NCBI RefSeq assembly: GCF_017695955.1
Contig: NZ_JAAORO010000002.1
Location: forward strand, 1 to 64,000
Reading direction: 5' to 3'
Origin: Prochlorococcus marinus XMU1419
Lineage (GTDB): Bacteria; Cyanobacteriota; Cyanobacteriia; PCC-6307; Cyanobiaceae
Length of the DNA stretch: 64,000 bases
Shown one piece after another: positions 1 to 64,000 of the stretch. The stretch's first letter is position 1, and the number at the start of each line of letters is the position of its first letter. The notes beneath the pieces were generated by a model. The model saw nothing but the letters and a program-made list of their open reading frames with translations. It ran no database searches and was not told the origin of the DNA. Both the position numbers and the translations under genes were made by a program.

Positions 1-270
1 AAAAAGAGGAAGTTAAAAAAACAGTAATTAAGAAAGAAGAAGATAAGAAAAAGAATGAATTACCTCCGTTGCCAAATCTAGATATAAAGAAAAAAGAGGA
101 AATTAAAAAAACAGTAATTAAGAAAGAAGAAGATAAGAAAAAGAATGAATTACCTCCGTTGCCAAATCTAGATATAAAGAAAAAAGAGGAAGTTAAAAAA
201 ACAGTAATTAAGAAAGAAGAAGATAAGAAAAAGAATGAATTACCTCCGTTGCCAAATCTAGATATAAAGA
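1..270 (+). repeat. Three 90-bp in-frame tandem repeats
   Basis: Copies at 1-90, 91-180 and 181-270. Copies 1 and 3 are identical; copy 2 differs by one base (g12 against a102, Val to Ile). The array probably continues left of the window, because copy 1 begins exactly at the edge. Near-identity at DNA level points to recent expansion or ongoing homogenisation. Confidence 0.95.
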
Positions 271-401
271 ATAAAAAGGGATCTAAAGAAAAAGTTAATT
301 ATGGTAAAGATGAAGAATCAATTATGAAAAATAAAAAAGAATCAAGTGATAAAAATGAAGATAAATTTACTATGGATACAACTTTTTTGGATATTGATTA
401 A
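1..401 (+). CDS. C-terminal part of a tandem-repeat, Lys/Glu-rich protein
   Basis: The frame is open from the left edge (first full codon at 3) to the TAA at 399-401, so this is only the C-terminal end; the TTG at 69 lies inside a repeat and is not a credible start. Residues up to about position 270 form three copies of a 30-residue unit: a charged stretch (KKEEVKKTVIKKEEDKKK) followed by NELPPLPNLDIK. A non-repeated, charged tail of about 43 residues follows. No membrane segment or known domain is visible. The stop overlaps the stop of pilC on the other strand by four bases. Function unknown; a flexible spacer or extended surface or scaffold protein is a guess from composition only. Confidence 0.75.
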   Translation, partial: KEEVKKTVIKKEEDKKKNELPPLPNLDIKKKEEIKKTVIKKEEDKKKNELPPLPNLDIKKKEEVKKTVIKKEEDKKKNELPPLPNLDIKNKKGSKEKVNYGKDEESIMKNKKESSDKNEDKFTMDTTFLDID

Positions 402-1564
402 CCCATCTGGTTTATTAAATCAAACATAGGTAAATATAATGAAATAACAATTGTTCCAACAATAGCTGCAACAACGAAAATAACTGTTGGCTCCATAGCT
501 TTTGTAAGGACTGTTACAGCCTCTTCTACTTCTCTTTTATAAAAGTTCGCAATATTCTCTAACATAAATGATAAAGCGCCAGTTTCTTCTCCAATCTTTA
601 CCATTGAAACTAATAATTTGGGCATTACTTTTGATGTGCTAAAAGCAAAACTAAGTTCCTGGCCCTGAGTTATTAAGGATATTGATCGAGTAAGAGCTTC
701 TTTAATTACTGCATTATTTGAGGCATTGATACATCTTTCGATAGCTTCAACTAATGATATTCCTGAATTAATTAAAGTACTTAAAGTATCAGACATTGAG
801 GCTATCTCTGACTTAAGAAGAAGATCTCCAAAGAGAGGTATTTTTAAAAATAATTTATCAATAAATAATCTTCCGGGTTTCGTAGAGTAACTAGTCTTAA
901 AAAGATAAATTAATATAAAACCAATAATTGGAGCTCCAACAAAAAATCCTAAAGAAGTAACCACTCTTGAAAGGCTCAACATTAAACCTGTCAATGCTGG
1001 TAGTTCAGCACCCATACTTTTAAACATTTCATCGAAAGTCGGGACTATAAAAATTAACAAAGCAAGACTTATCGTAACTGCTAAAACAAGAACTGCGATT
1101 GGATAAATTAAAGCTCCTGTTATTTGGCCTTTTATCTTACTTTGTGCTTCCAGTAATAATGCTAATCTTTCTAAAACTTTTGACAAAATACCACCAGCCT
1201 CCCCTGCTTCAATTAAACCTACGGTTATAGGAGCAAATATTCTTGGATAAGAAGATAGACAGCTTGATAGATCTTCTCCTCCGCTAAGCTTTCTAGAGAT
1301 ATCAAATATACAAGCGCCAAATTTTTTGTTAGTCATATTTTCTGCCAATAACTCTAATCCCTGAGCTAAAGGGACTCCACTTTTAAGCATTACTGACATT
1401 TGGCGGAAGAAAACAAGTAAATCATCTTGTTTTACTTTTAATTTAGTATCTGGTTCAAAATCTAAGTAAGATGATTCGCCAAAAGTTACTCCAAAAATCA
1501 CAAGAGGAGGAGATCTCTTCGTAATTTTTTTTGAAACTATTGGAACTGAACCATACTCAGCCAT
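398..1564 (-). CDS. pilC: Type IV pilus inner-membrane platform protein PilC (GspF family)
   Basis: PilC/GspF proteins form the inner-membrane platform on which the PilB and PilT motors act. The 388-residue length is normal. Two T2SSF domains are visible: residues about 45-175, beginning at DLLVFFRQMSVMLKSGVPLA and ending in a long hydrophobic segment, and about 250-375, with the related pattern MSDTLSTLINSGISLVEAI. Three hydrophobic membrane segments lie near residues 150-175, 200-222 and 355-382. It starts two bases after the pilT stop and is the last gene of the pilB-pilT-pilC run. Its TAA overlaps the stop of the convergent repeat-protein gene. Confidence 0.95.
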   Translation of the reverse strand: MAEYGSVPIVSKKITKRSPPLVIFGVTFGESSYLDFEPDTKLKVKQDDLLVFFRQMSVMLKSGVPLAQGLELLAENMTNKKFGACIFDISRKLSGGEDLSSCLSSYPRIFAPITVGLIEAGEAGGILSKVLERLALLLEAQSKIKGQITGALIYPIAVLVLAVTISLALLIFIVPTFDEMFKSMGAELPALTGLMLSLSRVVTSLGFFVGAPIIGFILIYLFKTSYSTKPGRLFIDKLFLKIPLFGDLLLKSEIASMSDTLSTLINSGISLVEAIERCINASNNAVIKEALTRSISLITQGQELSFAFSTSKVMPKLLVSMVKIGEETGALSFMLENIANFYKREVEEAVTVLTKAMEPTVIFVVAAIVGTIVISLYLPMFDLINQMG

Positions 1565-1566
1565 AG

Positions 1567-2610
1567 TTATAATTTAATAGCTTTTTTATTTGAGGCTTTC
1601 CCTAAGGCCTCTTCTTCAGTAATCAAGCCATTTGAATATAATTGATTTAAACACTGTTCTAATGTATTCATTCCGAGTTGACTACCTGTTTGAAGCTGAG
1701 AGTAAATTTCACTAACTTTTTTTTCTCTTATTAAATTACCAATAGCTGGTGTATTGACCATTAACTCATAGGCTAATGATCTTTTCCCTTCTGTATTTTT
1801 GCAAAGCGTTTGAGACATTATACCTGCTAAAGAGGTTGAAACTTGTAATCTGGCTTGTTCTTGTTGATCTGCAGGGAATACATCAACAATTCTTTCTACT
1901 GTTTTTGATGCAGAAGATGTATGCAAAGTACCTAAAACTAGATGCCCAGTTTCGGCGGCGGTAATTGCGAGTTGTATTGTTTCAAGATCCCTCATTTCTC
2001 CAATGTATATAACATCAGGATCCTCTCTTAAGGCAGCTCTAAGGGCAGTTGAAAAAGAGTGAGTATCTCTTTTGACTTCTCTTTGATGAATTATTGAATT
2101 TTTGGTATGTTCAAAAATGAACTCTATCGGATCCTCAATAGTTAAAACATGCCTACATTGTGTTTCTAACATACAGTTAATAAATGCAGCCAAAGTAGTA
2201 GATTTCCCAGAACCTGTTGGACCTGTACATAAAACCAATCCTCTGTGCAATTTAGCTAAATTTATAAAAGCATCTGGCAAACCTAAATCTTTCCAATTTG
2301 GTAAATCATTTGGCAGAAGTCTTAAAGTCAGGCATCTTTTTTCATTTGCAACGTATGCATTAATTCTTAATCTTGATAACCCTTCAAGTCCTATAGATGT
2401 ATCTAAATCGCCAGTTTTATTAAATTCATTTAATTTGTCAGCCCCCATCAACTCTAAAAGTAGTTGATCCATATCCTCTGATCTTAGACTTTGAGGACTA
2501 ATTTTTATATCAGAATTGACTCTTACCGCAATTGGCGACTCCTCTTCTAAATGTATATCAGAGGATCCTGCTTTCATAGCAAAACCAACTATTTCTCTGG
2601 CAATAGACAT
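1567..2610 (-). CDS. pilT: Type IV pilus retraction ATPase PilT
   Basis: Cytoplasmic hexameric ATPase that drives pilus depolymerisation. Walker A GPTGSGKST is at about residues 129-137, the Walker B/Asp-box region reads REDPDVIYIGEMRD, and the His box reads TGHLVLGTLHT. The C-terminal AIGNLIREKK matches the AIRNLIRE signature of PilT and separates it from PilB. Length 347 residues, normal for PilT. The gene lies six bases after the pilB stop and two bases before pilC, so the three are almost certainly cotranscribed. Confidence 0.95.
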   Translation of the reverse strand: MSIAREIVGFAMKAGSSDIHLEEESPIAVRVNSDIKISPQSLRSEDMDQLLLELMGADKLNEFNKTGDLDTSIGLEGLSRLRINAYVANEKRCLTLRLLPNDLPNWKDLGLPDAFINLAKLHRGLVLCTGPTGSGKSTTLAAFINCMLETQCRHVLTIEDPIEFIFEHTKNSIIHQREVKRDTHSFSTALRAALREDPDVIYIGEMRDLETIQLAITAAETGHLVLGTLHTSSASKTVERIVDVFPADQQEQARLQVSTSLAGIMSQTLCKNTEGKRSLAYELMVNTPAIGNLIREKKVSEIYSQLQTGSQLGMNTLEQCLNQLYSNGLITEEEALGKASNKKAIKL

Positions 2611-2616
2611 GGGGAT

Positions 2617-4275
2617 TTAGTGATCAGATTTACAAACTCTAATAACTTCAGAGATAGTAGTTAGATGTTCTTTGACTAACTCTACACCGTATTGAGTTAG
2701 TGTAAGCATAGAGTTTTCATTTACTGCTATTTCTTCAACCTCTCTGTTTGTCATGCCATTAGAAATTGCATTTTGTATTTTCCTATCTAATAGTAATAAC
2801 TCATAAGCTCCAATACGTCCTTTATATCCGGAACCCTGGCATTGGGGACAAAGAGTATTTTCTCTTTTTCTAGCTGCTTTTTCTTCGGCAGAAAGTGAAT
2901 TTGCGTACATGATAGGAGTATTTCTTTTGATCTGGAAATCTGTCGCATCTTTCTCGGAAATTGGTCTTTTAATAGAGCATCCAGTGCAAACTTTTCTTAA
3001 AAGCCTTTGGGCTAAAACACCCCTCACGCTTGCATTAAGTTTATATTTTGGGACTTCCATGTCTAATAGCCTTGTTAATGAACTACATGATGAATTGGCA
3101 TGAAGAGTAGTAAATACAAGATGCCCTGTCTCGGCAGCATCCATAGATGATTCTGCAGTTTCGGGGTCTCTTGTCTCACCTATCAAAATTACGTCTGGAT
3201 CTTGTCTTAGGAAAGTTCTAAGTAGCATTGCAAATGTTTGACCTTTTGCATTATTTACTTGGACTTGGTTTATATCACCGCCTAAATCATATTCAATTGG
3301 ATCTTCAGCAGTAACAATATTTAGTTCACCATTATCTTTTTCTTGTAATGCAGCCGCCAATGTTGTAGATTTTCCGGAACCGGTTGGGCCGGATACTATG
3401 ACAATTCCATTTGAAGCATTCATTATTTTTCTAAAGTTTTTACGGACACTTTCAATGTGGATTAATGTATCTAAGTTTAAGGCTGAGGGATCGCTATTTA
3501 AAATTCTTAAAACCATTTTTTCACCATGTTTACTTGGTACGGTTGAACAACGAAATTCAAGTCTATTTCCTTCAAACTTTCTAAGGATTTTGCCATCTTG
3601 ACTAGCTCTCCTTTCAGCAATATCCATTAAGGCCATATTTTTTAGACATGTAACTAATTGCATACCTGGCCTTCTTGTCATAGACATAAATTTTTGCATT
3701 ACTCCATCTTTTCTTACTCTGATCTTATATCCATCTTCTTTTGGTTCGATATGTATATCAGATACATTATTTTTCTTGGAATTTATTAGAACCATCCCAG
3801 CAGCTTTTTGAATCTTACTTTCCATCATTTCTATAGCTAAATCTAAACTATCTTCCTCTTTTTCAAGTTCCTCGTTATCATCATCAAATTCAAAATCAAA
3901 TGTATCTTCATCATTCTCAGATGTTTCTTTAATAGCCTCTAAGACAGCATCCTCATCAAATTGAGATATTTCTATGCTATCTCCACTTATAAATCTCTCT
4001 TCAGAAGCCAAATCAAGAATTTCTTGTATTTCTTCTTGAGTTTTTTCAACAAATTCACATTTTTGATCTGATTGAGCCAACCTCTGTTTAATTGGTTCGG
4101 CAATAGTACCTAAATAAGAATAATTTGCAACAGCAATCTTAATTATTCCTGGCTTCATCGGAAGAGTTGTTTCTTGATATAAGGGCACAACAAGATTATC
4201 TCTGCACCACTGAAGAGAGAAATATTTATCAACTAATTTTCTTACACTTGATGCAGTGTATTGTGCCTTACTCAT
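2617..4275 (-). CDS. pilB: Type IV pilus extension ATPase PilB (GspE family)
   Basis: Motor for pilus extension. The N-terminal region (about 1-150) includes a very acidic linker near residues 115-150. The ATPase core has Walker A GPTGSGKST near residue 295, the Walker B region RQDPDVILIGETRD, and His box TGHLVFTTLHA. The zinc-binding cysteine tetrad CTGC...CPQC lies towards the C terminus, as in GspE/PilB. A longer reading from a TTG at 4308 is possible. I prefer ATG at 4275 (552 residues) because it overlaps the TGA of the preceding prepilin gene as ATGA and has GGAGG two bases upstream. It is followed by pilT and pilC. Confidence 0.93.
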   Translation of the reverse strand: MSKAQYTASSVRKLVDKYFSLQWCRDNLVVPLYQETTLPMKPGIIKIAVANYSYLGTIAEPIKQRLAQSDQKCEFVEKTQEEIQEILDLASEERFISGDSIEISQFDEDAVLEAIKETSENDEDTFDFEFDDDNEELEKEEDSLDLAIEMMESKIQKAAGMVLINSKKNNVSDIHIEPKEDGYKIRVRKDGVMQKFMSMTRRPGMQLVTCLKNMALMDIAERRASQDGKILRKFEGNRLEFRCSTVPSKHGEKMVLRILNSDPSALNLDTLIHIESVRKNFRKIMNASNGIVIVSGPTGSGKSTTLAAALQEKDNGELNIVTAEDPIEYDLGGDINQVQVNNAKGQTFAMLLRTFLRQDPDVILIGETRDPETAESSMDAAETGHLVFTTLHANSSCSSLTRLLDMEVPKYKLNASVRGVLAQRLLRKVCTGCSIKRPISEKDATDFQIKRNTPIMYANSLSAEEKAARKRENTLCPQCQGSGYKGRIGAYELLLLDRKIQNAISNGMTNREVEEIAVNENSMLTLTQYGVELVKEHLTTISEVIRVCKSDH

Positions 4276-5459
4276 CGCCTCCAAATCCCTCCTGGGTAGC
4301 ACCTGCAATCGTAATTATTTATGAAAAATGGAGAAACACAATAAGTTGGTGAGCCTACACCCATACACCTATCAATAGGCTGTTGATTACCGCCCCCGCC
4401 TCCTCCAGGAGGAGTGTAACAAGAAGACTTATTATATTCTTCTTCAGTTTGATATTCTGTATTACCACATAGATATACTGATCTTCCACATGGTGGAGTA
4501 GGGATTGAATGTGGTCCATACACAAAAGACCCTTTATGATTATTGTTTATGGCTGTTGTTTTACTTTGATTACATGCCTGAGCCTGATAATCAAGATTGA
4601 AATTGTACCAGGCGACTTGTGTAGTAAATGGTTCTTGTCCTGAATGAAACCAATATTTGGCCTTATTGCACTCTTCGATTGTTTCACCAATACCCAACCC
4701 ATCATCATCTTTTTTACTTATGTAACCACTCTGTTTTTTTTGATCTTTCCATTCTTGACAAACTGTTCCATATTTTTGTTTTACGAGAGCATCATATGCA
4801 GCTTGATCAGCAACAGGAGTACCGTTGAATAGCCAAACTGTTTTATCGCATGCATTTGTGTCGTTGTTCCATGTGACGGTATTACCATCACCGTTATCCA
4901 CTTTCCATTGGGCATAAGCGGTAAGACATTGATTTTTTTTAGCTGCTAAAGCGGCAGCAGCAGCAAATTGGGCAGCTTTTTCTGGGGACAAACTACAGTT
5001 TGCGCCTGCCCAACCTCTACATGAGTTTAAACTTCTATCTGCAGTTGGTATGCCTGTTTTAAGTACTTTTCCATCTGCAGATATTCTGTAATCAAAAGAG
5101 TATAATAAACTATCTTTATCATCAGAAGGTTCTAAGGCTGTCCATGAGCATTTATCCTTTCCACCTTCAACCCTGTATCCCAGGGTTGCTAATTTAACTT
5201 CATCTAGATTTTCGGGTCGAGCATCGCTATAAAATTTGTTTGGGTCTGTCGAGATTCTATATTGTCCAAGGCAATCAGAAATGTATCCATTCATAATTGC
5301 TTTCGCCTCATCAATTTTAGCTAATTTGATATTTGTCAATACACTTGGAATCGCAATGCCACCAAGTATTGTTAAACCAGCTATTACAACAACTAATTCT
5401 ATAAGTGTAAACCCTTTTTCAAAATATGAATTTCTTTTATTTTTAATGGATATCTTCAT
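4272..5459 (-). CDS. Large prepilin-like protein with class III-type N-terminal signal
   Basis: Begins with a basic leader and the prepilin cleavage site KGFTLIELVVVI (G at about residue 17, Glu at +5), followed by the hydrophobic pilin helix to about residue 45. PilD would process it. The rest, to residue 395, is much longer than a major pilin and contains many cysteines and tryptophans, an Ala-rich stretch near 165-175, and a six-glycine run near residue 350 before a Cys-rich tail. It could be a minor pilin or tip adhesin; that is inference. It lies upstream of pilB with a 4-bp ATGA overlap. Confidence 0.85.
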   Translation of the reverse strand: MKISIKNKRNSYFEKGFTLIELVVVIAGLTILGGIAIPSVLTNIKLAKIDEAKAIMNGYISDCLGQYRISTDPNKFYSDARPENLDEVKLATLGYRVEGGKDKCSWTALEPSDDKDSLLYSFDYRISADGKVLKTGIPTADRSLNSCRGWAGANCSLSPEKAAQFAAAAALAAKKNQCLTAYAQWKVDNGDGNTVTWNNDTNACDKTVWLFNGTPVADQAAYDALVKQKYGTVCQEWKDQKKQSGYISKKDDDGLGIGETIEECNKAKYWFHSGQEPFTTQVAWYNFNLDYQAQACNQSKTTAINNNHKGSFVYGPHSIPTPPCGRSVYLCGNTEYQTEEEYNKSSCYTPPGGGGGGNQQPIDRCMGVGSPTYCVSPFFINNYDCRCYPGGIWRR

Positions 5460-5568
5460 GACTAATATCCAAACTTTTATTCGATATGTATAGTAATTAT
5501 ATATTTAAAGAGATATTTACACCATATATTTATTAAGAGCAAAAATAATATTATAATTTAATTATCAA

Positions 5569-6060
5569 TTAGCCCTCATAAGATAAAATAAAAAGCTCGT
5601 CTAGGTAAGAAATTGATACATACCCTTCACTTGGATTAATTTCTTTAATCAATGCACCTTTCGGCAATAAATTTGTATTTTCCCCACCTATAGATTCAGT
5701 GTTTATAGATCCTTCATTATCTAAATAATTTACAACAGCATAGTTTTTATTTGAAATAGTAAGAAAACCTTTTAATTTAATATCTGATAATTTATTTGAG
5801 GTTTGCGAATCTAACTTAAATGGATCTTTTTTCTCAAATTTAAACGAAGATAAGATTTCTTCTCTATTTCTAAAAGGTCTCAACTCATATTGAATGGTAT
5901 TTAAATTTTTTTTCTCGATTGGTTTTGATTCATTACTAATACTTTCTTTGACAGGCACTTTGAAATCACTAAAGTCAAAATTATCTTCATTTTTCCCACC
6001 ACAACTTGATGTTAGAAATAAAAAGATAAATGTAAAAATTAATTTGAATTTATTTTGCAT
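5569..6060 (-). CDS. Putative PilP-like lipoprotein of the pilus cluster
   Basis: From ATG 6060 the protein has a lysine-containing start, a hydrophobic stretch and a lipobox LTSSC near residue 20, so it is a predicted lipoprotein of about 163 residues. After a disordered linker the pattern KKDPFKL...LKGFLTISNKNYAVV...GGENTNLLPKGALIKEI resembles PilP (DPF motif followed by a small beta domain). PilP links the inner-membrane PilMNO assembly to the secretin; the similarity here is weak and is my inference. An upstream start at 6093 is rejected because it lies inside a terminator hairpin. Neighbours are pilin genes on both sides, on the same strand. Confidence 0.65.
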   Translation of the reverse strand: MQNKFKLIFTFIFLFLTSSCGGKNEDNFDFSDFKVPVKESISNESKPIEKKNLNTIQYELRPFRNREEILSSFKFEKKDPFKLDSQTSNKLSDIKLKGFLTISNKNYAVVNYLDNEGSINTESIGGENTNLLPKGALIKEINPSEGYVSISYLDELFILSYEG

Positions 6061-6061
6061 T

Positions 6062-6103
6062 TTTATAAAAAAAACCTCAATTGAAAATATCAATTGAGGT
6101 TTT
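6062..6103 (-). terminator. Rho-independent terminator after the pilin gene
   Basis: A 13-base inverted repeat, AAAACCTCAATTG (6071-6083) and CAATTGAGGTTTT (6091-6103), with a run of eight T on the minus strand after the stem. It ends the pilin transcript from 6123-6584 and separates it from the lipoprotein gene. Confidence 0.9.
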
Positions 6104-6122
6104 CAAAATGATTTTGATAAAA

Positions 6123-6584
6123 TCACCAAGTACCTGTTGCTGAGCATCCTGGAGCATTAGGCCTACTACATGTTTTATTTACTTGACCATTCGCGGGGTC
6201 CATTTGGATAATGAAATTAGACTCAGTAGTTGGGTTTGCAGTATTAGTAGCCAATGCGCTGTAACACGTTGCGTCTGCTCCTGCAGAAACAGTATATCCA
6301 CTGTAGTTTCCAGGGAATGATTGGGCATTCGCGAATAAAGTTGTTTGATTATCTGAGGCTCGAATGACGCACTCCTTAACACCGTTTGCTAAACCGTTTT
6401 TCACCGCTGAAGCTCTTGCATTTGCTTGAACTCCTACAAATGCTGGAATAGCTACAGCAGATAAGATAGCAAGAACTGCAATAACAACAACTAACTCAAC
6501 AAGTGAGAAACCTTCCTCTCCTGGCTTTGTAGCAAGTGTTTTTTGGACTTTTTTATTTTTTAGAAAATTTTGTAATAAGGTCAT
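6123..6584 (-). CDS. Type IV pilin (PilA-like)
   Basis: A 153-residue prepilin. A positively charged leader ends at the peptidase site EEGFSLVELVVVIAVLAILS (G at about residue 24, Glu at +5), followed by the conserved hydrophobic alpha-1 helix with AIPAF. The C-terminal domain contains four cysteines, including a closing pair near residues 139 and 147, as in the D-loop of pilins. It has its own strong terminator directly downstream, which suggests abundant monocistronic expression, consistent with a major pilin. PilD for processing is divergently encoded next door. Confidence 0.88.
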   Translation of the reverse strand: MTLLQNFLKNKKVQKTLATKPGEEGFSLVELVVVIAVLAILSAVAIPAFVGVQANARASAVKNGLANGVKECVIRASDNQTTLFANAQSFPGNYSGYTVSAGADATCYSALATNTANPTTESNFIIQMDPANGQVNKTCSRPNAPGCSATGTW

Positions 6585-6660
6585 AGTAAAAAAAACAAAA
6601 CATGATCTATTATTTAAAGATTATATACAAAAGATTAAATAATTACAACAAAGTTTATTA

Positions 6661-7491
6661 ATGGCTTCTCAACTTAATAATTTAATACTGATAAAAAGTT
6701 TTTTGATCGGGATTTGTTTTGGGAGTTTCTTCAATGTTGTGATTTATAGGTTACCTCTTGAATTATCAATAGTTAGACCAAGAAGCTTTTGTCCAAAATG
6801 TAAATCAAGAATTTCTTGGCGAGAAAATATACCCTTATTAAGTTGGCTTATTCAAAAAGGTAAGTGCAGAAATTGTGAAAATAAAATTAGTATTTCATAC
6901 CCGATCATAGAGTTTTTGACGGGAGTCTTCTTTGTTATTTTAAATTTTTCATCACAACAAATTCACTCCTCGATTACCAATGAAATTTTTAGAAATTTAT
7001 TCAGTTGGATCTTTTTCTCAATAATTTTTTTAATAAGTTTGATAGATATCAACCATTTCTGGGTTCCTCAAAAGTTAATTAATTATGGATTTTTATTTGG
7101 GTTTATTAATTTAATTTTAGTTAAATTTATTGTTGGAAATTCTAATTTATATGATTTGATAAGAGCTTTTGCAACAATAATTGTCTCTTATTTATTCTTT
7201 GAACTTATAAGAAAGATTGCAAAATATATTTTTAAAAAAGAAGCATTAGGGCAGGGAGATTCTAAATTAATATCAATGATATCTGTGTGGTTGGGACCTG
7301 TTGGTATTTTATTGTCTGTGGGAATTTCATATATTTTTGCAGCTATTTTTGTGATATTTGGATTAAGTATGAATATTTTAAGAAGAAATCAATTTATCCC
7401 ATTTGCTCCTTTTTTGGCTATTGGTGGTTTAATGGTTTGGTTCTTCGGTAACGATCAAATTATTTTGAGTATATATGGCAAATTAATGTAG
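6661..7491 (+). CDS. pilD: Prepilin peptidase PilD
   Basis: Integral-membrane aspartyl protease that cleaves and methylates prepilins. The 276-residue sequence has the N-terminal cytoplasmic zinc loop with cysteine pairs C44/C47 and C69/C72 (CPKC and CRNC). The first catalytic Asp is in SLIDINH and the second in the GxGD motif GQGDSKL. About seven hydrophobic segments are visible, and the opening IGICFGSFFNVVIYRLP is typical. It is transcribed divergently from the pilin gene across 76 bp. Confidence 0.95.
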   Translation: MASQLNNLILIKSFLIGICFGSFFNVVIYRLPLELSIVRPRSFCPKCKSRISWRENIPLLSWLIQKGKCRNCENKISISYPIIEFLTGVFFVILNFSSQQIHSSITNEIFRNLFSWIFFSIIFLISLIDINHFWVPQKLINYGFLFGFINLILVKFIVGNSNLYDLIRAFATIIVSYLFFELIRKIAKYIFKKEALGQGDSKLISMISVWLGPVGILLSVGISYIFAAIFVIFGLSMNILRRNQFIPFAPFLAIGGLMVWFFGNDQIILSIYGKLM

Positions 7492-7549
7492 CCGTCGGTA
7501 TTTAAAAATTCAAATCATAAGATTTAAAGATAATCTCTTTATTGAATTT

Positions 7550-7699
7550 TTATCCAAAATTAACATTTTCTTGAAATAAACCAAATAAGTTATTTCCAAC
7601 TATTGCAGAAATTATTAATACAAAAGCTACTATAGCGAAAAGAGCGCTTACATCTTTTATGTCATAAGGAGCCTTGAATAGAGGTTTATTATTTGTCAT
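7550..7699 (-). CDS. Small single-pass membrane protein, 49 residues
   Basis: ATG at 7699, TAA at 7550-7552. A polar N terminus (MTNNKPLFKAPYDIKD) is followed by one hydrophobic helix of about 21 residues (VSALFAIVAFVLIISAIVG) and a short polar tail. This is the design of small photosynthetic or other thylakoid-associated subunits, but I do not recognise the family. It stands alone after pilD on the opposite strand. Confidence 0.6.
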   Translation of the reverse strand: MTNNKPLFKAPYDIKDVSALFAIVAFVLIISAIVGNNLFGLFQENVNFG

Positions 7700-8006
7700 T
7701 GATATTAATTATTTGAAAAATTTTAAATAATGGTATTATTTTAAAACTTATAGGGAAGTATAAGTTACGTTTATACGGGTTAAATTCATAAAATTATCTT
7801 AAATAAATAATGTACTAAGAGAGGATTTATGAAACTATAATTACGTTTTATTAATCTAAATGAAGTTTGGAAGTTATTTGGTTTAACTCTTAATTAAATA
7901 TGTCTTTGCAGAATTATGTTTTAATAGCGACTTTTGTATCCATTAATCCTAATTTAACCCTTATTAGAAAAATATATGATGATTAATTTTTTTAATCTTA
8001 ATTTGT
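7700..8006. other. Intergenic stretch, about 300 bp
   Basis: No convincing gene. It contains one perfect hairpin (AACTTATA at 7745-7752 with TATAAGTT at 7759-7766, GGGAAG loop) without a T run. A 28-codon reading frame at 7900-7986 points towards the terminator at 8007-8036 but has no other support. Confidence 0.4.
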
Positions 8007-8036
8007 AAAAAAAAAGCCGCTATGAGCGGCTTTTTT
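8007..8036. terminator. Bidirectional terminator
   Basis: GCCGCT (8016-8021), loop ATG, AGCGGC (8025-8030), flanked by nine A on the left and six T on the right. It can end transcripts from either side; on the minus strand it follows the YRG-motif gene at 8057-8158. Confidence 0.9.
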
Positions 8037-8056
8037 CCTTTTTTACAAGGAAGGAA

Positions 8057-8158
8057 TTAGCTTGTATAAGCTTTTCCTCTGTAGGTAAGTTCGTTGTGCT
8101 GCTTCTTCGCAACTTCTTTGTTCTGGATGTACTTTTGTCCTCTGTAAATAAGAGTCAT
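8057..8158 (-). CDS. YRG-motif small protein (DUF4278-like), 33 residues
   Basis: ATG 8158, TAA 8057-8059. The 33 residues contain two copies of the pattern [LI]-x-YRG-x-x-Y: LIYRGQKY at the start and LTYRGKAY at the end. This is the signature of the cyanobacterial DUF4278 family, whose function is unknown. GGAG lies about 10 bases before the ATG. Base composition is less AT-rich than its surroundings. It has a strong terminator 21 bases downstream and a long structured leader upstream, which suggests high or regulated expression. Confidence 0.8.
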   Translation of the reverse strand: MTLIYRGQKYIQNKEVAKKQHNELTYRGKAYTS

Positions 8159-8260
8159 TTTTTAAGCTCCGGTTTCGCTTAAGTCCCCGTTCCATGGCTT
8201 AAGTCGATTTGCGGCTTGCTTTAAGCAAGTTGAACGTTTTGGTAGCGGTTGCTACAAATT
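8159..8260 (-). promoter_or_regulatory. Structured GC-richer leader of the YRG-motif gene
   Basis: The roughly 100 bp before the YRG gene are clearly less AT-rich than typical intergenic DNA here. They contain a repeated 9-mer, GCTTAAGTC on the plus strand at 8177-8185 and 8197-8205, and a hairpin CTTGCTT/AAGCAAG at 8215-8229. This suggests a 5' UTR with secondary structure or a small RNA. No known riboswitch class was recognised. Confidence 0.4.
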
Positions 8261-8464
8261 TAGATTAACATGCTTTAAAATATCTTGTCTATGTTTTTAA
8301 TTAATATTCTTAATATTTTCAATAAAAATTTTGATTTCTTTTTTACAAACATGCAGTAAGTATTCTGAAAATTTATCCAGGTTACATTTTGTTCGTTTTT
8401 AGGAAGTAATTTTTATTTAATCGACTTTTAACTGTAAAATTCTTAAGATTATAGAATTTGTTTT

Positions 8465-8659
8465 ATGTTTTCTAGAAGCAAAAAACCTACAGTAAAAAAA
8501 TCTGCAATAGTTGAAGAAACTCCATTATTTGCTCAATTACTACCATTCGCAAACAGGATGAATGATAAGGTTCAGTTGGTAAATGCTTTAGCTTTTACTT
8601 TTATTATGGGGTTCTCAATTTTTGGAATAGCTCTATGGAAACTTTCAACGCTGACCTAA
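8465..8659 (+). CDS. Small single-pass membrane protein, 64 residues
   Basis: ATG at 8465, no clear Shine-Dalgarno. A basic N terminus (MFSRSKKPTVKKS) is followed by an amphipathic part and one membrane helix near residues 40-58 (NALAFTFIMGFSIFGIALW). Family not recognised. Its TAA (8657-8659) overlaps the TAG of the convergent gene. A perfect 14-base hairpin followed by T lies about 100 bases further and may terminate it. Confidence 0.65.
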   Translation: MFSRSKKPTVKKSAIVEETPLFAQLLPFANRMNDKVQLVNALAFTFIMGFSIFGIALWKLSTLT

Positions 8660-8922
8660 TTATTTAATTTTTGCAAACTATCTATTTTAGATTCTTTGTT
8701 ATTAATTATTGTTATTAACCATTTGGAGGCTAGTCCCCTAGATATTGATCTGTTTTTTAAAAATCTACATATATAAATATGTAGATTTTTTTCGTTTTTG
8801 GAATTAAATTTTTCTTCAAAATCTAATATTTCCTCTTCCGATGTTCTCTTTCTTAGCTCATCAACCAAGGCATGACTAGAGGAATCATTAAATAAGTTCC
8901 CAATATTTAAGCTTAATGTCAT
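8656..8922 (-). CDS. Hypothetical protein, 88 residues
   Basis: ATG 8922, TAG 8656-8658. Soluble, charged, probably helical: residues 15-45 are rich in Glu and Lys (DELRKRTSEEEILDFEEKF) and the C-terminal half is basic and hydrophobic. Family not recognised. It lies downstream of nrdJ on the same strand after an 84-bp gap. The coding sequence contains the 8759-8792 hairpin. Confidence 0.55.
   Translation of the reverse strand: MTLSLNIGNLFNDSSSHALVDELRKRTSEEEILDFEEKFNSKNEKNLHIYICRFLKNRSISRGLASKWLITIINNKESKIDSLQKLNN
8759..8792 (+). terminator. Terminator-like perfect inverted repeat inside a reading frame
   Basis: AAAAATCTACATAT (8759-8772) and ATATGTAGATTTTT (8777-8790), a perfect 14-bp stem with a 4-base loop and T to 8792. 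On the plus strand it could end the transcript of 8465-8659. It sits inside the antisense 88-residue gene, so it may instead be only a palindrome in coding DNA. Confidence 0.5.
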
Positions 8923-9006
8923 AAATAATTTATGTCCCTATTTAAGAGGTAGCCATAAATCATAGTTTTAAAAACTAATTTTTTCTTTTTATTTACAAAT
9001 GATAAA

Positions 9007-11340
9007 TTAGTTTTCCGGCTTAGCCAAAGGAAGAAGGCACTTATCTGAATCACAACCTGCTGGCCCTGCTTCAGAAAGTTCACCAATATCGTATTTATTG
9101 AGAGCATCAAAGAAATCATTATTAACTTTCCTTTCTATAACCTTATTTTGTAATGATATATATTCCTCTTTACTAATTGGTTCAAAAGGTAATCTCGGGA
9201 ATGTTGCGTTGGCACTAAATCGAGCTAGTAATGCCGCAGAAATATATCCTTCATTATTTTCTATCGCATTATGAATAGCTTTCGCTAAATCCTCGATTTC
9301 ATTTTCCCTAAATTCTACGGTTGCAGAGGTATTATGCTCTGTGTAGAATTTTTGCACTTGCATATAAAAATCAAATTGAGCTAATGCTGAGAAATTATTG
9401 ATGTCTATCTGGTCAGCACCATCTATATTCGCCCAGCTAACTTCTGTTGGAATTTCAACTAGCCATTCTGTACATCTTGGATCAAATGGATTATCAAGCA
9501 AGCAACCATTTTCATCTTTATCAGATTGAGATGGAACAACTGAGTAACCATAATCCATACAAGCTAAAGCAATTGGATCATTCTTCCTGAAAGTTATTCT
9601 TCTTATAAATCTTTGTGCCTTTGGCGGATGCCATCCTGGAGCCGCTCCGGTTAGAAGACTTTTAGTTCCAGCTGGCTGAACAGTTGTACATCGGTTTGGC
9701 CTTCTTAAATTATGTTTATCACAATATTCCCAGACAGTTTCTTTTACTATTTTTCTCCAAGAATCTAAAAATTTAGCTTCCTGTTTTTTGAAAGCCTTTC
9801 CCTCTTCATTGTCGGGCCTTCCTGCTTCCCACCACTTCAACCATGGTGTACCAAAGGCATGAACACAAAAATCAAATAATCCAGTAAAACTTACCCCTAC
9901 AATGGGATCATATTCCCTACTTTTTCTATAACGCTCAACTTCAAATTCATGATTAAGTAAGCAAGCTACAGAAAGAGCTGCTGCTTTAAAAGCTTTTTTT
10001 TGCTCTTCAAAATCCCCTGGATCAATCTGATTTAAATGAACTTCAGCTAAATTGCAGTGAAAATCATTTCCCAAGATCTCCCCACAGGGGTTAAGTCCAT
10101 ATCTACTCATCCTGTGATTAAGCTCTTCTTCAGAAAATGGACCATAACTACTATTTATCCAATTTCTCGCTTCTTCCTTACCTTGTTCTGAGTATATTTC
10201 AATAAATTCCTTTCTCAATTCATCATCTTTAAGAATATCTGCATTTGACCTTGCGATTGCTTCTGGAGCAAATTGAATCGCACCCTCACCTGAATGGAAT
10301 TGTTTTGTTACAGCATCCAAAATAGTTTGATAAGTGGGTTTTGTATGGTAAACCCTAGTATGATTAGCCATCCTAAGGGCATCTTTTTCAGGATCTATTC
10401 TCCAATTACCATTCTCATCTTGACTCCATAAATTTTCTTTTGCCGATGCTGCCTCCTTATCATCTGAAGCAAATTGTCTCATTCCAGCACTTCTTCTTAT
10501 ATTCCCAGCAACTATGGTTACTGCAGCTTCATCAATTAATAAACAACACTCTACTGTACTTAATTTCCTCCCAATTGCCTTTCCAAGAAGTGATGCGACT
10601 CTAGAGTAGAGATCTTTCAATTTAATAGGATTTGCCATACCACCAAAACCTTTTAATGATTCTCCAGCAGGCCTAATGTCTTCCAAATTAATATAAACAT
10701 CAATTTCACTTTCAAGACTCTCGTTACTTGATGCCTCAAGAAGATATTTATAGCTATCTACCCACCCTCTTCTGCTGTCTCCAACTTTGATATAAAGATC
10801 TTTTCCTTTGATTTCTAAAGATGATTTTTCTTCTCTTTGATCTTTGGGAGTTATTCCAACTTCACTGACTGATTTAATATTTATTTTGTTTAAAACTGTT
10901 GGTAGATTATTTATGAAATGTGGTTCAATTATTGCACCTGTTCCACATCCCATCATTGCTAAGTCCATCATTAAAGCAAAGGCCTCCCAATCAATTAGAT
11001 TTGTGGAAGTACAGTTGTATGCTCCTGAGAAATTTTGGTTCTTATTAATCCAAGGAGTTCCTCCAATCCATAACCATCTTCCTGAAGGTTGGGCTTTTTG
11101 GTTGCTTTGCATCTCTCTCATTAAGATTAATTCTTCATCAGAAAGTTTTCCTAATTCTTTTAAGCCTGATAAATTTCTTTCACCTACTTCACTCCAGTTC
11201 TCTCTTTTGCCAGAGATAGTTTTCCTACTGTAAGATCTGAAAAAAACAGGATAAGCTGCTGGCGCAGTCTTTGGAAAATCATCTTTTTTAAGATTATTGG
11301 AATTGCTCTCTGAAGAAGCTTTATTTGGTGCAACAGTCAC
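9007..11340 (-). CDS. nrdJ: Adenosylcobalamin-dependent (class II) ribonucleoside-triphosphate reductase
   Basis: Reduces ribonucleotides to deoxyribonucleotides using adenosylcobalamin. The 777-residue length fits the monomeric NrdJ type used by marine picocyanobacteria. Visible motifs are NPCGEI (near residue 414, one active-site Cys plus catalytic Glu), the phosphate-binding loop TVQPAGTKSLLTGAAPGWHP, and the C-terminal redox pair CDSDKC near residue 765. GRWLWIGG and SAGMRQF segments near the N-terminal half are also typical. The gene makes DNA synthesis dependent on B12. It is divergent from a methyltransferase gene; the 135-bp leader has possible stems but no recognisable cobalamin riboswitch. 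Confidence 0.95.
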   Translation of the reverse strand: MTVAPNKASSESNSNNLKKDDFPKTAPAAYPVFFRSYSRKTISGKRENWSEVGERNLSGLKELGKLSDEELILMREMQSNQKAQPSGRWLWIGGTPWINKNQNFSGAYNCTSTNLIDWEAFALMMDLAMMGCGTGAIIEPHFINNLPTVLNKINIKSVSEVGITPKDQREEKSSLEIKGKDLYIKVGDSRRGWVDSYKYLLEASSNESLESEIDVYINLEDIRPAGESLKGFGGMANPIKLKDLYSRVASLLGKAIGRKLSTVECCLLIDEAAVTIVAGNIRRSAGMRQFASDDKEAASAKENLWSQDENGNWRIDPEKDALRMANHTRVYHTKPTYQTILDAVTKQFHSGEGAIQFAPEAIARSNADILKDDELRKEFIEIYSEQGKEEARNWINSSYGPFSEEELNHRMSRYGLNPCGEILGNDFHCNLAEVHLNQIDPGDFEEQKKAFKAAALSVACLLNHEFEVERYRKSREYDPIVGVSFTGLFDFCVHAFGTPWLKWWEAGRPDNEEGKAFKKQEAKFLDSWRKIVKETVWEYCDKHNLRRPNRCTTVQPAGTKSLLTGAAPGWHPPKAQRFIRRITFRKNDPIALACMDYGYSVVPSQSDKDENGCLLDNPFDPRCTEWLVEIPTEVSWANIDGADQIDINNFSALAQFDFYMQVQKFYTEHNTSATVEFRENEIEDLAKAIHNAIENNEGYISAALLARFSANATFPRLPFEPISKEEYISLQNKVIERKVNNDFFDALNKYDIGELSEAGPAGCDSDKCLLPLAKPEN

Positions 11341-11475
11341 GATAAAAAAAACGTATGTAAAATAACCCGTACTGGAAGAATAACTCTACCTGTGGCGTCT
11401 GCAACCATTCTTACCACTATTTAACGGTTTGTGTAGAATTATGTTTAATATGAAATCTTTGTTTCAAGAAAGTAC

Positions 11476-12171
11476 ATGGAAAGAATCCCTGAACCTGAAT
11501 TAATGGAAGAAAAAGAGCAGGTCATTTCTTATGACGAAGCTGATTTTTCAGAAGGGGAAGTTAATCTAATTAATCAAATAAATCATCATCTTTTGAGAAA
11601 AAATATTTCTTTAGGTGAAAAAGATTTAATAGTTGATTTAGGATGCGGCCCAGGAAATATTTCTGAGAAGTTAGCAATAAAATGGCCTGATACTGAAGTA
11701 ATTGGAATAGATGGTTCTAAAGAGATGATTTTGAGAGCAGAATATAATAAAAATATTTCTAATGATCAAAAAAAATTAAAAAATTTACGCTATATCTGTT
11801 CAAATATCAAAGACATTAAATCAAATAATTTTTTAATTAAAAAAAAAATTAGTTTACTCGTAAGTAACAGTTTGATCCATCACATTACCAATCTTGAAGA
11901 TTTCTTCAACACAATAAGAAGTTTGTCTAGTAATATCACTATAAATTTTCATAAGGATTTGAAAAGGCCATTGGATGAAAAGTCCGCTTTAGAACTTAAA
12001 GCACAATGCTCAACAAAATATAATGAGATTTTAACTAATGATTATTATGCATCTTTAAGAGCTTCTTATACTTTAAAAGAGTTAAAAAATTTCACTTTAG
12101 AAAATGATCTATCCTCTTTAGATGTGTTTGAAGACGGTGATAAATATTTAATAGTCTATGGTAATGTTTAA
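11476..12171 (+). CDS. Class I SAM-dependent methyltransferase
   Basis: The SAM-binding motif I VDLGCGPGNISEKL is at about residues 54-67. The acidic end of beta-2 (VIGIDGSKEMI) and the later LLVSNSLIHHI segment complete a Rossmann methyltransferase of 231 residues. The substrate cannot be told from the sequence. It lies 31 bp before prfC on the same strand, so the two may be cotranscribed. Confidence 0.8.
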   Translation: MERIPEPELMEEKEQVISYDEADFSEGEVNLINQINHHLLRKNISLGEKDLIVDLGCGPGNISEKLAIKWPDTEVIGIDGSKEMILRAEYNKNISNDQKKLKNLRYICSNIKDIKSNNFLIKKKISLLVSNSLIHHITNLEDFFNTIRSLSSNITINFHKDLKRPLDEKSALELKAQCSTKYNEILTNDYYASLRASYTLKELKNFTLENDLSSLDVFEDGDKYLIVYGNV

Positions 12172-12202
12172 GAACTAAGTGTATGTTCTTTATATTATAT
12201 AG

Positions 12203-13840
12203 ATGAACTTAGGTACTAAAATTTTAAACAATAAAGACATACTGAATGCCGTAAATAAAAGAAGAAATTTTGCCATTATTTCACATCCAGATGCTGGGAA
12301 AACGACGCTTACCGAGAAGCTTCTTTTATATGGAGGAGCCATTCAACAGGCTGGAGCTGTAAAGGCTAGGGGTAATCAGAGAAAAGCTACGTCAGACTGG
12401 ATGGAACTTGAAAAACAAAGAGGTATTTCTATTACTTCAACTGTATTACAATTTGAATATGAAAGATCAGTAATCAATCTATTAGATACCCCAGGACACC
12501 AAGATTTCTCCGAAGATACTTATAGAACATTGGCTGCTGCTGATAATGCAGTTATGTTGGAAGATGCTGCTAAGGGATTAGAACCTCAAACTAGAAAGTT
12601 GTTTGAAGTTTGCAAGATGCGAAAAATACCCATATTTACTTTCATAAATAAAATGGATAGACCAGGAAGAGAGCCATTTTCTTTACTTGATGAAATTGAA
12701 TCAGAACTTGGATTAGATACTTTACCTATTAACTGGCCAATTGGGAGTGGCGATGAATTTAGAGGAGTTATTGATAGATTTTCGAGAGAAGTGATTTTAT
12801 TTGATAAAGCCGTGAGAGGGAGACAATCGAATGAGAAAAGATTAAGTCTTGAAGATAAAGAGCTATCAAAATATGTAGAGAGAGATTTACTTGAAAACTC
12901 ACTTGAAGAATTGGAGGTTCTTGATGAGGCAGGATCGAAATTTGAAAAAGAAAAGGTTTTTAATGGCTCTTTAACCCCAGTTTTCTTTGGATCTGCTATG
13001 ACTAATTTTGGTGTAAGGCCATTTTTAGATAGTTTTTTAAAAATGGCTCAAAAGCCAACTTCAAGAAATAGTAATAAAGGGGACATTGAACCTGCAAGTG
13101 ATGAATTTAGTGGTTTTGTTTTTAAGCTTCAGGCAAATATGGATCCAAAGCACAGAGATAGGGTTGCTTTTATAAGAGTTTGTAGTGGAAAATTTGAAAA
13201 GGATATGTCAGTTAAACATTCCAGAACTGGGAAAACAATCAGATTATCAAGACCACAAAAAATATTTGGTCAAGATAGAGAAGTAGTTGATGATGCCTAT
13301 CCTGGAGATGTTATTGGCTTAAATAATCCGGGTATGTTTTCTATTGGAGATACTCTTTATACTGGTACACATCTTGAGTACGAAGGTATACCATCCTTTA
13401 GTCCTGAAATATTCAGCTGGCTAAGAAATCCAAATCCCTCAGCATTTAAAAACTTTAGAAAGGGTGTTAATGAACTTCGCGAAGAAGGTGCTGTTCAGAT
13501 TCTTTATGACTTTGACGAGAGCAAAAGAGACCCTATACTCGCAGCTGTTGGCCAATTGCAGTTGGAGGTAGTAACTCACAGATTAAAAAGTGAATATGGT
13601 GTAGATGCAAATCTTGAAGCAATGCCATATCAATTGGCTAGATGGATTTCTGATGGATGGCCAGCTATTGAAAAACTAGGCAGAATATTCAACTGTAAAA
13701 TAGTTAAAGATTGTTGGAATAGGCCAGTCATTCTTTTCAAAAATGAGTGGAATCTTAATCAATTTGTTGAAGACAATAATCAATTAAATTTAAACAAAGT
13801 TGCTCCCGTTGTTAGTGGAGTCGAACCAATTGTTTTATAA
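12203..13840 (+). CDS. prfC: Peptide chain release factor 3
   Basis: GTPase that recycles RF1/RF2 from the ribosome. G1 is HPDAGKTT near residue 28, switch II/G3 is DTPGH, and G4 is NKMD. The RF3-type insertions [15 protein letters not shown] and [14 protein letters not shown] distinguish it from EF-G. The C-terminal half retains the RF3 domain ([29 protein letters not shown]). Length 545, slightly longer than usual. Confidence 0.95.
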
Positions 13841-13891
13841 AGTCTTAATGGATTATAAAATTAGTTAATCTGTTAGTATTGGTAAAAAATT

Positions 13892-14566
13892 TTGGATTCA
13901 AACAATAGAAAAAATAATAGCGATAAATCACCTTATGAAATTTTAGGTGTAAATGAAGGTGCTGCTTTTGAGGATATTCAGAAGGCTAGAGATATTAAAG
14001 TTAAAGAGGCTGGTGAAGATTTAATTTTAAAAGCGAAAATAGAATCTTCCTTTGATCAATTACTCATGGGGAGTTTGAAAGCTAGGCAATCAGGAAATGT
14101 AAGCTATGAAGCTGTGAGTGCCTCAAAAAAAGAAAAACAAATTAATCAATTTACTAATAATAATTTCCCACTTCTTTCTAAGATAAAAAATTTAAATAAT
14201 AACTCTAAGAACTCAAGCCAGTATAGCCTGCCAAAAATAACCACCCCCTCATTTGATAATCTTTCAATAAAAATATCTTTTGGATTATTATTTTTAATTT
14301 TGTTATTTATCAGTCCAGATTCAAATAATAGACTTTTGCTCTCTGTCTCAACACTAATACTTACCTATACGCAAATTAAATCGGGTAAAAGATTTATAGG
14401 TTCCCTAGGTTGGAGTGTTACCTTTCTCTCAATAGGATTAATATTCGGCGGATTGCTTGAAACTAATTCTTTCATTCAGGAAATATCAAACAATTCTTTA
14501 TCAATACAAAAAATTCAAAGTATTCCTGCGATGATTATTTTATGGCTGGGCGTAATTTTCTTATAA
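13892..14566 (+). CDS. CPP1-like J-domain-related membrane protein
   Basis: The N-terminal SPYEILGVNEGAAFEDIQKARD resembles a degenerate J domain without HPD, as in the cyanobacterial/chloroplast CPP1-like (DUF3353) family. Four hydrophobic segments follow from about residue 125 (SFGLLFLILLFIS; LLLSVSTLILTY; LGWSVTFLSIGLIFG; IPAMIILWLGVIF). Chloroplast CPP1 is linked to protochlorophyllide oxidoreductase stability; transferring that here is inference. The start must be TTG 13892: an in-frame stop is at 13883 and there is no ATG before the domain. Its stop abuts the convergent hslO stop (TAATTA). Confidence 0.75.
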   Translation: MDSNNRKNNSDKSPYEILGVNEGAAFEDIQKARDIKVKEAGEDLILKAKIESSFDQLLMGSLKARQSGNVSYEAVSASKKEKQINQFTNNNFPLLSKIKNLNNNSKNSSQYSLPKITTPSFDNLSIKISFGLLFLILLFISPDSNNRLLLSVSTLILTYTQIKSGKRFIGSLGWSVTFLSIGLIFGGLLETNSFIQEISNNSLSIQKIQSIPAMIILWLGVIFL

Positions 14567-15481
14567 TTAATTATCTATCATTGATTTAATTTCTTCATAA
14601 TTTATAAGATATTTATTCTTACAAAATTCACAAACTAGTTCTGCTTTACCATCTTTCCTGAGGATATCCTCCAACTCGCTCTTATCAAGCATTTTCATTG
14701 CATTTAAACTTCTTTGTTTGGAACACTTGCATTTAAAACTAACTTCTTGGGAACGAGCTTTTTCAGATATTGATTTATCATCAATATCGGGGAATATATT
14801 TCTTATTAAGGAAAGAAGATTGTCTTTTGACTGAAATAGGTCTTCACTAAAAGAATTAATTTCTTTACATCTTTCTTCAAGTAGTGAGACTAATAAAGGG
14901 TCGGTATCTTTTTTAGGTAAAACTTGAGCTAATAATCCTCCACTACAAATAACACTTTTATTTTGAATTTTTTCTCCAATAAATACAGCAGAGGGAGTTT
15001 GTTCTGAATGATATAAATATGAAGCTAAGTCTTCGGCAATATTTCCGTTAACTAATTCAACAGTACTTGTAAAGGGCTCTCCCATTCCGCTATCTCTAAT
15101 AACATTTAAATATCCTGTGCCTAATGCTTTTGTGAAATTAAAGGAATATTTATTATTATTTATTTTGACTAGATCTAATTCTAAATCAGGATTACCTACA
15201 TAACCTCTAACTTTGCCGTCTCTACCCGCATCAACTAGCAATCCCTTCAAAGGTCCGTCTGATCTAACTCTTATAGTTACTCTCCCATGCATTATCTTCA
15301 TCGAACTTGCTAAAAGTAGTGAAGCACTAAATGCTCTTCCTAAGATACAGGTTGTTAAATAAGATAGACCGTGTCTTTTTTTTGCTTCTAAAGAACATTC
15401 TGTTGTTAAAACCGCAACTAATCTTATTCCTCCATTTGCTGCAGTAGCCCTTACTATCCTATCCTTCATAGTTTCTTTCAA
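14567..15481 (-). CDS. hslO: Redox-regulated chaperone Hsp33
   Basis: Hsp33 is a holdase activated by oxidation of its zinc centre. The 304-residue protein has the expected N-terminal domain ([37 protein letters not shown]) and the C-terminal zinc cysteines CKC and CEFC near residues 252-288. It overlaps the upstream ABC ATPase gene by four bases (ATGA type), so the two are translationally coupled. Confidence 0.93.
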
Positions 15482-16104
15482 AAGTTTTTGATTTTCCCTT
15501 TTTCCATGATTAACATCCTAGACGGAATCCCGTTAAATAATTTCGGTTCATGAGTAACAATAATAATTGTATTTTTATTTTTTAGATCGAGAATTAAATT
15601 CTTTACATCATTTCTCATTGAGAAGTCTAATCCAGCAGTTGGTTCATCAAGTAAAAGAATAGAAGGGTTTCTAAGTAGTTGAACTGCTACAGCTAATCGC
15701 CTTTGCTGTCCACCACTAAGTTGTTCTGGTGGTTGGGTCAGATTTATTTTTTTTAAACCAACTTTATTTAAAACTATTTCTATATTTTTTTCTCTTAAAG
15801 ATTTATGGCCTATTTTTAATTCTTTCCCAATGGTTGTACCTATAAAATATCTCTCAGGAAATTGGAATACTACACCACAAAACCATCTTCTTTGTCTAGA
15901 AGATAATATTTTATTCTTCCAAGTAATTTTACCTTTTTGTGGAGTTGTTAATCCGCTTATTAATTCTAGAAGGGTTGTTTTCCCACAACCACTATTGCCG
16001 CAAATTAAAATAATTTCATTTTCATAAACTTTTAAATTCAAATTGTCTATTATTTTCCTTTCACCAGTTTGGGGTTGATAAGATATTTCTTTTAAATCAA
16101 GCAT
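15478..16104 (-). CDS. ABC transporter ATP-binding protein, ECF/CbiO-like
   Basis: 208-residue single ATPase domain. Walker [10 protein letters not shown] is at about 36-44, the Q-loop region [13 protein letters not shown], signature LSGGQQRR near 129, Walker [13 protein letters not shown], and H-loop TH. The Q-loop followed by PERYF resembles the ATPases of energy-coupling-factor transporters for vitamins or metals. No membrane partner is adjacent, which is usual for ECF modules. Its ATG overlaps no upstream gene; hslO follows with a 4-bp overlap. Confidence 0.8.
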
Positions 16105-16187
16105 TATTAATTAAATTATAGGTATGAATTTTAATCTAGTAATAACTTACTTATAATAGCTATAGATCTAAAAAGCTATTAAACAAT

Positions 16188-16631
16188 ATGAATATTATTT
16201 TTAGGGAAGTGGATCCTTTTAATTGTTGGATATGGATAAGGTTTTCAGAATTACCAACTCAAGATGAAAAAAATTATTTAGATGGTGTTTTTGATAGTTG
16301 GTACGTTTTAGGAAGGTTAGGTGGATTTAATTCTGAAAATTTGCAAACTCATGAAGAGGGTTCCGATTTAAGTTGGATGTCATATGATAATGACCAAAAA
16401 AAAGCATCTCTTCCAGCCTTAATGCATAATTTAGGAATTATGGAATATCAAAACCTGTGGGGAAGATGTTGGGTTGATTTTGGAACTTCAGACTCTATTT
16501 CAATAGATATATTAATTAATTCTTTAAATGAGATATCAAATAATTATGTAAAAATTGAGGAGTTAATTATTGGGGGTGAAAATAATGACTGGGCGATTGA
16601 AGAACATGAAGATTTAGTTTTCAAAGATTAA
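16188..16631 (+). CDS. DUF3531-family protein
   Basis: 147 residues, soluble, acidic and tryptophan-rich. The pattern REVDPFNCWIWIRF near the start and LMHNLGIMEYQNLWGRCWVD in the second half matches the DUF3531 family of cyanobacteria and plastid-bearing plants, of unknown function. rsmE follows after nine bases. Confidence 0.75.
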   Translation: MNIIFREVDPFNCWIWIRFSELPTQDEKNYLDGVFDSWYVLGRLGGFNSENLQTHEEGSDLSWMSYDNDQKKASLPALMHNLGIMEYQNLWGRCWVDFGTSDSISIDILINSLNEISNNYVKIEELIIGGENNDWAIEEHEDLVFKD

Positions 16632-16640
16632 GTGTTTTAG

Positions 16641-17414
16641 ATGGAAGACTTAACAAGATTAATTATTTCCCATGAAAGAATTGAAAATATTAAGAACAAT
16701 AATTTAGAACTTACTAAAGAAGAGGTTCATTATATAAATAAAGTAATGAGGATAAAAAATGGTAAAGAAATATTTATTTCTAACGGAGAAGGTTCATTAT
16801 GGAAAGCTAAAAAAGTTAAAAATGATTGTTTAGAAATAATTCAATTAAAAAAACCTTACTTATTTCAAGAAAAAGAAAATTACTTATTAGGCATAGCTGT
16901 TGTTATACCAAAAAGTGGTTTTGAGGATATTTTAAAAATGTGTACTGAAATAGGAATAGATTTTATACAGCCATTATTTTCAGAAAGACAGGTAAACAAA
17001 AATTTAAATTTTTCTAGAAAGCTTTTGAGATGGAATTCAATTATCAAAGAAGCAGTTGAGCAAAGTGAGAGATTATGGAAACCATCTATTTTAAATGGTA
17101 TGGATATTATTGAATGGCTAAAAAGTAGAAATAATCAAGAAAGAGTTTCGATTTCTATAACTAGAGAAGAAACAATATATGACTTAAATCATTGGTTAAG
17201 AAAACAGCAAGAATTTGCAAATAAAAAAGGGGGCATTTTTTGGAATGTAATTGGACCTGAAGGTGGATGGTCCTCTAAAGAAATTGATTTTTTTAATAAA
17301 AATAATTTTACCTTTGTTAAACTTTCTGACACTATCTTAAGAACTTCAACGGCTAGTATTAATGCATCATCAATTTTAAATCAGTGGAGAATTGATTTTA
17401 AATTAATTAGATAA
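16641..17414 (+). CDS. rsmE: 16S rRNA (uracil1498-N3)-methyltransferase
   Basis: SPOUT-fold methyltransferase for m3U1498 in 16S rRNA. An N-terminal PUA-like domain spans residues 1-70. The knotted SAM-binding core shows IGPEGGWSSKEIDFF and the closing LSDTILRTSTASINA. The EAVEQSERLWKP segment is typical of RsmE. Length 257. It is sandwiched in a tight run DUF3531-rsmE-DUF92 with 2-9 bp gaps. Confidence 0.93.
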   Translation: MEDLTRLIISHERIENIKNNNLELTKEEVHYINKVMRIKNGKEIFISNGEGSLWKAKKVKNDCLEIIQLKKPYLFQEKENYLLGIAVVIPKSGFEDILKMCTEIGIDFIQPLFSERQVNKNLNFSRKLLRWNSIIKEAVEQSERLWKPSILNGMDIIEWLKSRNNQERVSISITREETIYDLNHWLRKQQEFANKKGGIFWNVIGPEGGWSSKEIDFFNKNNFTFVKLSDTILRTSTASINASSILNQWRIDFKLIR

Positions 17415-17416
17415 AA

Positions 17417-18160
17417 ATGAGTTTAATTATAAATGAATTTTTTATAGGCTTTTGCATTAATTTTATTTTGATTTGTATTTTCTGCAAAATTCCTTTGATG
17501 ACAAAAGGTGGTTGGATTAGTGCAGGCATTTTAGGCACAATTTTGTGGGGATGTTTGTCATGGGAGGGTTGGATATCAGTTGTGTTTTATTTATTATTTG
17601 GATCTATCGTAACTAAAGTAGGTTATAAATTTAAAAAAGAACAAGGCATAGCTGAAAAAAGAGGTGGGAGAAGAGGACCTGAAAATGTATGGGGATCTGC
17701 AGCTACAGGATTATTTCTTGCAATGATGACTAAATTTAATCCTGCTAATGAAGTTTTTTTTAAAGTAGGTTTTGCTGCAAGTTTTTCAGCGAAATTGGCG
17801 GATACTTTTGGTAGTGAAATTGGGAAAAGATTTGGGAAAGATACGTATTTAATTACCTCACTTAAAAAGGTTGAGAGAGGAACTGAAGGAGGGATAAGTA
17901 TAGAAGGAACTTTAGCTAGTATCTTTGGATCAATATTTATGGCTTTTATAATGCTTCGTCTATCAATTATTTCTACAAAATATCATTTTATAATTGTTAT
18001 GCTTTCTGGATTTTTGGCAACACTTTCTGAAAGTATTATTGGTGCTAAATTTCAAAATAAATATAAATTGAGTAATGAATTGGTAAATGCTATTCAGACA
18101 AGTATTGCTTCTGTTTTTGCTATCTTTGCGCTAATTTTATATTCATATTTTTTAAATTAA
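17417..18160 (+). CDS. DUF92 (TIGR00297) integral membrane protein
   Basis: 247 residues with about six hydrophobic segments. The signature GGRRGPENVWGSAATGLF near residue 83 and KFGKDTYLITSLKKVERGTEGGISIEGT identify the DUF92 family, which includes the plant phytyl-phosphate kinase VTE6. A role in phytol/isoprenoid phosphate metabolism is therefore possible but is inference. It starts two bases after rsmE. Confidence 0.82.
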   Translation: MSLIINEFFIGFCINFILICIFCKIPLMTKGGWISAGILGTILWGCLSWEGWISVVFYLLFGSIVTKVGYKFKKEQGIAEKRGGRRGPENVWGSAATGLFLAMMTKFNPANEVFFKVGFAASFSAKLADTFGSEIGKRFGKDTYLITSLKKVERGTEGGISIEGTLASIFGSIFMAFIMLRLSIISTKYHFIIVMLSGFLATLSESIIGAKFQNKYKLSNELVNAIQTSIASVFAIFALILYSYFLN

Positions 18161-18176
18161 AAATATTTGGAAAGAC

Positions 18177-18821
18177 CTATGATTCCTTCCATTTTGTAAG
18201 AATCTCCCAGCTCTTCAGTCTTTGGAAAAGCCAGAAATGACCTTCTGAATTTAGATGAATTCCATCATGTGTAATCCAATTTTCACTCCTTTTATCAGAG
18301 TACATTTCTCTAAAAGTAGGAAGAAATGGGACATTCTGATTGAGGCATACTTCCTCCATTCTTCTTTCATAAGAATTACAAAAATCATTTGAGTACCATA
18401 GACATCCTGCGAACGGCATTTTGCTTTCATCAACAGGTGTCAGACCAATAACAAAGACATTTGTTTGAGATTTCATTTCATTAATTAGCCTCTCTAATCC
18501 ATATTCAAATCCATCTATATCTAATTGATGTCTTCCATTTTTCTGACCAATTGCTGCAGTGTCGTTAAGACCAACATTTAGCAGGATTGCTTTAGGTTTA
18601 TTTCTTCTCGTTTCTCCTCTAGATGACCATTCTTTTTCCCATCTAGATGAAACTTTTTCTATCCCATCTCCCCTAACTCCAAGTTGATAAATAACTGGTC
18701 CATTGTGGTTATTGCACCAATCTTTTCTAAGCCTTTCACACCATCCACCACCCTCATTATCTCCCCATCCATAAACTGAGCTATCTCCAATTACAACTAG
18801 CTGTTTTGGTAAACTAATCAC
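18177..18821 (-). CDS. SGNH/GDSL-type hydrolase
   Basis: 214-residue serine esterase/lipase-type protein. Block I is VVIGDSSVYGWGD (nucleophile Ser), block III is LNVGLNDTA (Gly and Asn), and block V is THDGIHLNSEGH (Asp and His). The start is GTG 18821. Substrate unknown. It is convergent with the DUF92 gene. Confidence 0.85.
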   Translation of the reverse strand: MISLPKQLVVIGDSSVYGWGDNEGGGWCERLRKDWCNNHNGPVIYQLGVRGDGIEKVSSRWEKEWSSRGETRRNKPKAILLNVGLNDTAAIGQKNGRHQLDIDGFEYGLERLINEMKSQTNVFVIGLTPVDESKMPFAGCLWYSNDFCNSYERRMEEVCLNQNVPFLPTFREMYSDKRSENWITHDGIHLNSEGHFWLFQRLKSWEILTKWKES

Positions 18822-18870
18822 TATAACTGGGAAAAAATAATTACTTGATTTAACAAATTATTCTTACAAA

Positions 18871-20373
18871 TCAAGTTAAACTATTTTTGATTTTACCATT
18901 TATTAATTCGCCAACTATTGCGATGGAGCTATAAGCTATCAAAACTATTGTAACTTCTTGCCATGCGAAGGAACTTAGTGATTCTTGCAATTGCCAACCT
19001 AGACCAACACTTCCAATGACCCCAACAATTGCAGTTTCTCTAATAATGATGTCAGATCTATAAGCGCAATATGCCAAGTAACTTTTTGCTTGTTGAGAAA
19101 ATAAACCTAAAAGCCAACTAGTCTTTTTTGAGATTCCCAGAGATTTCATTGCAATGTAATTTCTCCTATCTTGGCTATCTAGATTTGTAAAAAGTAATTT
19201 GCTTGTAATGCCAGCGTTGTGAAGACCTAATGTTAAAGCTGCTAAAGATAAAGAAGGATTATTAAAAGTTAATAGAGTTAGAAGTATTAAAGGTGTAGGT
19301 ATTAAACGTAATAAAAATGCAAAAATTTTTATAAAAATTTTAGAAGTATTATTGTTAAAAATTCCTATTACTAATGGAGGTAAACTAATTGCTATTCCTG
19401 TTGATAAAAGACTTAAAATTATTGTTTCTAATATAAGCTTTAAGAAATCAAATAATCCTAAATCTGAGCTTGATTTAAACAGAGAACTGAGGGAATTAAA
19501 ATTTTCAAAATTATTAAAAATAAAATAAAGAAAATATGAAAAAGAAAATAAAATTGTTATGAAAAAAACTGCAATAAAAAAAATAGATAGGATTTTATTA
19601 GTAGTATTAAATTTTATTTTTTTGAATATTAATCCAGAAAGAATTATCAAAATTGCTAAGGACCATAAATAAGTCCATAACTCTCTAAAATTTAAAGTTT
19701 GAAAAGATAAAAAAATACTGGTACCTATCCCTCCAATCCCAAAAAGTCCTAAAATAACCGTACTTCTTATTGAACACTCTAATCGATATAAACCAAAGTT
19801 TTTAAATGTATTTATTATTGGATTCCATATTAAAGTTAATAAAGATGAAAATTTAGGTGCATTTATTTGATTTATAGATTCAAAACTTTTGTAGTCAATA
19901 GTTTCTAATTGTTCAGCAAAAACTTTTGAATTTACAGCAATATAAGGAATACATATAGCAATTATTCCTATTGAAAAATTTATGCCATATATTTGCATTA
20001 ATATTATTCCCCAAACTAATTCATGAATAGATCTAATTATTGTTAGAAAGAACCTTATTATGCTGTAGAAAAAACTTGGAATATTAAAGATTTTATAAAA
20101 AATATTTGAGGATAATATTCCAAAAATTGCTCCAAAAATAATACTTACCAACCAACTAAAAAAACTAATTAAGATAGTTTCATTTAATCGATTAATTACG
20201 GTAAGAATAATTTCATTATCGATCTTGGGATTAAATGCAGAAATTAAGAATTCTTGGAATAATTTAAATCCTCCAAAATGAATATTGGTTATTAATTGAT
20301 ACCCCAGAGGTATGCAAACCAAAATTGGAAGAAAAGATAATGAGGTATGGTTTAATTTTAATTTATTCAACAA
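18871..20373 (-). CDS. phnE: Fused phosphonate/phosphite ABC transporter permease (PhnE-PhnE)
   Basis: 500 residues with about twelve hydrophobic segments, twice a normal PhnE. Two binding-protein-dependent permease domains are visible. The first EAA-type loop lies near residues 160-185, and the second is SKLLFTNLDSQDRRNYIAMKSLGISKKTSW near residue 395. It forms the inner-membrane channel with PhnC and PhnD. The start is TTG 20373, one base after the phnC stop; no in-frame ATG exists for more than 80 codons, so TTG is forced. Confidence 0.88.
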   Translation of the reverse strand: MLNKLKLNHTSLSFLPILVCIPLGYQLITNIHFGGFKLFQEFLISAFNPKIDNEIILTVINRLNETILISFFSWLVSIIFGAIFGILSSNIFYKIFNIPSFFYSIIRFFLTIIRSIHELVWGIILMQIYGINFSIGIIAICIPYIAVNSKVFAEQLETIDYKSFESINQINAPKFSSLLTLIWNPIINTFKNFGLYRLECSIRSTVILGLFGIGGIGTSIFLSFQTLNFRELWTYLWSLAILIILSGLIFKKIKFNTTNKILSIFFIAVFFITILFSFSYFLYFIFNNFENFNSLSSLFKSSSDLGLFDFLKLILETIILSLLSTGIAISLPPLVIGIFNNNTSKIFIKIFAFLLRLIPTPLILLTLLTFNNPSLSLAALTLGLHNAGITSKLLFTNLDSQDRRNYIAMKSLGISKKTSWLLGLFSQQAKSYLAYCAYRSDIIIRETAIVGVIGSVGLGWQLQESLSSFAWQEVTIVLIAYSSIAIVGELINGKIKNSLT

Positions 20374-20374
20374 A

Positions 20375-21115
20375 TTAATATATTTTATCTAAATGAAGCT
20401 TCTTTAAGTTAGTTCTTTTGATATTGAAAAAAATTTTACCATCCCTCATTCCAATAACTTTATCGAAATCGTTCAGCAAATCTAATCTATGTAATGCAAC
20501 TAATGAAGTCTTAGGGTATTTTTTTGTATTATTTTTATCTTCATTTTCTAGCAGCAGATTTTTAATTATAATTATTAATTTGGGATCTAGATTATTAAAA
20601 GGCTCATCTGCTAGTAATATATTTGATCCTTGAATTAATGATCTAGCTATAGCCACCCTTTGTTTTTGCCCCCCAGATAGTGTTCTGATTTTTTTGTCGT
20701 AAATAGAGTTAGGAAGTCTACATAATTGCATATATTTATGAGCCTTCTTAAAAGAACCTATATTTAGTAAATTTTTAAAAGCGAAATAAAAATTGTTTTC
20801 AGCTAGTAGTCCACAATTAACATTTTGTTCTGCAGAGAGATCTTCTATTAATCTTAAATCTTGCCAAATAGTTGTTATCTTACTTTTCTGCTTTATATCT
20901 AATTCCTCGAAACTTTTATTGAATAATTTAACCTCACCTTGAGTTGGCTTGATAGTGCCATTAAGTACTGATATAAGCGTAGTTTTTCCTGAACCGCTTT
21001 TACCTAAAAGTGCGATTTTCTCCCCAGAATTTATTTTTAAATTTATTTTATTTAGAATCAGATTATTTTTGTATTTGTAAGATATATTTTTTAATTCTAA
21101 GAGAGTATTATTCAT
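20375..21115 (-). CDS. phnC: Phosphonate/phosphite ABC transporter ATP-binding protein
   Basis: 246 residues. Walker A GKSGSGKTT is near residue 38, the Q-loop region IWQDLRLIEDLSAEQNV, the signature LSGGQKQR near residue 147, Walker B ILLADEPFNNLD, and a switch His in ALHRLDLL. It is unusually lysine- and asparagine-rich, as are its neighbours. The ATG overlaps the phnD stop as ATGA. Confidence 0.9.
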   Translation of the reverse strand: MNNTLLELKNISYKYKNNLILNKINLKINSGEKIALLGKSGSGKTTLISVLNGTIKPTQGEVKLFNKSFEELDIKQKSKITTIWQDLRLIEDLSAEQNVNCGLLAENNFYFAFKNLLNIGSFKKAHKYMQLCRLPNSIYDKKIRTLSGGQKQRVAIARSLIQGSNILLADEPFNNLDPKLIIIIKNLLLENEDKNNTKKYPKTSLVALHRLDLLNDFDKVIGMRDGKIFFNIKRTNLKKLHLDKIY

Positions 21116-22005
21116 CTAATTTTATTTAATTTCCTACCGATTTCCTCTATATTTTTATATTGTTTTGCTTCTGCATTTATAAATCTTTTTGCATTGAACA
21201 TATCTAATATCTCTTTATGTGATTTTTGATTTATATCTAAATTTAGAATTACTGATTTAAGTTCTTTTGTAAACCCTTCCCCGAATCTATTTTCAAGATC
21301 CCCTTGAGCTACCCAATGATAGTCAACATATTCTGGGGTGATCCAGAATAATTCTAAATTACTTATTCTTTTGGGATTATTTTTAAGGTTGTTTTTCCAA
21401 ACTTGTTTATTTAAAGCTCCAGCATCAAATGCCCCACTATTAACTAAAGCTATAGTGGCATCATGACTCCCACTAAAACCTGCTTTTTTCCCTTTAAAGT
21501 GTTTAATTTCTACCCCTGCTAGATTTAAAAAATATTCTGGCATTAATCTTCCAGAAGTTGAGTTTTCAGAGCCAAAAGTAAATCTTAAATTCTTTAGTTT
21601 TTTAAGCTCTTTAATGTTTGAAATTGAGTTAAGTTCTAAATTTTTGTTTACTATAAAAACACTTTTAAATTCCTTATCGATATCTCTTTGAGCTATGACA
21701 ATTGAATTAGGAGTTTGTAATCTTGCTTGAACTCCTGATAAACCTCCAAACCAAACTAAATCTAAATCTTTAGTTCTAAATCCAGTTACTGCTGCAACAT
21801 AATTAGTAACAGGTATGTATTTAACTTTTACATCAAGTTGTTTGGATAATTCTTTTGAAAATAAATTAAATCTTTTGTCCAAAACATCTTGGTTTTGATC
21901 TGGTATTGCTCCAACTTTTAAAACTTTAGGATTTGAAAGAACTTGTGATGAAAAAATAGAAAATAAGATAGATGAACTTAGCAGTAAATTTTTTAAATTA
22001 ATCAT
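21112..22005 (-). CDS. phnD: Phosphonate/phosphite-type periplasmic binding protein
   Basis: 297 residues with an N-terminal signal peptide (SSILFSIFSSQVLSNP). The PhnD pattern is clear: LKVGAIPDQ, then DLVWFGGLSGVQAR, then FTFGSENSTSGRLMPEYFL and GSHDATIALVNSGAFDAGAL. Related PhnD proteins of marine picocyanobacteria have been reported to bind phosphite and methylphosphonate; which ligand applies here cannot be read from the sequence. It is the first gene of phnD-phnC-phnE, all overlapping or nearly so. No phosphonate lyase gene is in the window. Confidence 0.9.
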   Translation of the reverse strand: MINLKNLLLSSSILFSIFSSQVLSNPKVLKVGAIPDQNQDVLDKRFNLFSKELSKQLDVKVKYIPVTNYVAAVTGFRTKDLDLVWFGGLSGVQARLQTPNSIVIAQRDIDKEFKSVFIVNKNLELNSISNIKELKKLKNLRFTFGSENSTSGRLMPEYFLNLAGVEIKHFKGKKAGFSGSHDATIALVNSGAFDAGALNKQVWKNNLKNNPKRISNLELFWITPEYVDYHWVAQGDLENRFGEGFTKELKSVILNLDINQKSHKEILDMFNAKRFINAEAKQYKNIEEIGRKLNKIR

Positions 22006-22017
22006 TATTGGCTTTAA

Positions 22018-23196
22018 TCAATAATATTTAGAAATTGCTTTTTCAAGCCTTTGTAGTCCATCTTTTATTTTAATCTCTGAAGCGGCACAAGATATTCTTA
22101 TACATTCGTCAGCCCCAAAAGCTTTTCCAGGTACAACAACTAATCCATAATCTTGAAGAGCTTTGTTGCAGAAATCAACAGAAGTAATTGAAGAGTTAGG
22201 TAGTTTTGGAAATGCGTAAAATGCTCCATTAGGTTCTTCAATATAAATACCATTTATATTCTTAAGGCCCTCAAAGAGAAGACTTCTTCTTTGGTCATAA
22301 TGGGTATTTATCATTGAGAAAAATTCATTATTAATTTTTAAAGCCTCTAAAGCACCTTTTTGCACAAAAGAGCAAACATTACTTGTACTTTGACTTTGTA
22401 ATGCTGAGGATGCTTTGATTACATCTTTGGAACCTACTAAATAACCTATCCTCCAGCCAGTCATGGCCCATCCTTTCGCAAATCCATTTATTATAAAAAT
22501 CCTATCTTTTAAGTCATTTGCTAATGAAGATAAACTGTAGTGTTTAAATTCTTTTTTAAGGATTAGTTCGTAAATCTCATCAGATAAAATATTGATATTT
22601 GGATTTTCTCTGGCTAATTCGGAAATTTGTAATAATTCTTCCTTTGACATAACTCTTCCCGTAGGGTTATTAGGAGAATTGATAATTATAAATTTAGTTT
22701 TTGAAGAGACTTTAGACTTCAAATCTTTTATATTTATTTTAAATCCATCTTCTGCAGAAGAATTTGTAAAAATTGGCTTCCCACCCGCCAATCTAACCAT
22801 CTGGGGATAACTTAACCAATATGGAGAAGGAATAATAACTTCGTCTCCAGTATTTAACAAGACTTGGAAAAGATTATATATTGCTTGCTTAGCACCATTT
22901 GTGACCATTACATTTTCAAATTCATAATTTAAATCGTTTTGAATTTGAAGTTTATTTGCAATTGCTTTTCGGAGATCTAAATTTCCCGCTGCGGGCCCAT
23001 ACTTTGTAAATCCATCGAATATAGCTTTACTTGTAGCCTCTATAACTTCTTTAGGGGCATCAAAATCAGGTTCTCCTGCACTTAAATTGCAAATATCTAC
23101 TCCTTCTGCAGATAATTGATTTGCTTTAGCACTTATCTGCAATGTAAGAGAAGGCTCAATTGAAAGTGCCCGATCAGATAAATTAACTTCACTCAT
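22018..23196 (-). CDS. aspC: Aspartate aminotransferase (class I, PLP-dependent)
   Basis: 392 residues. Features are NLSAGEPDFD, YGPAAGNLDLRKAI, NSPNNPTGRVMS, the PLP-lysine context INGFAKGWAMTGWRIGYLVG, and a C-terminal Arg in CIRISCA. These match the Ib-subgroup aspartate/prephenate aminotransferases of cyanobacteria, so it may also make arogenate. ATG at 23196, 12 bp before phnD on the same strand. Confidence 0.9.
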   Translation of the reverse strand: MSEVNLSDRALSIEPSLTLQISAKANQLSAEGVDICNLSAGEPDFDAPKEVIEATSKAIFDGFTKYGPAAGNLDLRKAIANKLQIQNDLNYEFENVMVTNGAKQAIYNLFQVLLNTGDEVIIPSPYWLSYPQMVRLAGGKPIFTNSSAEDGFKINIKDLKSKVSSKTKFIIINSPNNPTGRVMSKEELLQISELARENPNINILSDEIYELILKKEFKHYSLSSLANDLKDRIFIINGFAKGWAMTGWRIGYLVGSKDVIKASSALQSQSTSNVCSFVQKGALEALKINNEFFSMINTHYDQRRSLLFEGLKNINGIYIEEPNGAFYAFPKLPNSSITSVDFCNKALQDYGLVVVPGKAFGADECIRISCAASEIKIKDGLQRLEKAISKYY

Positions 23197-23358
23197 TGAC
23201 TTATGACTTTTCTAATATGACTTTTAATAATGACAAATGCATAAATTAAGAATAAATAAAACTATCACACTATGGTTTAATTTAGTTCATTTTCTTAATC
23301 TATTTTATTTTCATGTTTTGAGTTCTTAAGATAAAAATATTTAAAGTTTTTATTTTCG

Positions 23359-23862
23359 GTGAAAAGGTTAGTAATTGGGAGAGGAAGTGTATTCGCAAAT
23401 TTGTTAATAATTGGTGAGGCACCTGGAGCACAGGAAGATTTAGAAGGAAAACCTTATGTAGGTAAATCTGGTAAGTTATTAAACGAATTATTAATAAAAG
23501 CAGGGATTGATTATAAGAAGGATGTTTATTTTTGTAATGTAATTAAATGTCGTCCACCAAATAATAGAAAACCCACTGCTAGAGAAATTAATATTCATAA
23601 ACCTTGGTTATTACAGCAAATAAAGCTAGTTGATCCCAAATTCATACTACTTACTGGTTCTACTGCTATGAGAGCTATTTTAGAAGTTAAAGATCCTATA
23701 AGTAATTTAAGAGGTCAATGGATTAAAAAAGATGGGAGAGAAATTATGGTAATTTTTCATCCATCTTATTTGTTGAGATTTCCTTCAAAAGAAATCAATA
23801 AACCATACCATCTAACTTTGAATGACCTAGAGAATGTAAGTAGTAAACTATATGCCGTATAA
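23359..23862 (+). CDS. Family-4-like uracil-DNA glycosylase, iron-sulfur ligands mostly lost
   Basis: 167 residues. Active-site motif A is GEAPGAQEDLEGKPYVGKSG, KCRPPNNRKP is the second conserved block, and the closing motif is HPSYLLR. Family-4 enzymes excise uracil from DNA and normally bind 4Fe-4S through four cysteines. Here the N-terminal CxxC pair is absent, because the protein begins (GTG 23359) just before GRG. The Cys normally found before the RP[WF]L segment is replaced by His (NIHKPWL). Only the Cys of KCRPP remains. An in-frame stop at 23332 and no better start upstream mean the short N terminus is real. Confidence 0.85.
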   Translation: MKRLVIGRGSVFANLLIIGEAPGAQEDLEGKPYVGKSGKLLNELLIKAGIDYKKDVYFCNVIKCRPPNNRKPTAREINIHKPWLLQQIKLVDPKFILLTGSTAMRAILEVKDPISNLRGQWIKKDGREIMVIFHPSYLLRFPSKEINKPYHLTLNDLENVSSKLYAV

Positions 23863-23896
23863 TTTAGTTGATACTTTTTGAATATCAAAAATTTTA

Positions 23897-25114
23897 ATGT
23901 CATTAACTCAATCAAAAGAGGTTAATAGTCTCTCCAAAAGATATTCAACTCATATTGAGAGAAGGATAACTAGAACAGTAATGGTTGGTGATGTAGCTAT
24001 TGGAAGTGATTATCCAGTAAGAGTTCAATCTATGATAAATGAAGATACTATGGACGTCGAAAATGCTTACTTAGCTATCAAAAGACTTCATGAAGTAGGT
24101 TGTGAAATTGTAAGATTAACTGTCCCTTCCTTAGCGCACGCAAAAGCAGTAGGAGATATTAAAGCAAAATTATTAGAAAATAATATCAACACCCCCTTGG
24201 TAGCGGATGTTCACCATAATGGTATGAAAATTGCGATGGAGGTTGCAAAACATGTTGATAAAGTAAGAATTAACCCAGGATTGTTTGTGTTTGAAAAATC
24301 AGACCCCACGAGAACTGAATATACAGACGAGGAATTTGAAACTATTAAACAAACAATACTTAAAAGATTTACTCCTTTAGTTGAAGTTTTAAAGGCTGAA
24401 AACAAAGCTCTAAGGATTGGAGTAAATCATGGTTCTCTATCTGAGAGGATGCTTTTTACTTATGGAGATACGCCATTGGGAATGACAGAATCTGCGATGG
24501 AGTTTGTCAAAATTTGTGATGAGCTTGATTTTCATAACATAATAATTTCTATGAAAGCTTCTAGGGCTCCAGTCATGATGGCAGCTTACAGAATGATCGC
24601 AGATAGACTTGACTCAGAAGGATATAACTACCCTTTACATTTAGGAGTGACTGAAGCTGGAGATGGCGATTATGGAAGGATAAAAAGTACTGCTGGAATT
24701 GGAACGCTTTTAGCAGAGGGATTAGGAGATACTATCAGGGTTTCTTTAACAGAAGCTCCAGAGAAGGAAATACCAGTTTGCTATTCAATTTTGCAATCTT
24801 TAGGACTAAGAAAAACGATGGTGGAATATATCAGTTGCCCTAGTTGTGGGAGAACACTCTTCAATTTAGAAGAAGTTGTAGATAAAGTTAGGAACGCCAC
24901 TTCACATTTGACTGGTTTAGATATAGCAATAATGGGATGTATAGTAAATGGACCAGGAGAAATGGCAGATGCTGATTATGGTTATGTTGGGAAAGGCAAA
25001 GGAACTATTGCATTATATAGAAGGAAAGAAGAGATAAAAAGAGTACCTGAAGATGAAGGGGTTAATGCATTAATTCAACTTATTAAGGATGATGGAAAAT
25101 GGATTGATCCTTAA
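23897..25114 (+). CDS. ispG: (E)-4-hydroxy-3-methylbut-2-enyl-diphosphate synthase
   Basis: Penultimate enzyme of the MEP isoprenoid pathway, a 4Fe-4S protein that in cyanobacteria uses ferredoxin. The 405 residues show VQSMINEDT near the start, the TIM-barrel block [11 protein letters not shown], the C-terminal ligands SCPSCGRT and [17 protein letters not shown]. Full-length. Confidence 0.96.
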
Positions 25115-25157
25115 GGATTTATCAAATTTTTGAAATTAAAAATAAATTCTTTTTATA

Positions 25158-26513
25158 ATGAAAAAGTATAGAAATCCTTTTAAGATAAGAAAATTGCTTA
25201 AAAAAAAATTTATAATTCTGTTTGCGACATCCTTTTCTGGGCTATTTTTAAATAATTTTGCAGAAGCAACAGTTTTAAATAATAGTTATAAAGAAGTAAT
25301 TGATCATGTTTGGCAAATTGTATATAGAGATTTTCTTGATTCAAGCGGTAAATTTCAAAAGTCCAATTGGATTAATCTAAGAAAAGAAGTTTTATCAAAA
25401 ACATATTCAGATAGCAATGAAGCATATGATGCGATAAGAGATATGCTTTCTAATTTAGATGATTCTTATACAAGATTTTTGGAACCTAAGGAATTTAATC
25501 AAATGAGAATAGATACCTCTGGTGAATTAACTGGAATTGGTATCCAAATAGTTAAAGATAAAGAATCTGATGATTTAATAATCATTTCTCCTATAGAGGG
25601 CACCCCTGCATTTGATGCTGGAATTAAAGCTAGAGATAAAATATTGTCTATAGATGGAATTTCTACTGAAGGTATGAATATTGAGGAGGCCGTGAAATTA
25701 ATAAGAGGAAAAAGAGGTACCAAAGTAAAGCTTGAAATTCTTAGAGGTTCTAAATCCTTTTTTAAGAATTTATTAAGAGAAAAAATTGAAATAAAATCTG
25801 TATCAAGTAAAGTCAACCAAACTAAAAATGGCTTCTTAATTGGCTATGTAAGGATTAAACAATTTAATGCAAATGCATCAAAGGAGACTAGAGATGCTAT
25901 TAGGGATTTAGAAACAAAAAAAGTCTCAGGATATGTTCTTGACTTGAGAAGTAATCCAGGAGGTTTATTAGAATCAAGCATTGATATCTCAAGGCACTTC
26001 ATTAACAAAGGAGTAATAGTAAGTACAGTAAGTAAAGATGGTTTAAAAGAAACAAAAAAAGGAAACGGTCAAGCTCTAACAAAAAAGCCCTTAGTTGTCT
26101 TAGTTAATGAGGGTTCTGCCAGTGCTAGTGAAATAGTCTCAGGTGCAATAAAAGATAACAAAAGAGGAAAATTAGTTGGCAAGAAAACGTTTGGTAAGGG
26201 TCTAGTTCAATCCATGAGAACTTTAGTTGATGGTTCAGGTCTTACTGTTACAGTCGCTAAGTATTTAACTCCAAACGGCACTGATATAAACAAATCTGGA
26301 ATTATTCCAGACATAGAAGTAAAAATGAATATTAACCCTATTCTTCAAAGAGAGATCGGCACTAGAAAAGATAAACAATATAGAGCTGGTGAAAAAGAGC
26401 TAGTAAATATAATTAAAAGAAATAATCAGATAAGTGAATTTAATCCAAACACTACAAACCTTAATGCATTCCTAAAAATTAATAAAAAAGATCAGGTATT
26501 TGCATTAAATTAA
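25158..26513 (+). CDS. C-terminal processing (tail-specific) serine protease
   Basis: 451 residues. A basic N terminus with a hydrophobic signal segment ends near residue 38 (FAEA). A PDZ domain covers about 115-200, centred on GIGIQI and SPIEGTPAFDAGIKARD. The S41 protease core has DLRSNPGGLL, the catalytic Ser in NEGSASASEI and the Lys in KKTFGKGLVQ. Cyanobacterial Ctp proteases mature the PSII D1 protein or trim other exported proteins; which one this is cannot be decided. Its stop overlaps that of nadA (TTAA). Confidence 0.9.
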   Translation: MKKYRNPFKIRKLLKKKFIILFATSFSGLFLNNFAEATVLNNSYKEVIDHVWQIVYRDFLDSSGKFQKSNWINLRKEVLSKTYSDSNEAYDAIRDMLSNLDDSYTRFLEPKEFNQMRIDTSGELTGIGIQIVKDKESDDLIIISPIEGTPAFDAGIKARDKILSIDGISTEGMNIEEAVKLIRGKRGTKVKLEILRGSKSFFKNLLREKIEIKSVSSKVNQTKNGFLIGYVRIKQFNANASKETRDAIRDLETKKVSGYVLDLRSNPGGLLESSIDISRHFINKGVIVSTVSKDGLKETKKGNGQALTKKPLVVLVNEGSASASEIVSGAIKDNKRGKLVGKKTFGKGLVQSMRTLVDGSGLTVTVAKYLTPNGTDINKSGIIPDIEVKMNINPILQREIGTRKDKQYRAGEKELVNIIKRNNQISEFNPNTTNLNAFLKINKKDQVFALN

Positions 26514-27424
26514 TTACTCATATCTAGCATTCTCTTTATCGGTACATAGGCTCTTCTTATTATTTCTGGGTCAAGTTCGATAGACGGGGAATTGTTTTTC
26601 AAACAATCAAGAATTTTTTGTAAGGTATTTAATTTCATATATGGACACTCGTTACATTTACAACCTTCTACATCTGGGACTTCAATAAAAATTTTGTTAG
26701 GTTCTTTCTTCTTCATTTGGTGGATTATTCCGGGTTCAGTTAATACCATGTAAGTTTTAGATGGATCTTTACTTACGAAATCAAGCAGTTTACTTGTTGA
26801 TCCAATAAAGTCCGATAGAAGTAGTAAATTTTGACTACATTCAGGATGAGCGATGACTTTTGATCCTGGATTTTGATATTTTAATTTTAGAAGTGCTTCT
26901 TCACTAAATGATTCATGAACAATGCAGCTGCCAGGCCATAATTTAAGATCTCTTCCTGAATTTTTCTGTACCCATCTCCCAAGGTTCTGATCTGGCGCAA
27001 ATATTATCTTTTTATCTTCAGGTATCTTTTTAATTAATGAGACTGCATTACTGCTTGTACATATCAGATCACTTTGAGCTTTTACTTCTGCAGTGCAATT
27101 TATATAACTTACGACATAGTGATCTGGATTTTCTTCTCTGAACTTTTGAAATTTATCTGAAGGACAATCGTCTGCTAATGAGCATCCTGCGTCAAGATCT
27201 GGTAAAAGGACTGTTTTATTAGGGCTAAGTATTTTTGCGGTTTCGGCCATAAAGTGTACACCGCAAAAAATTATTATATCTGCGTCATTATTTGCAGCTT
27301 TCCTAGATAGATCTAATGAATCGCCAATAAAATCTGCAATTTCCTGAATCTCTGGAGCTTGATAATAGTGCGCAAGAATAATTGCATTAGCTTTTTTGCA
27401 ACGCTCCTTTATTTCAGAAATCAA
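26510..27424 (-). CDS. nadA: Quinolinate synthase
   Basis: Condenses iminoaspartate and dihydroxyacetone phosphate to quinolinate in NAD synthesis, with a 4Fe-4S cluster. The 304 residues show ILAHYYQAPEIQEIADFIGDS, AGCSLADDCP, CTSSNAV, and the C-terminal VPDVEGCKCNECPYM. The start is read as TTG 27424; the frame is open further upstream without ATG or GTG, and GAGGA precedes the TTG. The stop overlaps the convergent protease gene by four bases. Confidence 0.92.
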   Translation of the reverse strand: MISEIKERCKKANAIILAHYYQAPEIQEIADFIGDSLDLSRKAANNDADIIIFCGVHFMAETAKILSPNKTVLLPDLDAGCSLADDCPSDKFQKFREENPDHYVVSYINCTAEVKAQSDLICTSSNAVSLIKKIPEDKKIIFAPDQNLGRWVQKNSGRDLKLWPGSCIVHESFSEEALLKLKYQNPGSKVIAHPECSQNLLLLSDFIGSTSKLLDFVSKDPSKTYMVLTEPGIIHQMKKKEPNKIFIEVPDVEGCKCNECPYMKLNTLQKILDCLKNNSPSIELDPEIIRRAYVPIKRMLDMSN

Positions 27425-27527
27425 ATCCTCTTCGTTTTGAAATGATTTCTGTTTTGCAGTAGAAGTTATACTGGTCAGGATTTAGAATATCTCTAAATAG
27501 ATTATATGCCTTTAAACAGAAAAAATT

Positions 27528-28361
27528 CTGACAAATTTAAAAATTGCTATTGTTGGTGACTGTCATGGTCAATGGTCTGAATTAGACTTGAAAGTTTTAT
27601 CGATTATCAAACCAAATATCGTTTTATTTGTTGGTGATATTTCTGATGGAAGTGTCAAAATAATTAAAAAAATCAATGAGATCAAAATTCCTACTTTTGT
27701 GATTTTAGGAAATCATGATAGAGGGAAAGATTCTACAGGCGAAACTCTCTCAAGGCAGATACGTGTTCTTGGTGAAAAATATTGTGCATGGGATTTGAAA
27801 GTTTTTAATAATCAAATAAATTTATTGTCTGCTAGACCATGTAGTTCTGGCGGCGGATATTATCTTGCAAAAGAAGTTAAAGGCGTTTATGGACCTATAA
27901 CCGAACAAGATTCAATAAATAAAATTATCAAATGTTCAGAAGAGACTGTTGAAGAAATACCTCTAATAATTATGTCTCATGCTGGTCCTTCGGGTTTAGG
28001 TTCAGAACCTAAAAGCATTTGTGGGAAGGACTGGAAATTACCCTCTTTAGATTGGGGAGATAGAGATTTGTCTGCTGCTATTTCTCAAATACAAAAGAGA
28101 AGAAAAGTTGATCTTGTAATTTTTGGTCATATGCACAAACGGCTTAAAAGAAATCTTGGTTTAAGAGAAATGTTTAAAATTGATAGCAAAGGAACAATTT
28201 ATTTCAACACTGCTGTAGTGCCAAGATATAAAACTGATGAAGATGGGAAATTGCTAATTAACTTTTCATGGATTGAGTTTGAAAATAAGGAATTAAGGCA
28301 TGTTTCTCATCGATGGTATTCAGAGTCTGGCGAAATTCGTGAAGAAGATAAATTTTTTTAG
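27528..28361 (+). CDS. Metallophosphoesterase (TIGR04168-like), start codon non-canonical
   Basis: Calcineurin-like phosphoesterase. Metal-binding blocks are VGDCHGQW (D-x-H), FVGDISDG (GD), LGNHDRG (GNHD), MSHAGPSG and GHMH. The first TTG (27588) lies downstream of the D-x-H block, so it cannot be the true start. The frame is open from 27516, but it contains no ATG, GTG or TTG before the block; CTG 27528, or ATT at 27525 or 27543, would have to serve. The form given here starts at CTG. Similar proteins are found in cyanobacteria and plants; substrate unknown. Confidence 0.75.
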   Translation: MTNLKIAIVGDCHGQWSELDLKVLSIIKPNIVLFVGDISDGSVKIIKKINEIKIPTFVILGNHDRGKDSTGETLSRQIRVLGEKYCAWDLKVFNNQINLLSARPCSSGGGYYLAKEVKGVYGPITEQDSINKIIKCSEETVEEIPLIIMSHAGPSGLGSEPKSICGKDWKLPSLDWGDRDLSAAISQIQKRRKVDLVIFGHMHKRLKRNLGLREMFKIDSKGTIYFNTAVVPRYKTDEDGKLLINFSWIEFENKELRHVSHRWYSESGEIREEDKFF

Positions 28362-28384
28362 GGTTAAATATCTCTGATCATATT

Positions 28385-29182
28385 TTAAGTATTTTTGGGC
28401 TTTTCATATCTTGAAAATAATGTTTGAGATAAGATATAACCCGCAATTCCTGCGGCTGTAAAAGCTAAACCATTTTTAAATAAAGGTAATAAATCATTTG
28501 TTCTAGATATTATCGGTGCCAAACCAAAAATTCCGAATAACATTCCCCATAAAGGTGAAAGAAGAGCTAAAAATCCAATTGATATGACTTGACCTTCTTT
28601 TCTTGGAGCAGATGCGAAACCTGCTACTAAACCTCCCAGAATTGATGTACATAAAGTCCATATATATTGCTCTTTGGGTAGGCCAGGGACAACTTGGCAA
28701 CCTCCTCTTTCGAGGCAAATCTTTACTGAATCAATTGCATCTAATACTGCACCATCCTCACCGTGATCTTTAACATAGTATTGGTTGCCAAATCTTGTTT
28801 GAAGTTCAACCCAAAATAACCTTGGCATAAAATTAAAATAAGCCTCTCCTACGTTAAAGTTCAGCAAATTTCCCCCTCTAGGATCCGCAACTATCAACAA
28901 ACTTGTCTCATCTAAATCCCAATAGTCCTTTATTGCACTACCAGGAGAACTTTCAAACTGAGATAAATATTTAATTTTCCACCCACTTTCAATTTCTAGA
29001 CTATTGAGCTTTTCCTCTAAAGATTTTTTCTGATTAGGGCTTAATGTTTTAGCTAAATCAATTACTGGTGTTTTTTCTTCAGGTAAGAGATTTGGATTAT
29101 TTATAGCGAAAACGGGTTTATGTGAAATTAAAACTAAAATAGATAGAAATATTCCTAATAAATAGTTAATCTTTGAAGGCAT
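28385..29182 (-). CDS. TPM-domain membrane protein (Psb32/TLP18.3-like)
   Basis: 265 residues. An N-terminal signal segment (LLGIFLSILVLISHKPVFA) is followed by a TPM domain (about 35-150: VIDLAKTLSPNQKKSLEEKL, SLLIVADPRGGNLLNFNVG) and about three C-terminal hydrophobic segments. In cyanobacteria and chloroplasts this domain occurs in Psb32/TLP18.3, linked to photosystem II repair; the assignment to that role is inference. It is divergent from the following methyltransferase gene across 31 bp. Confidence 0.8.
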   Translation of the reverse strand: MPSKINYLLGIFLSILVLISHKPVFAINNPNLLPEEKTPVIDLAKTLSPNQKKSLEEKLNSLEIESGWKIKYLSQFESSPGSAIKDYWDLDETSLLIVADPRGGNLLNFNVGEAYFNFMPRLFWVELQTRFGNQYYVKDHGEDGAVLDAIDSVKICLERGGCQVVPGLPKEQYIWTLCTSILGGLVAGFASAPRKEGQVISIGFLALLSPLWGMLFGIFGLAPIISRTNDLLPLFKNGLAFTAAGIAGYILSQTLFSRYEKPKNT

Positions 29183-29213
29183 AAATAAGTTTTGTCTCTT
29201 TATATTTTCGCCG

Positions 29214-30404
29214 ATGAATAGCTTACCCGCGAATAATCCAGATTGGTTAGTAAAAAAAATAATAAAAATGGGTGGGACTATAAGTTTTTATGACTTTATG
29301 AATTTTGCATTAAATGATCCTATTAATGGTTATTACGGCAGCGGTAAAGCTGAGTTAGGCGTTCGAGGAGATTTTGTCACATCTCCATCTTTATCTGATG
29401 ATTTTGCTTTTTTGGTTGGTAAACAAATAGAAGATTGGTTGATTCAGTTCAAAAGTAGTTTTTTATTTAATCAGACATTATCTGTAACTGAATTTGGGGC
29501 TGGAGATGGAAGCTTTATGAGTGGATTAATTAAATATTTTTTAGAAAACAGCAAAAATTTTTTAGAAGGAGTTTCTTTTGTAATTATTGAACCTAATGAA
29601 GGGATGGTAGAAAAACAAAAAAATAAATTGGAGGAATTTTTGAACTTAGGTATTGATATTTTATGGAAAGGTTTGGATGAAGTAGAGGAAAATAATATAA
29701 ATGGAATAGTTCTAGCAAATGAGGTTTTGGATGCTTTGCCAGTAGAAAGAATAACCTTCTCAAAGGGAAAATTAATTCGACAAGCAGTTTCTATAGACAA
29801 AAAATCTCATAAATTATTTTTTGATGAAATGCCAATTACACGCGAATTGGAAAAAAGTTTTGAACTTGCTAAAAGTGAGTTAGGAATAACTATTCCGCCT
29901 GAAGATGCTCTTGAAGGATGGACGACAGAATGGCATGTAGATAACTCAAAATGGTTAGAAGCTATTTATGGGAAAATCAATAATGGTATTTTATTGATAA
30001 TTGATTACGCTAAAGAAGCTAAAAAATACTATAACTCTAAGAATTCTGATGGGACGATAGTTTCATATGAAAATCAAAAAATGAAGAATAATGTCCTAGA
30101 TTCTCCTGGAAATTGCGATTTAACATCTCATGTGTGCATAGAAACTTTAATTAATGATGCTGAGACTCTTGGATTTAATACTGATGGAATAAATAAACAA
30201 GGAGAGGCTTTGTTGGCGCTTGGATTAGCAGAGAGACTTTATGGGATTCAGAAAGAATTTAAGGAAAATTTATCAAATGCTCTTTTAAGGAGAGAAGCAT
30301 TACTTAGACTTGTTGATCCGGTTTGTTTAGGTGATTTTAAGTGGTTTGTTTTTAAAAAGTTTAATGAGAAGAAAATGAATATAAATTCAACCTGTTTGCG
30401 TTAA
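29214..30404 (+). CDS. MidA/NDUFAF7-family SAM-dependent methyltransferase (DUF185)
   Basis: 396 residues. The family signature [20 protein letters not shown] is followed by SAM motif [12 protein letters not shown] near residue 95 and [14 protein letters not shown]. Mitochondrial NDUFAF7 methylates an arginine of complex I; a parallel target in the NDH complex is a guess. Its TAA overlaps the aroB stop. Confidence 0.85.
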
Positions 30405-31492
30405 GAAAAAAACTTTAAAAATAATGAATCTTCTACGTCATCATATATATCAACAGCACCAATTTCTTTCGGTAATATAAATCTCATTTTGCCATCACGA
30501 ACTTTTTTATCACCCATAAGTATTGTTAGAACATCTTCTTTATTTATTTTGGGAATCTCGGTAGGGAGATCATAACTCTCTAAGAGAATTCGCTGTCTCT
30601 CAAATTCTTCTTTAGACCATAACCCTTTTTCAATTGCTATTTTCCCCGCAATATTCATGCCAATTGATATTGCCTCACCATGAAGGAATTTGCCGTATCC
30701 ACATAAGTTTTCAATAACGTGACCAAAAGAATGACCATAATTCAATATTGCTCTAACACCATTTTCATGTTCGTCTTGAGAAACAACATGAGACTTTGTT
30801 TTAATTGAACTATTAATTATTTTAATTAAATATTCATTTTTGAGATTTATAAGTTCATTTTTGTTTTTTTCAATTTCTAGGTATTCGAAAAGTTCTTTAT
30901 CTCTTATTACTCCGTATTTTATTACTTCAGCCATGCCTGCACTAAATTCTCTTTTGGGCAAACTTTTTAAGGTTTCTGGATCAATAAAAACTGCTTTAGG
31001 TTGATTAAAAGCTCCAATTAGATTCTTACCTTTTGGATGATTTACTCCTGTTTTCCCTCCCACAGATGAATCAACCATTGATAATAATGTTGTTGGAATC
31101 TGAATATATTCGATACCTCTCAGCCAAGTCGCAGCAGCAAAACCACTTACATCTCCAACAATTCCTCCTCCTAGTGCAATAATTATTGAATTTCTATCTA
31201 AGCCAAATTCAAATGCTACATCATATATTTCACTTAAGGTTTTTAAGTTTTTATATGATTCTCCAGCCTTGATGAGGAACATTTTGGCCTGAAATTTATT
31301 ATCTTTTAAATTATTTAAGAATTTTTCACCATACAAATTTGATATTTCTTCATTTGAAATCACAAGTATTTTTCTTTTCTTTGTTATTCCAATTTTTAAA
31401 AGTTCTTCGCTGATATTATTCAGTATCCCTGCTTCTAGAGTTACTTCGTATGACTTATCACCTAATGGGACTAATATTTTTCTCTTATTCAC
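30401..31492 (-). CDS. aroB: 3-dehydroquinate synthase
   Basis: Second step of the shikimate pathway, NAD- and Zn-dependent. The 363 residues contain [43 protein letters not shown] and the metal-binding [11 protein letters not shown] and HGEAISIGM. The start is GTG 31492. Confidence 0.96.
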
Positions 31493-31617
31493 AATTGATT
31501 ACCTAGTTAAAATTTATAAATATTTGGTATTAAATACTTTATATATTAGCAAAATCTAAGCTTTAGATACTTAAAAATTCAGTTGTTAAGAATTAGAAAT
31601 GGTAATAAAATCATGCT

Positions 31618-32808
31618 ATGAGTTTTAAAAAAAATATAAACGATATTAAGAAAAATTATTCCCTAGGAATAATTGGAGGGGGTCAGCTTGCATTGATGTT
31701 AACCGAGGCAGCAAAAAAAAGAGATTTAGAAGTATGTGTGCAGACAAAATCTTGTGATGACCCTGCTGGTTTAAAAGCAGATCATGTCATAGAAGCTGAT
31801 CCTTTAAAGATAAGAGGTAATAAATCATTAATTAATGAGTGTGAAAAAATAATTTTTGAAAATGAATGGATAAAAATTGATAAATTAAATTTAATTGGCA
31901 ATAAAGATATTTTTGTTCCAAGCCTTAATGCCATTAAACCATTAGTAGATAGGTTTTCTCAAAAAAAATTAATAGATAGGATGAATATTCCCTGTCCAAA
32001 GTGGATAAGTATTGAAGATTTTAAAAATCTCTCGGATGAGGAAATCAATAATTGGACTTTTCCTCTAATGGCAAAATCAAATAAAGGTGGATATGACGGC
32101 AAAGGGAACAGAAAAATAAAGACAAAAGAAGATTTAGATTCTTTTTTAACAGAGAATAATTCTGATGAATGGTTAATAGAAGAATGGATAGAGTATGAAA
32201 AAGAATTGGCTCTTGTTGGTTCGAGAGATAGGGCCGGTAAGATAAGATTCTTTCCAATAGTTGAGACATTCCAATCAAACCATGTTTGTGATTGGGTTCT
32301 TGCACCTGGAACAAATGAATATGATTTGAACTTATTTGCAATAAATATTTTCTCTTCAATAGTTAATGAACTTAATTACGTTGGAGTTTTAGCTATTGAA
32401 TTCTTCTATGGCGATAATGGTCTTTTAATTAATGAAATAGCTCCTAGAACACATAATTCAGCTCATTTCTCTATTGAAGCTTGTACCTCAAGTCAGTTTG
32501 ATCAATATGTTTGCATTTCTTCTGGGATAATGCCTCCTGAAATTAAAATGAACTGTGAAGGGGCAATTATGATAAATCTACTGGGATTAAAAAAGAATTT
32601 CCCAATCTCAATGGAAACCAGAATTAAAATGTTATCTGAAATTGAAGGTTCTAATATTCATTGTTACGGTAAATCTCGAGAAATTCTGGGAAGAAAAATG
32701 GCTCACATTACATTTTTATTAAATGGTAAAACGCATTCAGAAAGATATGATGAGGCACAAGTTTTGTTAACTATGGTACGAGACATATGGCCATCTCCAA
32801 ATGGATAA
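31618..32808 (+). CDS. purK: 5-(carboxyamino)imidazole ribonucleotide synthase
   Basis: ATP-grasp enzyme of purine synthesis. The 396 residues show an N-terminal GIIGGGQLALMLTEAA, ATP-grasp MAKSNKGGYDGKGNRKI, and INEIAPRTHNSAHFSIEAC near the end. The 6S RNA follows directly, an arrangement known from cyanobacteria (purK-ssaA). Confidence 0.94.
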   Translation: MSFKKNINDIKKNYSLGIIGGGQLALMLTEAAKKRDLEVCVQTKSCDDPAGLKADHVIEADPLKIRGNKSLINECEKIIFENEWIKIDKLNLIGNKDIFVPSLNAIKPLVDRFSQKKLIDRMNIPCPKWISIEDFKNLSDEEINNWTFPLMAKSNKGGYDGKGNRKIKTKEDLDSFLTENNSDEWLIEEWIEYEKELALVGSRDRAGKIRFFPIVETFQSNHVCDWVLAPGTNEYDLNLFAINIFSSIVNELNYVGVLAIEFFYGDNGLLINEIAPRTHNSAHFSIEACTSSQFDQYVCISSGIMPPEIKMNCEGAIMINLLGLKKNFPISMETRIKMLSEIEGSNIHCYGKSREILGRKMAHITFLLNGKTHSERYDEAQVLLTMVRDIWPSPNG

Positions 32809-32825
32809 AAAAATAAGTTAGAGTT

Positions 32826-33008
32826 AAGTCACTGGATCTTTGGTTAAGTTCTTCTTTATGTGCTCTGATCTGACTCTCTTTCGACATGAGGAGACTGTCG
32901 TGATGCGGTAGTAAACCGATCTTGTAATCGGAAACGAAAGCCCACTTTGAATCCTCTTCTGGCATTTCCAGGTCGATGCAGCAGAGAACTGACGGGGATC
33001 CGGTGTTA
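32826..33008 (+). ncRNA. ssaA: 6S RNA
   Basis: Regulatory RNA that binds housekeeping RNA polymerase. Position directly downstream of purK matches cyanobacterial 6S RNA genes (Yfr7/ssaA in Prochlorococcus). The ends form the long closing stem: CACTGGATC (32830-32838) pairs with GATCCGGTG (32997-33005), and inside it GTTAAGTTCTTC pairs imperfectly with GAGAACTGAC. The middle is largely single-stranded with an internal hairpin, as required for the polymerase-binding bubble. The stretch is GC-richer than its surroundings and has no reading frame. Exact ends are estimates. Confidence 0.88.
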
Positions 33009-33058
33009 CCTACTAGAATGCTTGCTATAACAAGCTTTTAGTAGGTATTTTATTTTTC
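33008..33058 (+). terminator. Terminator of the 6S RNA gene
   Basis: ACCTACTA (33008-33015) with TAGTAGGT (33039-33046), inner stem GCTTG/CAAGC (33020-33024, 33031-33035), followed by a T-rich tail. It may serve the 6S precursor. Confidence 0.85.
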
Positions 33059-33116
33059 ATGATTAGTGGTGAAGGACCAAAATGCAGGAACTTATTAGCA
33101 ATCGGTAACAACAGTA

Positions 33117-33365
33117 ATGGAAGAGTTTACTTTGATAAATAAGCAAAGAAATCGAATAAAAGTATTCAAACCATTTGAGGATATTTCTAAACCATCTCCA
33201 AGTATTAATGCAATGGAGATTAGTTATGGGTGTATTTATAAAAGATCTAGTAAACCAGTTATGAAGGGTTCAAGAGTAGAAACTATTGAAGATGCAAGAA
33301 AAGAATATAAGCAGTTATTGGAAGAAGGTTGGAGGAAGACAAGTATATTTAAAAGTTATTTTTGA
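33117..33365 (+). CDS. Hypothetical protein, 82 residues
   Basis: ATG 33117. Soluble and basic. The C-terminal half (IEDARKEYKQLLEEGWRKT) recalls the A-x(3)-W/Y-x-x-L-x(3)-GW ending of the two DUF1651 proteins nearby, so it may be a divergent relative; this is a weak pattern match. No domain recognised. Confidence 0.6.
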   Translation: MEEFTLINKQRNRIKVFKPFEDISKPSPSINAMEISYGCIYKRSSKPVMKGSRVETIEDARKEYKQLLEEGWRKTSIFKSYF

Positions 33366-33395
33366 TGAGTATAAATAATTTGTTTGCCAAGAAAC

Positions 33396-33451
33396 TTGAC
33401 GATCCATTTCCAATACATTTATACTAATAGTACATATGTATTATTTATTAA
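33396..33451 (+). promoter_or_regulatory. Promoter and palindrome of DUF1651 gene 1
   Basis: A sigma70-type pair TTGACG (33396-33401) and TATACT (33420-33425), 18 bp apart, is followed by an imperfect 20-bp palindrome AATAGTACAT/ATGTATTATT (33426-33445) over the expected transcription start. The same arrangement precedes the second DUF1651 gene at 35858-35906, so it is conserved and probably functional. The palindrome could be an operator. Confidence 0.65.
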
Positions 33452-33750
33452 TGACTTTAGGAGGAGCTAATGTTTGGACTAATTTTTCTTACGGTTATCG
33501 TAATGAGTCACCAAGTGGTTGGTTGCTTAGCCCAGATCGCAGCAGATTAATTTTATTTACAAGGAATAAAAAATCTCCAAGAAATAGTATGAGAATCTTT
33601 ACTCATACATATTATGCAAATGATCTTGGTGAGCCAATGGCAATTAAATCATCAACTCAAATGTATTTGGATAATGCTTGGGATAAATGGCATGACCTTC
33701 AATTGGAAGGTTGGACTTTTGAAGAACTTGAATTACCTGAATCAGTATGA
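33451..33750 (+). CDS. DUF1651-family protein, copy 1
   Basis: 99 residues from ATG 33451. An upstream ATG at 33436 would add five residues but falls almost at the predicted transcript start and is not shared by copy 2. The family pattern is visible: NVWTNF, GWLLSPDRSRLILF, YYANDLGEP, and a C-terminal A-W-x-W-x-x-L-x-x-x-GW. DUF1651 is a picocyanobacterial family of unknown function. TGA overlaps the next ATG (ATGA). Copy 2 is at 35910-36200. Confidence 0.82.
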   Translation: MTLGGANVWTNFSYGYRNESPSGWLLSPDRSRLILFTRNKKSPRNSMRIFTHTYYANDLGEPMAIKSSTQMYLDNAWDKWHDLQLEGWTFEELELPESV

Positions 33751-33887
33751 CTAACTTAAATCCAATCAAAAAAAAACTATCAAAAGTTGATAGAAAGATA
33801 TCTGTACAAGACCCATCAAAATTATTAGCAGAATTTTTTAATGGTGTTGTCATTGAACTTGATGAAGAATACAAATATGACACATAA
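33747..33887 (+). CDS. Hypothetical protein, 46 residues, coupled to DUF1651 copy 1
   Basis: ATG 33747 overlaps the DUF1651 TGA as ATGA. It begins MTNLNP, nearly the same as the protein after DUF1651 copy 2 (MINLNP), then diverges. A basic first half and acidic end (IELDEEYKYDT). No domain recognised. The next gene starts inside it. Confidence 0.6.
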   Translation: MTNLNPIKKKLSKVDRKISVQDPSKLLAEFFNGVVIELDEEYKYDT

Positions 33888-34029
33888 AGAATTGATAGAT
33901 CAAGTTTCTGCAAATTTATTTAAACAAAGCGGAAAGTTAGAAAGCAGAAGATCTTGGTTGGCAATGAGAAATTATCTCGAGCAATTAGATAGCGAACAAC
34001 TTAAATCTATGCTTAAGGAACATGAATGA
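33877..34029 (+). CDS. Hypothetical helical protein, 50 residues
   Basis: ATG 33877, overlapping the previous gene by 11 bases. A soluble, charged, probably all-helical sequence (ELIDQVSANLFKQ, MRNYLEQLDSEQLKSMLKEH). A longer reading from 33841 has no support. It is the last member of the three-gene DUF1651 copy 1 run. Confidence 0.6.
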   Translation: MTHKELIDQVSANLFKQSGKLESRRSWLAMRNYLEQLDSEQLKSMLKEHE

Positions 34030-34054
34030 TTTAAAAACTTTATTTATGAATTAT

Positions 34055-34168
34055 TTATTTGGTTTTTATTTTTTTTTTAATTCTTAGAAAACCGTATGTT
34101 GCAAAGCCAATCAAAAACATGTCCAAGTAAATATGCCATGTAGGGAAAATCTGGTGTACTAATTCCAC
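34055..34168 (-). CDS. Small membrane peptide, 37 residues, coupled to the ligase-domain gene
   Basis: GTG 34168 overlaps the TAG of the ligase-like gene by one base (TAGTG). It has an aromatic N terminus (VHQIFPTWHIYLD), one hydrophobic segment (MFLIGFATYGFL) and a lysine-rich tail. Being placed exactly at the stop of the preceding gene argues for translational coupling. Family not recognised. Confidence 0.5.
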   Translation of the reverse strand: MELVHQIFPTWHIYLDMFLIGFATYGFLRIKKKIKTK

Positions 34169-34917
34169 TAACTTTTTATTGCAACTTGCCAATAAGGATA
34201 ATCTAAATTTGATTTTTCTCTAATTAATTGTAATTTTCTAGAATTTATTTTTACTACTATTCCATCTGTTGGATATTTTCTAAAGAGCTTCCCTTCTAGC
34301 CATTGTTTTCTAAATACTTGAACTTGGCTCGTAAAGTTACATGAAATATCCTGAGGGATCGTAAAGCCAAGTTTGGAAAGACTCTTTTTGGACTCATATT
34401 GGTTAAGTTTTGAATTAAGTATTTGAAATGCGCAGAAGCTAAGACCCTCAAAGAATCCTTCTTTAGCTCTGAGAAATCCAGAAGCAATTCTCTGGGAGAT
34501 ATTTGGACTTTTGTTGGGTGAGAATAACTCGCCTCTAACTTGAAGAATTCCTTTTAAAGCAAGATTATCTGGAATATCTTGGATTTTAATAATTTTACTA
34601 GTAACATCAGTCCCCTTTCTTGAAATTGCTTTCTCAAAGGTTCCATCCCTATATTGCAAAGCAACAGCACAACCATCAATTTTAGGTTCAATTAATAATC
34701 TGGTATCTTCTAATAATCCTTTCAAAAATTCATCTATTGAATCCTTTTCTAATGAAGGTAAAACAAGTTTATTTTTCTTTTTAAAGTAATCGCAATTAGG
34801 ATTTGTTCTTAATAAATTCTTTTCAAGTTGGTCAAACTGCTTATCAGATATTAAAGCATTACCATCTCTATAATTATCGTCATACCACTCAATTCGCTCT
34901 TCTAAATAAGTCTTCAT
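34168..34917 (-). CDS. Stand-alone NAD+-DNA-ligase-like adenylation domain
   Basis: 249 residues, against roughly 650-700 for LigA. A helical Ia-like start (LEERIEWYDDNYRDGNALIS) leads into the nucleotidyltransferase core: EPKIDGCAVAL (KxDG lysine motif, near residue 77), RGELF, GFTIP, and YPTDGIVVKIN followed by WQVAIK. The OB fold, zinc finger, helix-hairpin-helix and BRCT regions are absent, yet all core motifs are intact. LigA domains Ia+Ib can self-adenylate but do not seal nicks well, so the role here is uncertain. It is tightly coupled to a 42-residue gene upstream and a 37-residue gene downstream. Confidence 0.83.
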   Translation of the reverse strand: MKTYLEERIEWYDDNYRDGNALISDKQFDQLEKNLLRTNPNCDYFKKKNKLVLPSLEKDSIDEFLKGLLEDTRLLIEPKIDGCAVALQYRDGTFEKAISRKGTDVTSKIIKIQDIPDNLALKGILQVRGELFSPNKSPNISQRIASGFLRAKEGFFEGLSFCAFQILNSKLNQYESKKSLSKLGFTIPQDISCNFTSQVQVFRKQWLEGKLFRKYPTDGIVVKINSRKLQLIREKSNLDYPYWQVAIKS

Positions 34918-35046
34918 TTAATACTTTGGCTTACGTTTTTGGATAGGTATCAAACTTGGTTTATCTATTATCCATTTTTCTCTGTCTTCATATTTAACAG
35001 TCCCTAAAAGAAATAAAAAAATTTGTTTTTTAGATATGCCAATCAT
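34918..35046 (-). CDS. Small protein, 42 residues, upstream of the ligase-domain gene
   Basis: ATG 35046, TAA 34918-34920 directly abutting the ATG of the ligase-like gene (TAAATG). Begins MIGISKKQIFLFLLGTVKYE and ends basic (IQKRKPKY). No domain recognised. The abutting junction suggests coupled translation. Confidence 0.55.
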   Translation of the reverse strand: MIGISKKQIFLFLLGTVKYEDREKWIIDKPSLIPIQKRKPKY

Positions 35047-35154
35047 ATATATTCTTAAGGACTTATTTATATAGATATTAATAATAAAGTTAATAAAGTA
35101 AGCTTAAAAATACCATTAATATTTGAAAAACTCAGCGAAATTTTTGCAAACTTT

Positions 35155-35412
35155 TTAATTAATACAATTCTTATAACCTTCAATCTCTGCTAGTTCATCA
35201 ATATTTAAACCTGTTTCTTCTAATAAAGTTTCTCCGATATCGTCTTTATTAAATTTAGTTAATGCCCCTTTAGTAGAGTATTTAATGCATTGGTTTTTAT
35301 ATTTTGCTTCTTTTACAAGAGGAGATAAATAAAAGCCAAACAAGATGATAAAAGCCCCATAGGTCAAAACTTTTCTATGGTTTTGCCACCATTCATAAAA
35401 TTTATTGGACAC
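35155..35412 (-). CDS. Single-pass membrane protein, 85 residues
   Basis: ATG 35412. A Trp-rich start (FYEWWQNHRK), one membrane helix near residues 15-33, then a charged domain with two cysteines (C42 and C83). Possibly anchored with the soluble part in one compartment. Family not recognised. Confidence 0.65.
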   Translation of the reverse strand: MSNKFYEWWQNHRKVLTYGAFIILFGFYLSPLVKEAKYKNQCIKYSTKGALTKFNKDDIGETLLEETGLNIDELAEIEGYKNCIN

Positions 35413-35489
35413 GAAAAATAAATAACTAAACTTTATTTTAAATTGCTTGTCAACAAATTACTTTAATAATTGAAGGACTGATTAATTTA

Positions 35490-35717
35490 TTATTTTTCAT
35501 TAACAGATCTAACCCAAGAATAATATCTTGATTTTCTAATCCTTTGCTCTTTCCAGACTAATCTATCTGCAGATTCTAAGGGTGATTCTCCTTTCTCAAT
35601 TTCTGTTGTAATAGATATACCGAAACCTTTTGCTTCAATTTTTGCGATGCCACCTTCTAAAAAAAATAGAAAAGACCAACCTTTATTCCATCCTAAATAA
35701 AAGGGATTTCGATACAT
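35490..35717 (-). CDS. Hypothetical protein, 75 residues
   Basis: ATG 35717. Aromatic and basic (YLGWNKGWSFLFFLEGG at the start, RIRKSRYYSWVRSV near the end), with no clear membrane helix. Family not recognised. Divergent from the second DUF1651 gene. Confidence 0.6.
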   Translation of the reverse strand: MYRNPFYLGWNKGWSFLFFLEGGIAKIEAKGFGISITTEIEKGESPLESADRLVWKEQRIRKSRYYSWVRSVNEK

Positions 35718-35857
35718 TTTATTTTTTTAGAATTATTCTTTAATGATATTTTTCTTTTGAGGGAACTACTTGTATACCCTATTACCAAATAAGAAGTTTA
35801 CTGCTGATTATTTCAGAAAATTAAAGCTCGTATTTAAATAATTACTTGGAGAAATAC

Positions 35858-35909
35858 TTGACGTCGGCAAATAGTACATTTATATTAATAGTACAACTGT
35901 ATTATCCTT
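35858..35909 (+). promoter_or_regulatory. Promoter and palindrome of DUF1651 gene 2
   Basis: TTGACG (35858-35863) and TATATT (35881-35886), 17 bp apart, followed by AATAGTACAA/CTGTATTATC, a degenerate version of the palindrome before copy 1. The sequence from the -10 region to the start codon is clearly homologous between the two loci. Confidence 0.6.
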
Positions 35910-36200
35910 ATGACATCAGGAGTCGCTAATGTTTGGACTAATTTTTATCGTGGCAGCCTTATTGACCCCCCAACTGGCTGGTTGTTTAACCAAAAAAGTG
36001 GTTTGTTAATTTTTTTTGAGAGTTATAAGAGATCTGTATCTGATAACTTAAAAGTATATACTCACCTTTTCTATGCGAATGAATTAGGTGAGCCAGCCCA
36101 ACTTAAAAATTCAAGACTTCTTTCTATTGAGTGTGCTTGTGAAACATGGAATGAATTAATTTCAGGAGGTTGGCAAATTGCTACTAATAAATTCCAGTAA
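35910..36200 (+). CDS. DUF1651-family protein, copy 2
   Basis: 96 residues from ATG 35910. It aligns with copy 1 throughout: MTSGVANVWTNF against MTLGGANVWTNF, then PTGWLFNQKSGLLIFF, FYANELGEP, and a C-terminal A-x-x-W-x-x-L-x-x-x-GW. The spacing and upstream promoter are also conserved, so the two loci are paralogous. Function unknown. The next gene starts three bases after the stop. Confidence 0.82.
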   Translation: MTSGVANVWTNFYRGSLIDPPTGWLFNQKSGLLIFFESYKRSVSDNLKVYTHLFYANELGEPAQLKNSRLLSIECACETWNELISGGWQIATNKFQ

Positions 36201-36202
36201 TA

Positions 36203-36436
36203 ATGATTAATCTAAATCCGTCAAAATGGGAATATCTAAAAGAACCTATACTAAAACGAAAACGTACAAAGATTTGTATTACTTGCAATCACTTTCGCTA
36301 CAACACTACAGAAACTTTTGCTACAGTTTTGATTTGTCCAAGATACGAAAAACTTATACCTCAGGGTGATCATTTACTTAAAGGTTGTGTGTATTGGCAA
36401 GAAAATAGGACTATATTTTCTCCTGAAGCATCTTAA
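36203..36436 (+). CDS. Four-cysteine zinc-ribbon-like protein, 77 residues
   Basis: ATG 36203, two bases after the DUF1651 copy 2 stop. N terminus MINLNP matches the gene after copy 1. The rest has C-x-x-C (ICITCNHF) and later VLICPRYE and LKGCVYW, a spacing able to bind a metal. A basic stretch (LKRKRTK) precedes the first Cys. Nucleic-acid or protein binding is possible; inference. Confidence 0.65.
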   Translation: MINLNPSKWEYLKEPILKRKRTKICITCNHFRYNTTETFATVLICPRYEKLIPQGDHLLKGCVYWQENRTIFSPEAS

Positions 36437-36537
36437 TGATTCTCAGATTAACCTTTTGTTGGTGTAGATATTTAATTATGTAAATAAAGCATTATTTTAT
36501 ACAACTTAGAAAAAAACTTTTAAGTAGTTTGTGAAAT

Positions 36538-36639
36538 ATGATTCAATTTTACTTTTCCATATTTCTATTAGTTGTGCTTACATTTTTTGCACTTTTATTA
36601 GATGCGCCAGAATTAGCTTCTTTAATTCAAACATTTTAG
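36538..36639 (+). CDS. Small membrane peptide, 33 residues
   Basis: ATG 36538, TAG 36637-36639. Almost the whole peptide is one hydrophobic helix (FSIFLLVVLTFFALLL), then DAPELASLIQTF. It resembles single-helix subunits of photosynthetic complexes in size and shape but I do not recognise it. Confidence 0.5.
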   Translation: MIQFYFSIFLLVVLTFFALLLDAPELASLIQTF

Positions 36640-36721
36640 AAAATAATTAATCAGCATTTATACCGATTTACTTTCTTTATAAGTAAGACCTAAGTTTAAT
36701 TTGTAGAATCGGAGGGATCTC

Positions 36722-36790
36722 ATGATTGACAGTCCACCAGAGGAGTTAGTTTATATAATTCAAATCTTGATAAAACTAATGCTAATTTAG
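36722..36790 (+). CDS. 22-residue peptide gene with strong ribosome binding site
   Basis: CGGAGG lies eight bases before ATG 36722, one of the best Shine-Dalgarno sequences in the window. The peptide starts MIDSPPEELVYIIQ and ends hydrophobic. The stop TAG is at 36788-36790, immediately followed by a terminator. The combination supports a real tiny gene. Confidence 0.55.
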   Translation: MIDSPPEELVYIIQILIKLMLI

Positions 36791-36824
36791 GGATGAATCT
36801 TCTATTTGGGGTTCATTCCTTTTT
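36790..36824 (+). terminator. Terminator of the 22-residue peptide gene
   Basis: GGGATGAATC (36790-36799) pairs with GGTTCATTCC (36810-36819), including two G-T pairs, followed by five T. Confidence 0.75.
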
Positions 36825-36928
36825 AATTCTTTTCAAAAAAAAGTTGTGAATATTAAATCTTCAGAATAAAAAATCTATTCATATTAAAAATATTTAATAT
36901 CATATGAGCCTCTGGATAGTTGTAAAAA

Positions 36929-37111
36929 TTATCTGAATCCAAAACCAGTTATGCGTTTTTGCTTATCTTCCCATTCTTTCATAATTAGTTTTAGTAAACT
37001 TTTAACTTCTAAATTTGAAGCATCAGTATCTTTTTGAAGATTTGTACAAATATTCTTAATTTCCACATAGGCATTATCAATCAATATTGTTTTTTGATCT
37101 GGATTAGCCAT
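36929..37111 (-). CDS. Hypothetical protein, 60 residues
   Basis: ATG 37111. Soluble and helical (NAYVEIKNICTNLQKDT, VKSLLKLIMKEWEDKQKR). Family not recognised. Six bases after the stop of the next gene upstream on the same strand, so probably cotranscribed with 37118-37315. Confidence 0.6.
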   Translation of the reverse strand: MANPDQKTILIDNAYVEIKNICTNLQKDTDASNLEVKSLLKLIMKEWEDKQKRITGFGFR

Positions 37112-37117
37112 AGAATT

Positions 37118-37315
37118 TCAAAAAGCTCCGTTACAGTTAAATCCACTGCAGTTAATAACTCTAAAAATATTCATTACAAAATTGTGGAATCTTTCATCAT
37201 AAAAAAATGCCCAAGTAGTAAATATTGCAAAACTAGAGACAGCAAAAGCAGCATATTGAAGCCAATGTATTCCTTGACTGTCTAATCCATTTTTATCAAA
37301 ATCAGAATTACTCAA
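37118..37315 (-). CDS. Single-pass membrane protein, 65 residues
   Basis: ATG 37315. A polar N terminus, one membrane helix near residues 18-40 (HWLQYAAFAVSSFAIFTTWA), and a C-terminal part with two cysteines (NCSGFNC). Family not recognised. Confidence 0.6.
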   Translation of the reverse strand: MSNSDFDKNGLDSQGIHWLQYAAFAVSSFAIFTTWAFFYDERFHNFVMNIFRVINCSGFNCNGAF

Positions 37316-37407
37316 TCGTTTTTTTATTTATAATAAAATTTTTTTTTAAAAAAGGGGAGTTTGTCTTGAAGGAGAGATTTATTTACTCTTAAATCCTAAA
37401 AATTAGC

Positions 37408-37662
37408 CTAAATAAAACCAGGAATTATCCAACCAAAAAAGCCGTAATTTATTATTAAAGCCGTAAAACCAATCATAGCTAATCTCCCATTTGTTATTTC
37501 GGCATTTTTCCAATATTTACCCATATAGTTTTTTATTTTTTTTGAATTTTTAACTATCAAATAATTTGGTTCTAAAGGTTCTTGTAACCTTTTGATCGCA
37601 TATAAAGAGAATTGAATTGTAATTGCGATAATAACAACTATAAAACTAGTAAGAGCATCCAT
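37408..37662 (-). CDS. High-light-inducible (Hli/CAB-like) protein with extra N-terminal helix
   Basis: 84 residues. The C-terminal half carries the chlorophyll-binding helix of the Hli family: WKNAEITNGRLAMIGFTALI, with the conserved E-x-x-N-G-R-x-A-M. Unlike a typical one-helix Hli of 35-70 residues, a second hydrophobic segment precedes it (residues 4-22) and a basic linker joins them. Hli proteins protect photosystems under light stress. The function of the extra helix is unknown. Confidence 0.85.
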   Translation of the reverse strand: MDALTSFIVVIIAITIQFSLYAIKRLQEPLEPNYLIVKNSKKIKNYMGKYWKNAEITNGRLAMIGFTALIINYGFFGWIIPGFI

Positions 37663-38016
37663 TTTTATATTTCATATGTGATCAATTAGTAAGAAAAAGA
37701 ATAAATGACATTTTGTGTATCAAACATTTCCTTTTTCTGTTTTATTGAAAGAGGAAACCTTAACTTGAATTATTAACGAATGTAACATATTTAAAAAAAA
37801 TTAGTATGAATTCTTACTTTTTCTTTGGATTTCAAATTATTTAAGGCCATAATGTTACATTTATGTACCAGTTTTATCTTAAGACTAATCTTAATTAATT
37901 TTCAGTATTAGCTTTAAAGTCTTGTTTTTCCAAATCAAAAATAAGTATAGAAAAGTTCTTAGTAGGAATATATTTTCAATGTTATTTATTTAAATGTTTT
38001 TAGTAACTAGAAAATA
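37663..38016. other. Intergenic region, about 350 bp
   Basis: No gene seen. It contains ATGTAACAT near 37780 and its complement ATGTTACAT near 37855. Promoters for the Hli gene (leftwards) are expected here, but no clear -10/-35 pair stands out. Confidence 0.4.
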
Positions 38017-38136
38017 TTACTTTTGTTTGATTTCTGGAAGGTAAAACTTATTGCCTAATGTATAACCAATTGACATGAGTACAAACCCAATAAGTTGAGG
38101 TAAATGAGAATTTGCTAGTGAGATTTTTTCAATCAT
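38017..38136 (-). CDS. Small membrane peptide, 39 residues
   Basis: ATG 38136, TAA 38017-38019. One hydrophobic segment (LPQLIGFVLMSIGYTLG) followed by a basic tail (FYLPEIKQK). A purine-rich AGGTTGAG precedes the start. Family not recognised. Confidence 0.5.
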   Translation of the reverse strand: MIEKISLANSHLPQLIGFVLMSIGYTLGNKFYLPEIKQK

Positions 38137-38187
38137 TTCTCAACCTGTAAATTAATATAATAATAAAAAAATTTTAATACTGTAAGT

Positions 38188-38361
38188 CTATTTTCTTTTT
38201 GATTCTTTAATTTCCCCAGATTTTTTTAAGGAATTAACAAGTCTTTCATTTTCTGTTTTTAAATTTTCTAATGCAGATTTTGTAAATTGTTCTTTAGCCT
38301 CAAATTTTGCTGAACTTATAACTTTTTTATTAGGGAGTTTTTTCTTCGGTTCTGGGTTCAT
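38188..38361 (-). CDS. Lys/Glu-rich coiled-coil-like protein, 57 residues
   Basis: ATG 38361, TAG 38188-38190. Starts MNPEPKKKLPNKK; residues 18-50 form a predicted amphipathic helix (AKFEAKEQFTKSALENLK). No membrane segment. Family not recognised. Confidence 0.5.
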   Translation of the reverse strand: MNPEPKKKLPNKKVISSAKFEAKEQFTKSALENLKTENERLVNSLKKSGEIKESKRK

Positions 38362-38458
38362 ATTAAACAGCTTTTTAAAATTTTAGAAGTTATTTTTTTT
38401 GTATTAGGTATTATTTTTTACAGTTTTCTGGTTAATAATATTTGTTTACATAAACAAA

Positions 38459-38671
38459 TTAATCTTTATCTTTTGGGAGCCTTAACCATCCAGAAGTCCA
38501 TTCTGATTTTAGTTTTGCCCATGAGATCCTTTTGATATCTTTTTTATTTTTGGTTGGAAAAATATCAACCCATCTATCTTCATTTTTACCACCATAAGCT
38601 TTAACTTGAAAATGCCTATTACCGTTAATAGTTTTTGGTGCTGTCCAACAAAGACTAGGAGGCCATTTCAT
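38459..38671 (-). CDS. Trp-rich small protein (TIGR02450-like)
   Basis: 70 residues, ATG 38671. The pattern SLCWTAPKTINGNRHFQV, a central W, and WTSGWLRLPK at the end fit the small Trp-rich family TIGR02450 found in cyanobacteria and proteobacteria, function unknown. Assignment by pattern memory only. Confidence 0.65.
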   Translation of the reverse strand: MKWPPSLCWTAPKTINGNRHFQVKAYGGKNEDRWVDIFPTKNKKDIKRISWAKLKSEWTSGWLRLPKDKD

Positions 38672-38695
38672 GAGAAATTTTTAAACTTGAAAAAA

Positions 38696-38782
38696 CTAAA
38701 GGTTGCTTTGCCCAGTCAAAACTAAACCATAATATGCAATCGTACCAAGGATAAGTACGATACCTAGTATTCTAATAAACAT
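38696..38782 (-). CDS. Small membrane peptide, 28 residues
   Basis: ATG 38782, TAG 38696-38698. A single hydrophobic helix (LGIVLILGTIAYYGLVL) with a short polar end. Family not recognised. Confidence 0.45.
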   Translation of the reverse strand: MFIRILGIVLILGTIAYYGLVLTGQSNL

Positions 38783-38852
38783 GATTTAATATTTTTAAAT
38801 TCAGGTTATATTAAAGAAGTTTTATAAATTTAAGTTGAAGATTTAATATTTT

Positions 38853-39062
38853 CTAATTTTTCTCTTTTTTATTTCTAACTATGGAGTGGCAAGATTCAGG
38901 ATGCCATTCATTCTGAATTTTGCCAATAAAATCATAAATAAATGAATCGGGACATCCAGTTTCTTTTTGAAGTTCTGAAAGTTCTTCCTTAATGAATTCA
39001 TATACACTCGTTATTACCCCTATATTTTCTTCTTGGGATGGAGACCATTTTTTATTTTCCAT
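38853..39062 (-). CDS. Hypothetical protein, 69 residues
   Basis: ATG 39062, inside the end of the preceding gene (11-bp overlap). Soluble, helical, acidic (VYEFIKEELSELQKETG), with two Cys. Family not recognised. Confidence 0.6.
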   Translation of the reverse strand: MENKKWSPSQEENIGVITSVYEFIKEELSELQKETGCPDSFIYDFIGKIQNEWHPESCHSIVRNKKEKN

Positions 39063-39243
39063 TAATATTTTTTAAATTATTTTCCACAATATCGTAATAG
39101 GTTATGTCTCCATAATCAGCATCTGAACAACATAAATCTCCATATAGTTCCTCTAATAAATCGTATGCATCTGAATAATTATCAAAACTTTGGGCGGTTA
39201 ATTCGTCATCTTTCCCATCAATTCTAATTATTTTGTAGGTCAT
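39052..39243 (-). CDS. Hypothetical acidic protein, 63 residues
   Basis: ATG 39243. A short beta-like start (YKIIRIDGKDDEL) then FDNYSDAYDLLEELYGD, a C-C pair and an acidic C terminus. Family not recognised. It overlaps the downstream gene by 11 bases, suggesting coupled translation. Confidence 0.6.
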   Translation of the reverse strand: MTYKIIRIDGKDDELTAQSFDNYSDAYDLLEELYGDLCCSDADYGDITYYDIVENNLKNINGK

Positions 39244-39303
39244 TTTTTACTTAGATGCAAAAAGTATTTTTTGATTCATTAGATCATCTTATAAATAAAA
39301 ATC

Positions 39304-39510
39304 TTATTTAGGAGTATTGGTTGGGTACAGCTTCTGAATTTTATTTTTTTGAATTTCTAATTTTTTTTGTTCATATTTTTTTGCCATTATTTTTCTGATA
39401 AATAATTGTGGGATAAGCCAGACTAATGCAATAGCTATAGCCATAAAAGCAGGATTTCTCCACGTTAACCTAATAATCTCTTGTATAAATTCTTGATTGA
39501 AAATTGCCAT
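39304..39510 (-). CDS. Single-pass membrane protein with basic tail, 68 residues
   Basis: ATG 39510. One membrane helix near residues 20-40 (AFMAIAIALVWLIPQLFI) followed by a strongly basic, probably helical tail (KKYEQKKLEIQKNKIQK). Family not recognised. Confidence 0.6.
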   Translation of the reverse strand: MAIFNQEFIQEIIRLTWRNPAFMAIAIALVWLIPQLFIRKIMAKKYEQKKLEIQKNKIQKLYPTNTPK

Positions 39511-39676
39511 ACATAAAATTTTTATGATAAAAATATCTTTGCTTTCTTTTATAAAATCTTTTGAATATAATAAACATTATAACCTCAATAAACTTTAAAA
39601 TTTATAAATTTTTTCTTTTTCTAGTTTGAATTTTTTTATTTGGATTTAGATTAATTTTTTATCTTTTAGCTTAAAG

Positions 39677-40342
39677 ATGCCGACCTATCTAATTACAGGA
39701 TCAAATAGAGGTATTGGATTAGAATTATGTAAGCAAATTCATAAGAGGGGAGATAATGTAATTGCAACGTGTAGGAAAGCTTCAAAAGAACTTAAAGATT
39801 TAGGAGTGAGAGTTGAAGAGAATATAGAAATTACTTCTAATGAGTCGATTACAAATTTGTGTAAAAAATTATCTGGAGTAAATTTAGATTGCTTAATTCA
39901 TAATGCAGGAATTTATGAATTTAATTCTTTCGAAAACTTAGATAAGAATAGTATTTTGCGTCAATTTGAAGTTAATGCATTGAGCCCCATATGTATGACT
40001 CAATCACTTAAACATCTTTTAAAAAGATTTTCTAAAGTTGCTTTTATCACAAGTAGAATGGGATCTATTGAAGATAATTCATCTGGAAGTTCTTATGGTT
40101 ACAGGATGTCTAAAGTTGCCTTGTCCATGGCAGCAAAATCACTTTCTATAGATTTATCAAATGATGATATTTATGTAGCTATTTTGCATCCTGGGTTAGT
40201 GAGTACAAGAATGACTGGCTTTACAAGAAATGGAATTAGTCCTGAAGAATCAGCAAATGGCCTTTTAAAACGTATTGATTCTCTAAATAAAAAAAATTCT
40301 GGTACTTTTTGGCATGCCAACGGAGAAGTTTTGCCTTGGTAG
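39677..40342 (+). CDS. Short-chain dehydrogenase/reductase
   Basis: 221 residues. The cofactor motif TGSNRGIG (residues 7-14) has Arg after Asn, compatible with NADP(H); HNAGIY, the Ser of FITSRMGSI and the catalytic Y-x-x-x-K (YRMSK) are all present. It resembles C-factor/carbonyl-reductase-type SDRs. Substrate unknown. Single gene within the small-protein island. Confidence 0.88.
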   Translation: MPTYLITGSNRGIGLELCKQIHKRGDNVIATCRKASKELKDLGVRVEENIEITSNESITNLCKKLSGVNLDCLIHNAGIYEFNSFENLDKNSILRQFEVNALSPICMTQSLKHLLKRFSKVAFITSRMGSIEDNSSGSSYGYRMSKVALSMAAKSLSIDLSNDDIYVAILHPGLVSTRMTGFTRNGISPEESANGLLKRIDSLNKKNSGTFWHANGEVLPW

Positions 40343-40475
40343 TATCTATAATTTTTATCTTAAATAGATTTATAGCGAAGATTTGTTAAAAAACTTTTAA
40401 ATTTTTACCGTATTTCTTTCCTTGTTTAATTCTTTTAGTTATCTTTAAAAAAACATTAGTAAAGGAGGTGATTCA

Positions 40476-40598
40476 TTGTCGTATCTACCGAAAAATGCGG
40501 TTATCAAAGGGGCCGTGAATTCAGTATCTTCATCACATTCATCGGTCTCTTTTTCTTTAATTAAGAAAAAAGGTTTTATAATCAATAGATTTATATAA
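40476..40598 (+). CDS. 40-residue peptide gene with perfect anti-SD match, TTG start
   Basis: AAAGGAGGTGAT (40461-40472) is a full-length complement of the 16S rRNA 3' end, placed six to seven bases before TTG 40476. The frame is Ser-rich in the middle (SVSSSHSSVSFSLIKKK) and ends hydrophobic. A terminator follows at 40622-40654. Family not recognised. The Shine-Dalgarno is exceptional in a genome where most genes show a weak one. Confidence 0.55.
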   Translation: MSYLPKNAVIKGAVNSVSSSHSSVSFSLIKKKGFIINRFI

Positions 40599-40621
40599 AT
40601 CAATTATTTAATAATCAAAAG

Positions 40622-40654
40622 CTCTGCATCTCTTGTGGTTGTAGAGTTTTTTTT
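40622..40654 (+). terminator. Terminator after the 40-residue peptide gene
   Basis: CTCTGCA (40622-40628) and TGTAGAG (40640-40646) with one G-T pair, followed by eight T (40647-40654). Confidence 0.8.
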
Positions 40655-40684
40655 ATGAATTTAAATAGTCTTTCAAAATGTACT

Positions 40685-40786
40685 CTAACTTTTTTGGCCG
40701 AAGTAAATTAAGGCTAAAAAAGATAAAGTGCTTACTAAAGCGATTAAGTACCAACCACTTGAGGAGTTGCTAGTTACTTCTGTCAT
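40685..40786 (-). CDS. Small membrane peptide, 33 residues
   Basis: ATG 40786, TAG 40685-40687. A polar start (MTEVTSNSSSG), one hydrophobic helix (WYLIALVSTLSFLALIYFG), short QKS tail. Family not recognised. Confidence 0.5.
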   Translation of the reverse strand: MTEVTSNSSSGWYLIALVSTLSFLALIYFGQKS

Positions 40787-40876
40787 TTATTTTGATTTAT
40801 CGGAGGAATTGATTATTTGAGTGAAAATCATAATTGATAACATTAAAAAAAATAAAAGGATGTAAGTTATGTTCAT

Positions 40877-41131
40877 TTATAGAAAAATGCTAATTATCAA
40901 AAAGATTATTCCTAGAACTACTGTGACGATTGCTCCATCTACTAATAAGTCTTTCCATGTATAACTTTTAAGCATACTTGTTCTATCCTCTTCACTCATA
41001 AGGTTCTTTAACCACGTCCAATCTAAAAGCTGTGTCAAAGCAATACCAAAAATTAAATGGCCAATCAAAATACCAATTATATCAATTCTAGAAATATCTT
41101 TAGTGAAACTTGTAATAATAAAAAAGTCCAC
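40877..41131 (-). CDS. Two-helix membrane protein, 84 residues
   Basis: ATG 41131, sharing one base with the TAG of the gene upstream. Two hydrophobic segments (IGILIGHLIFGIALTQLL and ALIVTVVLGIIFLIISIF-like end) flank an acidic loop (SEEDRTSML). Family not recognised. Probably cotranscribed with 41131-41358. Confidence 0.6.
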   Translation of the reverse strand: MDFFIITSFTKDISRIDIIGILIGHLIFGIALTQLLDWTWLKNLMSEEDRTSMLKSYTWKDLLVDGAIVTVVLGIIFLIISIFL

Positions 41132-41358
41132 TAGCTTTTTTCTTTATTAGATAAGGCACCGCCTTCTTCTTTATATTTTTCCCAAGCTTCGCTTATTTTT
41201 GCTTTAGAGAAATTTTGTTTCCCCTCAGAGAATTTATTTTTGAGGTTATTAAAACTATTAGTGAGCTCTTTTTTTGTTGGTTCATCAAGAAAGTTTGCTG
41301 TTAATTTCCATAGATACCAGCTACTAGCTAGAAGAAGAATTAATCCCAGTAATTGCAT
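41131..41358 (-). CDS. Membrane-anchored helical protein, 75 residues
   Basis: ATG 41358. An N-terminal hydrophobic anchor (LLGLILLLASSWYLW) is followed by an amphipathic, lysine-rich region (FNNLKNKFSEGKQNFSKAK). Family not recognised. Its stop overlaps the next start by one base. Confidence 0.6.
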   Translation of the reverse strand: MQLLGLILLLASSWYLWKLTANFLDEPTKKELTNSFNNLKNKFSEGKQNFSKAKISEAWEKYKEEGGALSNKEKS

Positions 41359-41445
41359 ATTAGTTTTTTACTATGCTACAACCTTTAAAATGATTTCGAC
41401 AAATTAATTTTTAACGCCTAAAGCATATTTGATATTAAATCAAAA

Positions 41446-41601
41446 TTAAAACTTTAGCCAGTGGAAAAATATTCTATCTAGCAACCATATAGTTAACCCC
41501 CCTTCTAGGAAAGCCAACCAGTACATCCCATAATCAGAAAATCCCATTTGTTCTTTTACTGTTTTAATTAATTTTTTGTGAGCTTGAATAAGATCTTTCA
41601 T
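41446..41601 (-). CDS. Small membrane-associated protein, 51 residues
   Basis: ATG 41601, TAA 41446-41448. A basic amphipathic N-terminal helix (MKDLIQAHKKLIKTVKEQ), then an aromatic hydrophobic part (MYWLAFLEGGLTIWLL). It lies 17 bases after the zinc-finger gene on the same strand. Family not recognised. Confidence 0.5.
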   Translation of the reverse strand: MKDLIQAHKKLIKTVKEQMGFSDYGMYWLAFLEGGLTIWLLDRIFFHWLKF

Positions 41602-41618
41602 TAATAGTCAAATTTGTT

Positions 41619-41870
41619 TTAAACCTGCTGAATTTCTTTAATTAAAAAACCCTTTCCATAGCAAGATAGACACGTTTTAGTCTCATCTAATGAAATTCTT
41701 AGAAAACCTGCTCCATTACATCTAAAGCAATTTACTTTAGTATTTGAGTAGAGTTTTGACTTGATTTTAGCAGCACGATTTAAGTAAGAAACTGTTTCTT
41801 TACGTCCGTTTGCTTTAACAGCTTTGTTTAAAAGCTTTTTGTAGTTGACTTTAAGTTCTTGAGTATTCAT
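41619..41870 (-). CDS. DnaJ-type zinc-finger protein without J domain
   Basis: 83 residues. The C-terminal half contains two CxxCxGxG-type units, CFRCNGAGF and CLSCYGKGF, which together form one zinc-binding half of a DnaJ cysteine-rich domain. The N-terminal half is a basic helical region. Similar small zinc-finger proteins occur in cyanobacteria and chloroplasts (BSD2-like) as assembly factors; function here is inference. Confidence 0.75.
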   Translation of the reverse strand: MNTQELKVNYKKLLNKAVKANGRKETVSYLNRAAKIKSKLYSNTKVNCFRCNGAGFLRISLDETKTCLSCYGKGFLIKEIQQV

Positions 41871-42160
41871 CTTTTAACTGGAACTAATTTTCAAATATAG
41901 GTAAAAGGAATAAATAAATAATTAAAATAAGCCCTATGAATTTACCGTTAATATTTCTAATCAGATCTCGAATAGAGATTATTTAAATATAACTGAATTT
42001 TTTTCTTAATGTTTATTGTTGGAGTTCTATTTTTTAATTTTAATAGAAAATTTATATTTGATGAACTAGTTTAAAAAATTAATTGTTGTAAATAGTAGAG
42101 TAAAAAATTTTAAATTTATGAGTTTTTTGAAAAAAATTTATTTTCGTGAAATCCTGTAGA

Positions 42161-42286
42161 TTATCCAGGCTTTTTTAGATTTTTGACTAAAAAATCATTT
42201 TCGTTAGTAAGTACATCAAACTTTGATTTCTTAAATTTTTCTTTGATTTCAGAAGTCGAAATTTTTTTTATTTTGTGGAAATTCAT
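42161..42286 (-). CDS. Basic peptide, 41 residues
   Basis: ATG 42286, TAA 42161-42163. Lysine-rich and helical (KIKKISTSEIKEKFKKSKFD), no membrane segment. Family not recognised and no Shine-Dalgarno visible, so support is modest. Confidence 0.35.
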   Translation of the reverse strand: MNFHKIKKISTSEIKEKFKKSKFDVLTNENDFLVKNLKKPG

Positions 42287-42415
42287 AAGTTGAAAAACAA
42301 TTTAAAAAAATTACAACTTAGATCTTACAAATCATCAAAACAAAATGTTGAAATATTTTTTTAAAAAGAGAAAATATTTTATTTTGCACATAGAAGATTT
42401 AATTTAATCAACATA

Positions 42416-42515
42416 TTGTGGAAAACCCTGTTGAAAAACACTAAAAAAGTGGATAACTCTCGGGGAGCATGATCAAAACAAGCTTTTCTGCAATACTTTT
42501 TAAGTATTAATACTT
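42416..42515. other. DnaA-box-like cluster and nested palindrome in a 470-bp intergenic region
   Basis: Within the gene-free stretch 42287-42757, three DnaA-box-like 9-mers lie in the same orientation: TGTGGAAAA (42417-42425, complement of TTTTCCACA), TGTTGAAAA (42429-42437) and AGTGGATAA (42448-42456). Just after them AATACTT-TTT-AAGTATT-AATACTT (42492-42515) forms overlapping palindromes. No dnaA or dnaN is in the window, so origin function is not implied. Confidence 0.35.
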
Positions 42516-42757
42516 CATCAAGAAAAGTTTAAATATAGTTTAAAAGGCATCATAATCTATTGTTATGACTGTGGGATCATTACTTTTATATTTATAAAAA
42601 TGATCTTTTCAAGAAACTAGTGTTGAGAAAAAATTAAAAAATTTATTTTTGAATTATGTATCAAATTGACAAATAAAGTTAAGAAAAATAAAAGGGAACT
42701 TGAATTTTTGAAAATTTGTCTCACCTGTTTAAATTAAGTCTTGATTCGGTTTTCTCT

Positions 42758-42817
42758 ATGGCAACACTTCCCAATCGTAAAATTAATCAAATAAGTTTGG
42801 AGGAGTTAAATTATTAA
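42758..42817 (+). CDS. Possible 19-residue leader peptide
   Basis: ATG 42758, TAA 42815-42817, one base before the next ATG at 42819. The peptide (MATLPNRKINQISLEELNY) contains, in its coding DNA, the GGAGG that would serve the next gene. Translation could expose or couple that site. Support is weak. Confidence 0.25.
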   Translation: MATLPNRKINQISLEELNY

Positions 42818-42818
42818 A

Positions 42819-43055
42819 ATGACAGAAGAAAAAAAGGATTCAAAAAAATGTTCTGGAAAGAAAAACATTATGTTTGCCTATGGTTTTATACAACTCGGTT
42901 CTAGTTTCGTATCTGCAATAGCTTTAGCTGCGATTGCTTTTGGATTCTGTTCAGTAAAAAAAGAGTCTAAACTTTTCAATAAATGTGTTGCCGAAATTAT
43001 TGAAGATGGGGGTACTAATTCTGAGGCAGTAAGGTTTTGCAATGGAGGCAATTAA
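42819..43055 (+). CDS. Membrane protein with Cys, 78 residues
   Basis: ATG 42819 with GGAGG about 15 bases upstream. A very basic N terminus (MTEEKKDSKKCSGKK), one long hydrophobic region near residues 20-48, and a soluble C-terminal part with three Cys. Family not recognised. Confidence 0.6.
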   Translation: MTEEKKDSKKCSGKKNIMFAYGFIQLGSSFVSAIALAAIAFGFCSVKKESKLFNKCVAEIIEDGGTNSEAVRFCNGGN

Positions 43056-43077
43056 AAGTCTCACACAAATAAATTAA

Positions 43078-43320
43078 ATGGATTCAGCAAGCGATTTGAT
43101 TATTGACTCTTTAAAAGAGGAGCCAATTGGAGAAACTGATCATTTTATTTGGTTCATAACACAAATTGGCATTGTTGCACTATTTAAAAAAGAGGAAAAT
43201 TTTGAAACTTATAGTTCTAATGTCGAAGTTGAAGCAAACAAAATTGCTTTAGATATAACTAAAGAAGAGAAAGAGTACCTCAAAATAAACGAGAGAAAGC
43301 TTTTCTTGTTTTATTCATAA
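43078..43320 (+). CDS. Hypothetical protein, 80 residues
   Basis: ATG 43078. Soluble, acidic (IIDSLKEEPIGETD; VEVEANKIALDITKEEKEYL) with one short hydrophobic patch (FIWFITQIGIVALF). Family not recognised. It lies 22 bp after the preceding gene. Confidence 0.6.
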   Translation: MDSASDLIIDSLKEEPIGETDHFIWFITQIGIVALFKKEENFETYSSNVEVEANKIALDITKEEKEYLKINERKLFLFYS

Positions 43321-43340
43321 TCTAGGATTTAGTCCCTTTT

Positions 43341-43535
43341 TTAGTAAGATGGCTCAAGGTTAAACGCAGGCTCCATAATATTGTTTTCACTAATTAATTC
43401 GTAGGTTAGCTCTTTGTTTAGGGCATTTATATAAGATGTATAAAGTTTTCCCCAAACAAATTCGAATTCATCTTTACTTAAATTCTTGAAAAGAATTTCT
43501 CCTTTGAAGTAAATGTGATAAGAATCATTCATCAT
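43341..43535 (-). CDS. Hypothetical protein, 64 residues
   Basis: ATG-ATG at 43535. Soluble, aromatic, with an N-terminal beta-like segment (YHIYFKGEILFKNL) and FEFVWGKLYTSY. Family not recognised. Convergent with 43078-43320. Confidence 0.55.
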   Translation of the reverse strand: MMNDSYHIYFKGEILFKNLSKDEFEFVWGKLYTSYINALNKELTYELISENNIMEPAFNLEPSY

Positions 43536-43630
43536 GGAAAATTAATCTTATCCTTTTTAACGTAGTGAGATATGTATGTAGTATTAGGTGCTACTAAAAA
43601 GAAATTTATATATGGAAGTCAGAAATTCTT

Positions 43631-43942
43631 TTAGACTATCCGTGTATTCATTTTTTGTTTTTTGAATAATCCGACTGTTTCATCAAGATCCATACAAGGC
43701 TGAATACTTATATCCATTAATCTTCTCCAGGGATGCCATTGCTTCCAAATTGTCTCAAGAGAATCTGCACTCACTACAGAATGTCCAATCCCATTTTGAA
43801 CCATAAAAATCCAAGAATGAACCTCATAGTTTTCAGGTCTGTTTTGGGGCCCACCTGATTCGTACCAATTAATTAGCATTTCTGCACCTTCTTCTTGATC
43901 CTCGCCATCTGTAAATTCGTAGGAAATCAAATACCTTTGCAT
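43631..43942 (-). CDS. DUF3303-like protein, 103 residues
   Basis: ATG 43942. The order of features, namely a YLISYEF strand, GGPQNRPENYEVHSWIF, GIGHSVVSADSLETIWKQW and the end ISIQPCMDLDE, fits the small alpha/beta DUF3303 family. Function unknown. Confidence 0.65.
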   Translation of the reverse strand: MQRYLISYEFTDGEDQEEGAEMLINWYESGGPQNRPENYEVHSWIFMVQNGIGHSVVSADSLETIWKQWHPWRRLMDISIQPCMDLDETVGLFKKQKMNTRIV

Positions 43943-44225
43943 ATAGATTATTATTAGAATCTCTAAACTATTTTAACTCTAGATTTAGATATTGCCTCCC
44001 AATTTAATTAATGCTATGAAGTTTATAGAAGTGATTGTTTTAAATGACCGAAAGATTTGAGAAAATTAAAAAGAATATTTTGACTAACTTATCTTTTATA
44101 AATAAGACAATCTTGAAGTATTTTCAAAACCATGATCTGTTTGTATAGCTCCAGTTAACAGATAAAATTTGATACTTTTTAAAATACCTTTAATTAGTTA
44201 CCATATTTGTACTATATAGATACAA
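43943..44225. other. Intergenic region, about 280 bp
   Basis: No gene or strong signal recognised; highly AT-rich. Only reading frames shorter than 20 codons without ribosome sites. Confidence 0.4.
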
Positions 44226-44609
44226 ATGATAAATAAAAAGGATAAAATCGATCCAATTGATAATTTAGAGTATGAAAAAGTTCTAGAAGAAGAAATAATT
44301 AATTCGTACGAAAGTAAATTTCAGAAAGATACGCAACCGGACAAAAAAAAGATTAAATTTTACAGACTTAAAAGAACTCCACTAGAAATAGTAAATAGGT
44401 CATTTTTCTTTTTCTTTATTGGAAGTTTTCTTTTCTCTTTGTTCTTAGCTTATTCAGAAAGTAAGTTATGGTTCATACTTTATGTAATAAGTCTATTGTC
44501 ATGTGTTTTCTATACTCCTAACAGAAAAGCACTTAAAGAATTAATAGCAGCTTGGCCAAATATAGAGGATCTCATTAAAAGGAGGAGTTTGTGGAGAAAA
44601 GGCAAGTAA
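44226..44609 (+). CDS. Two-helix membrane protein, 127 residues
   Basis: ATG 44226. A charged N-terminal region of about 55 residues, two adjacent hydrophobic segments (near 60-78 and 82-97), and a basic C terminus (IKRRSLWRKGK). Family not recognised. Followed after seven bases by two small coupled genes on the same strand. Confidence 0.65.
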   Translation: MINKKDKIDPIDNLEYEKVLEEEIINSYESKFQKDTQPDKKKIKFYRLKRTPLEIVNRSFFFFFIGSFLFSLFLAYSESKLWFILYVISLLSCVFYTPNRKALKELIAAWPNIEDLIKRRSLWRKGK

Positions 44610-44616
44610 AAAGATT

Positions 44617-44709
44617 ATGAAACCGTTAAATTCATTTAAAAAGTGGTTATTAAATATTCTTGTGCCATACATTGAGGGCACCAACAAGAAGAAAGAGGAT
44701 AAAAAATGA
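44617..44709 (+). CDS. Small basic peptide, 30 residues
   Basis: ATG 44617, TGA 44707-44709 overlapping the next ATG as ATGA. A short hydrophobic stretch (WLLNILVPYI) and a lysine-rich tail. The overlap with the next gene is the main support. Confidence 0.4.
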   Translation: MKPLNSFKKWLLNILVPYIEGTNKKKEDKK

Positions 44710-44843
44710 GTCTGATAAAGGTTGGAATTATTGTTGAAATTTTTTTGTTTGTGGGAGTTTTTTTATGGGTTAGGAAACTAACTAGTAATAAAGGTAGACA
44801 ACCATCATTATCAAAAAAAATAATTAAGAATCTCAAATTTTAG
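44706..44843 (+). CDS. Small single-pass membrane protein, 45 residues
   Basis: ATG 44706 within the stop of the preceding gene; GAAAGAGGA upstream could act as ribosome site. One helix (VGIIVEIFLFVGVFLWV) and a basic tail. Family not recognised. Confidence 0.5.
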   Translation: MSLIKVGIIVEIFLFVGVFLWVRKLTSNKGRQPSLSKKIIKNLKF

Positions 44844-44963
44844 AATTTTGATCAAAAAATAAGGAATCTTTATAAAGAGATTAAATTTATGGGGAATTTA
44901 TTTACTTTTTTCTCTCACTTTGTGTATGAAATCGGTTAGAACATCTATATCTTTCTTAAAAAT

Positions 44964-45317
44964 ATGGTTTCCTCCATTCAAGGTCTTGCTCCAATAACTA
45001 ATCCATTAAATAGTGTCTTAGTAGAAAAGAAACTAATAAATGTTGATCAAAAGTTTATTCAACTTGTTTCTCTGGCAGAAGGGTTACCTCGTACAGAAGT
45101 TATTGAAAGTGGTAGAAATTATTGGAGAGGTGTTTGTAGAAGCTTAATTTTTAGATTTCCAGATGACCTCGAAATTTTAAAGCTTGATGTTAGAAGTTAT
45201 GTAGATAGATCAAAAGGAATTATTCAGATAAGATCTGCAGCAAGATTAGGTCAATCTGATTTAGGAGTTAATCTCAGAAGAGTGGAATACTTGTTTAATC
45301 AATTAGAGAAATTTTAA
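44964..45317 (+). CDS. DUF1499-family protein
   Basis: 117 residues, ATG 44964. The C-terminal half has the DUF1499 hallmark: FRFPDDLEI, VDRSKGIIQIRSAARLGQSD, LGVNLRRVEYL. No signal peptide or membrane segment. Function of the family unknown. Confidence 0.8.
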   Translation: MVSSIQGLAPITNPLNSVLVEKKLINVDQKFIQLVSLAEGLPRTEVIESGRNYWRGVCRSLIFRFPDDLEILKLDVRSYVDRSKGIIQIRSAARLGQSDLGVNLRRVEYLFNQLEKF

Positions 45318-45394
45318 TTAATCTATTTTTTATAAATTTAAGGTTCTTTTTACTAAATAGTTGTGCTTTAATTCATAAGAATATTTGAATTGCC

Positions 45395-45526
45395 ATGGTG
45401 AAGATAATCTTAGTTGGAATTATTGTCGCGCTTGTATATTCTCAACCTGACCTTCGTCTTACAGTCGCGGATTGGTTAAAAGCAGCTTCTGATTTTCTTA
45501 TTGAATCAGTACAAGTAAAACCTTAA
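45395..45526 (+). CDS. Small membrane peptide, 43 residues
   Basis: ATG 45395, TAA 45524-45526. A hydrophobic N terminus (VKIILVGIIVALVYS) and an amphipathic C-terminal helix (LTVADWLKAASDFLIESV). Base composition is less AT-rich than flanks. Family not recognised. Confidence 0.55.
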   Translation: MVKIILVGIIVALVYSQPDLRLTVADWLKAASDFLIESVQVKP

Positions 45527-45709
45527 ATTAACTTTTTATGAAACATTAAATAAGACCTGAGACAGTAATCATTTGTTTAATGCAAACAGCTACAAAAATA
45601 AATATTATTATCCTGCTTAATACGTATTTCACTTAAACAAATAAATAGTTTTAGGAACATAATAGAAAATTTTTTTGAAATTTTTGAATAGTTAACGATA
45701 ATAAGGGAT

Positions 45710-46765
45710 ATGAAGCTTAGATTATTTGAGTTCTATTTTATAAAAGACTATTTAAGGCCTTGGTTTGGTCTTATTTATTCTTTATTCTTTCTGTTTTTTT
45801 TAGGTGCAATTGGCTATCGAATAACAGAAGGATGGGAATGGAGTGATTGCTTATGGATGGTTCTGATCACAATAACCACTATTGGTTTTGGAGAAGTTCA
45901 ACCTTTAAGCCCTGAAGGCAGGATCGTAACTGTTTTAGTAATCGTAGGCGGATTGATCTTTATTCAATTTACCTTTCAAAAAGCTGTTAGATTATTCGAA
46001 TCCGGCTATTTTCAAAGAGTAAACGAATTACGTTTTAAAAGAATTCTTAGAAAAATGGAAAATCATGTAATTTTGTGCGGATATGGGAGGGTAGGACAGG
46101 AAATATCAAACCAAATCAAAACGCAAAATATTCCAATTATTGTTGTAGAAAGCGATGAAGATAGAAAAAAGATTGCTGAAGAAAATGGTTTAGAAGTGCT
46201 TTGTGCTGATGCAACTCTTGACGAGACCTTAAAACTTGCAGGATTAGAAAAATGCAAAAGTTTGGTTGTTACTTTGCCCAATGATGCTGCTAATTTATAT
46301 GTGGTTTTAAGCGCTAAAGGGATAAGAAGTTCTATAAGAGTAATTGCAAGAGCTGGAACTGAAGAAGCTGCAAGTAAGTTGAGATTAGCTGGAGCAAGTA
46401 TAGTAGTAAGTCCTTATATCGCAGCAGGAAGAGCAATGGCCTCAATGGCCTTAAGACCTATTGCTATTGACTTTCTTGATCTGCTTGCAGGAAGTGAATG
46501 TGAAATTGAAGAATTTGAATTAAGTAATGATATTAGTCTTTTTGAAACAGCAGAGAAAAGATCACTTTCTGAACTTGGAATAGGTAAAAAGAGTGGGGCA
46601 AAAATTTTAGCTATTAAAGAAAATGAAAAATTGTTCACTAATCCAGGAGGGAACTTTATACTTCAACCGGGTCAGGTTTTAATAGCATTTGGTAGTAAAG
46701 AACAACTAAATATTTTGAACGGACTACTAGGAAATCTAGTTGTAGCAGTGGAGTTATTAAAATAG
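45710..46765 (+). CDS. Potassium channel with RCK (TrkA-N/TrkA-C) domains
   Basis: 351 residues. Two membrane helices flank a pore loop (about 40-60) whose selectivity filter reads TIGFGE in place of the common TVGYGD. The RCK_N Rossmann domain has VILCGYGRVGQEI near residue 118 and VVESD at the end of beta-2; an RCK_C domain ends the protein. It is an inner-membrane K+ channel, possibly gated by a nucleotide or Ca2+. AAGGGA precedes the ATG. Confidence 0.9.
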   Translation: MKLRLFEFYFIKDYLRPWFGLIYSLFFLFFLGAIGYRITEGWEWSDCLWMVLITITTIGFGEVQPLSPEGRIVTVLVIVGGLIFIQFTFQKAVRLFESGYFQRVNELRFKRILRKMENHVILCGYGRVGQEISNQIKTQNIPIIVVESDEDRKKIAEENGLEVLCADATLDETLKLAGLEKCKSLVVTLPNDAANLYVVLSAKGIRSSIRVIARAGTEEAASKLRLAGASIVVSPYIAAGRAMASMALRPIAIDFLDLLAGSECEIEEFELSNDISLFETAEKRSLSELGIGKKSGAKILAIKENEKLFTNPGGNFILQPGQVLIAFGSKEQLNILNGLLGNLVVAVELLK

Positions 46766-46819
46766 CTAGATTGAGATTCAGAATTAATTGCTAAATTAAT
46801 TGTGGGCCAAATAAATCAA

Positions 46820-47173
46820 ATGAAAATATTTAAATTTCTATTCGTAATTCCTGTAATAACTTTAATAATTATTTTTCAAACCTCTTTGCATAATAGATAT
46901 TTAATGGCTTCCGATATTAGAGATGGAGAAACAATTTTTAGAAATGTTTGTGCAGGATGCCATGTAAGAGGTGGATCAGTCGTTCTAAAAGGATCTAAAT
47001 CATTAAAACTTTCCGACCTTGAAAAAAGAGGAATAGCTGATGTAAGTTCAATAACAAAAATTGCTAATGATGGTATTGGTTTTATGAAAGGTTATAAAAA
47101 TAAATTGAAGGATGGAGAGGATAAGGTTCTTGCACAATGGATTATTCAAAATGCAGAAAAGGGTTGGGAGTAG
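46820..47173 (+). CDS. Cytochrome c6-like protein
   Basis: Soluble electron carrier of the lumen or periplasm. From ATG 46820 it is 117 residues: a hydrophobic export signal ending near LMAS, then DGETIFRNVCAGCHVRGG with the CxxCH haem site, and GFMKGYKNKL where the axial Met is expected. The closing AQWIIQNAEKGW matches cytochrome c6. A GTG six codons upstream (46802) is less likely. The Met context MKGY differs from the usual MPAF. Confidence 0.82.
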   Translation: MKIFKFLFVIPVITLIIIFQTSLHNRYLMASDIRDGETIFRNVCAGCHVRGGSVVLKGSKSLKLSDLEKRGIADVSSITKIANDGIGFMKGYKNKLKDGEDKVLAQWIIQNAEKGWE

Positions 47174-47184
47174 ATAAAAAGTTT

Positions 47185-47229
47185 GCTTCTTTAATATGTT
47201 TGTATGAGGAAAACTAAAGAAGCATTTTT
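47185..47229 (+). terminator. Terminator after the cytochrome gene
   Basis: GCTTCTTTA (47185-47193) pairs with TAAAGAAGC (47215-47223), followed by a T-rich tail. Confidence 0.7.
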
Positions 47230-47366
47230 ATATTAAATAAACAGGTTTAAGGACAAATTAAAAAGCTAATAAGATCAAATAAAAATAAGCATTAATTGTA
47301 AAGTAAATATGAAATAATTACATCAAATAAATTTGATTATATAAAATTAATTTGTTGGGTTTTCAA

Positions 47367-48095
47367 ATGACTATTAAAGATCATAAAAGTCTGCAGGGCT
47401 CAAAAATTCTTCTTGTAGAGGATGATAAGAGTATTAGGCTGACAGTAAGTGAATCATTGAAAGGCGAAGGTTTTCAAGTGTTAACTTTTAAAGATGGTTT
47501 AAGTGCCTCAGATTTTATTGGCGATAATAATAGAAATGATATAGACCTTATAATTCTTGACTTGATGTTGCCAGGTCTTAATGGATTAGAGTTATGCAGA
47601 AAAATAAGAAATGAAGAAAATTATACACCTATATTAATTTTAAGTGCTAAAGATAATGAATCAGACCGGGTTCTTGGATTAGAGGTTGGTGCTGATGATT
47701 ATTTAACAAAACCTTTTGGTTTAAATGAATTAATTGCCAGATCAAGAGCCTTAATAAGAAGATCTAATCGTAATAAAAAAAGTTTAGAAAACTCAAAAAC
47801 CGTCATAGAGTTTAATCATATAAAAATGTTTCTGGAAGAATGTAGGGTAACTTCTTTCGATAGAGAAATAACATTATCTCCAAAAGAATTTAAATTATTA
47901 GAATTATTTATGAAAAATCCTAAAAGGGTATGGTCAAGAGATTTAATACTTGAAAAAATATGGGAAATTGATTTTATCGGTGATACTAAAACTGTAGATG
48001 TTCATGTTAGGTGGCTCAGAGAGAAATTAGAAGAAGATCCCTCATCTCCAAAGTTTCTTAAAACTGTTAGAGGCTTTGGATATAAGTTTGGATGA
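47367..48095 (+). CDS. phoB: Phosphate regulon response regulator PhoB
   Basis: OmpR-family regulator. Receiver: LLVEDDKSI, phospho-Asp in IILDLMLPG, and TKPFG with the conserved Lys. The C-terminal winged-helix DNA-binding domain has LSPKEFKLLELF and TVDVHVRWLREKL. Start is ATG 47367 (242 residues); a TTG five codons upstream is possible. The identification as PhoB rather than another OmpR regulator rests on its neighbours: a sensor kinase in ATGA overlap and the porin-pstS genes. A possible Pho-box-like sequence lies near 47243-47261. Confidence 0.88.
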   Translation: MTIKDHKSLQGSKILLVEDDKSIRLTVSESLKGEGFQVLTFKDGLSASDFIGDNNRNDIDLIILDLMLPGLNGLELCRKIRNEENYTPILILSAKDNESDRVLGLEVGADDYLTKPFGLNELIARSRALIRRSNRNKKSLENSKTVIEFNHIKMFLEECRVTSFDREITLSPKEFKLLELFMKNPKRVWSRDLILEKIWEIDFIGDTKTVDVHVRWLREKLEEDPSSPKFLKTVRGFGYKFG

Positions 48096-49237
48096 AAATG
48101 AAAACGCTACAAGAGGTATTAACTTTCTTTTATGAGAAATGGAAAACCAAGGTTAAAGGATTTTCAAAAAATAATAAAAATATTGAATTAACTAAGAACC
48201 AACAAATTTTTGATTTTCCATTTGATAAAGTTAAACCACAGCAAATTTTATCTTGGTTAGATTATTCATCTCAAGGATGGATGATTTTGTCATCTGATCT
48301 AACAATAAAATTTATCAATCAGAAAGGTTTATCTCTCATTAAGTTTATTAAATATAAAGATGTTATTGGAAAAGCAATTAATGATATTAATGAGCTCGAA
48401 GTACTAAGAAATAAGATTTTATATTCAAGAAAAAAAGATTTCCCAATCAGCCTAGATTGCATTATTTCGGGGGAACCCATTTCTGTAAATATTGTTAGAG
48501 CAAGGAAAAAAAATTATTTAATATTGTTGGAGAGTAAATTATCAATTGAATCCATAAAAAAAAGACAGAATCAATTAATCAATGATGTGTCTCATGAACT
48601 GAAAACACCTCTTACATCTCTTATTTTGATAGGCGAAAGACTGGAGGCAGTAGTATCAAAGAAAGATAGATATCTTGTTAAAAGACTTAAGAAAGAATCT
48701 AAAAGATTAAGAAAAATGGTCGAAGAAACTTTAGAACTTTCTAAGCTAGAAAGTAACGACGCTTTTCAAGAAAATAAAAAAGTATCTATTTCAGATTTAG
48801 TTATGGAATCTTGGCAAACCATAAAACCACTTGCAGAAAAAAAAGATGTAAAATTAAATTTACTGATACCAACAAAATATTTTATATCTGGTGATATTGA
48901 AAATTTAAAAAGAGCTTTTATAAATATTTTGGACAATGCTATTCGTTATTCCCCAGATAATGAAGAAATTCAAATTGAAATTTTTAAAAGAGATAGCTCT
49001 GTTGTTATAAGAGTTAGAGATAAAGGTATTGGATTAGAAGAAAATGAATTTAATGATATTTTCTCTCGTTTTTATAGAGGTGATCCATCAAGGACAAAAT
49101 TCAAGAAAAGTGGTAGTGGTTTAGGTCTTTCAATAACAAAAAAAATAATCAATAACAATAAAGGTTTTATAAAGGCTTTTAATCATAAAGAAGGCGGAGC
49201 GATCATAGAGACTATCTTTAAACTCACTAATGAGTAA
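48092..49237 (+). CDS. phoR: Phosphate sensor histidine kinase PhoR
   Basis: 381 residues. A PAS-like region lies at about 50-140. The H box is NDVSHELKTPLTSL, with the phospho-His near residue 168. The N box is NILDNAIRYSP, and the G boxes are GIGLEE and SGSGLGLSITKKI. No membrane helix is evident, so it is probably cytoplasmic, as reported for other short PhoR proteins of picocyanobacteria. ATG overlaps the phoB TGA. Acts with PhoB in phosphate starvation. Confidence 0.88.
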   Translation: MKMKTLQEVLTFFYEKWKTKVKGFSKNNKNIELTKNQQIFDFPFDKVKPQQILSWLDYSSQGWMILSSDLTIKFINQKGLSLIKFIKYKDVIGKAINDINELEVLRNKILYSRKKDFPISLDCIISGEPISVNIVRARKKNYLILLESKLSIESIKKRQNQLINDVSHELKTPLTSLILIGERLEAVVSKKDRYLVKRLKKESKRLRKMVEETLELSKLESNDAFQENKKVSISDLVMESWQTIKPLAEKKDVKLNLLIPTKYFISGDIENLKRAFINILDNAIRYSPDNEEIQIEIFKRDSSVVIRVRDKGIGLEENEFNDIFSRFYRGDPSRTKFKKSGSGLGLSITKKIINNNKGFIKAFNHKEGGAIIETIFKLTNE

Positions 49238-49283
49238 TCTTTAAGATTTTTTAGTTTGAATAATCAAATTAAAGTAATATGAA

Positions 49284-49312
49284 ACAAAAAAAGGCTCCAA
49301 AATTGGAGCCTT
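49284..49312 (-). terminator. Terminator of the porin gene
   Basis: GGCTCC (49293-49298) and GGAGCC (49305-49310) with a run of seven T on the minus strand. It can also end phoR from the other side. Confidence 0.85.
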
Positions 49313-49357
49313 TAAATTTTTGATTAGAAAAACATTTATAAGTTTTCCCTGTAGGTT

Positions 49358-50539
49358 CTAGAACTTGAAGGTTGTGAGAACTCCCAAGCCGGTAGTGTCG
49401 CCATTGCCATTTCCAGCAACTTCAGCAACGTAAGCAAAAGGTTTAATGGTCATTGAATCATTAATTGGGTATTCATAACCAACCTCATAGGCCATTAGTT
49501 CGGCTGCATCATCTACTGTACGTCCGTTGGTTCCTATACCAATCTGGAATTCACCAGGCCCTAGATCTGTTGTGTATCCTAATAACCATTGAGTAGTATC
49601 ATTGTCTACTCCACCCTCAGGATTTCCGAATTCAAGACCTCCACTTAATGTACCTAATCCCTCCGGTGTCCAGTAGGCAGTTAACCCCCAGAGAGCAATG
49701 TTATTTGTAGCATCCTCCATGTTTCCATAGGCAACGGTAAAGCCATATTTATCAACTTCGTATCCAAAGGCAATACCAATACGGTCATCACTCTCCTGAG
49801 TGAAAGCACCTAAAGCGGTTTCTCCATCATCTGCTGAAGCACCAAAACCAACTGCCCAGCCATTATCAAATTCATAGCCAGCACTGAAAGAAATATCACC
49901 ACCCATATCTACAGAGCGTGTTGCTCCACAGTCTTCCATGTTGTCGACAATTGAAGAATATTTACAAGCATTTGGCCAGTTTTTAGAAGCATCCATTGAT
50001 TCTCCGAAAGATACTTCCCAACCACCAATAGGGAAGGTATAGTTTACATCTTCTATCTGCAGCGCATCCTGAGCTTCACCAAAATCTGTGATTCCAGAAA
50101 CAGTATTATTTCCGTTAGCACTTCCTGCGGCAAATTCAATGTTAAGTTTATCTTCACCAGTGAAACTAGTATTTAGGTCAACTTCGTAATGATAGTTGAA
50201 AGAAAGAGCTTCTTCTGTATCGTCTGCAGTATCAGCAGCACCAAGAAGGAATTCTACTTTACCTTTCATCGTAGTTGTTTCAGAGAAACTTCCAGCCTCT
50301 ATTGAATTTACACGAGCTTCAGGACCGTCAACTCCTCCTTTTAGGTTCGCAATATCTTCATTAAAATTATTAGTGAATGTTTTACTGTCAATTCTTGAAG
50401 ATTGTTTTTGACTATTAGAGTAGCTATCCATTTCTTCAATGTTGACAATTTCGGAAGCCTGAGCAGCAATTGGAACTGCAAAGCCAGATGCCAGAGAAAT
50501 TAAGGCAGGAGCAGTAATTAATTTTTGAAAAAGTTTCAT
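49358..50539 (-). CDS. Outer-membrane porin (PhoE/Som-like)
   Basis: 393 residues from ATG 50539, which has GAGG upstream; a longer GTG reading to 50551 is less likely. A signal peptide ends near AAQA. Next comes a coiled-coil-like region (NSIEAGSFSETTTMKGKVEF) and a barrel rich in Asp, Gly and aromatic residues ending in a C-terminal Phe (LTTFKF). Typical cyanobacterial porins carry an SLH domain near the N terminus; I do not see one here. Its position beside pstS and phoBR suggests a phosphate-regulated porin. Confidence 0.83.
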   Translation of the reverse strand: MKLFQKLITAPALISLASGFAVPIAAQASEIVNIEEMDSYSNSQKQSSRIDSKTFTNNFNEDIANLKGGVDGPEARVNSIEAGSFSETTTMKGKVEFLLGAADTADDTEEALSFNYHYEVDLNTSFTGEDKLNIEFAAGSANGNNTVSGITDFGEAQDALQIEDVNYTFPIGGWEVSFGESMDASKNWPNACKYSSIVDNMEDCGATRSVDMGGDISFSAGYEFDNGWAVGFGASADDGETALGAFTQESDDRIGIAFGYEVDKYGFTVAYGNMEDATNNIALWGLTAYWTPEGLGTLSGGLEFGNPEGGVDNDTTQWLLGYTTDLGPGEFQIGIGTNGRTVDDAAELMAYEVGYEYPINDSMTIKPFAYVAEVAGNGNGDTTGLGVLTTFKF

Positions 50540-50649
50540 GTTCCTCAACACGTAAAATTAGATACATGGATTTGTATCCAAAATTATTAAAACGTCTTAA
50601 AGTTAAGAAATGGGTAAGAAATAATGTAAAAAGGAGAATTTAAATAGAT

Positions 50650-50668
50650 CTTAAACTCTTCTTAAACT
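50650..50668 (+). promoter_or_regulatory. Candidate Pho box 1
   Basis: Two perfect 8-mers CTTAAACT (50650-50657 and 50661-50668) with a 3-bp spacer. This is the 8-3-8 direct-repeat layout of cyanobacterial Pho boxes (consensus near CTTAACCT). It lies between the porin (-) and pstS (+) genes, 111 bp from the porin start. Confidence 0.75.
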
Positions 50669-50782
50669 AAAAGGAAAATTATCTCCAAATTTCAAAATTT
50701 TTATCAATAAAAGTTAAAAATTAATCCAAGTTTATTTTTAAATATTTTTAAAACCATACGTAAAAGGCTCTAATCAAGATTT

Positions 50783-50801
50783 AGTTTAAGAGAGGATTAA
50801 G
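50783..50801 (-). promoter_or_regulatory. Candidate Pho box 2
   Basis: Read on the minus strand, CTTAATCC-TCT-CTTAAACT, again 8-3-8. On the plus strand it is AGTTTAAG (50783-50790) and GGATTAAG (50794-50801). It lies 95 bp before the pstS start. Confidence 0.65.
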
Positions 50802-50895
50802 AACTAATTAATTAATAGATAAGCTTTAAGTTAAAGAGTATTTGTTTTCAAATTAAATGCTATAAATATGAAGTCTATTATTTGATGTTTCAACA

Positions 50896-51870
50896 ATGAA
50901 ATTAGCTAAAAAAGCTTTTTTATTAGCTTCAACAATGACTCTGGTTGCTTCTTGTGGAACCTCAACTTCTTCTGTGAGGTTAAGTGGAGCTGGAGCATCT
51001 TTCCCTGCCAAAATTTATACTAGATGGTTTAAAGATTTATCAAATGATGGAGGTCCAAAAGTCAATTATCAAGCTGTTGGTTCTGGTTCTGGAAGAAAAG
51101 CATTTATTGATGAGACTGTAAACTTTGGTGCTTCTGACGATCCTATGAAAGATAAGGACATAGCAAAAGTTACTAGAGGTTTAGTTCAGATCCCTATGGT
51201 TGGTGGAACTATTGCTTTTGGATATAACTACGATTGCGATTTGAAACTTACCCAAGAACAAGCAGTTCAGGTAGCTATGGGTATGATAAAAGATTGGAAG
51301 GAAGTTGGTTGTGCACCTGGAAAATTGACTTGGACTCATCGTTCTGATGGATCAGGTACAACTAAAGCCTTTACAAACTCTATGGAAGCGTTTTCAAAAA
51401 CATGGACATTAGGCACTGGTAAGTCTGTAAAATGGCCGGCAGGCGTTGGAGCAAAAGGTAATTCTGGCGTAGCTGGAGTTATACAAAATACTCCTGGTGC
51501 AATTGGTTATGTTAACCAGTCTTATATAAAAGGTAATGTTAAGGCCGCTGCACTCCAAAATCTTTCTGGAGAATATTTAAAGCCTACAGTTGAAGCAGGA
51601 GCAAAAGCTCTTAATGGTATTACTTTAGATGAAAATCTTGCTGGTAAGAACCCTAATCCAACGGCAAAAGGAGCGTACCCTATCGCTTCATTGACATGGA
51701 TACTCGCCTATGAAGAAGGTAATGGTAGAAACACTAAAGCAATCAAAGAAGCCTTTAATACATTATTAAGTGATGAGTATCAAGACAAAGCTCCATCACT
51801 AGGATTTGTTCCTTTGAAAGGCGAAATTCTTGAGAAATCAAGAGCTGCAGTAAAAAGAATCGGTAAATAA
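50896..51870 (+). CDS. pstS: Phosphate-binding lipoprotein PstS
   Basis: 324 residues. A lipobox LVASC near residue 20 predicts a membrane-anchored lipoprotein. PstS motifs: LSGAGASFPAKIYTRWF, GSGSGRKAF, FGASDDPM, and THRSDGSGTTKAFTN. It delivers phosphate to PstCAB, encoded 5 kb away in the same direction. Regulation by PhoB is suggested by the Pho boxes upstream. Confidence 0.95.
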   Translation: MKLAKKAFLLASTMTLVASCGTSTSSVRLSGAGASFPAKIYTRWFKDLSNDGGPKVNYQAVGSGSGRKAFIDETVNFGASDDPMKDKDIAKVTRGLVQIPMVGGTIAFGYNYDCDLKLTQEQAVQVAMGMIKDWKEVGCAPGKLTWTHRSDGSGTTKAFTNSMEAFSKTWTLGTGKSVKWPAGVGAKGNSGVAGVIQNTPGAIGYVNQSYIKGNVKAAALQNLSGEYLKPTVEAGAKALNGITLDENLAGKNPNPTAKGAYPIASLTWILAYEEGNGRNTKAIKEAFNTLLSDEYQDKAPSLGFVPLKGEILEKSRAAVKRIGK

Positions 51871-51888
51871 ATCGTAAGACAAACATTT

Positions 51889-51917
51889 AAAAGGGGGAAT
51901 TTATTTCCTCCTTTTTT
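51889..51917 (+). terminator. Terminator of pstS
   Basis: AAAGGGGGAA pairs with TTTCCTCCTTT (one G-T pair) followed by T. It touches the end of the convergent chrA gene. Confidence 0.8.
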
Positions 51918-53143
51918 TATGCAAAAAAATATTTTGATAAACCTAATATTAAAGAAAAGAGAATAAGTATGTATGTTGGAACTAATTTTAAAAACGATAA
52001 TACTGTGGAGATTAAAACTATAAAAATAGAGCTAATTAAAAAGAATTTTGATGAAAAACTATCTTCAATTAAATTAAAGCCAGAGAAAATAACTGCTCCA
52101 GGAATTGTATTGATGACTCCTTCGATAAAGTAATTAATCGATTTAATTCTGTTTTTTATGAAGCCTTTCCCAAAAACAAAAATCAATAAAAAGCTTGGTA
52201 AAAAAATTGCAAAAGTTGATATAAATGAATACTTTAAAGCTTCATTTATTCCTCCGATCGTAAATCCAGCTTTGTATCCAATAAAACTTGTAGTTAATAA
52301 GACAGGACCAGGTGTTATCTGGCCAATCATTATCCCATCTATAAATTCATTATTTGTTAACCATCCTTGTGAGACAACATAATCACTCATTAGAGGAATG
52401 ATTACTAGTCCCCCTCCAAAAATAAAAAGTCCCGATTTGAAGAAGAAAACAAACAGATTAAGATAATTTATTAAAAACTTTGAGTTTAAAGAATCCTTCA
52501 AAAAATTATAGAATTTAAAAATATCTAAAAAGAGTGTACTACTCAAAAATGAGGTTGTTGAAAATATAGATAAAGGGATCAAGCTGTAAAAATTATCTTT
52601 GAATTTCCGTAATAATATATTTATCAATCCTGCAATAGTAAGAATTGTTATGAGTGGAAATTGAATACTATTATATTTGGCAAATATAAGTAGAAATAAT
52701 ATTGAGCTAGAGAATAATATTCGATCAAACTTTAATCTTTTTTTTAATAGAACTAAAGAGAATGAAAAAATAATTCCTGCAATAATAGGAGGATTGAAAT
52801 AAATTAAATCTGTTAAGAATTTTGATCCTGATCCAATTTGCCAAAAAATACTAAGAGCTAATACCGAAACGAATCCTGGGATAATGAAACATATACCGGA
52901 TACCAATCCACCAAAATATCCATTAATTTTAAGACCTATATATATTGCTAATTGAGTAGATATTGGACCTGGAAGTATTTGACATAATCCAATTCCTTTT
53001 TCAAAAGATTGATTTGAAATCAATTTTTTATTATTTATAAGTTCATCTTCGAATAAGGAAATATGAGCATACGGTCCTCCAAAACTTAAAATACCAATTT
53101 TTAGGAAAATTTTTACAAGTTCAATTAAGGATATTTTTGCCAT
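51917..53143 (-). CDS. chrA: ChrA-family (chromate) transporter
   Basis: 408 residues with about ten hydrophobic segments and two CHR domains. Domain 1: [35 protein letters not shown]. Domain 2: [35 protein letters not shown]. Efflux of chromate or another oxyanion; the true substrate in a phosphate cluster is unknown. In Prochlorococcus Pho clusters this gene recurs next to pstS, as I recall. Convergent with pstS; 30 bp after arsJ on the same strand. Confidence 0.88.
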
Positions 53144-53173
53144 TTAAATATTCTAATTTCAAAAAATTAGTTT

Positions 53174-54433
53174 TTATGGTGATGATAAGCTTTGTTTGAT
53201 TGATGGTAATTTAAGACTCGAAATCCAAGATAATAATATTAGAAGTGATGAAAAATAAAGACAATATTGAAGACCAATACTCGGATTTCTTCCAATCATA
53301 AATAGTAAGCCAGATAATAATGTTCCAACTAGTCTTCCAGCAGCATTTGCCATGTAATAGAAGCCAACATTTAAACTGACTTTTTCATTATCAGAGTAGG
53401 CCAAAATCATATAAGAATGTGTAGAGGAATTCATTGCAAAAACAAATCCAAAAATAGTAAGTCCTAAAATTATTGCTATCGATGGAGAACTTTCTCTCCA
53501 TAATGCGACTCCTATCAAAGATGGTATTACCATTAATACGGCACTCCAAAATTGGATAGCTTTACGATCTGGACTTTCTTTCTGGCACCATATCTTTCTA
53601 ATTGCTGGAGCCGAAGCCTGAACAATTCCATAACCTATTACCCAGGCCCCAAGAAATAATCCTATTTCCATGTAGTCCCAACCAAAGGCCATATCTAGGA
53701 ATACTGGAAGAGCTACAACAAACCAAACATCTCTTGCTCCAAAAAGAAAAAATCTTGCTGCTGAAAGAATATTTATTGCATTTGATTTTGAAAAAAGATC
53801 ATTAAAAGCTGGTTTGGTTTTCATCTTGCCAATTTCTCCAGGCAAAATTAATGTCAATAAAAAGGCTAAGCAGAGTCCAAAACCCATAATTCCTACAGCA
53901 TTATTGAATCCAAATAACTTATATAAAAGTCCACCTAAGAAAAAGCCAACTCCCTTAAGAGCATTTTTAGATCCAGTTAAAATAGCAACCCATTTAAAAA
54001 GTTGTTTTTGGCCAGTATCATTGCCATCATTTGTCTCTGGAACTACTGTCTTAACAGCACTTTTAGCACTCATTTTGTTTAAATCTTTTGCTATCCCACT
54101 AACTGCTTGAGCAACCATAACGTATGCGACACTAAAAATTACCGGCCAATCTTCCTTAACTGGAATAAGCATAAAAAGAGCGATGATTTGTAGGATAGTC
54201 CCAATCCACAAAGTAAGCCTTAATCCATATCTTGCTCCTATCCAACCACCATAAAGATTAGTAATTATCCCAAAAAACTCATAAAAAAGGAAAAGTAAAG
54301 CAATTTGAAGAGTTGTGTAACCTAGCTCATGAAAGTGCCCAACAACTAATAATCTTAATGCGCCGTCAGTAAGCGTGAACGCCCAATAGTTTGCTGTTAC
54401 GACACTATATTGTTGAATATTAGATAACTTCAT
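53174..54433 (-). CDS. arsJ: ArsJ-type organoarsenical efflux MFS transporter
   Basis: 419 residues, twelve-helix MFS protein. The ArsJ hallmarks are visible: ANYWAFTLTDGALRLLVVGH near the start, SGIAKDLNKMSAKSAVKTVVP, TGSKNALKGVGFFLGG, and SAARFFLFGARDVWFVVALP. ArsJ exports 1-arseno-3-phosphoglycerate made by a partner GAPDH; gap lies 11 bp upstream, so the pair makes an arsenate-resistance pathway. Confidence 0.92.
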   Translation of the reverse strand: MKLSNIQQYSVVTANYWAFTLTDGALRLLVVGHFHELGYTTLQIALLFLFYEFFGIITNLYGGWIGARYGLRLTLWIGTILQIIALFMLIPVKEDWPVIFSVAYVMVAQAVSGIAKDLNKMSAKSAVKTVVPETNDGNDTGQKQLFKWVAILTGSKNALKGVGFFLGGLLYKLFGFNNAVGIMGFGLCLAFLLTLILPGEIGKMKTKPAFNDLFSKSNAINILSAARFFLFGARDVWFVVALPVFLDMAFGWDYMEIGLFLGAWVIGYGIVQASAPAIRKIWCQKESPDRKAIQFWSAVLMVIPSLIGVALWRESSPSIAIILGLTIFGFVFAMNSSTHSYMILAYSDNEKVSLNVGFYYMANAAGRLVGTLLSGLLFMIGRNPSIGLQYCLYFSSLLILLSWISSLKLPSIKQSLSSP

Positions 54434-54444
54434 AAAGACATAAA

Positions 54445-55467
54445 TTAAATCTCATTTTTGATTACATATTCAGTAAGATCTGCAAGTCTGCAGCTGTAAC
54501 CCCACTCGTTGTCATACCAAGCGTATATCTTTAATAAATTTGAATTAACAACCATAGTTGATAAACTATCAACTATTGAACTTCTAGAGTCATTTACATA
54601 ATCTGCAGAAACTAAAGGCCTTTCTTCGTAGCCAAGAATTCCTTTTAAATAAGTTTCTGAAGCTTCCTTAAGTGCCATATTCACTTGTTCAGTTGTCACT
54701 TCTTTATTTAATTCAAAAACTGCATCTGTTAAAGAACCATTAAGTAGAGGAACTCTTACTGCATGTCCATTTAATTTTCCTTTTAATTCTGGAAAGATCT
54801 CAGCGATAGCTTTAGCAGATCCAGTGGTAGTAGGTATTAAACTTTGCATACATCCTCTTGCTCTCCTCAGATCACTTTTATAAAAATCTACAGGAACTTG
54901 AGTGTTCGTTACATCGTGAATAGTTGTAATAGCACCGTGTTTAATAGAAAAATTTTCATTAATTACCTTTACTATCGGAGCTAAACAATTTGTAGTGCAG
55001 GATGCTGCAGTTACTAATTTATGTTTGGAAGGGTCATAAAGACTTTGATTTATACCGTAAACAATATTCAGTGATTCAGCTTCTGCAACAATTCCTTTGA
55101 CTGGACAAGCTACTATTACTCTTTTCATCCCAAGAGTATCAAAATAGGGATTTAGTTTGTCTGGCTTTTTATTCTTTCCTGTACATTCCAAAATAATATC
55201 TACAGAAGATTTTTCCCAAGGAACATCAAGGTAATTTTTAAAAGATGTGTAGGTTAATTTCTTTCCATCTACTATTATTTCTTCTTCTTTAACCTTTATA
55301 TCTTTAACCCATCTACCATGGACTGAATCGAATTCGAGTAAATGCGCAGCAGCATTCGAATCTCCTGCTATCTCATTTATATGAGTTATTTCAATATCAG
55401 CTCTGTCCCATAATGCTCTGAAAACTAATCTGCCAATTCTTCCAAAACCATTAATTCCAATTTTCAT
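54445..55467 (-). CDS. gap1: Glyceraldehyde-3-phosphate dehydrogenase, ArsJ-associated
   Basis: 340 residues. NAD-binding start [17 protein letters not shown], catalytic Cys in [10 protein letters not shown], and [11 protein letters not shown] at the end. With arsenate in place of phosphate GAPDH forms 1-arseno-3-phosphoglycerate; its place before arsJ and opposite arsR points to that role rather than to central carbon metabolism. It also can act as normal GAPDH. Confidence 0.9.
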
Positions 55468-55497
55468 ATCTGTTGAAATTTTCTATATAAATTATAT

Positions 55498-55531
55498 ATC
55501 AAAATATTTTGATGTATCAAGATGTTTTGAT
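55498..55531. promoter_or_regulatory. Double ArsR-type operator between gap1 and arsR
   Basis: Two ATCAA-N6-TTGAT palindromes: a perfect one at 55498-55513 and a near-perfect one at 55516-55531, 18 bp centre to centre. Located in the divergent gap1/arsR intergenic region, where an ArsR repressor is expected to act on both genes. Confidence 0.8.
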
Positions 55532-55585
55532 TAATGAAATCTTTTTTATTTAAGCTATATTTAGGAAAATTTACTTACTTTAAAA

Positions 55586-55906
55586 TTGTTAAAAGATATT
55601 AGCAAAGTAAAAAAAGAAGATATATCTAAGTTGATGGTTTCATTTTCTGATCCTTTTAGGCTAGAAATAATAGACCTAATGATGGAGGGAGAAGTTTGTG
55701 TTTGCGATATTATGAAATTAACTAAGTTATCTCAATCAAGAATTTCATATCACATAAAAATTTTGAAGGAAGCTGGTCTTATCGCAGACAGGCAAGAAGG
55801 TAGATGGGTGTATTACAGCCTAAATAAAGAATCTCTCTTTTTGATAAAGGAATGGATAACTTCTTTGACAGATTATTCCTCAAATAGAAAACGTTGTTGC
55901 GAATAA
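55586..55906 (+). CDS. arsR: ArsR/SmtB-family repressor
   Basis: 106 residues, winged helix-turn-helix. EVCVCDIMKLT carries the As(III)-binding Cys pair of ArsR (ELCVCDL type), LSQSRISYHIKILKEAGL is the recognition helix, and a Cys-Cys pair sits at the C terminus. TTG 55586 is the only start that keeps the N-terminal helix; ATG 55634 would remove 16 residues. It should derepress gap1-arsJ when arsenic is present. Confidence 0.9.
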   Translation: MLKDISKVKKEDISKLMVSFSDPFRLEIIDLMMEGEVCVCDIMKLTKLSQSRISYHIKILKEAGLIADRQEGRWVYYSLNKESLFLIKEWITSLTDYSSNRKRCCE

Positions 55907-55924
55907 ATTATATTTTAGATTTTA

Positions 55925-56131
55925 TTAATTAACTTCTGATTCCCTGTCATAAGTCATTCCTGATTGTTCCATCCACTCAGCTTTAGTTTTGCAGTTTTGT
56001 TTGTGGTTAAAGATGTGAAAACCTTCAATAATAATCATTATGGATAGAAGCAAAACAGGAATAAAATATACAGGGGAAGATATTACTTCTTTATATTTGA
56101 TTTGAGCAATGAATTTCTTATATTTAGACAT
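55925..56131 (-). CDS. Single-pass membrane protein, 68 residues
   Basis: ATG 56131. A basic start (MSKYKKFIAQIKYK), one helix (YFIPVLLLSIMIIIEGFHIF), and a soluble tail with one Cys. Family not recognised. It occupies the place between arsR and pstC where, as I recall, MED4 carries the regulator ptrA and others. Confidence 0.6.
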   Translation of the reverse strand: MSKYKKFIAQIKYKEVISSPVYFIPVLLLSIMIIIEGFHIFNHKQNCKTKAEWMEQSGMTYDRESEVN

Positions 56132-56244
56132 TCCCTCAGTTGTTATTCAGTAAATAATATTCACCTATGGTTAAGTAAAGTTAAAGAAAAAATTTTTGAA
56201 GAAATTAAGCTGAAGGATGTTTACTTTTCATGACTTTCTTATAC

Positions 56245-56274
56245 GTTTAACCCCTCTTAAAGTCTTTTACAACA
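56245..56274 (+). promoter_or_regulatory. Candidate Pho box upstream of pstC
   Basis: GTTTAACC (56245-56252), CCT, CTTAAAGT (56256-56263), then CTT and TTACAACA (56267-56274): three weak-to-good 8-mers in 8-3-8-3-8 phase, ending 35 bp before the pstC start. Confidence 0.6.
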
Positions 56275-56309
56275 TTTAGTAGTAGATTTATAGAGATATT
56301 CTTTTTTTA

Positions 56310-57257
56310 ATGGAAGAGAAATTAACTCTTTTCAAGAATCGTAAAAGATTCGGTATCGAAAAAAATATAGATATTATCTTCAAGAATACTGCTCTAGTCT
56401 TGTCTAGTTTCGTAGCAATAATACTTTTAGGAATTATTTTAGTAGTCTTTTTTCAGTCATTTGAATCCTTTTCAAGGTATGGATTGAAGTTTTTAGTAAC
56501 CTCTGAATGGAACCCAGTAAAAGATGAATACGGAGCTTTTACTGCAATATATGGCACATTAGTAACTTCATTTCTTTCGTTATTAATAACTATCCCTTTG
56601 GGCGTTGGAACTGCAATATTTATTACCGAAGACTTTGTACCTAAAGTTGTTAGAGAAATAATAGGTTCTTTTGTTGAATTATTAGCAGCTATTCCATCAG
56701 TTGTATTGGGACTTTGGGCAATATTTGTTATGGAACCTTTTTTTAGAGCCTTTTTTGTTTTTTTACATAATTTCTTTGGTTGGATACCTTTATTCAGTAC
56801 AGAACCTACAGGTAGGAATTCCTTGTTAGCAGTATTAATTTTAGTAGTAATGCTTTTACCAATAGTGACTGCTATAGCTAGAGATTCTCTTAATCAAGTT
56901 CCTAAAAAGTTGAGAAATGCAGCCTATGGAATCGGAGCAAGCAGGTGGAAAACAATATTTTCAGTAATTTTGCCGGCAGCATTATCAGGAATTATGGCAG
57001 GTGTTCTATTGGCTTTAGGAAGGGCAATGGGTGAAACAATGGCTGTCACAATGATTATTGGTAATTCCAATGCATTTAGTTGGTCTCTATTATCTCCTGG
57101 ATATACTATTTCCTCTATGCTCGCAAACCAATTTGGTGAAGCTGATGGAAGTCAGGTTTCATCACTCTTTTATGCAGCTTTTGTACTCATGATTTTATCC
57201 TTAGTGGTCAATATCTTTGCTCAATGGCTAGTTAAGAAATTTAGTCTCAAATATTAG
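56310..57257 (+). CDS. pstC: Phosphate ABC transporter permease PstC
   Basis: 315 residues with six to seven membrane helices. The permease loop (EAA-type) lies in LRNAAYGIGASRWKTIFSVI, followed by LPAALSGIMAGVLLALGRAMGET. Partner of PstA; six bases separate the genes. Confidence 0.95.
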   Translation: MEEKLTLFKNRKRFGIEKNIDIIFKNTALVLSSFVAIILLGIILVVFFQSFESFSRYGLKFLVTSEWNPVKDEYGAFTAIYGTLVTSFLSLLITIPLGVGTAIFITEDFVPKVVREIIGSFVELLAAIPSVVLGLWAIFVMEPFFRAFFVFLHNFFGWIPLFSTEPTGRNSLLAVLILVVMLLPIVTAIARDSLNQVPKKLRNAAYGIGASRWKTIFSVILPAALSGIMAGVLLALGRAMGETMAVTMIIGNSNAFSWSLLSPGYTISSMLANQFGEADGSQVSSLFYAAFVLMILSLVVNIFAQWLVKKFSLKY

Positions 57258-57263
57258 ATAATT

Positions 57264-58157
57264 ATGAATTCACTTTATTACCAGAAAAGATTATCAAGAA
57301 ATATAGGAGATAAATTCTTTACTTCTTTATCAGTAATTTGTGCGCTGATAGCAATACTGCCTTTGATTTTTCTAGTCACTTATATTCTTATCAAAGGTGG
57401 ATCTCAAATCACACCAGAACTATTTACTTTAGAACCAAATCCTCCTGGAGATGATTTAGATGCAGGGGGTATTAATCCTGCATTAATAGGGACATTGATA
57501 ATAACTACCATTGCTTCAATTATTGCCATACCAGTAGGTGTTGGTGGTGGAATATATTTGGCCGAATATTCTAAAGGTGGTGCTTTTTCAAGGTTTATTA
57601 GATTTGGTGTAAATGTTTTAGCTGGAGTCCCTTCGATTATTGCCGGTGTATTTATTTATGCCTTAATTGTTTCAACAAAGATCTTATTTGGAAGTATGTA
57701 CAGTGGCTTGGCCGGAGGTATGGCACTTTCAATATTGATGTTGCCTACTGTGATTAAGACCACTGACGAAGGTTTAAAGTTGGTTCCTAATGAATTGAGA
57801 TATGCTTCTCTTGGTGTTGGAGCAAGTATGTATACAACTATATTAAAAGTTACTTTGCCATCTGCATTTAGATCTATTGCTACTGGCGTTGTACTTGGAA
57901 TAGCGAGAGCTGCAGGTGAAACAGCACCTTTGATATTTACGGCTTTATTCTCTTACTACTACATAACAGGCTTTGGAGATTTGTTTTATGAGATGGGTTC
58001 TTTAGCAGTTCTTATTTATAATTTTGCACTTGAACCCTATGATGCACAGAATAAACTAGCCTGGGCAGCTTCCTTTATTCTTGTTTTGTCGATACTATCA
58101 GTAAATATATTTTCAAGGATTTTGGCCGCTTTTACAGAGAAAACTAAGAGAGTATAA
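57264..58157 (+). CDS. pstA: Phosphate ABC transporter permease PstA
   Basis: 297 residues with six helices. PstA features: GGINPALIGTLIITTIASI, GVPSIIAGVFIYALIV, and the loop LRYASLGVGASMYTTILKV ahead of GIARAAGETAPLIFTAL. The stop abuts the pstB ATG. Confidence 0.95.
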   Translation: MNSLYYQKRLSRNIGDKFFTSLSVICALIAILPLIFLVTYILIKGGSQITPELFTLEPNPPGDDLDAGGINPALIGTLIITTIASIIAIPVGVGGGIYLAEYSKGGAFSRFIRFGVNVLAGVPSIIAGVFIYALIVSTKILFGSMYSGLAGGMALSILMLPTVIKTTDEGLKLVPNELRYASLGVGASMYTTILKVTLPSAFRSIATGVVLGIARAAGETAPLIFTALFSYYYITGFGDLFYEMGSLAVLIYNFALEPYDAQNKLAWAASFILVLSILSVNIFSRILAAFTEKTKRV

Positions 58158-58967
58158 ATGATTAAAAATTATAAAAAAATACCTAAGAATATCATTTTAT
58201 CTCTTGAGAATGTTTCTATTAGCTATGGAACTTTTGAAGCAGTAAGAAATGTTTTTTGTAATTTTAAAAAAGGAAATATAACCTCTCTTATTGGACCATC
58301 AGGTTGTGGTAAATCAACTGTTCTTAGATCATTAAATAGGATGAACGATTTGATTCCCAATTGTTCATTAAAAGGAACTGTACTCTTTGATGGAACCAAT
58401 ATTTACGATAAAAGAGTAGATCCAGTTGAAGTGAGAAGAAGAATTGGGATGGTTTTTCAACAACCAAATCCTTTTCCTAAATCTATCTATGAAAATATTG
58501 CATTTGGGGCAAGAATCAATGGCTTTACGGGAGATATGGATGAATTAGTCGAAAGTTCACTAAGAAAGGCTGCTTTATGGGACGAATGTAAGGATAAATT
58601 GAATGATAGTGGTTATTCTTTATCTGGTGGACAACAGCAAAGACTATGTATAGCCAGAACCATCGCAATTGAACCTGAAATAATTCTCATGGATGAGCCT
58701 TGTTCAGCTTTGGATCCTATCTCTACATTAAAAATAGAGGAGACAATGCATGAACTTAAGAAGAATTACACAATAATAATCGTTACTCATAATATGCAAC
58801 AGGCATTAAGAGTTAGTGATATGACTGCATTTTTTAATGCTATTGAATATGAAGATGGTGATGGAGGAAAGGTTGGTTATCTTGCCGAATTTAATTCGAC
58901 AAAGAAAATTTTTAATTCACCAAAAGAAAAAACCACTCAGGAATACATATCAGGTAAATTTGGTTGA
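58158..58967 (+). CDS. pstB: Phosphate ABC transporter ATPase PstB
   Basis: 269 residues. Walker [11 protein letters not shown]-loop [19 protein letters not shown], signature [14 protein letters not shown], Walker [13 protein letters not shown], and switch TH in VTHNM. The NPFPKSI segment and closing [13 protein letters not shown] are typical of PstB. Last gene of pstCAB. Confidence 0.96.
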
Positions 58968-59074
58968 TGTTAAATTTTTACTTTTGAGAGAATAATTTTT
59001 ACTTTTAAGAAAGCTCAGGGGTAGACAAATAGTATAAATACCTATATAGTTATTTCGAATTAGTTAATTTCTTT

Positions 59075-59164
59075 TTGAAAAACTATCCTTTTCTACCTTT
59101 TTTGATTTTTGCAGGGGCTCTTATAACCACTGCAACAATAGGGTTGCCTGTATTTACTTCGTAA
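59075..59164 (+). CDS. Hydrophobic peptide, 29 residues, TTG start
   Basis: TTG 59075, TAA 59162-59164. A helix of about 18 residues (FLPFLIFAGALITTATIGL) in a region otherwise without genes. No clear ribosome site. Family not recognised. Confidence 0.4.
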   Translation: MKNYPFLPFLIFAGALITTATIGLPVFTS

Positions 59165-59194
59165 TTTAAAAGTATTTCTTTTGAGGGTAATCTT

Positions 59195-59350
59195 ATGATT
59201 TTAATAATGAATGAGGAATTAATTGGAAGTCCTCATAAAACTTTAATTAAAGGAAATTTATTTGACTTTATGAAAAAAAGAGAGAATATGAATCTGTGTG
59301 GGAGTGAAAAATCTGTATTAAAACCATTTTTAAAGGTGGTTAATTTCTAA
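59195..59350 (+). CDS. Hypothetical basic protein, 51 residues
   Basis: ATG 59195 preceded by GAGGGT about eight bases upstream. Lysine-rich with one Cys; no membrane segment (LIGSPHKTLIKGNLFDFMKK). Family not recognised. Eleven bases before the next small gene. Confidence 0.45.
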   Translation: MILIMNEELIGSPHKTLIKGNLFDFMKKRENMNLCGSEKSVLKPFLKVVNF

Positions 59351-59361
59351 TTTTATTTATC

Positions 59362-59508
59362 ATGGATAAAACTAAAGAACAGTTAGAAAAATTAAGAGAA
59401 GTAGCAGAAGCATCTCTTACAAAAACGGATGAACTACAAAAAGTTCTCGCTCAAATAGAAGCTTTAATGTCTAGAGAAGAATCACAAACATTATCAAAGA
59501 AGAAATAA
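59362..59508 (+). CDS. Coiled-coil protein, 48 residues
   Basis: ATG 59362, TAA 59506-59508. Almost entirely a heptad-like helix (KEQLEKLREVAEASLTKTD; LQKVLAQIEALM). Family not recognised. Confidence 0.55.
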   Translation: MDKTKEQLEKLREVAEASLTKTDELQKVLAQIEALMSREESQTLSKKK

Positions 59509-59685
59509 TTTTTTAAAAAATAATTTTAGTTTTGTACTTTTAATTACACCTCTACAATTCAATTGTAGTTATTAATTGGGTATGCAGAACCCGTTCCAAA
59601 GTTTTCTGTTAGGTCTCGAGGTCTTACCTTCTTTAAGTAAAAGACCTCTTTCAATATTTGGGTTTTACAAATATTATTTGCTTGT

Positions 59686-59988
59686 TCAGTTGATAACTTT
59701 ATATATTTCTTTCTTGCAGACATTTACATCGAAGAATTCAGTACTTACTACTTCTAAGCCTGTTTTTTCTGTAACCTCAACGGTCGCATTACATTCGTCT
59801 TGTTTAAGAGCCATGTAAATTGGCTTCTCCTTGCTTACATCTAATTCAATATTAGGTTTAGTATTTTCTTTGTATTTTTCCATTACAAGTTTTAGGGCCT
59901 CTATCTCAACTGAAAAATTCTCATTAGCATTTGTCTTTAATGGAAAAATAATTAATGAAAAAAAAATCAAAGCAATAAATTTTTTCAT
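59686..59988 (-). CDS. Secreted hypothetical protein, 100 residues
   Basis: ATG 59988. A clear signal peptide (FIALIFFSLIIFPLKTNA, cleavage after NA near residue 22). The mature part is charged, with two Cys (DECNATVEV and DVNVCKKE) that could form a disulfide. Family not recognised. The 211 bp upstream (59989-60200) show no gene. Confidence 0.7.
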   Translation of the reverse strand: MKKFIALIFFSLIIFPLKTNANENFSVEIEALKLVMEKYKENTKPNIELDVSKEKPIYMALKQDECNATVEVTEKTGLEVVSTEFFDVNVCKKEIYKVIN

Positions 59989-60200
59989 TTCTATAAAATG
60001 CGTCTAATTTTTTTATAACGTGGATTCTCAGGTAAAGAAAGGGTCATCAGATGAACATATTTTTAATTTGTCTAAGTTTACTTATTGAAAACAAATATAT
60101 TTAAATTAATTGGGGAAAATGTTAACTGAGACTTTTAAGTATTAATAGGTATATTTAAATGCAAAATTTAATACAGATTAATAGGTTTTTAGACTTACAA

Positions 60201-60845
60201 TCATAATTCAATTATTTCTTCTTCAGAAACAATGGCCCATTTTCTAAATGACTTTTTACAGGGATAGCCTCCTGTTAAGTCTCCAAATGCTGGCAAAAAT
60301 AAAGTATTTTTACTCTTATCCATGGCAAAACACCTGAAAGATAAACTATCCCCTTTGTTTCTCAAATAGAGTTTTGGATGATAATGTCCACAAATATTCA
60401 AAATTCTATTATCAGCTAAATCAACTGGCTCATGACTGAAAATAATATTTTTTGTTTTTTTAATATCAAAAATTTTTATATTTTTAATATCACAACCTGT
60501 ATCATGATTTCCAAGGACAAGTTCAACATTGGTTTGTAGTAGTTTAGGAAGATTTTCAACTTTTTTTTGAAGAGTTTTGTCTATTGAAAATTTACTGTGA
60601 AATAAATCCCCCAAAACTATTAACTTTTCAGGACTATGTTTTTTTACTATTTTTTTTATTCTTGTAAAATTACTTTCATCTGAATTATTAGTAAGAGGGA
60701 TACCATTTTGCTGAAAATAATCAGCTTTCCCAAGGTGAATATCGCAAATCAACAATTCTTTTGTTTGAGGTAGAAATAAGGATCTTGAAGGAAGCATCTC
60801 AAGCAATGTATCTTCCCAACAAAATTTAAAAGAACTTTTTTTCAT
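60201..60845 (-). CDS. pdeM: Ligase-associated metallophosphoesterase (PdeM-like)
   Basis: 214 residues. Metal-binding motifs: CDIHLGKADYF (D-x-H), LGDLFHS (GD), LGNHDTG (GNHD), FSHEPV and CGHYHP. This is the TIGR04123 type that accompanies Lhr-type helicase and DNA ligase genes in a DNA repair module. It starts directly at the helicase stop (TAAATG). Substrate unproven. Confidence 0.85.
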   Translation of the reverse strand: MKKSSFKFCWEDTLLEMLPSRSLFLPQTKELLICDIHLGKADYFQQNGIPLTNNSDESNFTRIKKIVKKHSPEKLIVLGDLFHSKFSIDKTLQKKVENLPKLLQTNVELVLGNHDTGCDIKNIKIFDIKKTKNIIFSHEPVDLADNRILNICGHYHPKLYLRNKGDSLSFRCFAMDKSKNTLFLPAFGDLTGGYPCKKSFRKWAIVSEEEIIEL

Positions 60846-63332
60846 TTAATCACTATATTTTTTTACAAGTTTTTCTACTCTTTTTTCTATTGTTTCATTA
60901 CTTAAAGTATTTTTAAGTCTTTCAACTAATAAAGGAAAAGCAAAAGGAGTTGGAGTTTTTATCTCATTTAATAGCATTTTTAAATTTTTTAATCTTTCTA
61001 ATGATCTAGATATTCTTTTATTTTCTAATTGATATTCTTTAACTTCTTGATGCGATTGTTTTATCAAAAGATGGCCCTCTTCATATTTAGTAAAGACATC
61101 GTAAAAAAGACTTGAACTTATTTGAAGTTGAGAGGAGGTTTTTGTTTTGGTTGGATTATTTTGATTCACAAGTCCACTTATTTGGGCAATATTTTTAAAT
61201 CTACGTTTTGTTAATTCTGAAAAATTAATTGCATTTTCTAGATCTTCTTCTAATTTTTTGTTATTCAAAAAGTAATCAGCTTCTTTTTTTATTATGGAAA
61301 AATCATAATCTTCTGCGGTAGTTAAGCTGAATCCAAAATCATTGGCAGTAATACTAAATGTAGATTGTTTTAATTTTGCTAATCTCAAAGCCCATAAAAA
61401 TGCAATTCCTTCATTTACAAATTTGCCATCAAGTGTAAAAACAAAAAGATTTGATAAATCCTTGGTTTTATATATTTCTAAGAGGAATTCATCATTCTTT
61501 GGAATATTTGAAAGAACTTTTTGTTTCTTAAATATTGGGCGTAATGAATTGAGTTCAGGATTTAAGCAATCATAATTTTCTAGTTCGTTGCATATATCTA
61601 TTTCTTTTCTCAAACTCTCACAAAGTAGATCAGAAATTGCCATTTGACCTCCGACCCATGCAGGAATTAGAGAACTTTTTTTTGTTGATTTTTTAACGTA
61701 TAAAATCATATCTCTTATTCTTACAAATTGAAGCATTTTGCCGGCAAAGTAAAATGTATCTCCTGGATTTAATTTTGAAGCAAAATTCTCCTCCAAATTG
61801 CCTAAGGATTTACCTTTCATATATTTGACTTTCACAAATTTGTCACTTGTAATTGTCCCAATATTGAACTTATGCATTCTTATTAAAGATTTGTCTTTTA
61901 CAAAATATTTAAAGTTTTCATTATTATTTTGTGATTCTTCTTTAACTATCTTTTTATATTTTGGGTATGCTTTAAGACATTTCCCTCCATATTCTAAAAA
62001 GTCAAGACACCAATTCCAATCTTGATCCTTTAAGTTTCTATAACTCCAACAACTTTTAACTCTTTCTTTCTCAATTTTCGGATCAAAGCCATTTCCGCAT
62101 GCCAAACTTATTAGATGTTGAAGCAAAACATCATAAGATAATTCAGGAAGTCTTATTTTTTCATATATTCCCCTTTTTATAATTCTTCTCATTGAACTAA
62201 TCTCTAATAACTCTAAAGAATTAGTAGGCATAAAAATTATTTTCGATTTTCCACCCGGTCTATGCGCACTTCTCCCTGCTCTTTGAATAAGTCTAGCGAT
62301 ATTTTTTGCACTGCCAATTTGAACTATTTGATCTACAGGTTGAAAGTCAACTCCCAAATCTAAAGAGCTGGTGCAGACTACCCATTTTATTAATCCGTCT
62401 TTAACTCCTTCTTCAACTCTCTCTCTATCTTCTTTATCAAGGGAGCCGTGATGAAGTGCGATTTTGTCTTCCATCTCTGGCAGAAAAAATTTAAGACATT
62501 GGTACCATCTTTCAGATTGATTCCTTGTATTAGTGAATAATAAGGTACTTTTATTTTTATCCAATATTTTTAAAAGTGAAGAATGACTTCTAATCCCTAG
62601 ATGTCCACTCCATGGAAAGGTAGTTTCCTCCTCTGGTAAAACACTTATAATTTCAATCTCTTTTTGAATATTTGTACTTATTATTTTGGGTTTAATAGCG
62701 CTTATACCAACTATTGCTCTTGCCGCTTCTTCGATATTCCCAATAGTTGCAGACATTGCCCAAATTTGTAAATTTTTTATATTGCCTCTTAGCCAACTTA
62801 ATGATAATTCGCACTGGTTTCCTCTTTTACTACCCATCAATTCATGCCATTCGTCAATAATTATTGACGATAAATCCTGAAAAAGATTATTTGATTCTTT
62901 ATTAGAAAGTAAAAGAGATAAAGACTCTGGAGTTGTAATAAGAATATTAGGTGGTTTGGCTAACTGCTTTTTCTTTTCATATGGGGTGGTGTCCCCATTC
63001 CTAATCTGAACAGTGATTTCTTTGTTAAAATGCAAAGCTGCTAACTGTATGGAATTTTTTAAATCCCTACTTAGGGCTTTTAAAGGCGTTATTACCAATA
63101 TTTTTACACTTTTTTGATTTTTGGGATCTTCTATCTGTGATAGAGGCCCCATTAATGCAGCATAAGTTTTTCCGCATCCAGTAGGAACTTGTATTATTCC
63201 ATTCTCTCCATTTAAAAATGCTGACCATGATTCGATCTGGTAGGGTAATGGCTCCCATCCATTTGAGGAGAAAAACTGTTTAATTTTAGAAATTAAATTA
63301 TTTTGCCTACTATTTTGCGAAATATTTTTCAT
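60846..63332 (-). CDS. Ligase-associated DEXH-box helicase (Lhr-type)
   Basis: 828 residues. Motif I IQVPTGCGKTYAAL (near residue 40), motif II DEWH in IIDEWHEL, motif III MSATIG, motif VI QRAGRSAHRPGG, then a winged-helix and Lhr C-terminal region. It belongs to the ligase-associated family TIGR04121, an SF2 3'-5' helicase/translocase of DNA damage response. ATG overlaps the ligase gene end by four bases (ATGA). Confidence 0.92.
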   Translation of the reverse strand: MKNISQNSRQNNLISKIKQFFSSNGWEPLPYQIESWSAFLNGENGIIQVPTGCGKTYAALMGPLSQIEDPKNQKSVKILVITPLKALSRDLKNSIQLAALHFNKEITVQIRNGDTTPYEKKKQLAKPPNILITTPESLSLLLSNKESNNLFQDLSSIIIDEWHELMGSKRGNQCELSLSWLRGNIKNLQIWAMSATIGNIEEAARAIVGISAIKPKIISTNIQKEIEIISVLPEEETTFPWSGHLGIRSHSSLLKILDKNKSTLLFTNTRNQSERWYQCLKFFLPEMEDKIALHHGSLDKEDRERVEEGVKDGLIKWVVCTSSLDLGVDFQPVDQIVQIGSAKNIARLIQRAGRSAHRPGGKSKIIFMPTNSLELLEISSMRRIIKRGIYEKIRLPELSYDVLLQHLISLACGNGFDPKIEKERVKSCWSYRNLKDQDWNWCLDFLEYGGKCLKAYPKYKKIVKEESQNNNENFKYFVKDKSLIRMHKFNIGTITSDKFVKVKYMKGKSLGNLEENFASKLNPGDTFYFAGKMLQFVRIRDMILYVKKSTKKSSLIPAWVGGQMAISDLLCESLRKEIDICNELENYDCLNPELNSLRPIFKKQKVLSNIPKNDEFLLEIYKTKDLSNLFVFTLDGKFVNEGIAFLWALRLAKLKQSTFSITANDFGFSLTTAEDYDFSIIKKEADYFLNNKKLEEDLENAINFSELTKRRFKNIAQISGLVNQNNPTKTKTSSQLQISSSLFYDVFTKYEEGHLLIKQSHQEVKEYQLENKRISRSLERLKNLKMLLNEIKTPTPFAFPLLVERLKNTLSNETIEKRVEKLVKKYSD

Positions 63333-64000
63333 GATATCTTTTTCATAAGTTTATAAGCATTTTCTAGGCTATCTGCATCATTAATTTTTTTATCTTTTCT
63401 CCATTTTGTTATTCTTGGAAATCTTACTGCTATGCCTGACTTGTGACGTTTTGAAATTTGTATTTTCTCAAAAGATATTTCGAATACCATTTCTGGTTTT
63501 AAAGATCGAACAGGACCAAATTTTTCTATTGTATTTTTCCTGATCCATTTATCTAGCTCTTTAATCTCAATATTCGTTAAACCAGAATATGCACTTGCAA
63601 ATTTAACTAATTCTTGGTCTCTCCATAATGCAAAACTATAATCTGTATAAAGACCAGCTCTTATACCGCTGCCGCCTTTAGCGTAAATTAGAACTGCATC
63701 CAGTTGCATAGGATCAACTTTATATTTCCACCAAATACCTTTTTTTCTCCCAGACGCGTATATAGAAGTCTTTTTCTTAATTATTAATCCTTCAGTATTA
63801 TTTTCTCGAGATTTTTCTTTATAAGTTAAAGCATCAGACCAATCTTTAGGATAGATTAAATCACATAATTTGAAAATATCAGAGATATTATTCTCAGTTT
63901 GCTTTTGCCATTTTAAATAATATTTTTCTAAATTAATTCTTCTATTTTCTAATTTAATTTCTCTTATATCTCTTCCATTAATCTCTAAAAGATCATAAGC
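63329..64000 (-). CDS. ATP-dependent DNA ligase, C-terminal part (cut by window edge)
   Basis: The frame is open to the right edge, so the start and the active-site lysine lie outside. Visible from the edge: AYDLLEINGRDIR (motif III), EGLIIKKKTSIYASGRKKG then WWKYK (motifs IV-V), VDPMQLDAVLIYA, and the OB-fold domain with LYTDYSFALW and RFPRITKWRKDK. These match the ligase-associated TIGR04120 type. An ATG at 63709 is internal. With the helicase and PdeM it forms a repair operon. Confidence 0.9.
   Translation of the reverse strand, partial: AYDLLEINGRDIREIKLENRRINLEKYYLKWQKQTENNISDIFKLCDLIYPKDWSDALTYKEKSRENNTEGLIIKKKTSIYASGRKKGIWWKYKVDPMQLDAVLIYAKGGSGIRAGLYTDYSFALWRDQELVKFASAYSGLTNIEIKELDKWIRKNTIEKFGPVRSLKPEMVFEISFEKIQISKRHKSGIAVRFPRITKWRKDKKINDADSLENAYKLMKKIS

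Follow-up and report, generated by a model that had tools for sequence, protein, structure and literature searches.

A 249-residue open reading frame of Prochlorococcus marinus XMU1419 is a real, conserved gene rather than a remnant of the NAD+-dependent ligase LigA, and it belongs to a family of stand-alone adenylation modules carried by mobile elements and viruses. We tentatively propose, at somewhat less than even confidence, that the ORF encodes an NAD+-charged AMP donor that would have come from mobile recombination modules and is now chromosomally fixed. The window analyzed here is a stretch of 64,000 nucleotides, and the features of interest in it and elsewhere in the same genome are as follows.

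34168-34917, minus strand: stand-alone NAD+-ligase-type adenylation module, named type A (domain Ia plus NTase), 249 aa; assigned by PF01653, residue map, selection and comparison of an AlphaFold2 model with PDB entries.
34055-34168, minus strand: 37-aa membrane-type peptide; its GTG begins on the final base of the module stop codon.
34918-35046, minus strand: 42-aa ORF, the C-terminal remnant of a ~68-aa membrane-type gene (frame comparison, nucleotide alignment).
35155-35412, minus strand: 85-aa membrane-type ORF with weak similarity to the downstream peptides of two type C modules.
33117-33365, plus strand: 82-aa DUF1651-like gene (tblastn; PF07864 at 20.5 bits, just below the cut-off of 22).
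C3:267221-267970: type B, the second module copy in the window's genome.
G000:C3:550298-551626 (L192 2299-3627): Pmar-Lig, in the chromosomal slot of ligA.

The type A ORF begins with ATG and ends one residue past motif V. An earlier note on this DNA had described it as an adenylation domain that keeps the KxDG, RGE, TDGIVVKI and WQVAIK motifs of LigA without any of its other parts, and both hmmscan and the sequence confirmed this. PF01653, the NAD+-ligase adenylation domain, was the sole Pfam match above cut-off (70.8 bits against 27), hmmscan of the protein returned no OB, zinc-finger, HhH or BRCT match, and the score against TIGR00575 (LigA) was 73.4 bits, below the curated cut-off of 444 bits. 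The motifs lie at residues 79-82, 128-130, 217-224 and 243-248, respectively. Aligned with LigA from E. coli K-12, type A retains the equivalents of K115, D117, G118, R136, E173, R208, D285, K290 and K314, and its Y16, D25, F28 and D29 align with Y22, D32, Y35 and D36 of domain Ia. Of these E. coli residues, K115, D117, G118, E173, D285, K290 and K314 belong to the NTase motifs and Y22, D32 and D36 to the NMN-binding domain Ia. The two proteins differ at Y35 (F in type A), H23 (a gap), R200 (Q) and R277 (K), and four residues are missing after R136; the changes at R200 and R277 and the four-residue loss may mean that nick binding has been lost.

An AlphaFold2 model of type A (pLDDT 84.5, pTM 0.72, from an alignment of 20 rows, with residues 49-55 poorly modeled) matched the LigA adenylation domain 3baa with a Z score of 22.4 and an rmsd of 2.5 over 199 residues. 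Because 244 residues align to 7k72, LigA with NAD, at an rmsd of 6.4, domain Ia is predicted to be present but differently placed. Type A shares with LigA (PF01653; 3baa, 1ta8, 7k72) its fold, the KxDG, RGE, DGxVxK and WxxAxK motifs and, in domain Ia, Y22, D32 and D36, and differs from it by the residue changes above, by the lack of the four further domains and by falling in a separate clade.

Type A has been maintained by selection. All 93 copies that we extracted have an uninterrupted frame of 249 codons; three of them are the window's own and others are partly repeated, which leaves 82 distinct coding sequences, and as the copies were chosen by an N-terminal pattern, broken starts would be missed. 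So many uninterrupted frames are far more than expected by chance. The named relatives, among the best 80 of 160 confirmed stretches, are Prochlorococcus strains, including MIT 9401, 9107 and 9314, together with a few titled Synechococcaceae. Pooled pN/pS over the 82 distinct sequences was 0.196. K79, G82, RGE, D218, K223 and K248 are invariant among them, D81 is replaced by N in one, D25 by N in one and D29 by E in two. The earlier note had argued against simple decay and called for a selection estimate on the KxDG and RGE residues, and the low ratio together with near-invariant motifs bears it out. It had also named two signs of a pseudogene, a frameshift joining the frame to further LigA domains and loss of the motifs in relatives; neither was found, as the copies examined end at codon 250, the window genome holds no LigA OB fold and relatives keep the motifs.

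Among 60 same-genus (Prochlorococcus) genomes, each at least 95% complete, 48 carry an uninterrupted type A at 75% identity or more and 12 lack it; in G002, G023 and G193 only a copy of ~51% was seen. Because the frame is uninterrupted in 48 of 60 genomes, pN/pS is 0.20, the motifs are near-invariant and the protein falls in a separate clade, we conclude that type A is not a remnant of LigA. By coordinates, type A lies ~21-53 kb from a 548-aa ATP ligase on the same strand in 12 genomes compared, the exception being G015, where the distance is 67 kb and the strand differs. At its far end the window enters a 546-aa ATP-dependent ligase gene (63329-64000, continuing to C2:64969; L036 1111-2751, minus strand; PF04675, PF01068, PF04679), which is distinct from Pmar-Lig, starts past the window end and is directly preceded by a 109-aa ORF. 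At the other end (1-120), the contig opens within AAG-rich sequence, one segment of which (aaaaagaggaa.ttaaaaaaacagtaatta) is repeated after ~90 bases.

The earlier note had placed type A in a three-gene operon, joined at base level to genes on either side. The downstream junction holds: the stop codon and the start of the 37-aa peptide share one base, and this overlap is conserved in relatives. The peptide starts with GTG in the window and with ATG in 81 of the 82 distinct relatives, the frame there being 37 aa long in 77, 39-40 aa in three and truncated in two, and its pN/pS is 0.18 over 57 distinct sequences. Upstream, TAA does directly precede the module's ATG, but the 42-residue ORF is not an intact operon member. 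In 69 of the 80 distinct relatives with enough flanking sequence, the corresponding frame runs open for 66 codons or more (pN/pS 0.56 over 69 sequences); it is broken in the window and 10 others. Of the proposed gene order, therefore, the conserved part is the pair formed by the module and the 37-aa peptide. Similarity of the 85-aa ORF to the type C downstream peptides (phmmer E values of 1.7e-5 and 9e-4 in a five-sequence comparison) is no more than suggestive. The 82-aa DUF1651-like gene has relatives of 83-84% identity near two type C modules (L200 and L206; tblastn). Another 82-aa ORF, at L309 1686-1934, resembles it by eye and lies near the genome's own related integrase. We found no tRNA in the window and no Rfam match at 33000-36500.

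Bacteria are generally held to rely on LigA as their near-universal replicative ligase. A full-length ligA, which the earlier note had suggested looking for elsewhere, was not found in the three contigs of the window genome (99.99% complete), nor was full LigA found in any of 38 same-genus genomes at least 95% complete. In the same comparison, 160 of 162 genomes of other genera passed the LigA cut-off. Four of 101 same-genus genomes drawn at any completeness carry LigA, as do two further ones (G540 and G544). The only other LigA part that a LigA-wide profile detected in the window genome was a match in the HhH range, within a 652-aa frame that is probably UvrC. Each of the 38 LigA-less genomes carries an ATP-ligase frame of 440-456 aa; none was found in four LigA-bearing members (65-77% complete) or in 12 genomes of genus g29, and none appears among the matches listed for 111 other-genus genomes. 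The window genome's copy is Pmar-Lig, a T4-like ATP ligase (957 bits to 6RAU). It lies between a common 139-aa gene and a common ~200-aa gene followed by valS, a slot that it occupies in 15 of 15 LigA-less genomes examined, including MIT 9401, 9107 and 9314. Because ligA occupies the same slot in six LigA-bearing members and one g29 genome, the exchange is a replacement in place, and this position makes Pmar-Lig the likely replicative ligase of these genomes.

Pmar-Lig (6RAU, 6RAR) has an NTase fold related to that of type A (Z 15.1) and is encoded in the same genome; unlike type A, it is a complete three-domain ATP ligase in the slot of ligA. PMC6698739 says that Pmar-Lig accompanies the replicative NAD enzyme, which does not fit these genomes. 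In strain MED4, a transcript called 'ligA' is reported to peak in S phase (PMC2663038). In the open-licence part of the literature we found no statement that LigA is absent from Prochlorococcus.

We placed type A in a tree of 60 sequences, in which 51 stand-alone modules form one clade (support 97/98) apart from LigA, LigB and the T5 ligase; the tree is midpoint-rooted, and LigB and T5 sit on long branches. We named the module types A, B, C, X, D, E, F, H, S and viral. Among the matches listed for 290 Cyanobacteriia genomes, short frames are confined to the window's genus (13 of 13 genomes) and to genera g29 and g22, and the others are long frames of LigA length. Types D, E and F belong to g29, type S to g22, and type X occurs in two LigA-bearing genomes. 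KxDG and RGE are kept in intact types A, C, D, H, S and viral, and R200 is replaced by Q throughout the intact group aligned. Type B has lost D36, D285 and K314 in the window genome, retains all three in G093, and is interrupted by stops in at least G098 and G545. The alignment shows most catalytic residues gone from types E and F, and parts of the family are on this account probably no longer enzymes. In g29, two degenerate copies lie ~4-5 kb apart with long frames of 228 and 200-210 aa; type F (L175, L184, L186, L187) is changed at D117 and E173, and type E (L169, L176, L177) at E173. No family of the PADLOC models for known anti-phage defence was found for four proteins at E<=0.01, and every match to named phages and plasmids was below 60% identity.

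The 251-aa type C modules are often coupled to recombinases. In nine of 11 loci, which were those returned by score and not a random draw, the ORF immediately upstream encodes a recombinase and shares 1-4 bases with the module, an overlap that suggests paired production. Seven of these recombinases are tyrosine recombinases and two are large serine recombinases (L015/L204 and L276, the module itself being broken in L276). The tyrosine assignment comes from weak matches, with only L017 above the Pfam cut-off and L016 and L020 having a PHROG match in place of a Pfam integrase match; six of the seven were aligned, and all six share the R, RH, GH and Y columns. Of the remaining loci, one has only a 116-aa recombinase fragment and one has no recombinase, and none was seen at either type X locus. 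Three recombinases are followed by module fragments. An att site inside the module was considered here and rejected, the breakpoints (~codons 14, 54 and 57) being different, and because they differ we read the fragments as probable decay. In one 18.4-kb contig (L205, G095:C15:1-18416), an integrase-module pair and tRNA-Ser occur twice in opposite orientation, at both ends; these are either real inverted ends or an assembly artefact.

Other types show related surroundings. In G188, type D is flanked by tRNA-Pro and an integrase fragment. At two of four type S loci the module overlaps an HTH-like ORF (weak match), and at two of the four an integrase lies nearby, one of these two also having a DUF3987 gene (Pfam). 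In the one type H locus tested, a weak HTH/excisionase-like match and a VapE-like gene come after the module. A search of viral contigs with the type C profile returned 22. In four of these, all marine, a module of 239-241 aa directly precedes a RusA-like gene and overlaps it by one base, the RusA-like family match having been run on one of the four. A further 17 carry a 258-259-aa module after a gene of ~250-270 aa (two such genes were tested, and both are minor-tail-like), and one encodes full LigA. No viral DNA among the viral contigs is close to the window protein. One module-bearing viral contig also encodes a Mom-family DNA-modification protein (L224 3355-4062, plus strand; PF25680, E 3.8e-38).

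The reverse search, from recombinase to module, gave weaker support for the pairing. Among the 30 best-scoring related recombinases in 101 genomes, found with a profile derived largely from module-coupled ones, six precede an intact module, three a truncated module and 21 none; short matches of 18-29 residues (E ~5e-4) at four of the 21 were discounted. The window genome has a related tyrosine recombinase of its own without a module beside it (L309 4653-5843, minus strand; G000:C3:13652-14842). The module is therefore dispensable to related recombinases. Type A, for its part, has neither a recombinase nor a resolvase adjoining it, and the possibility of a recombinase remnant beside the window copy was rejected, as tblastn gave nothing better than E 0.034. 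Hackl and colleagues reportedly described tycheposons in 2023. The tyrosine recombinases of type C loci, whose genes share their 3' ends with the modules, may belong with the tyrosine integrases of picocyanobacterial islands and tycheposons; the passages of PMC10187409 on these mention no ligase-like partner. The open-licence part of the literature yielded no report of such a module with integrases or RusA.

These data suggest how type A may work. It would be a stand-alone NAD+-dependent nucleotidyltransferase, the Ia plus NTase half of a LigA-type ligase, and a chromosomally fixed member of a family otherwise found in picocyanobacterial integrative elements, together with site-specific recombinases, and in marine viral contigs, together with a RusA-like resolvase. 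Judging from residues and fold, domain Ia would bind the NMN half of NAD+, K79 would take AMP and NMN would leave, so that step 1 of ligation, self-charging from NAD+, is likely. As the gene pairing suggests, the charged module might then transfer its AMP onto a 5'-phosphate where the partner DNA enzyme, which would stand in for the missing OB/HhH grip, holds a strand break or exchange intermediate. The earlier note had suggested an enzyme that adenylates something else than DNA or has a nick-independent role. The neighborhoods of relatives point to DNA strand exchange, and since modules pair with strand-exchange enzymes of three unrelated kinds, our leading guess for the AMP acceptor is a DNA break in the grip of the partner, the main rival being AMP-tagging of a protein. 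We see it as possible, though we lean against the whole being right in every part, that mobile OB-less NAD+-charged nucleotidyltransferases partner site-specific recombinases and a RusA-like resolvase, feeding AMP to the breaks these hold, and that one copy became fixed where a T4-like ATP ligase replaced LigA, leaving the modules as the sole NAD+-ligase-type proteins detected. Against the AMP-donor reading of type A stand the lack of a recombinase beside the window copy, the 12 of 60 near-complete genomes without type A and the loss of catalytic residues in types E and F and in type B of the window genome. Tyrosine and serine recombinases, moreover, need no ligase for their own joining step.

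If AMP instead goes from NAD+ to a protein, for example the recombinase or a host factor, the module would be an NAD+-sensing regulator of recombination and not a DNA-joining helper. Intact step-1 residues with every DNA-gripping domain absent, the R200 to Q change across the intact group and the short overlaps with recombinase genes all favor such a target. RusA, however, leaves nicks that need sealing, so that a DNA role fits at least as well, and we know of no citable precedent for a protein target in this fold; we consider this reading doubtful. It is less probable again that type A is a binding or structural protein, its fold retained for contact with DNA, NAD+ or a partner and catalysis no longer the point. 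Full frames did survive the loss of catalytic residues in types E and F of g29 and in type B of the window genome, but in type A K79, G82, RGE, D218, K223 and K248 are unchanged and D81 is kept in 81 of 82 distinct sequences, and the other intact types also retain KxDG and RGE.

A further alternative makes type A the catalytic half of a split NAD+ ligase whose OB/HhH/BRCT subunit would be very divergent and encoded by a gene of its own. In T5-type phages LigA is divided between two genes (dnlj1/dnlj2), and both their ligase and the heterodimeric PR1 phage ligase (9hu3, 9i5i) have, like type A, a short gene starting with Ia and NTase; the T5 subunit A is among the nearest phage relatives of type A by sequence, and the PR1 enzyme matches the AlphaFold2 model at Z 17. 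The T5 subunit A, however, runs on into an OB fold (PF03120), as does the Akh-2 homologue, and type A has no PF03120. T5 also has a partner gene with Zn, HhH and BRCT parts, whereas the LigA-wide profile revealed no such partner in the window genome, the probable UvrC frame aside, and the tree sets type A apart from T5, albeit on a long T5 branch. We regard a split ligase as very unlikely. We give next to no weight to type A being the decaying leftover of the LigA that its lineage lost. Full LigA was indeed not found in the window genome, but the remnant reading is already contradicted: type A is located elsewhere than the ligA slot, groups apart from LigA, is under purifying selection and has relatives that co-exist with LigA in other genomes.

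A T4-like ATP ligase exactly in the slot of ligA, with LigA not found, provides a clean natural example of replacement. In the stand-alone modules a well-studied enzyme takes on a new arrangement, with the charging residues kept and the DNA grip gone, and the modules are paired with integrases of two unrelated types and a resolvase. The annotation 'NAD-dependent DNA ligase' in these genomes may name only this module. Two questions become testable: whether an NTase domain can work with a borrowed DNA grip, and whether some integrases use an NAD+-dependent helper.
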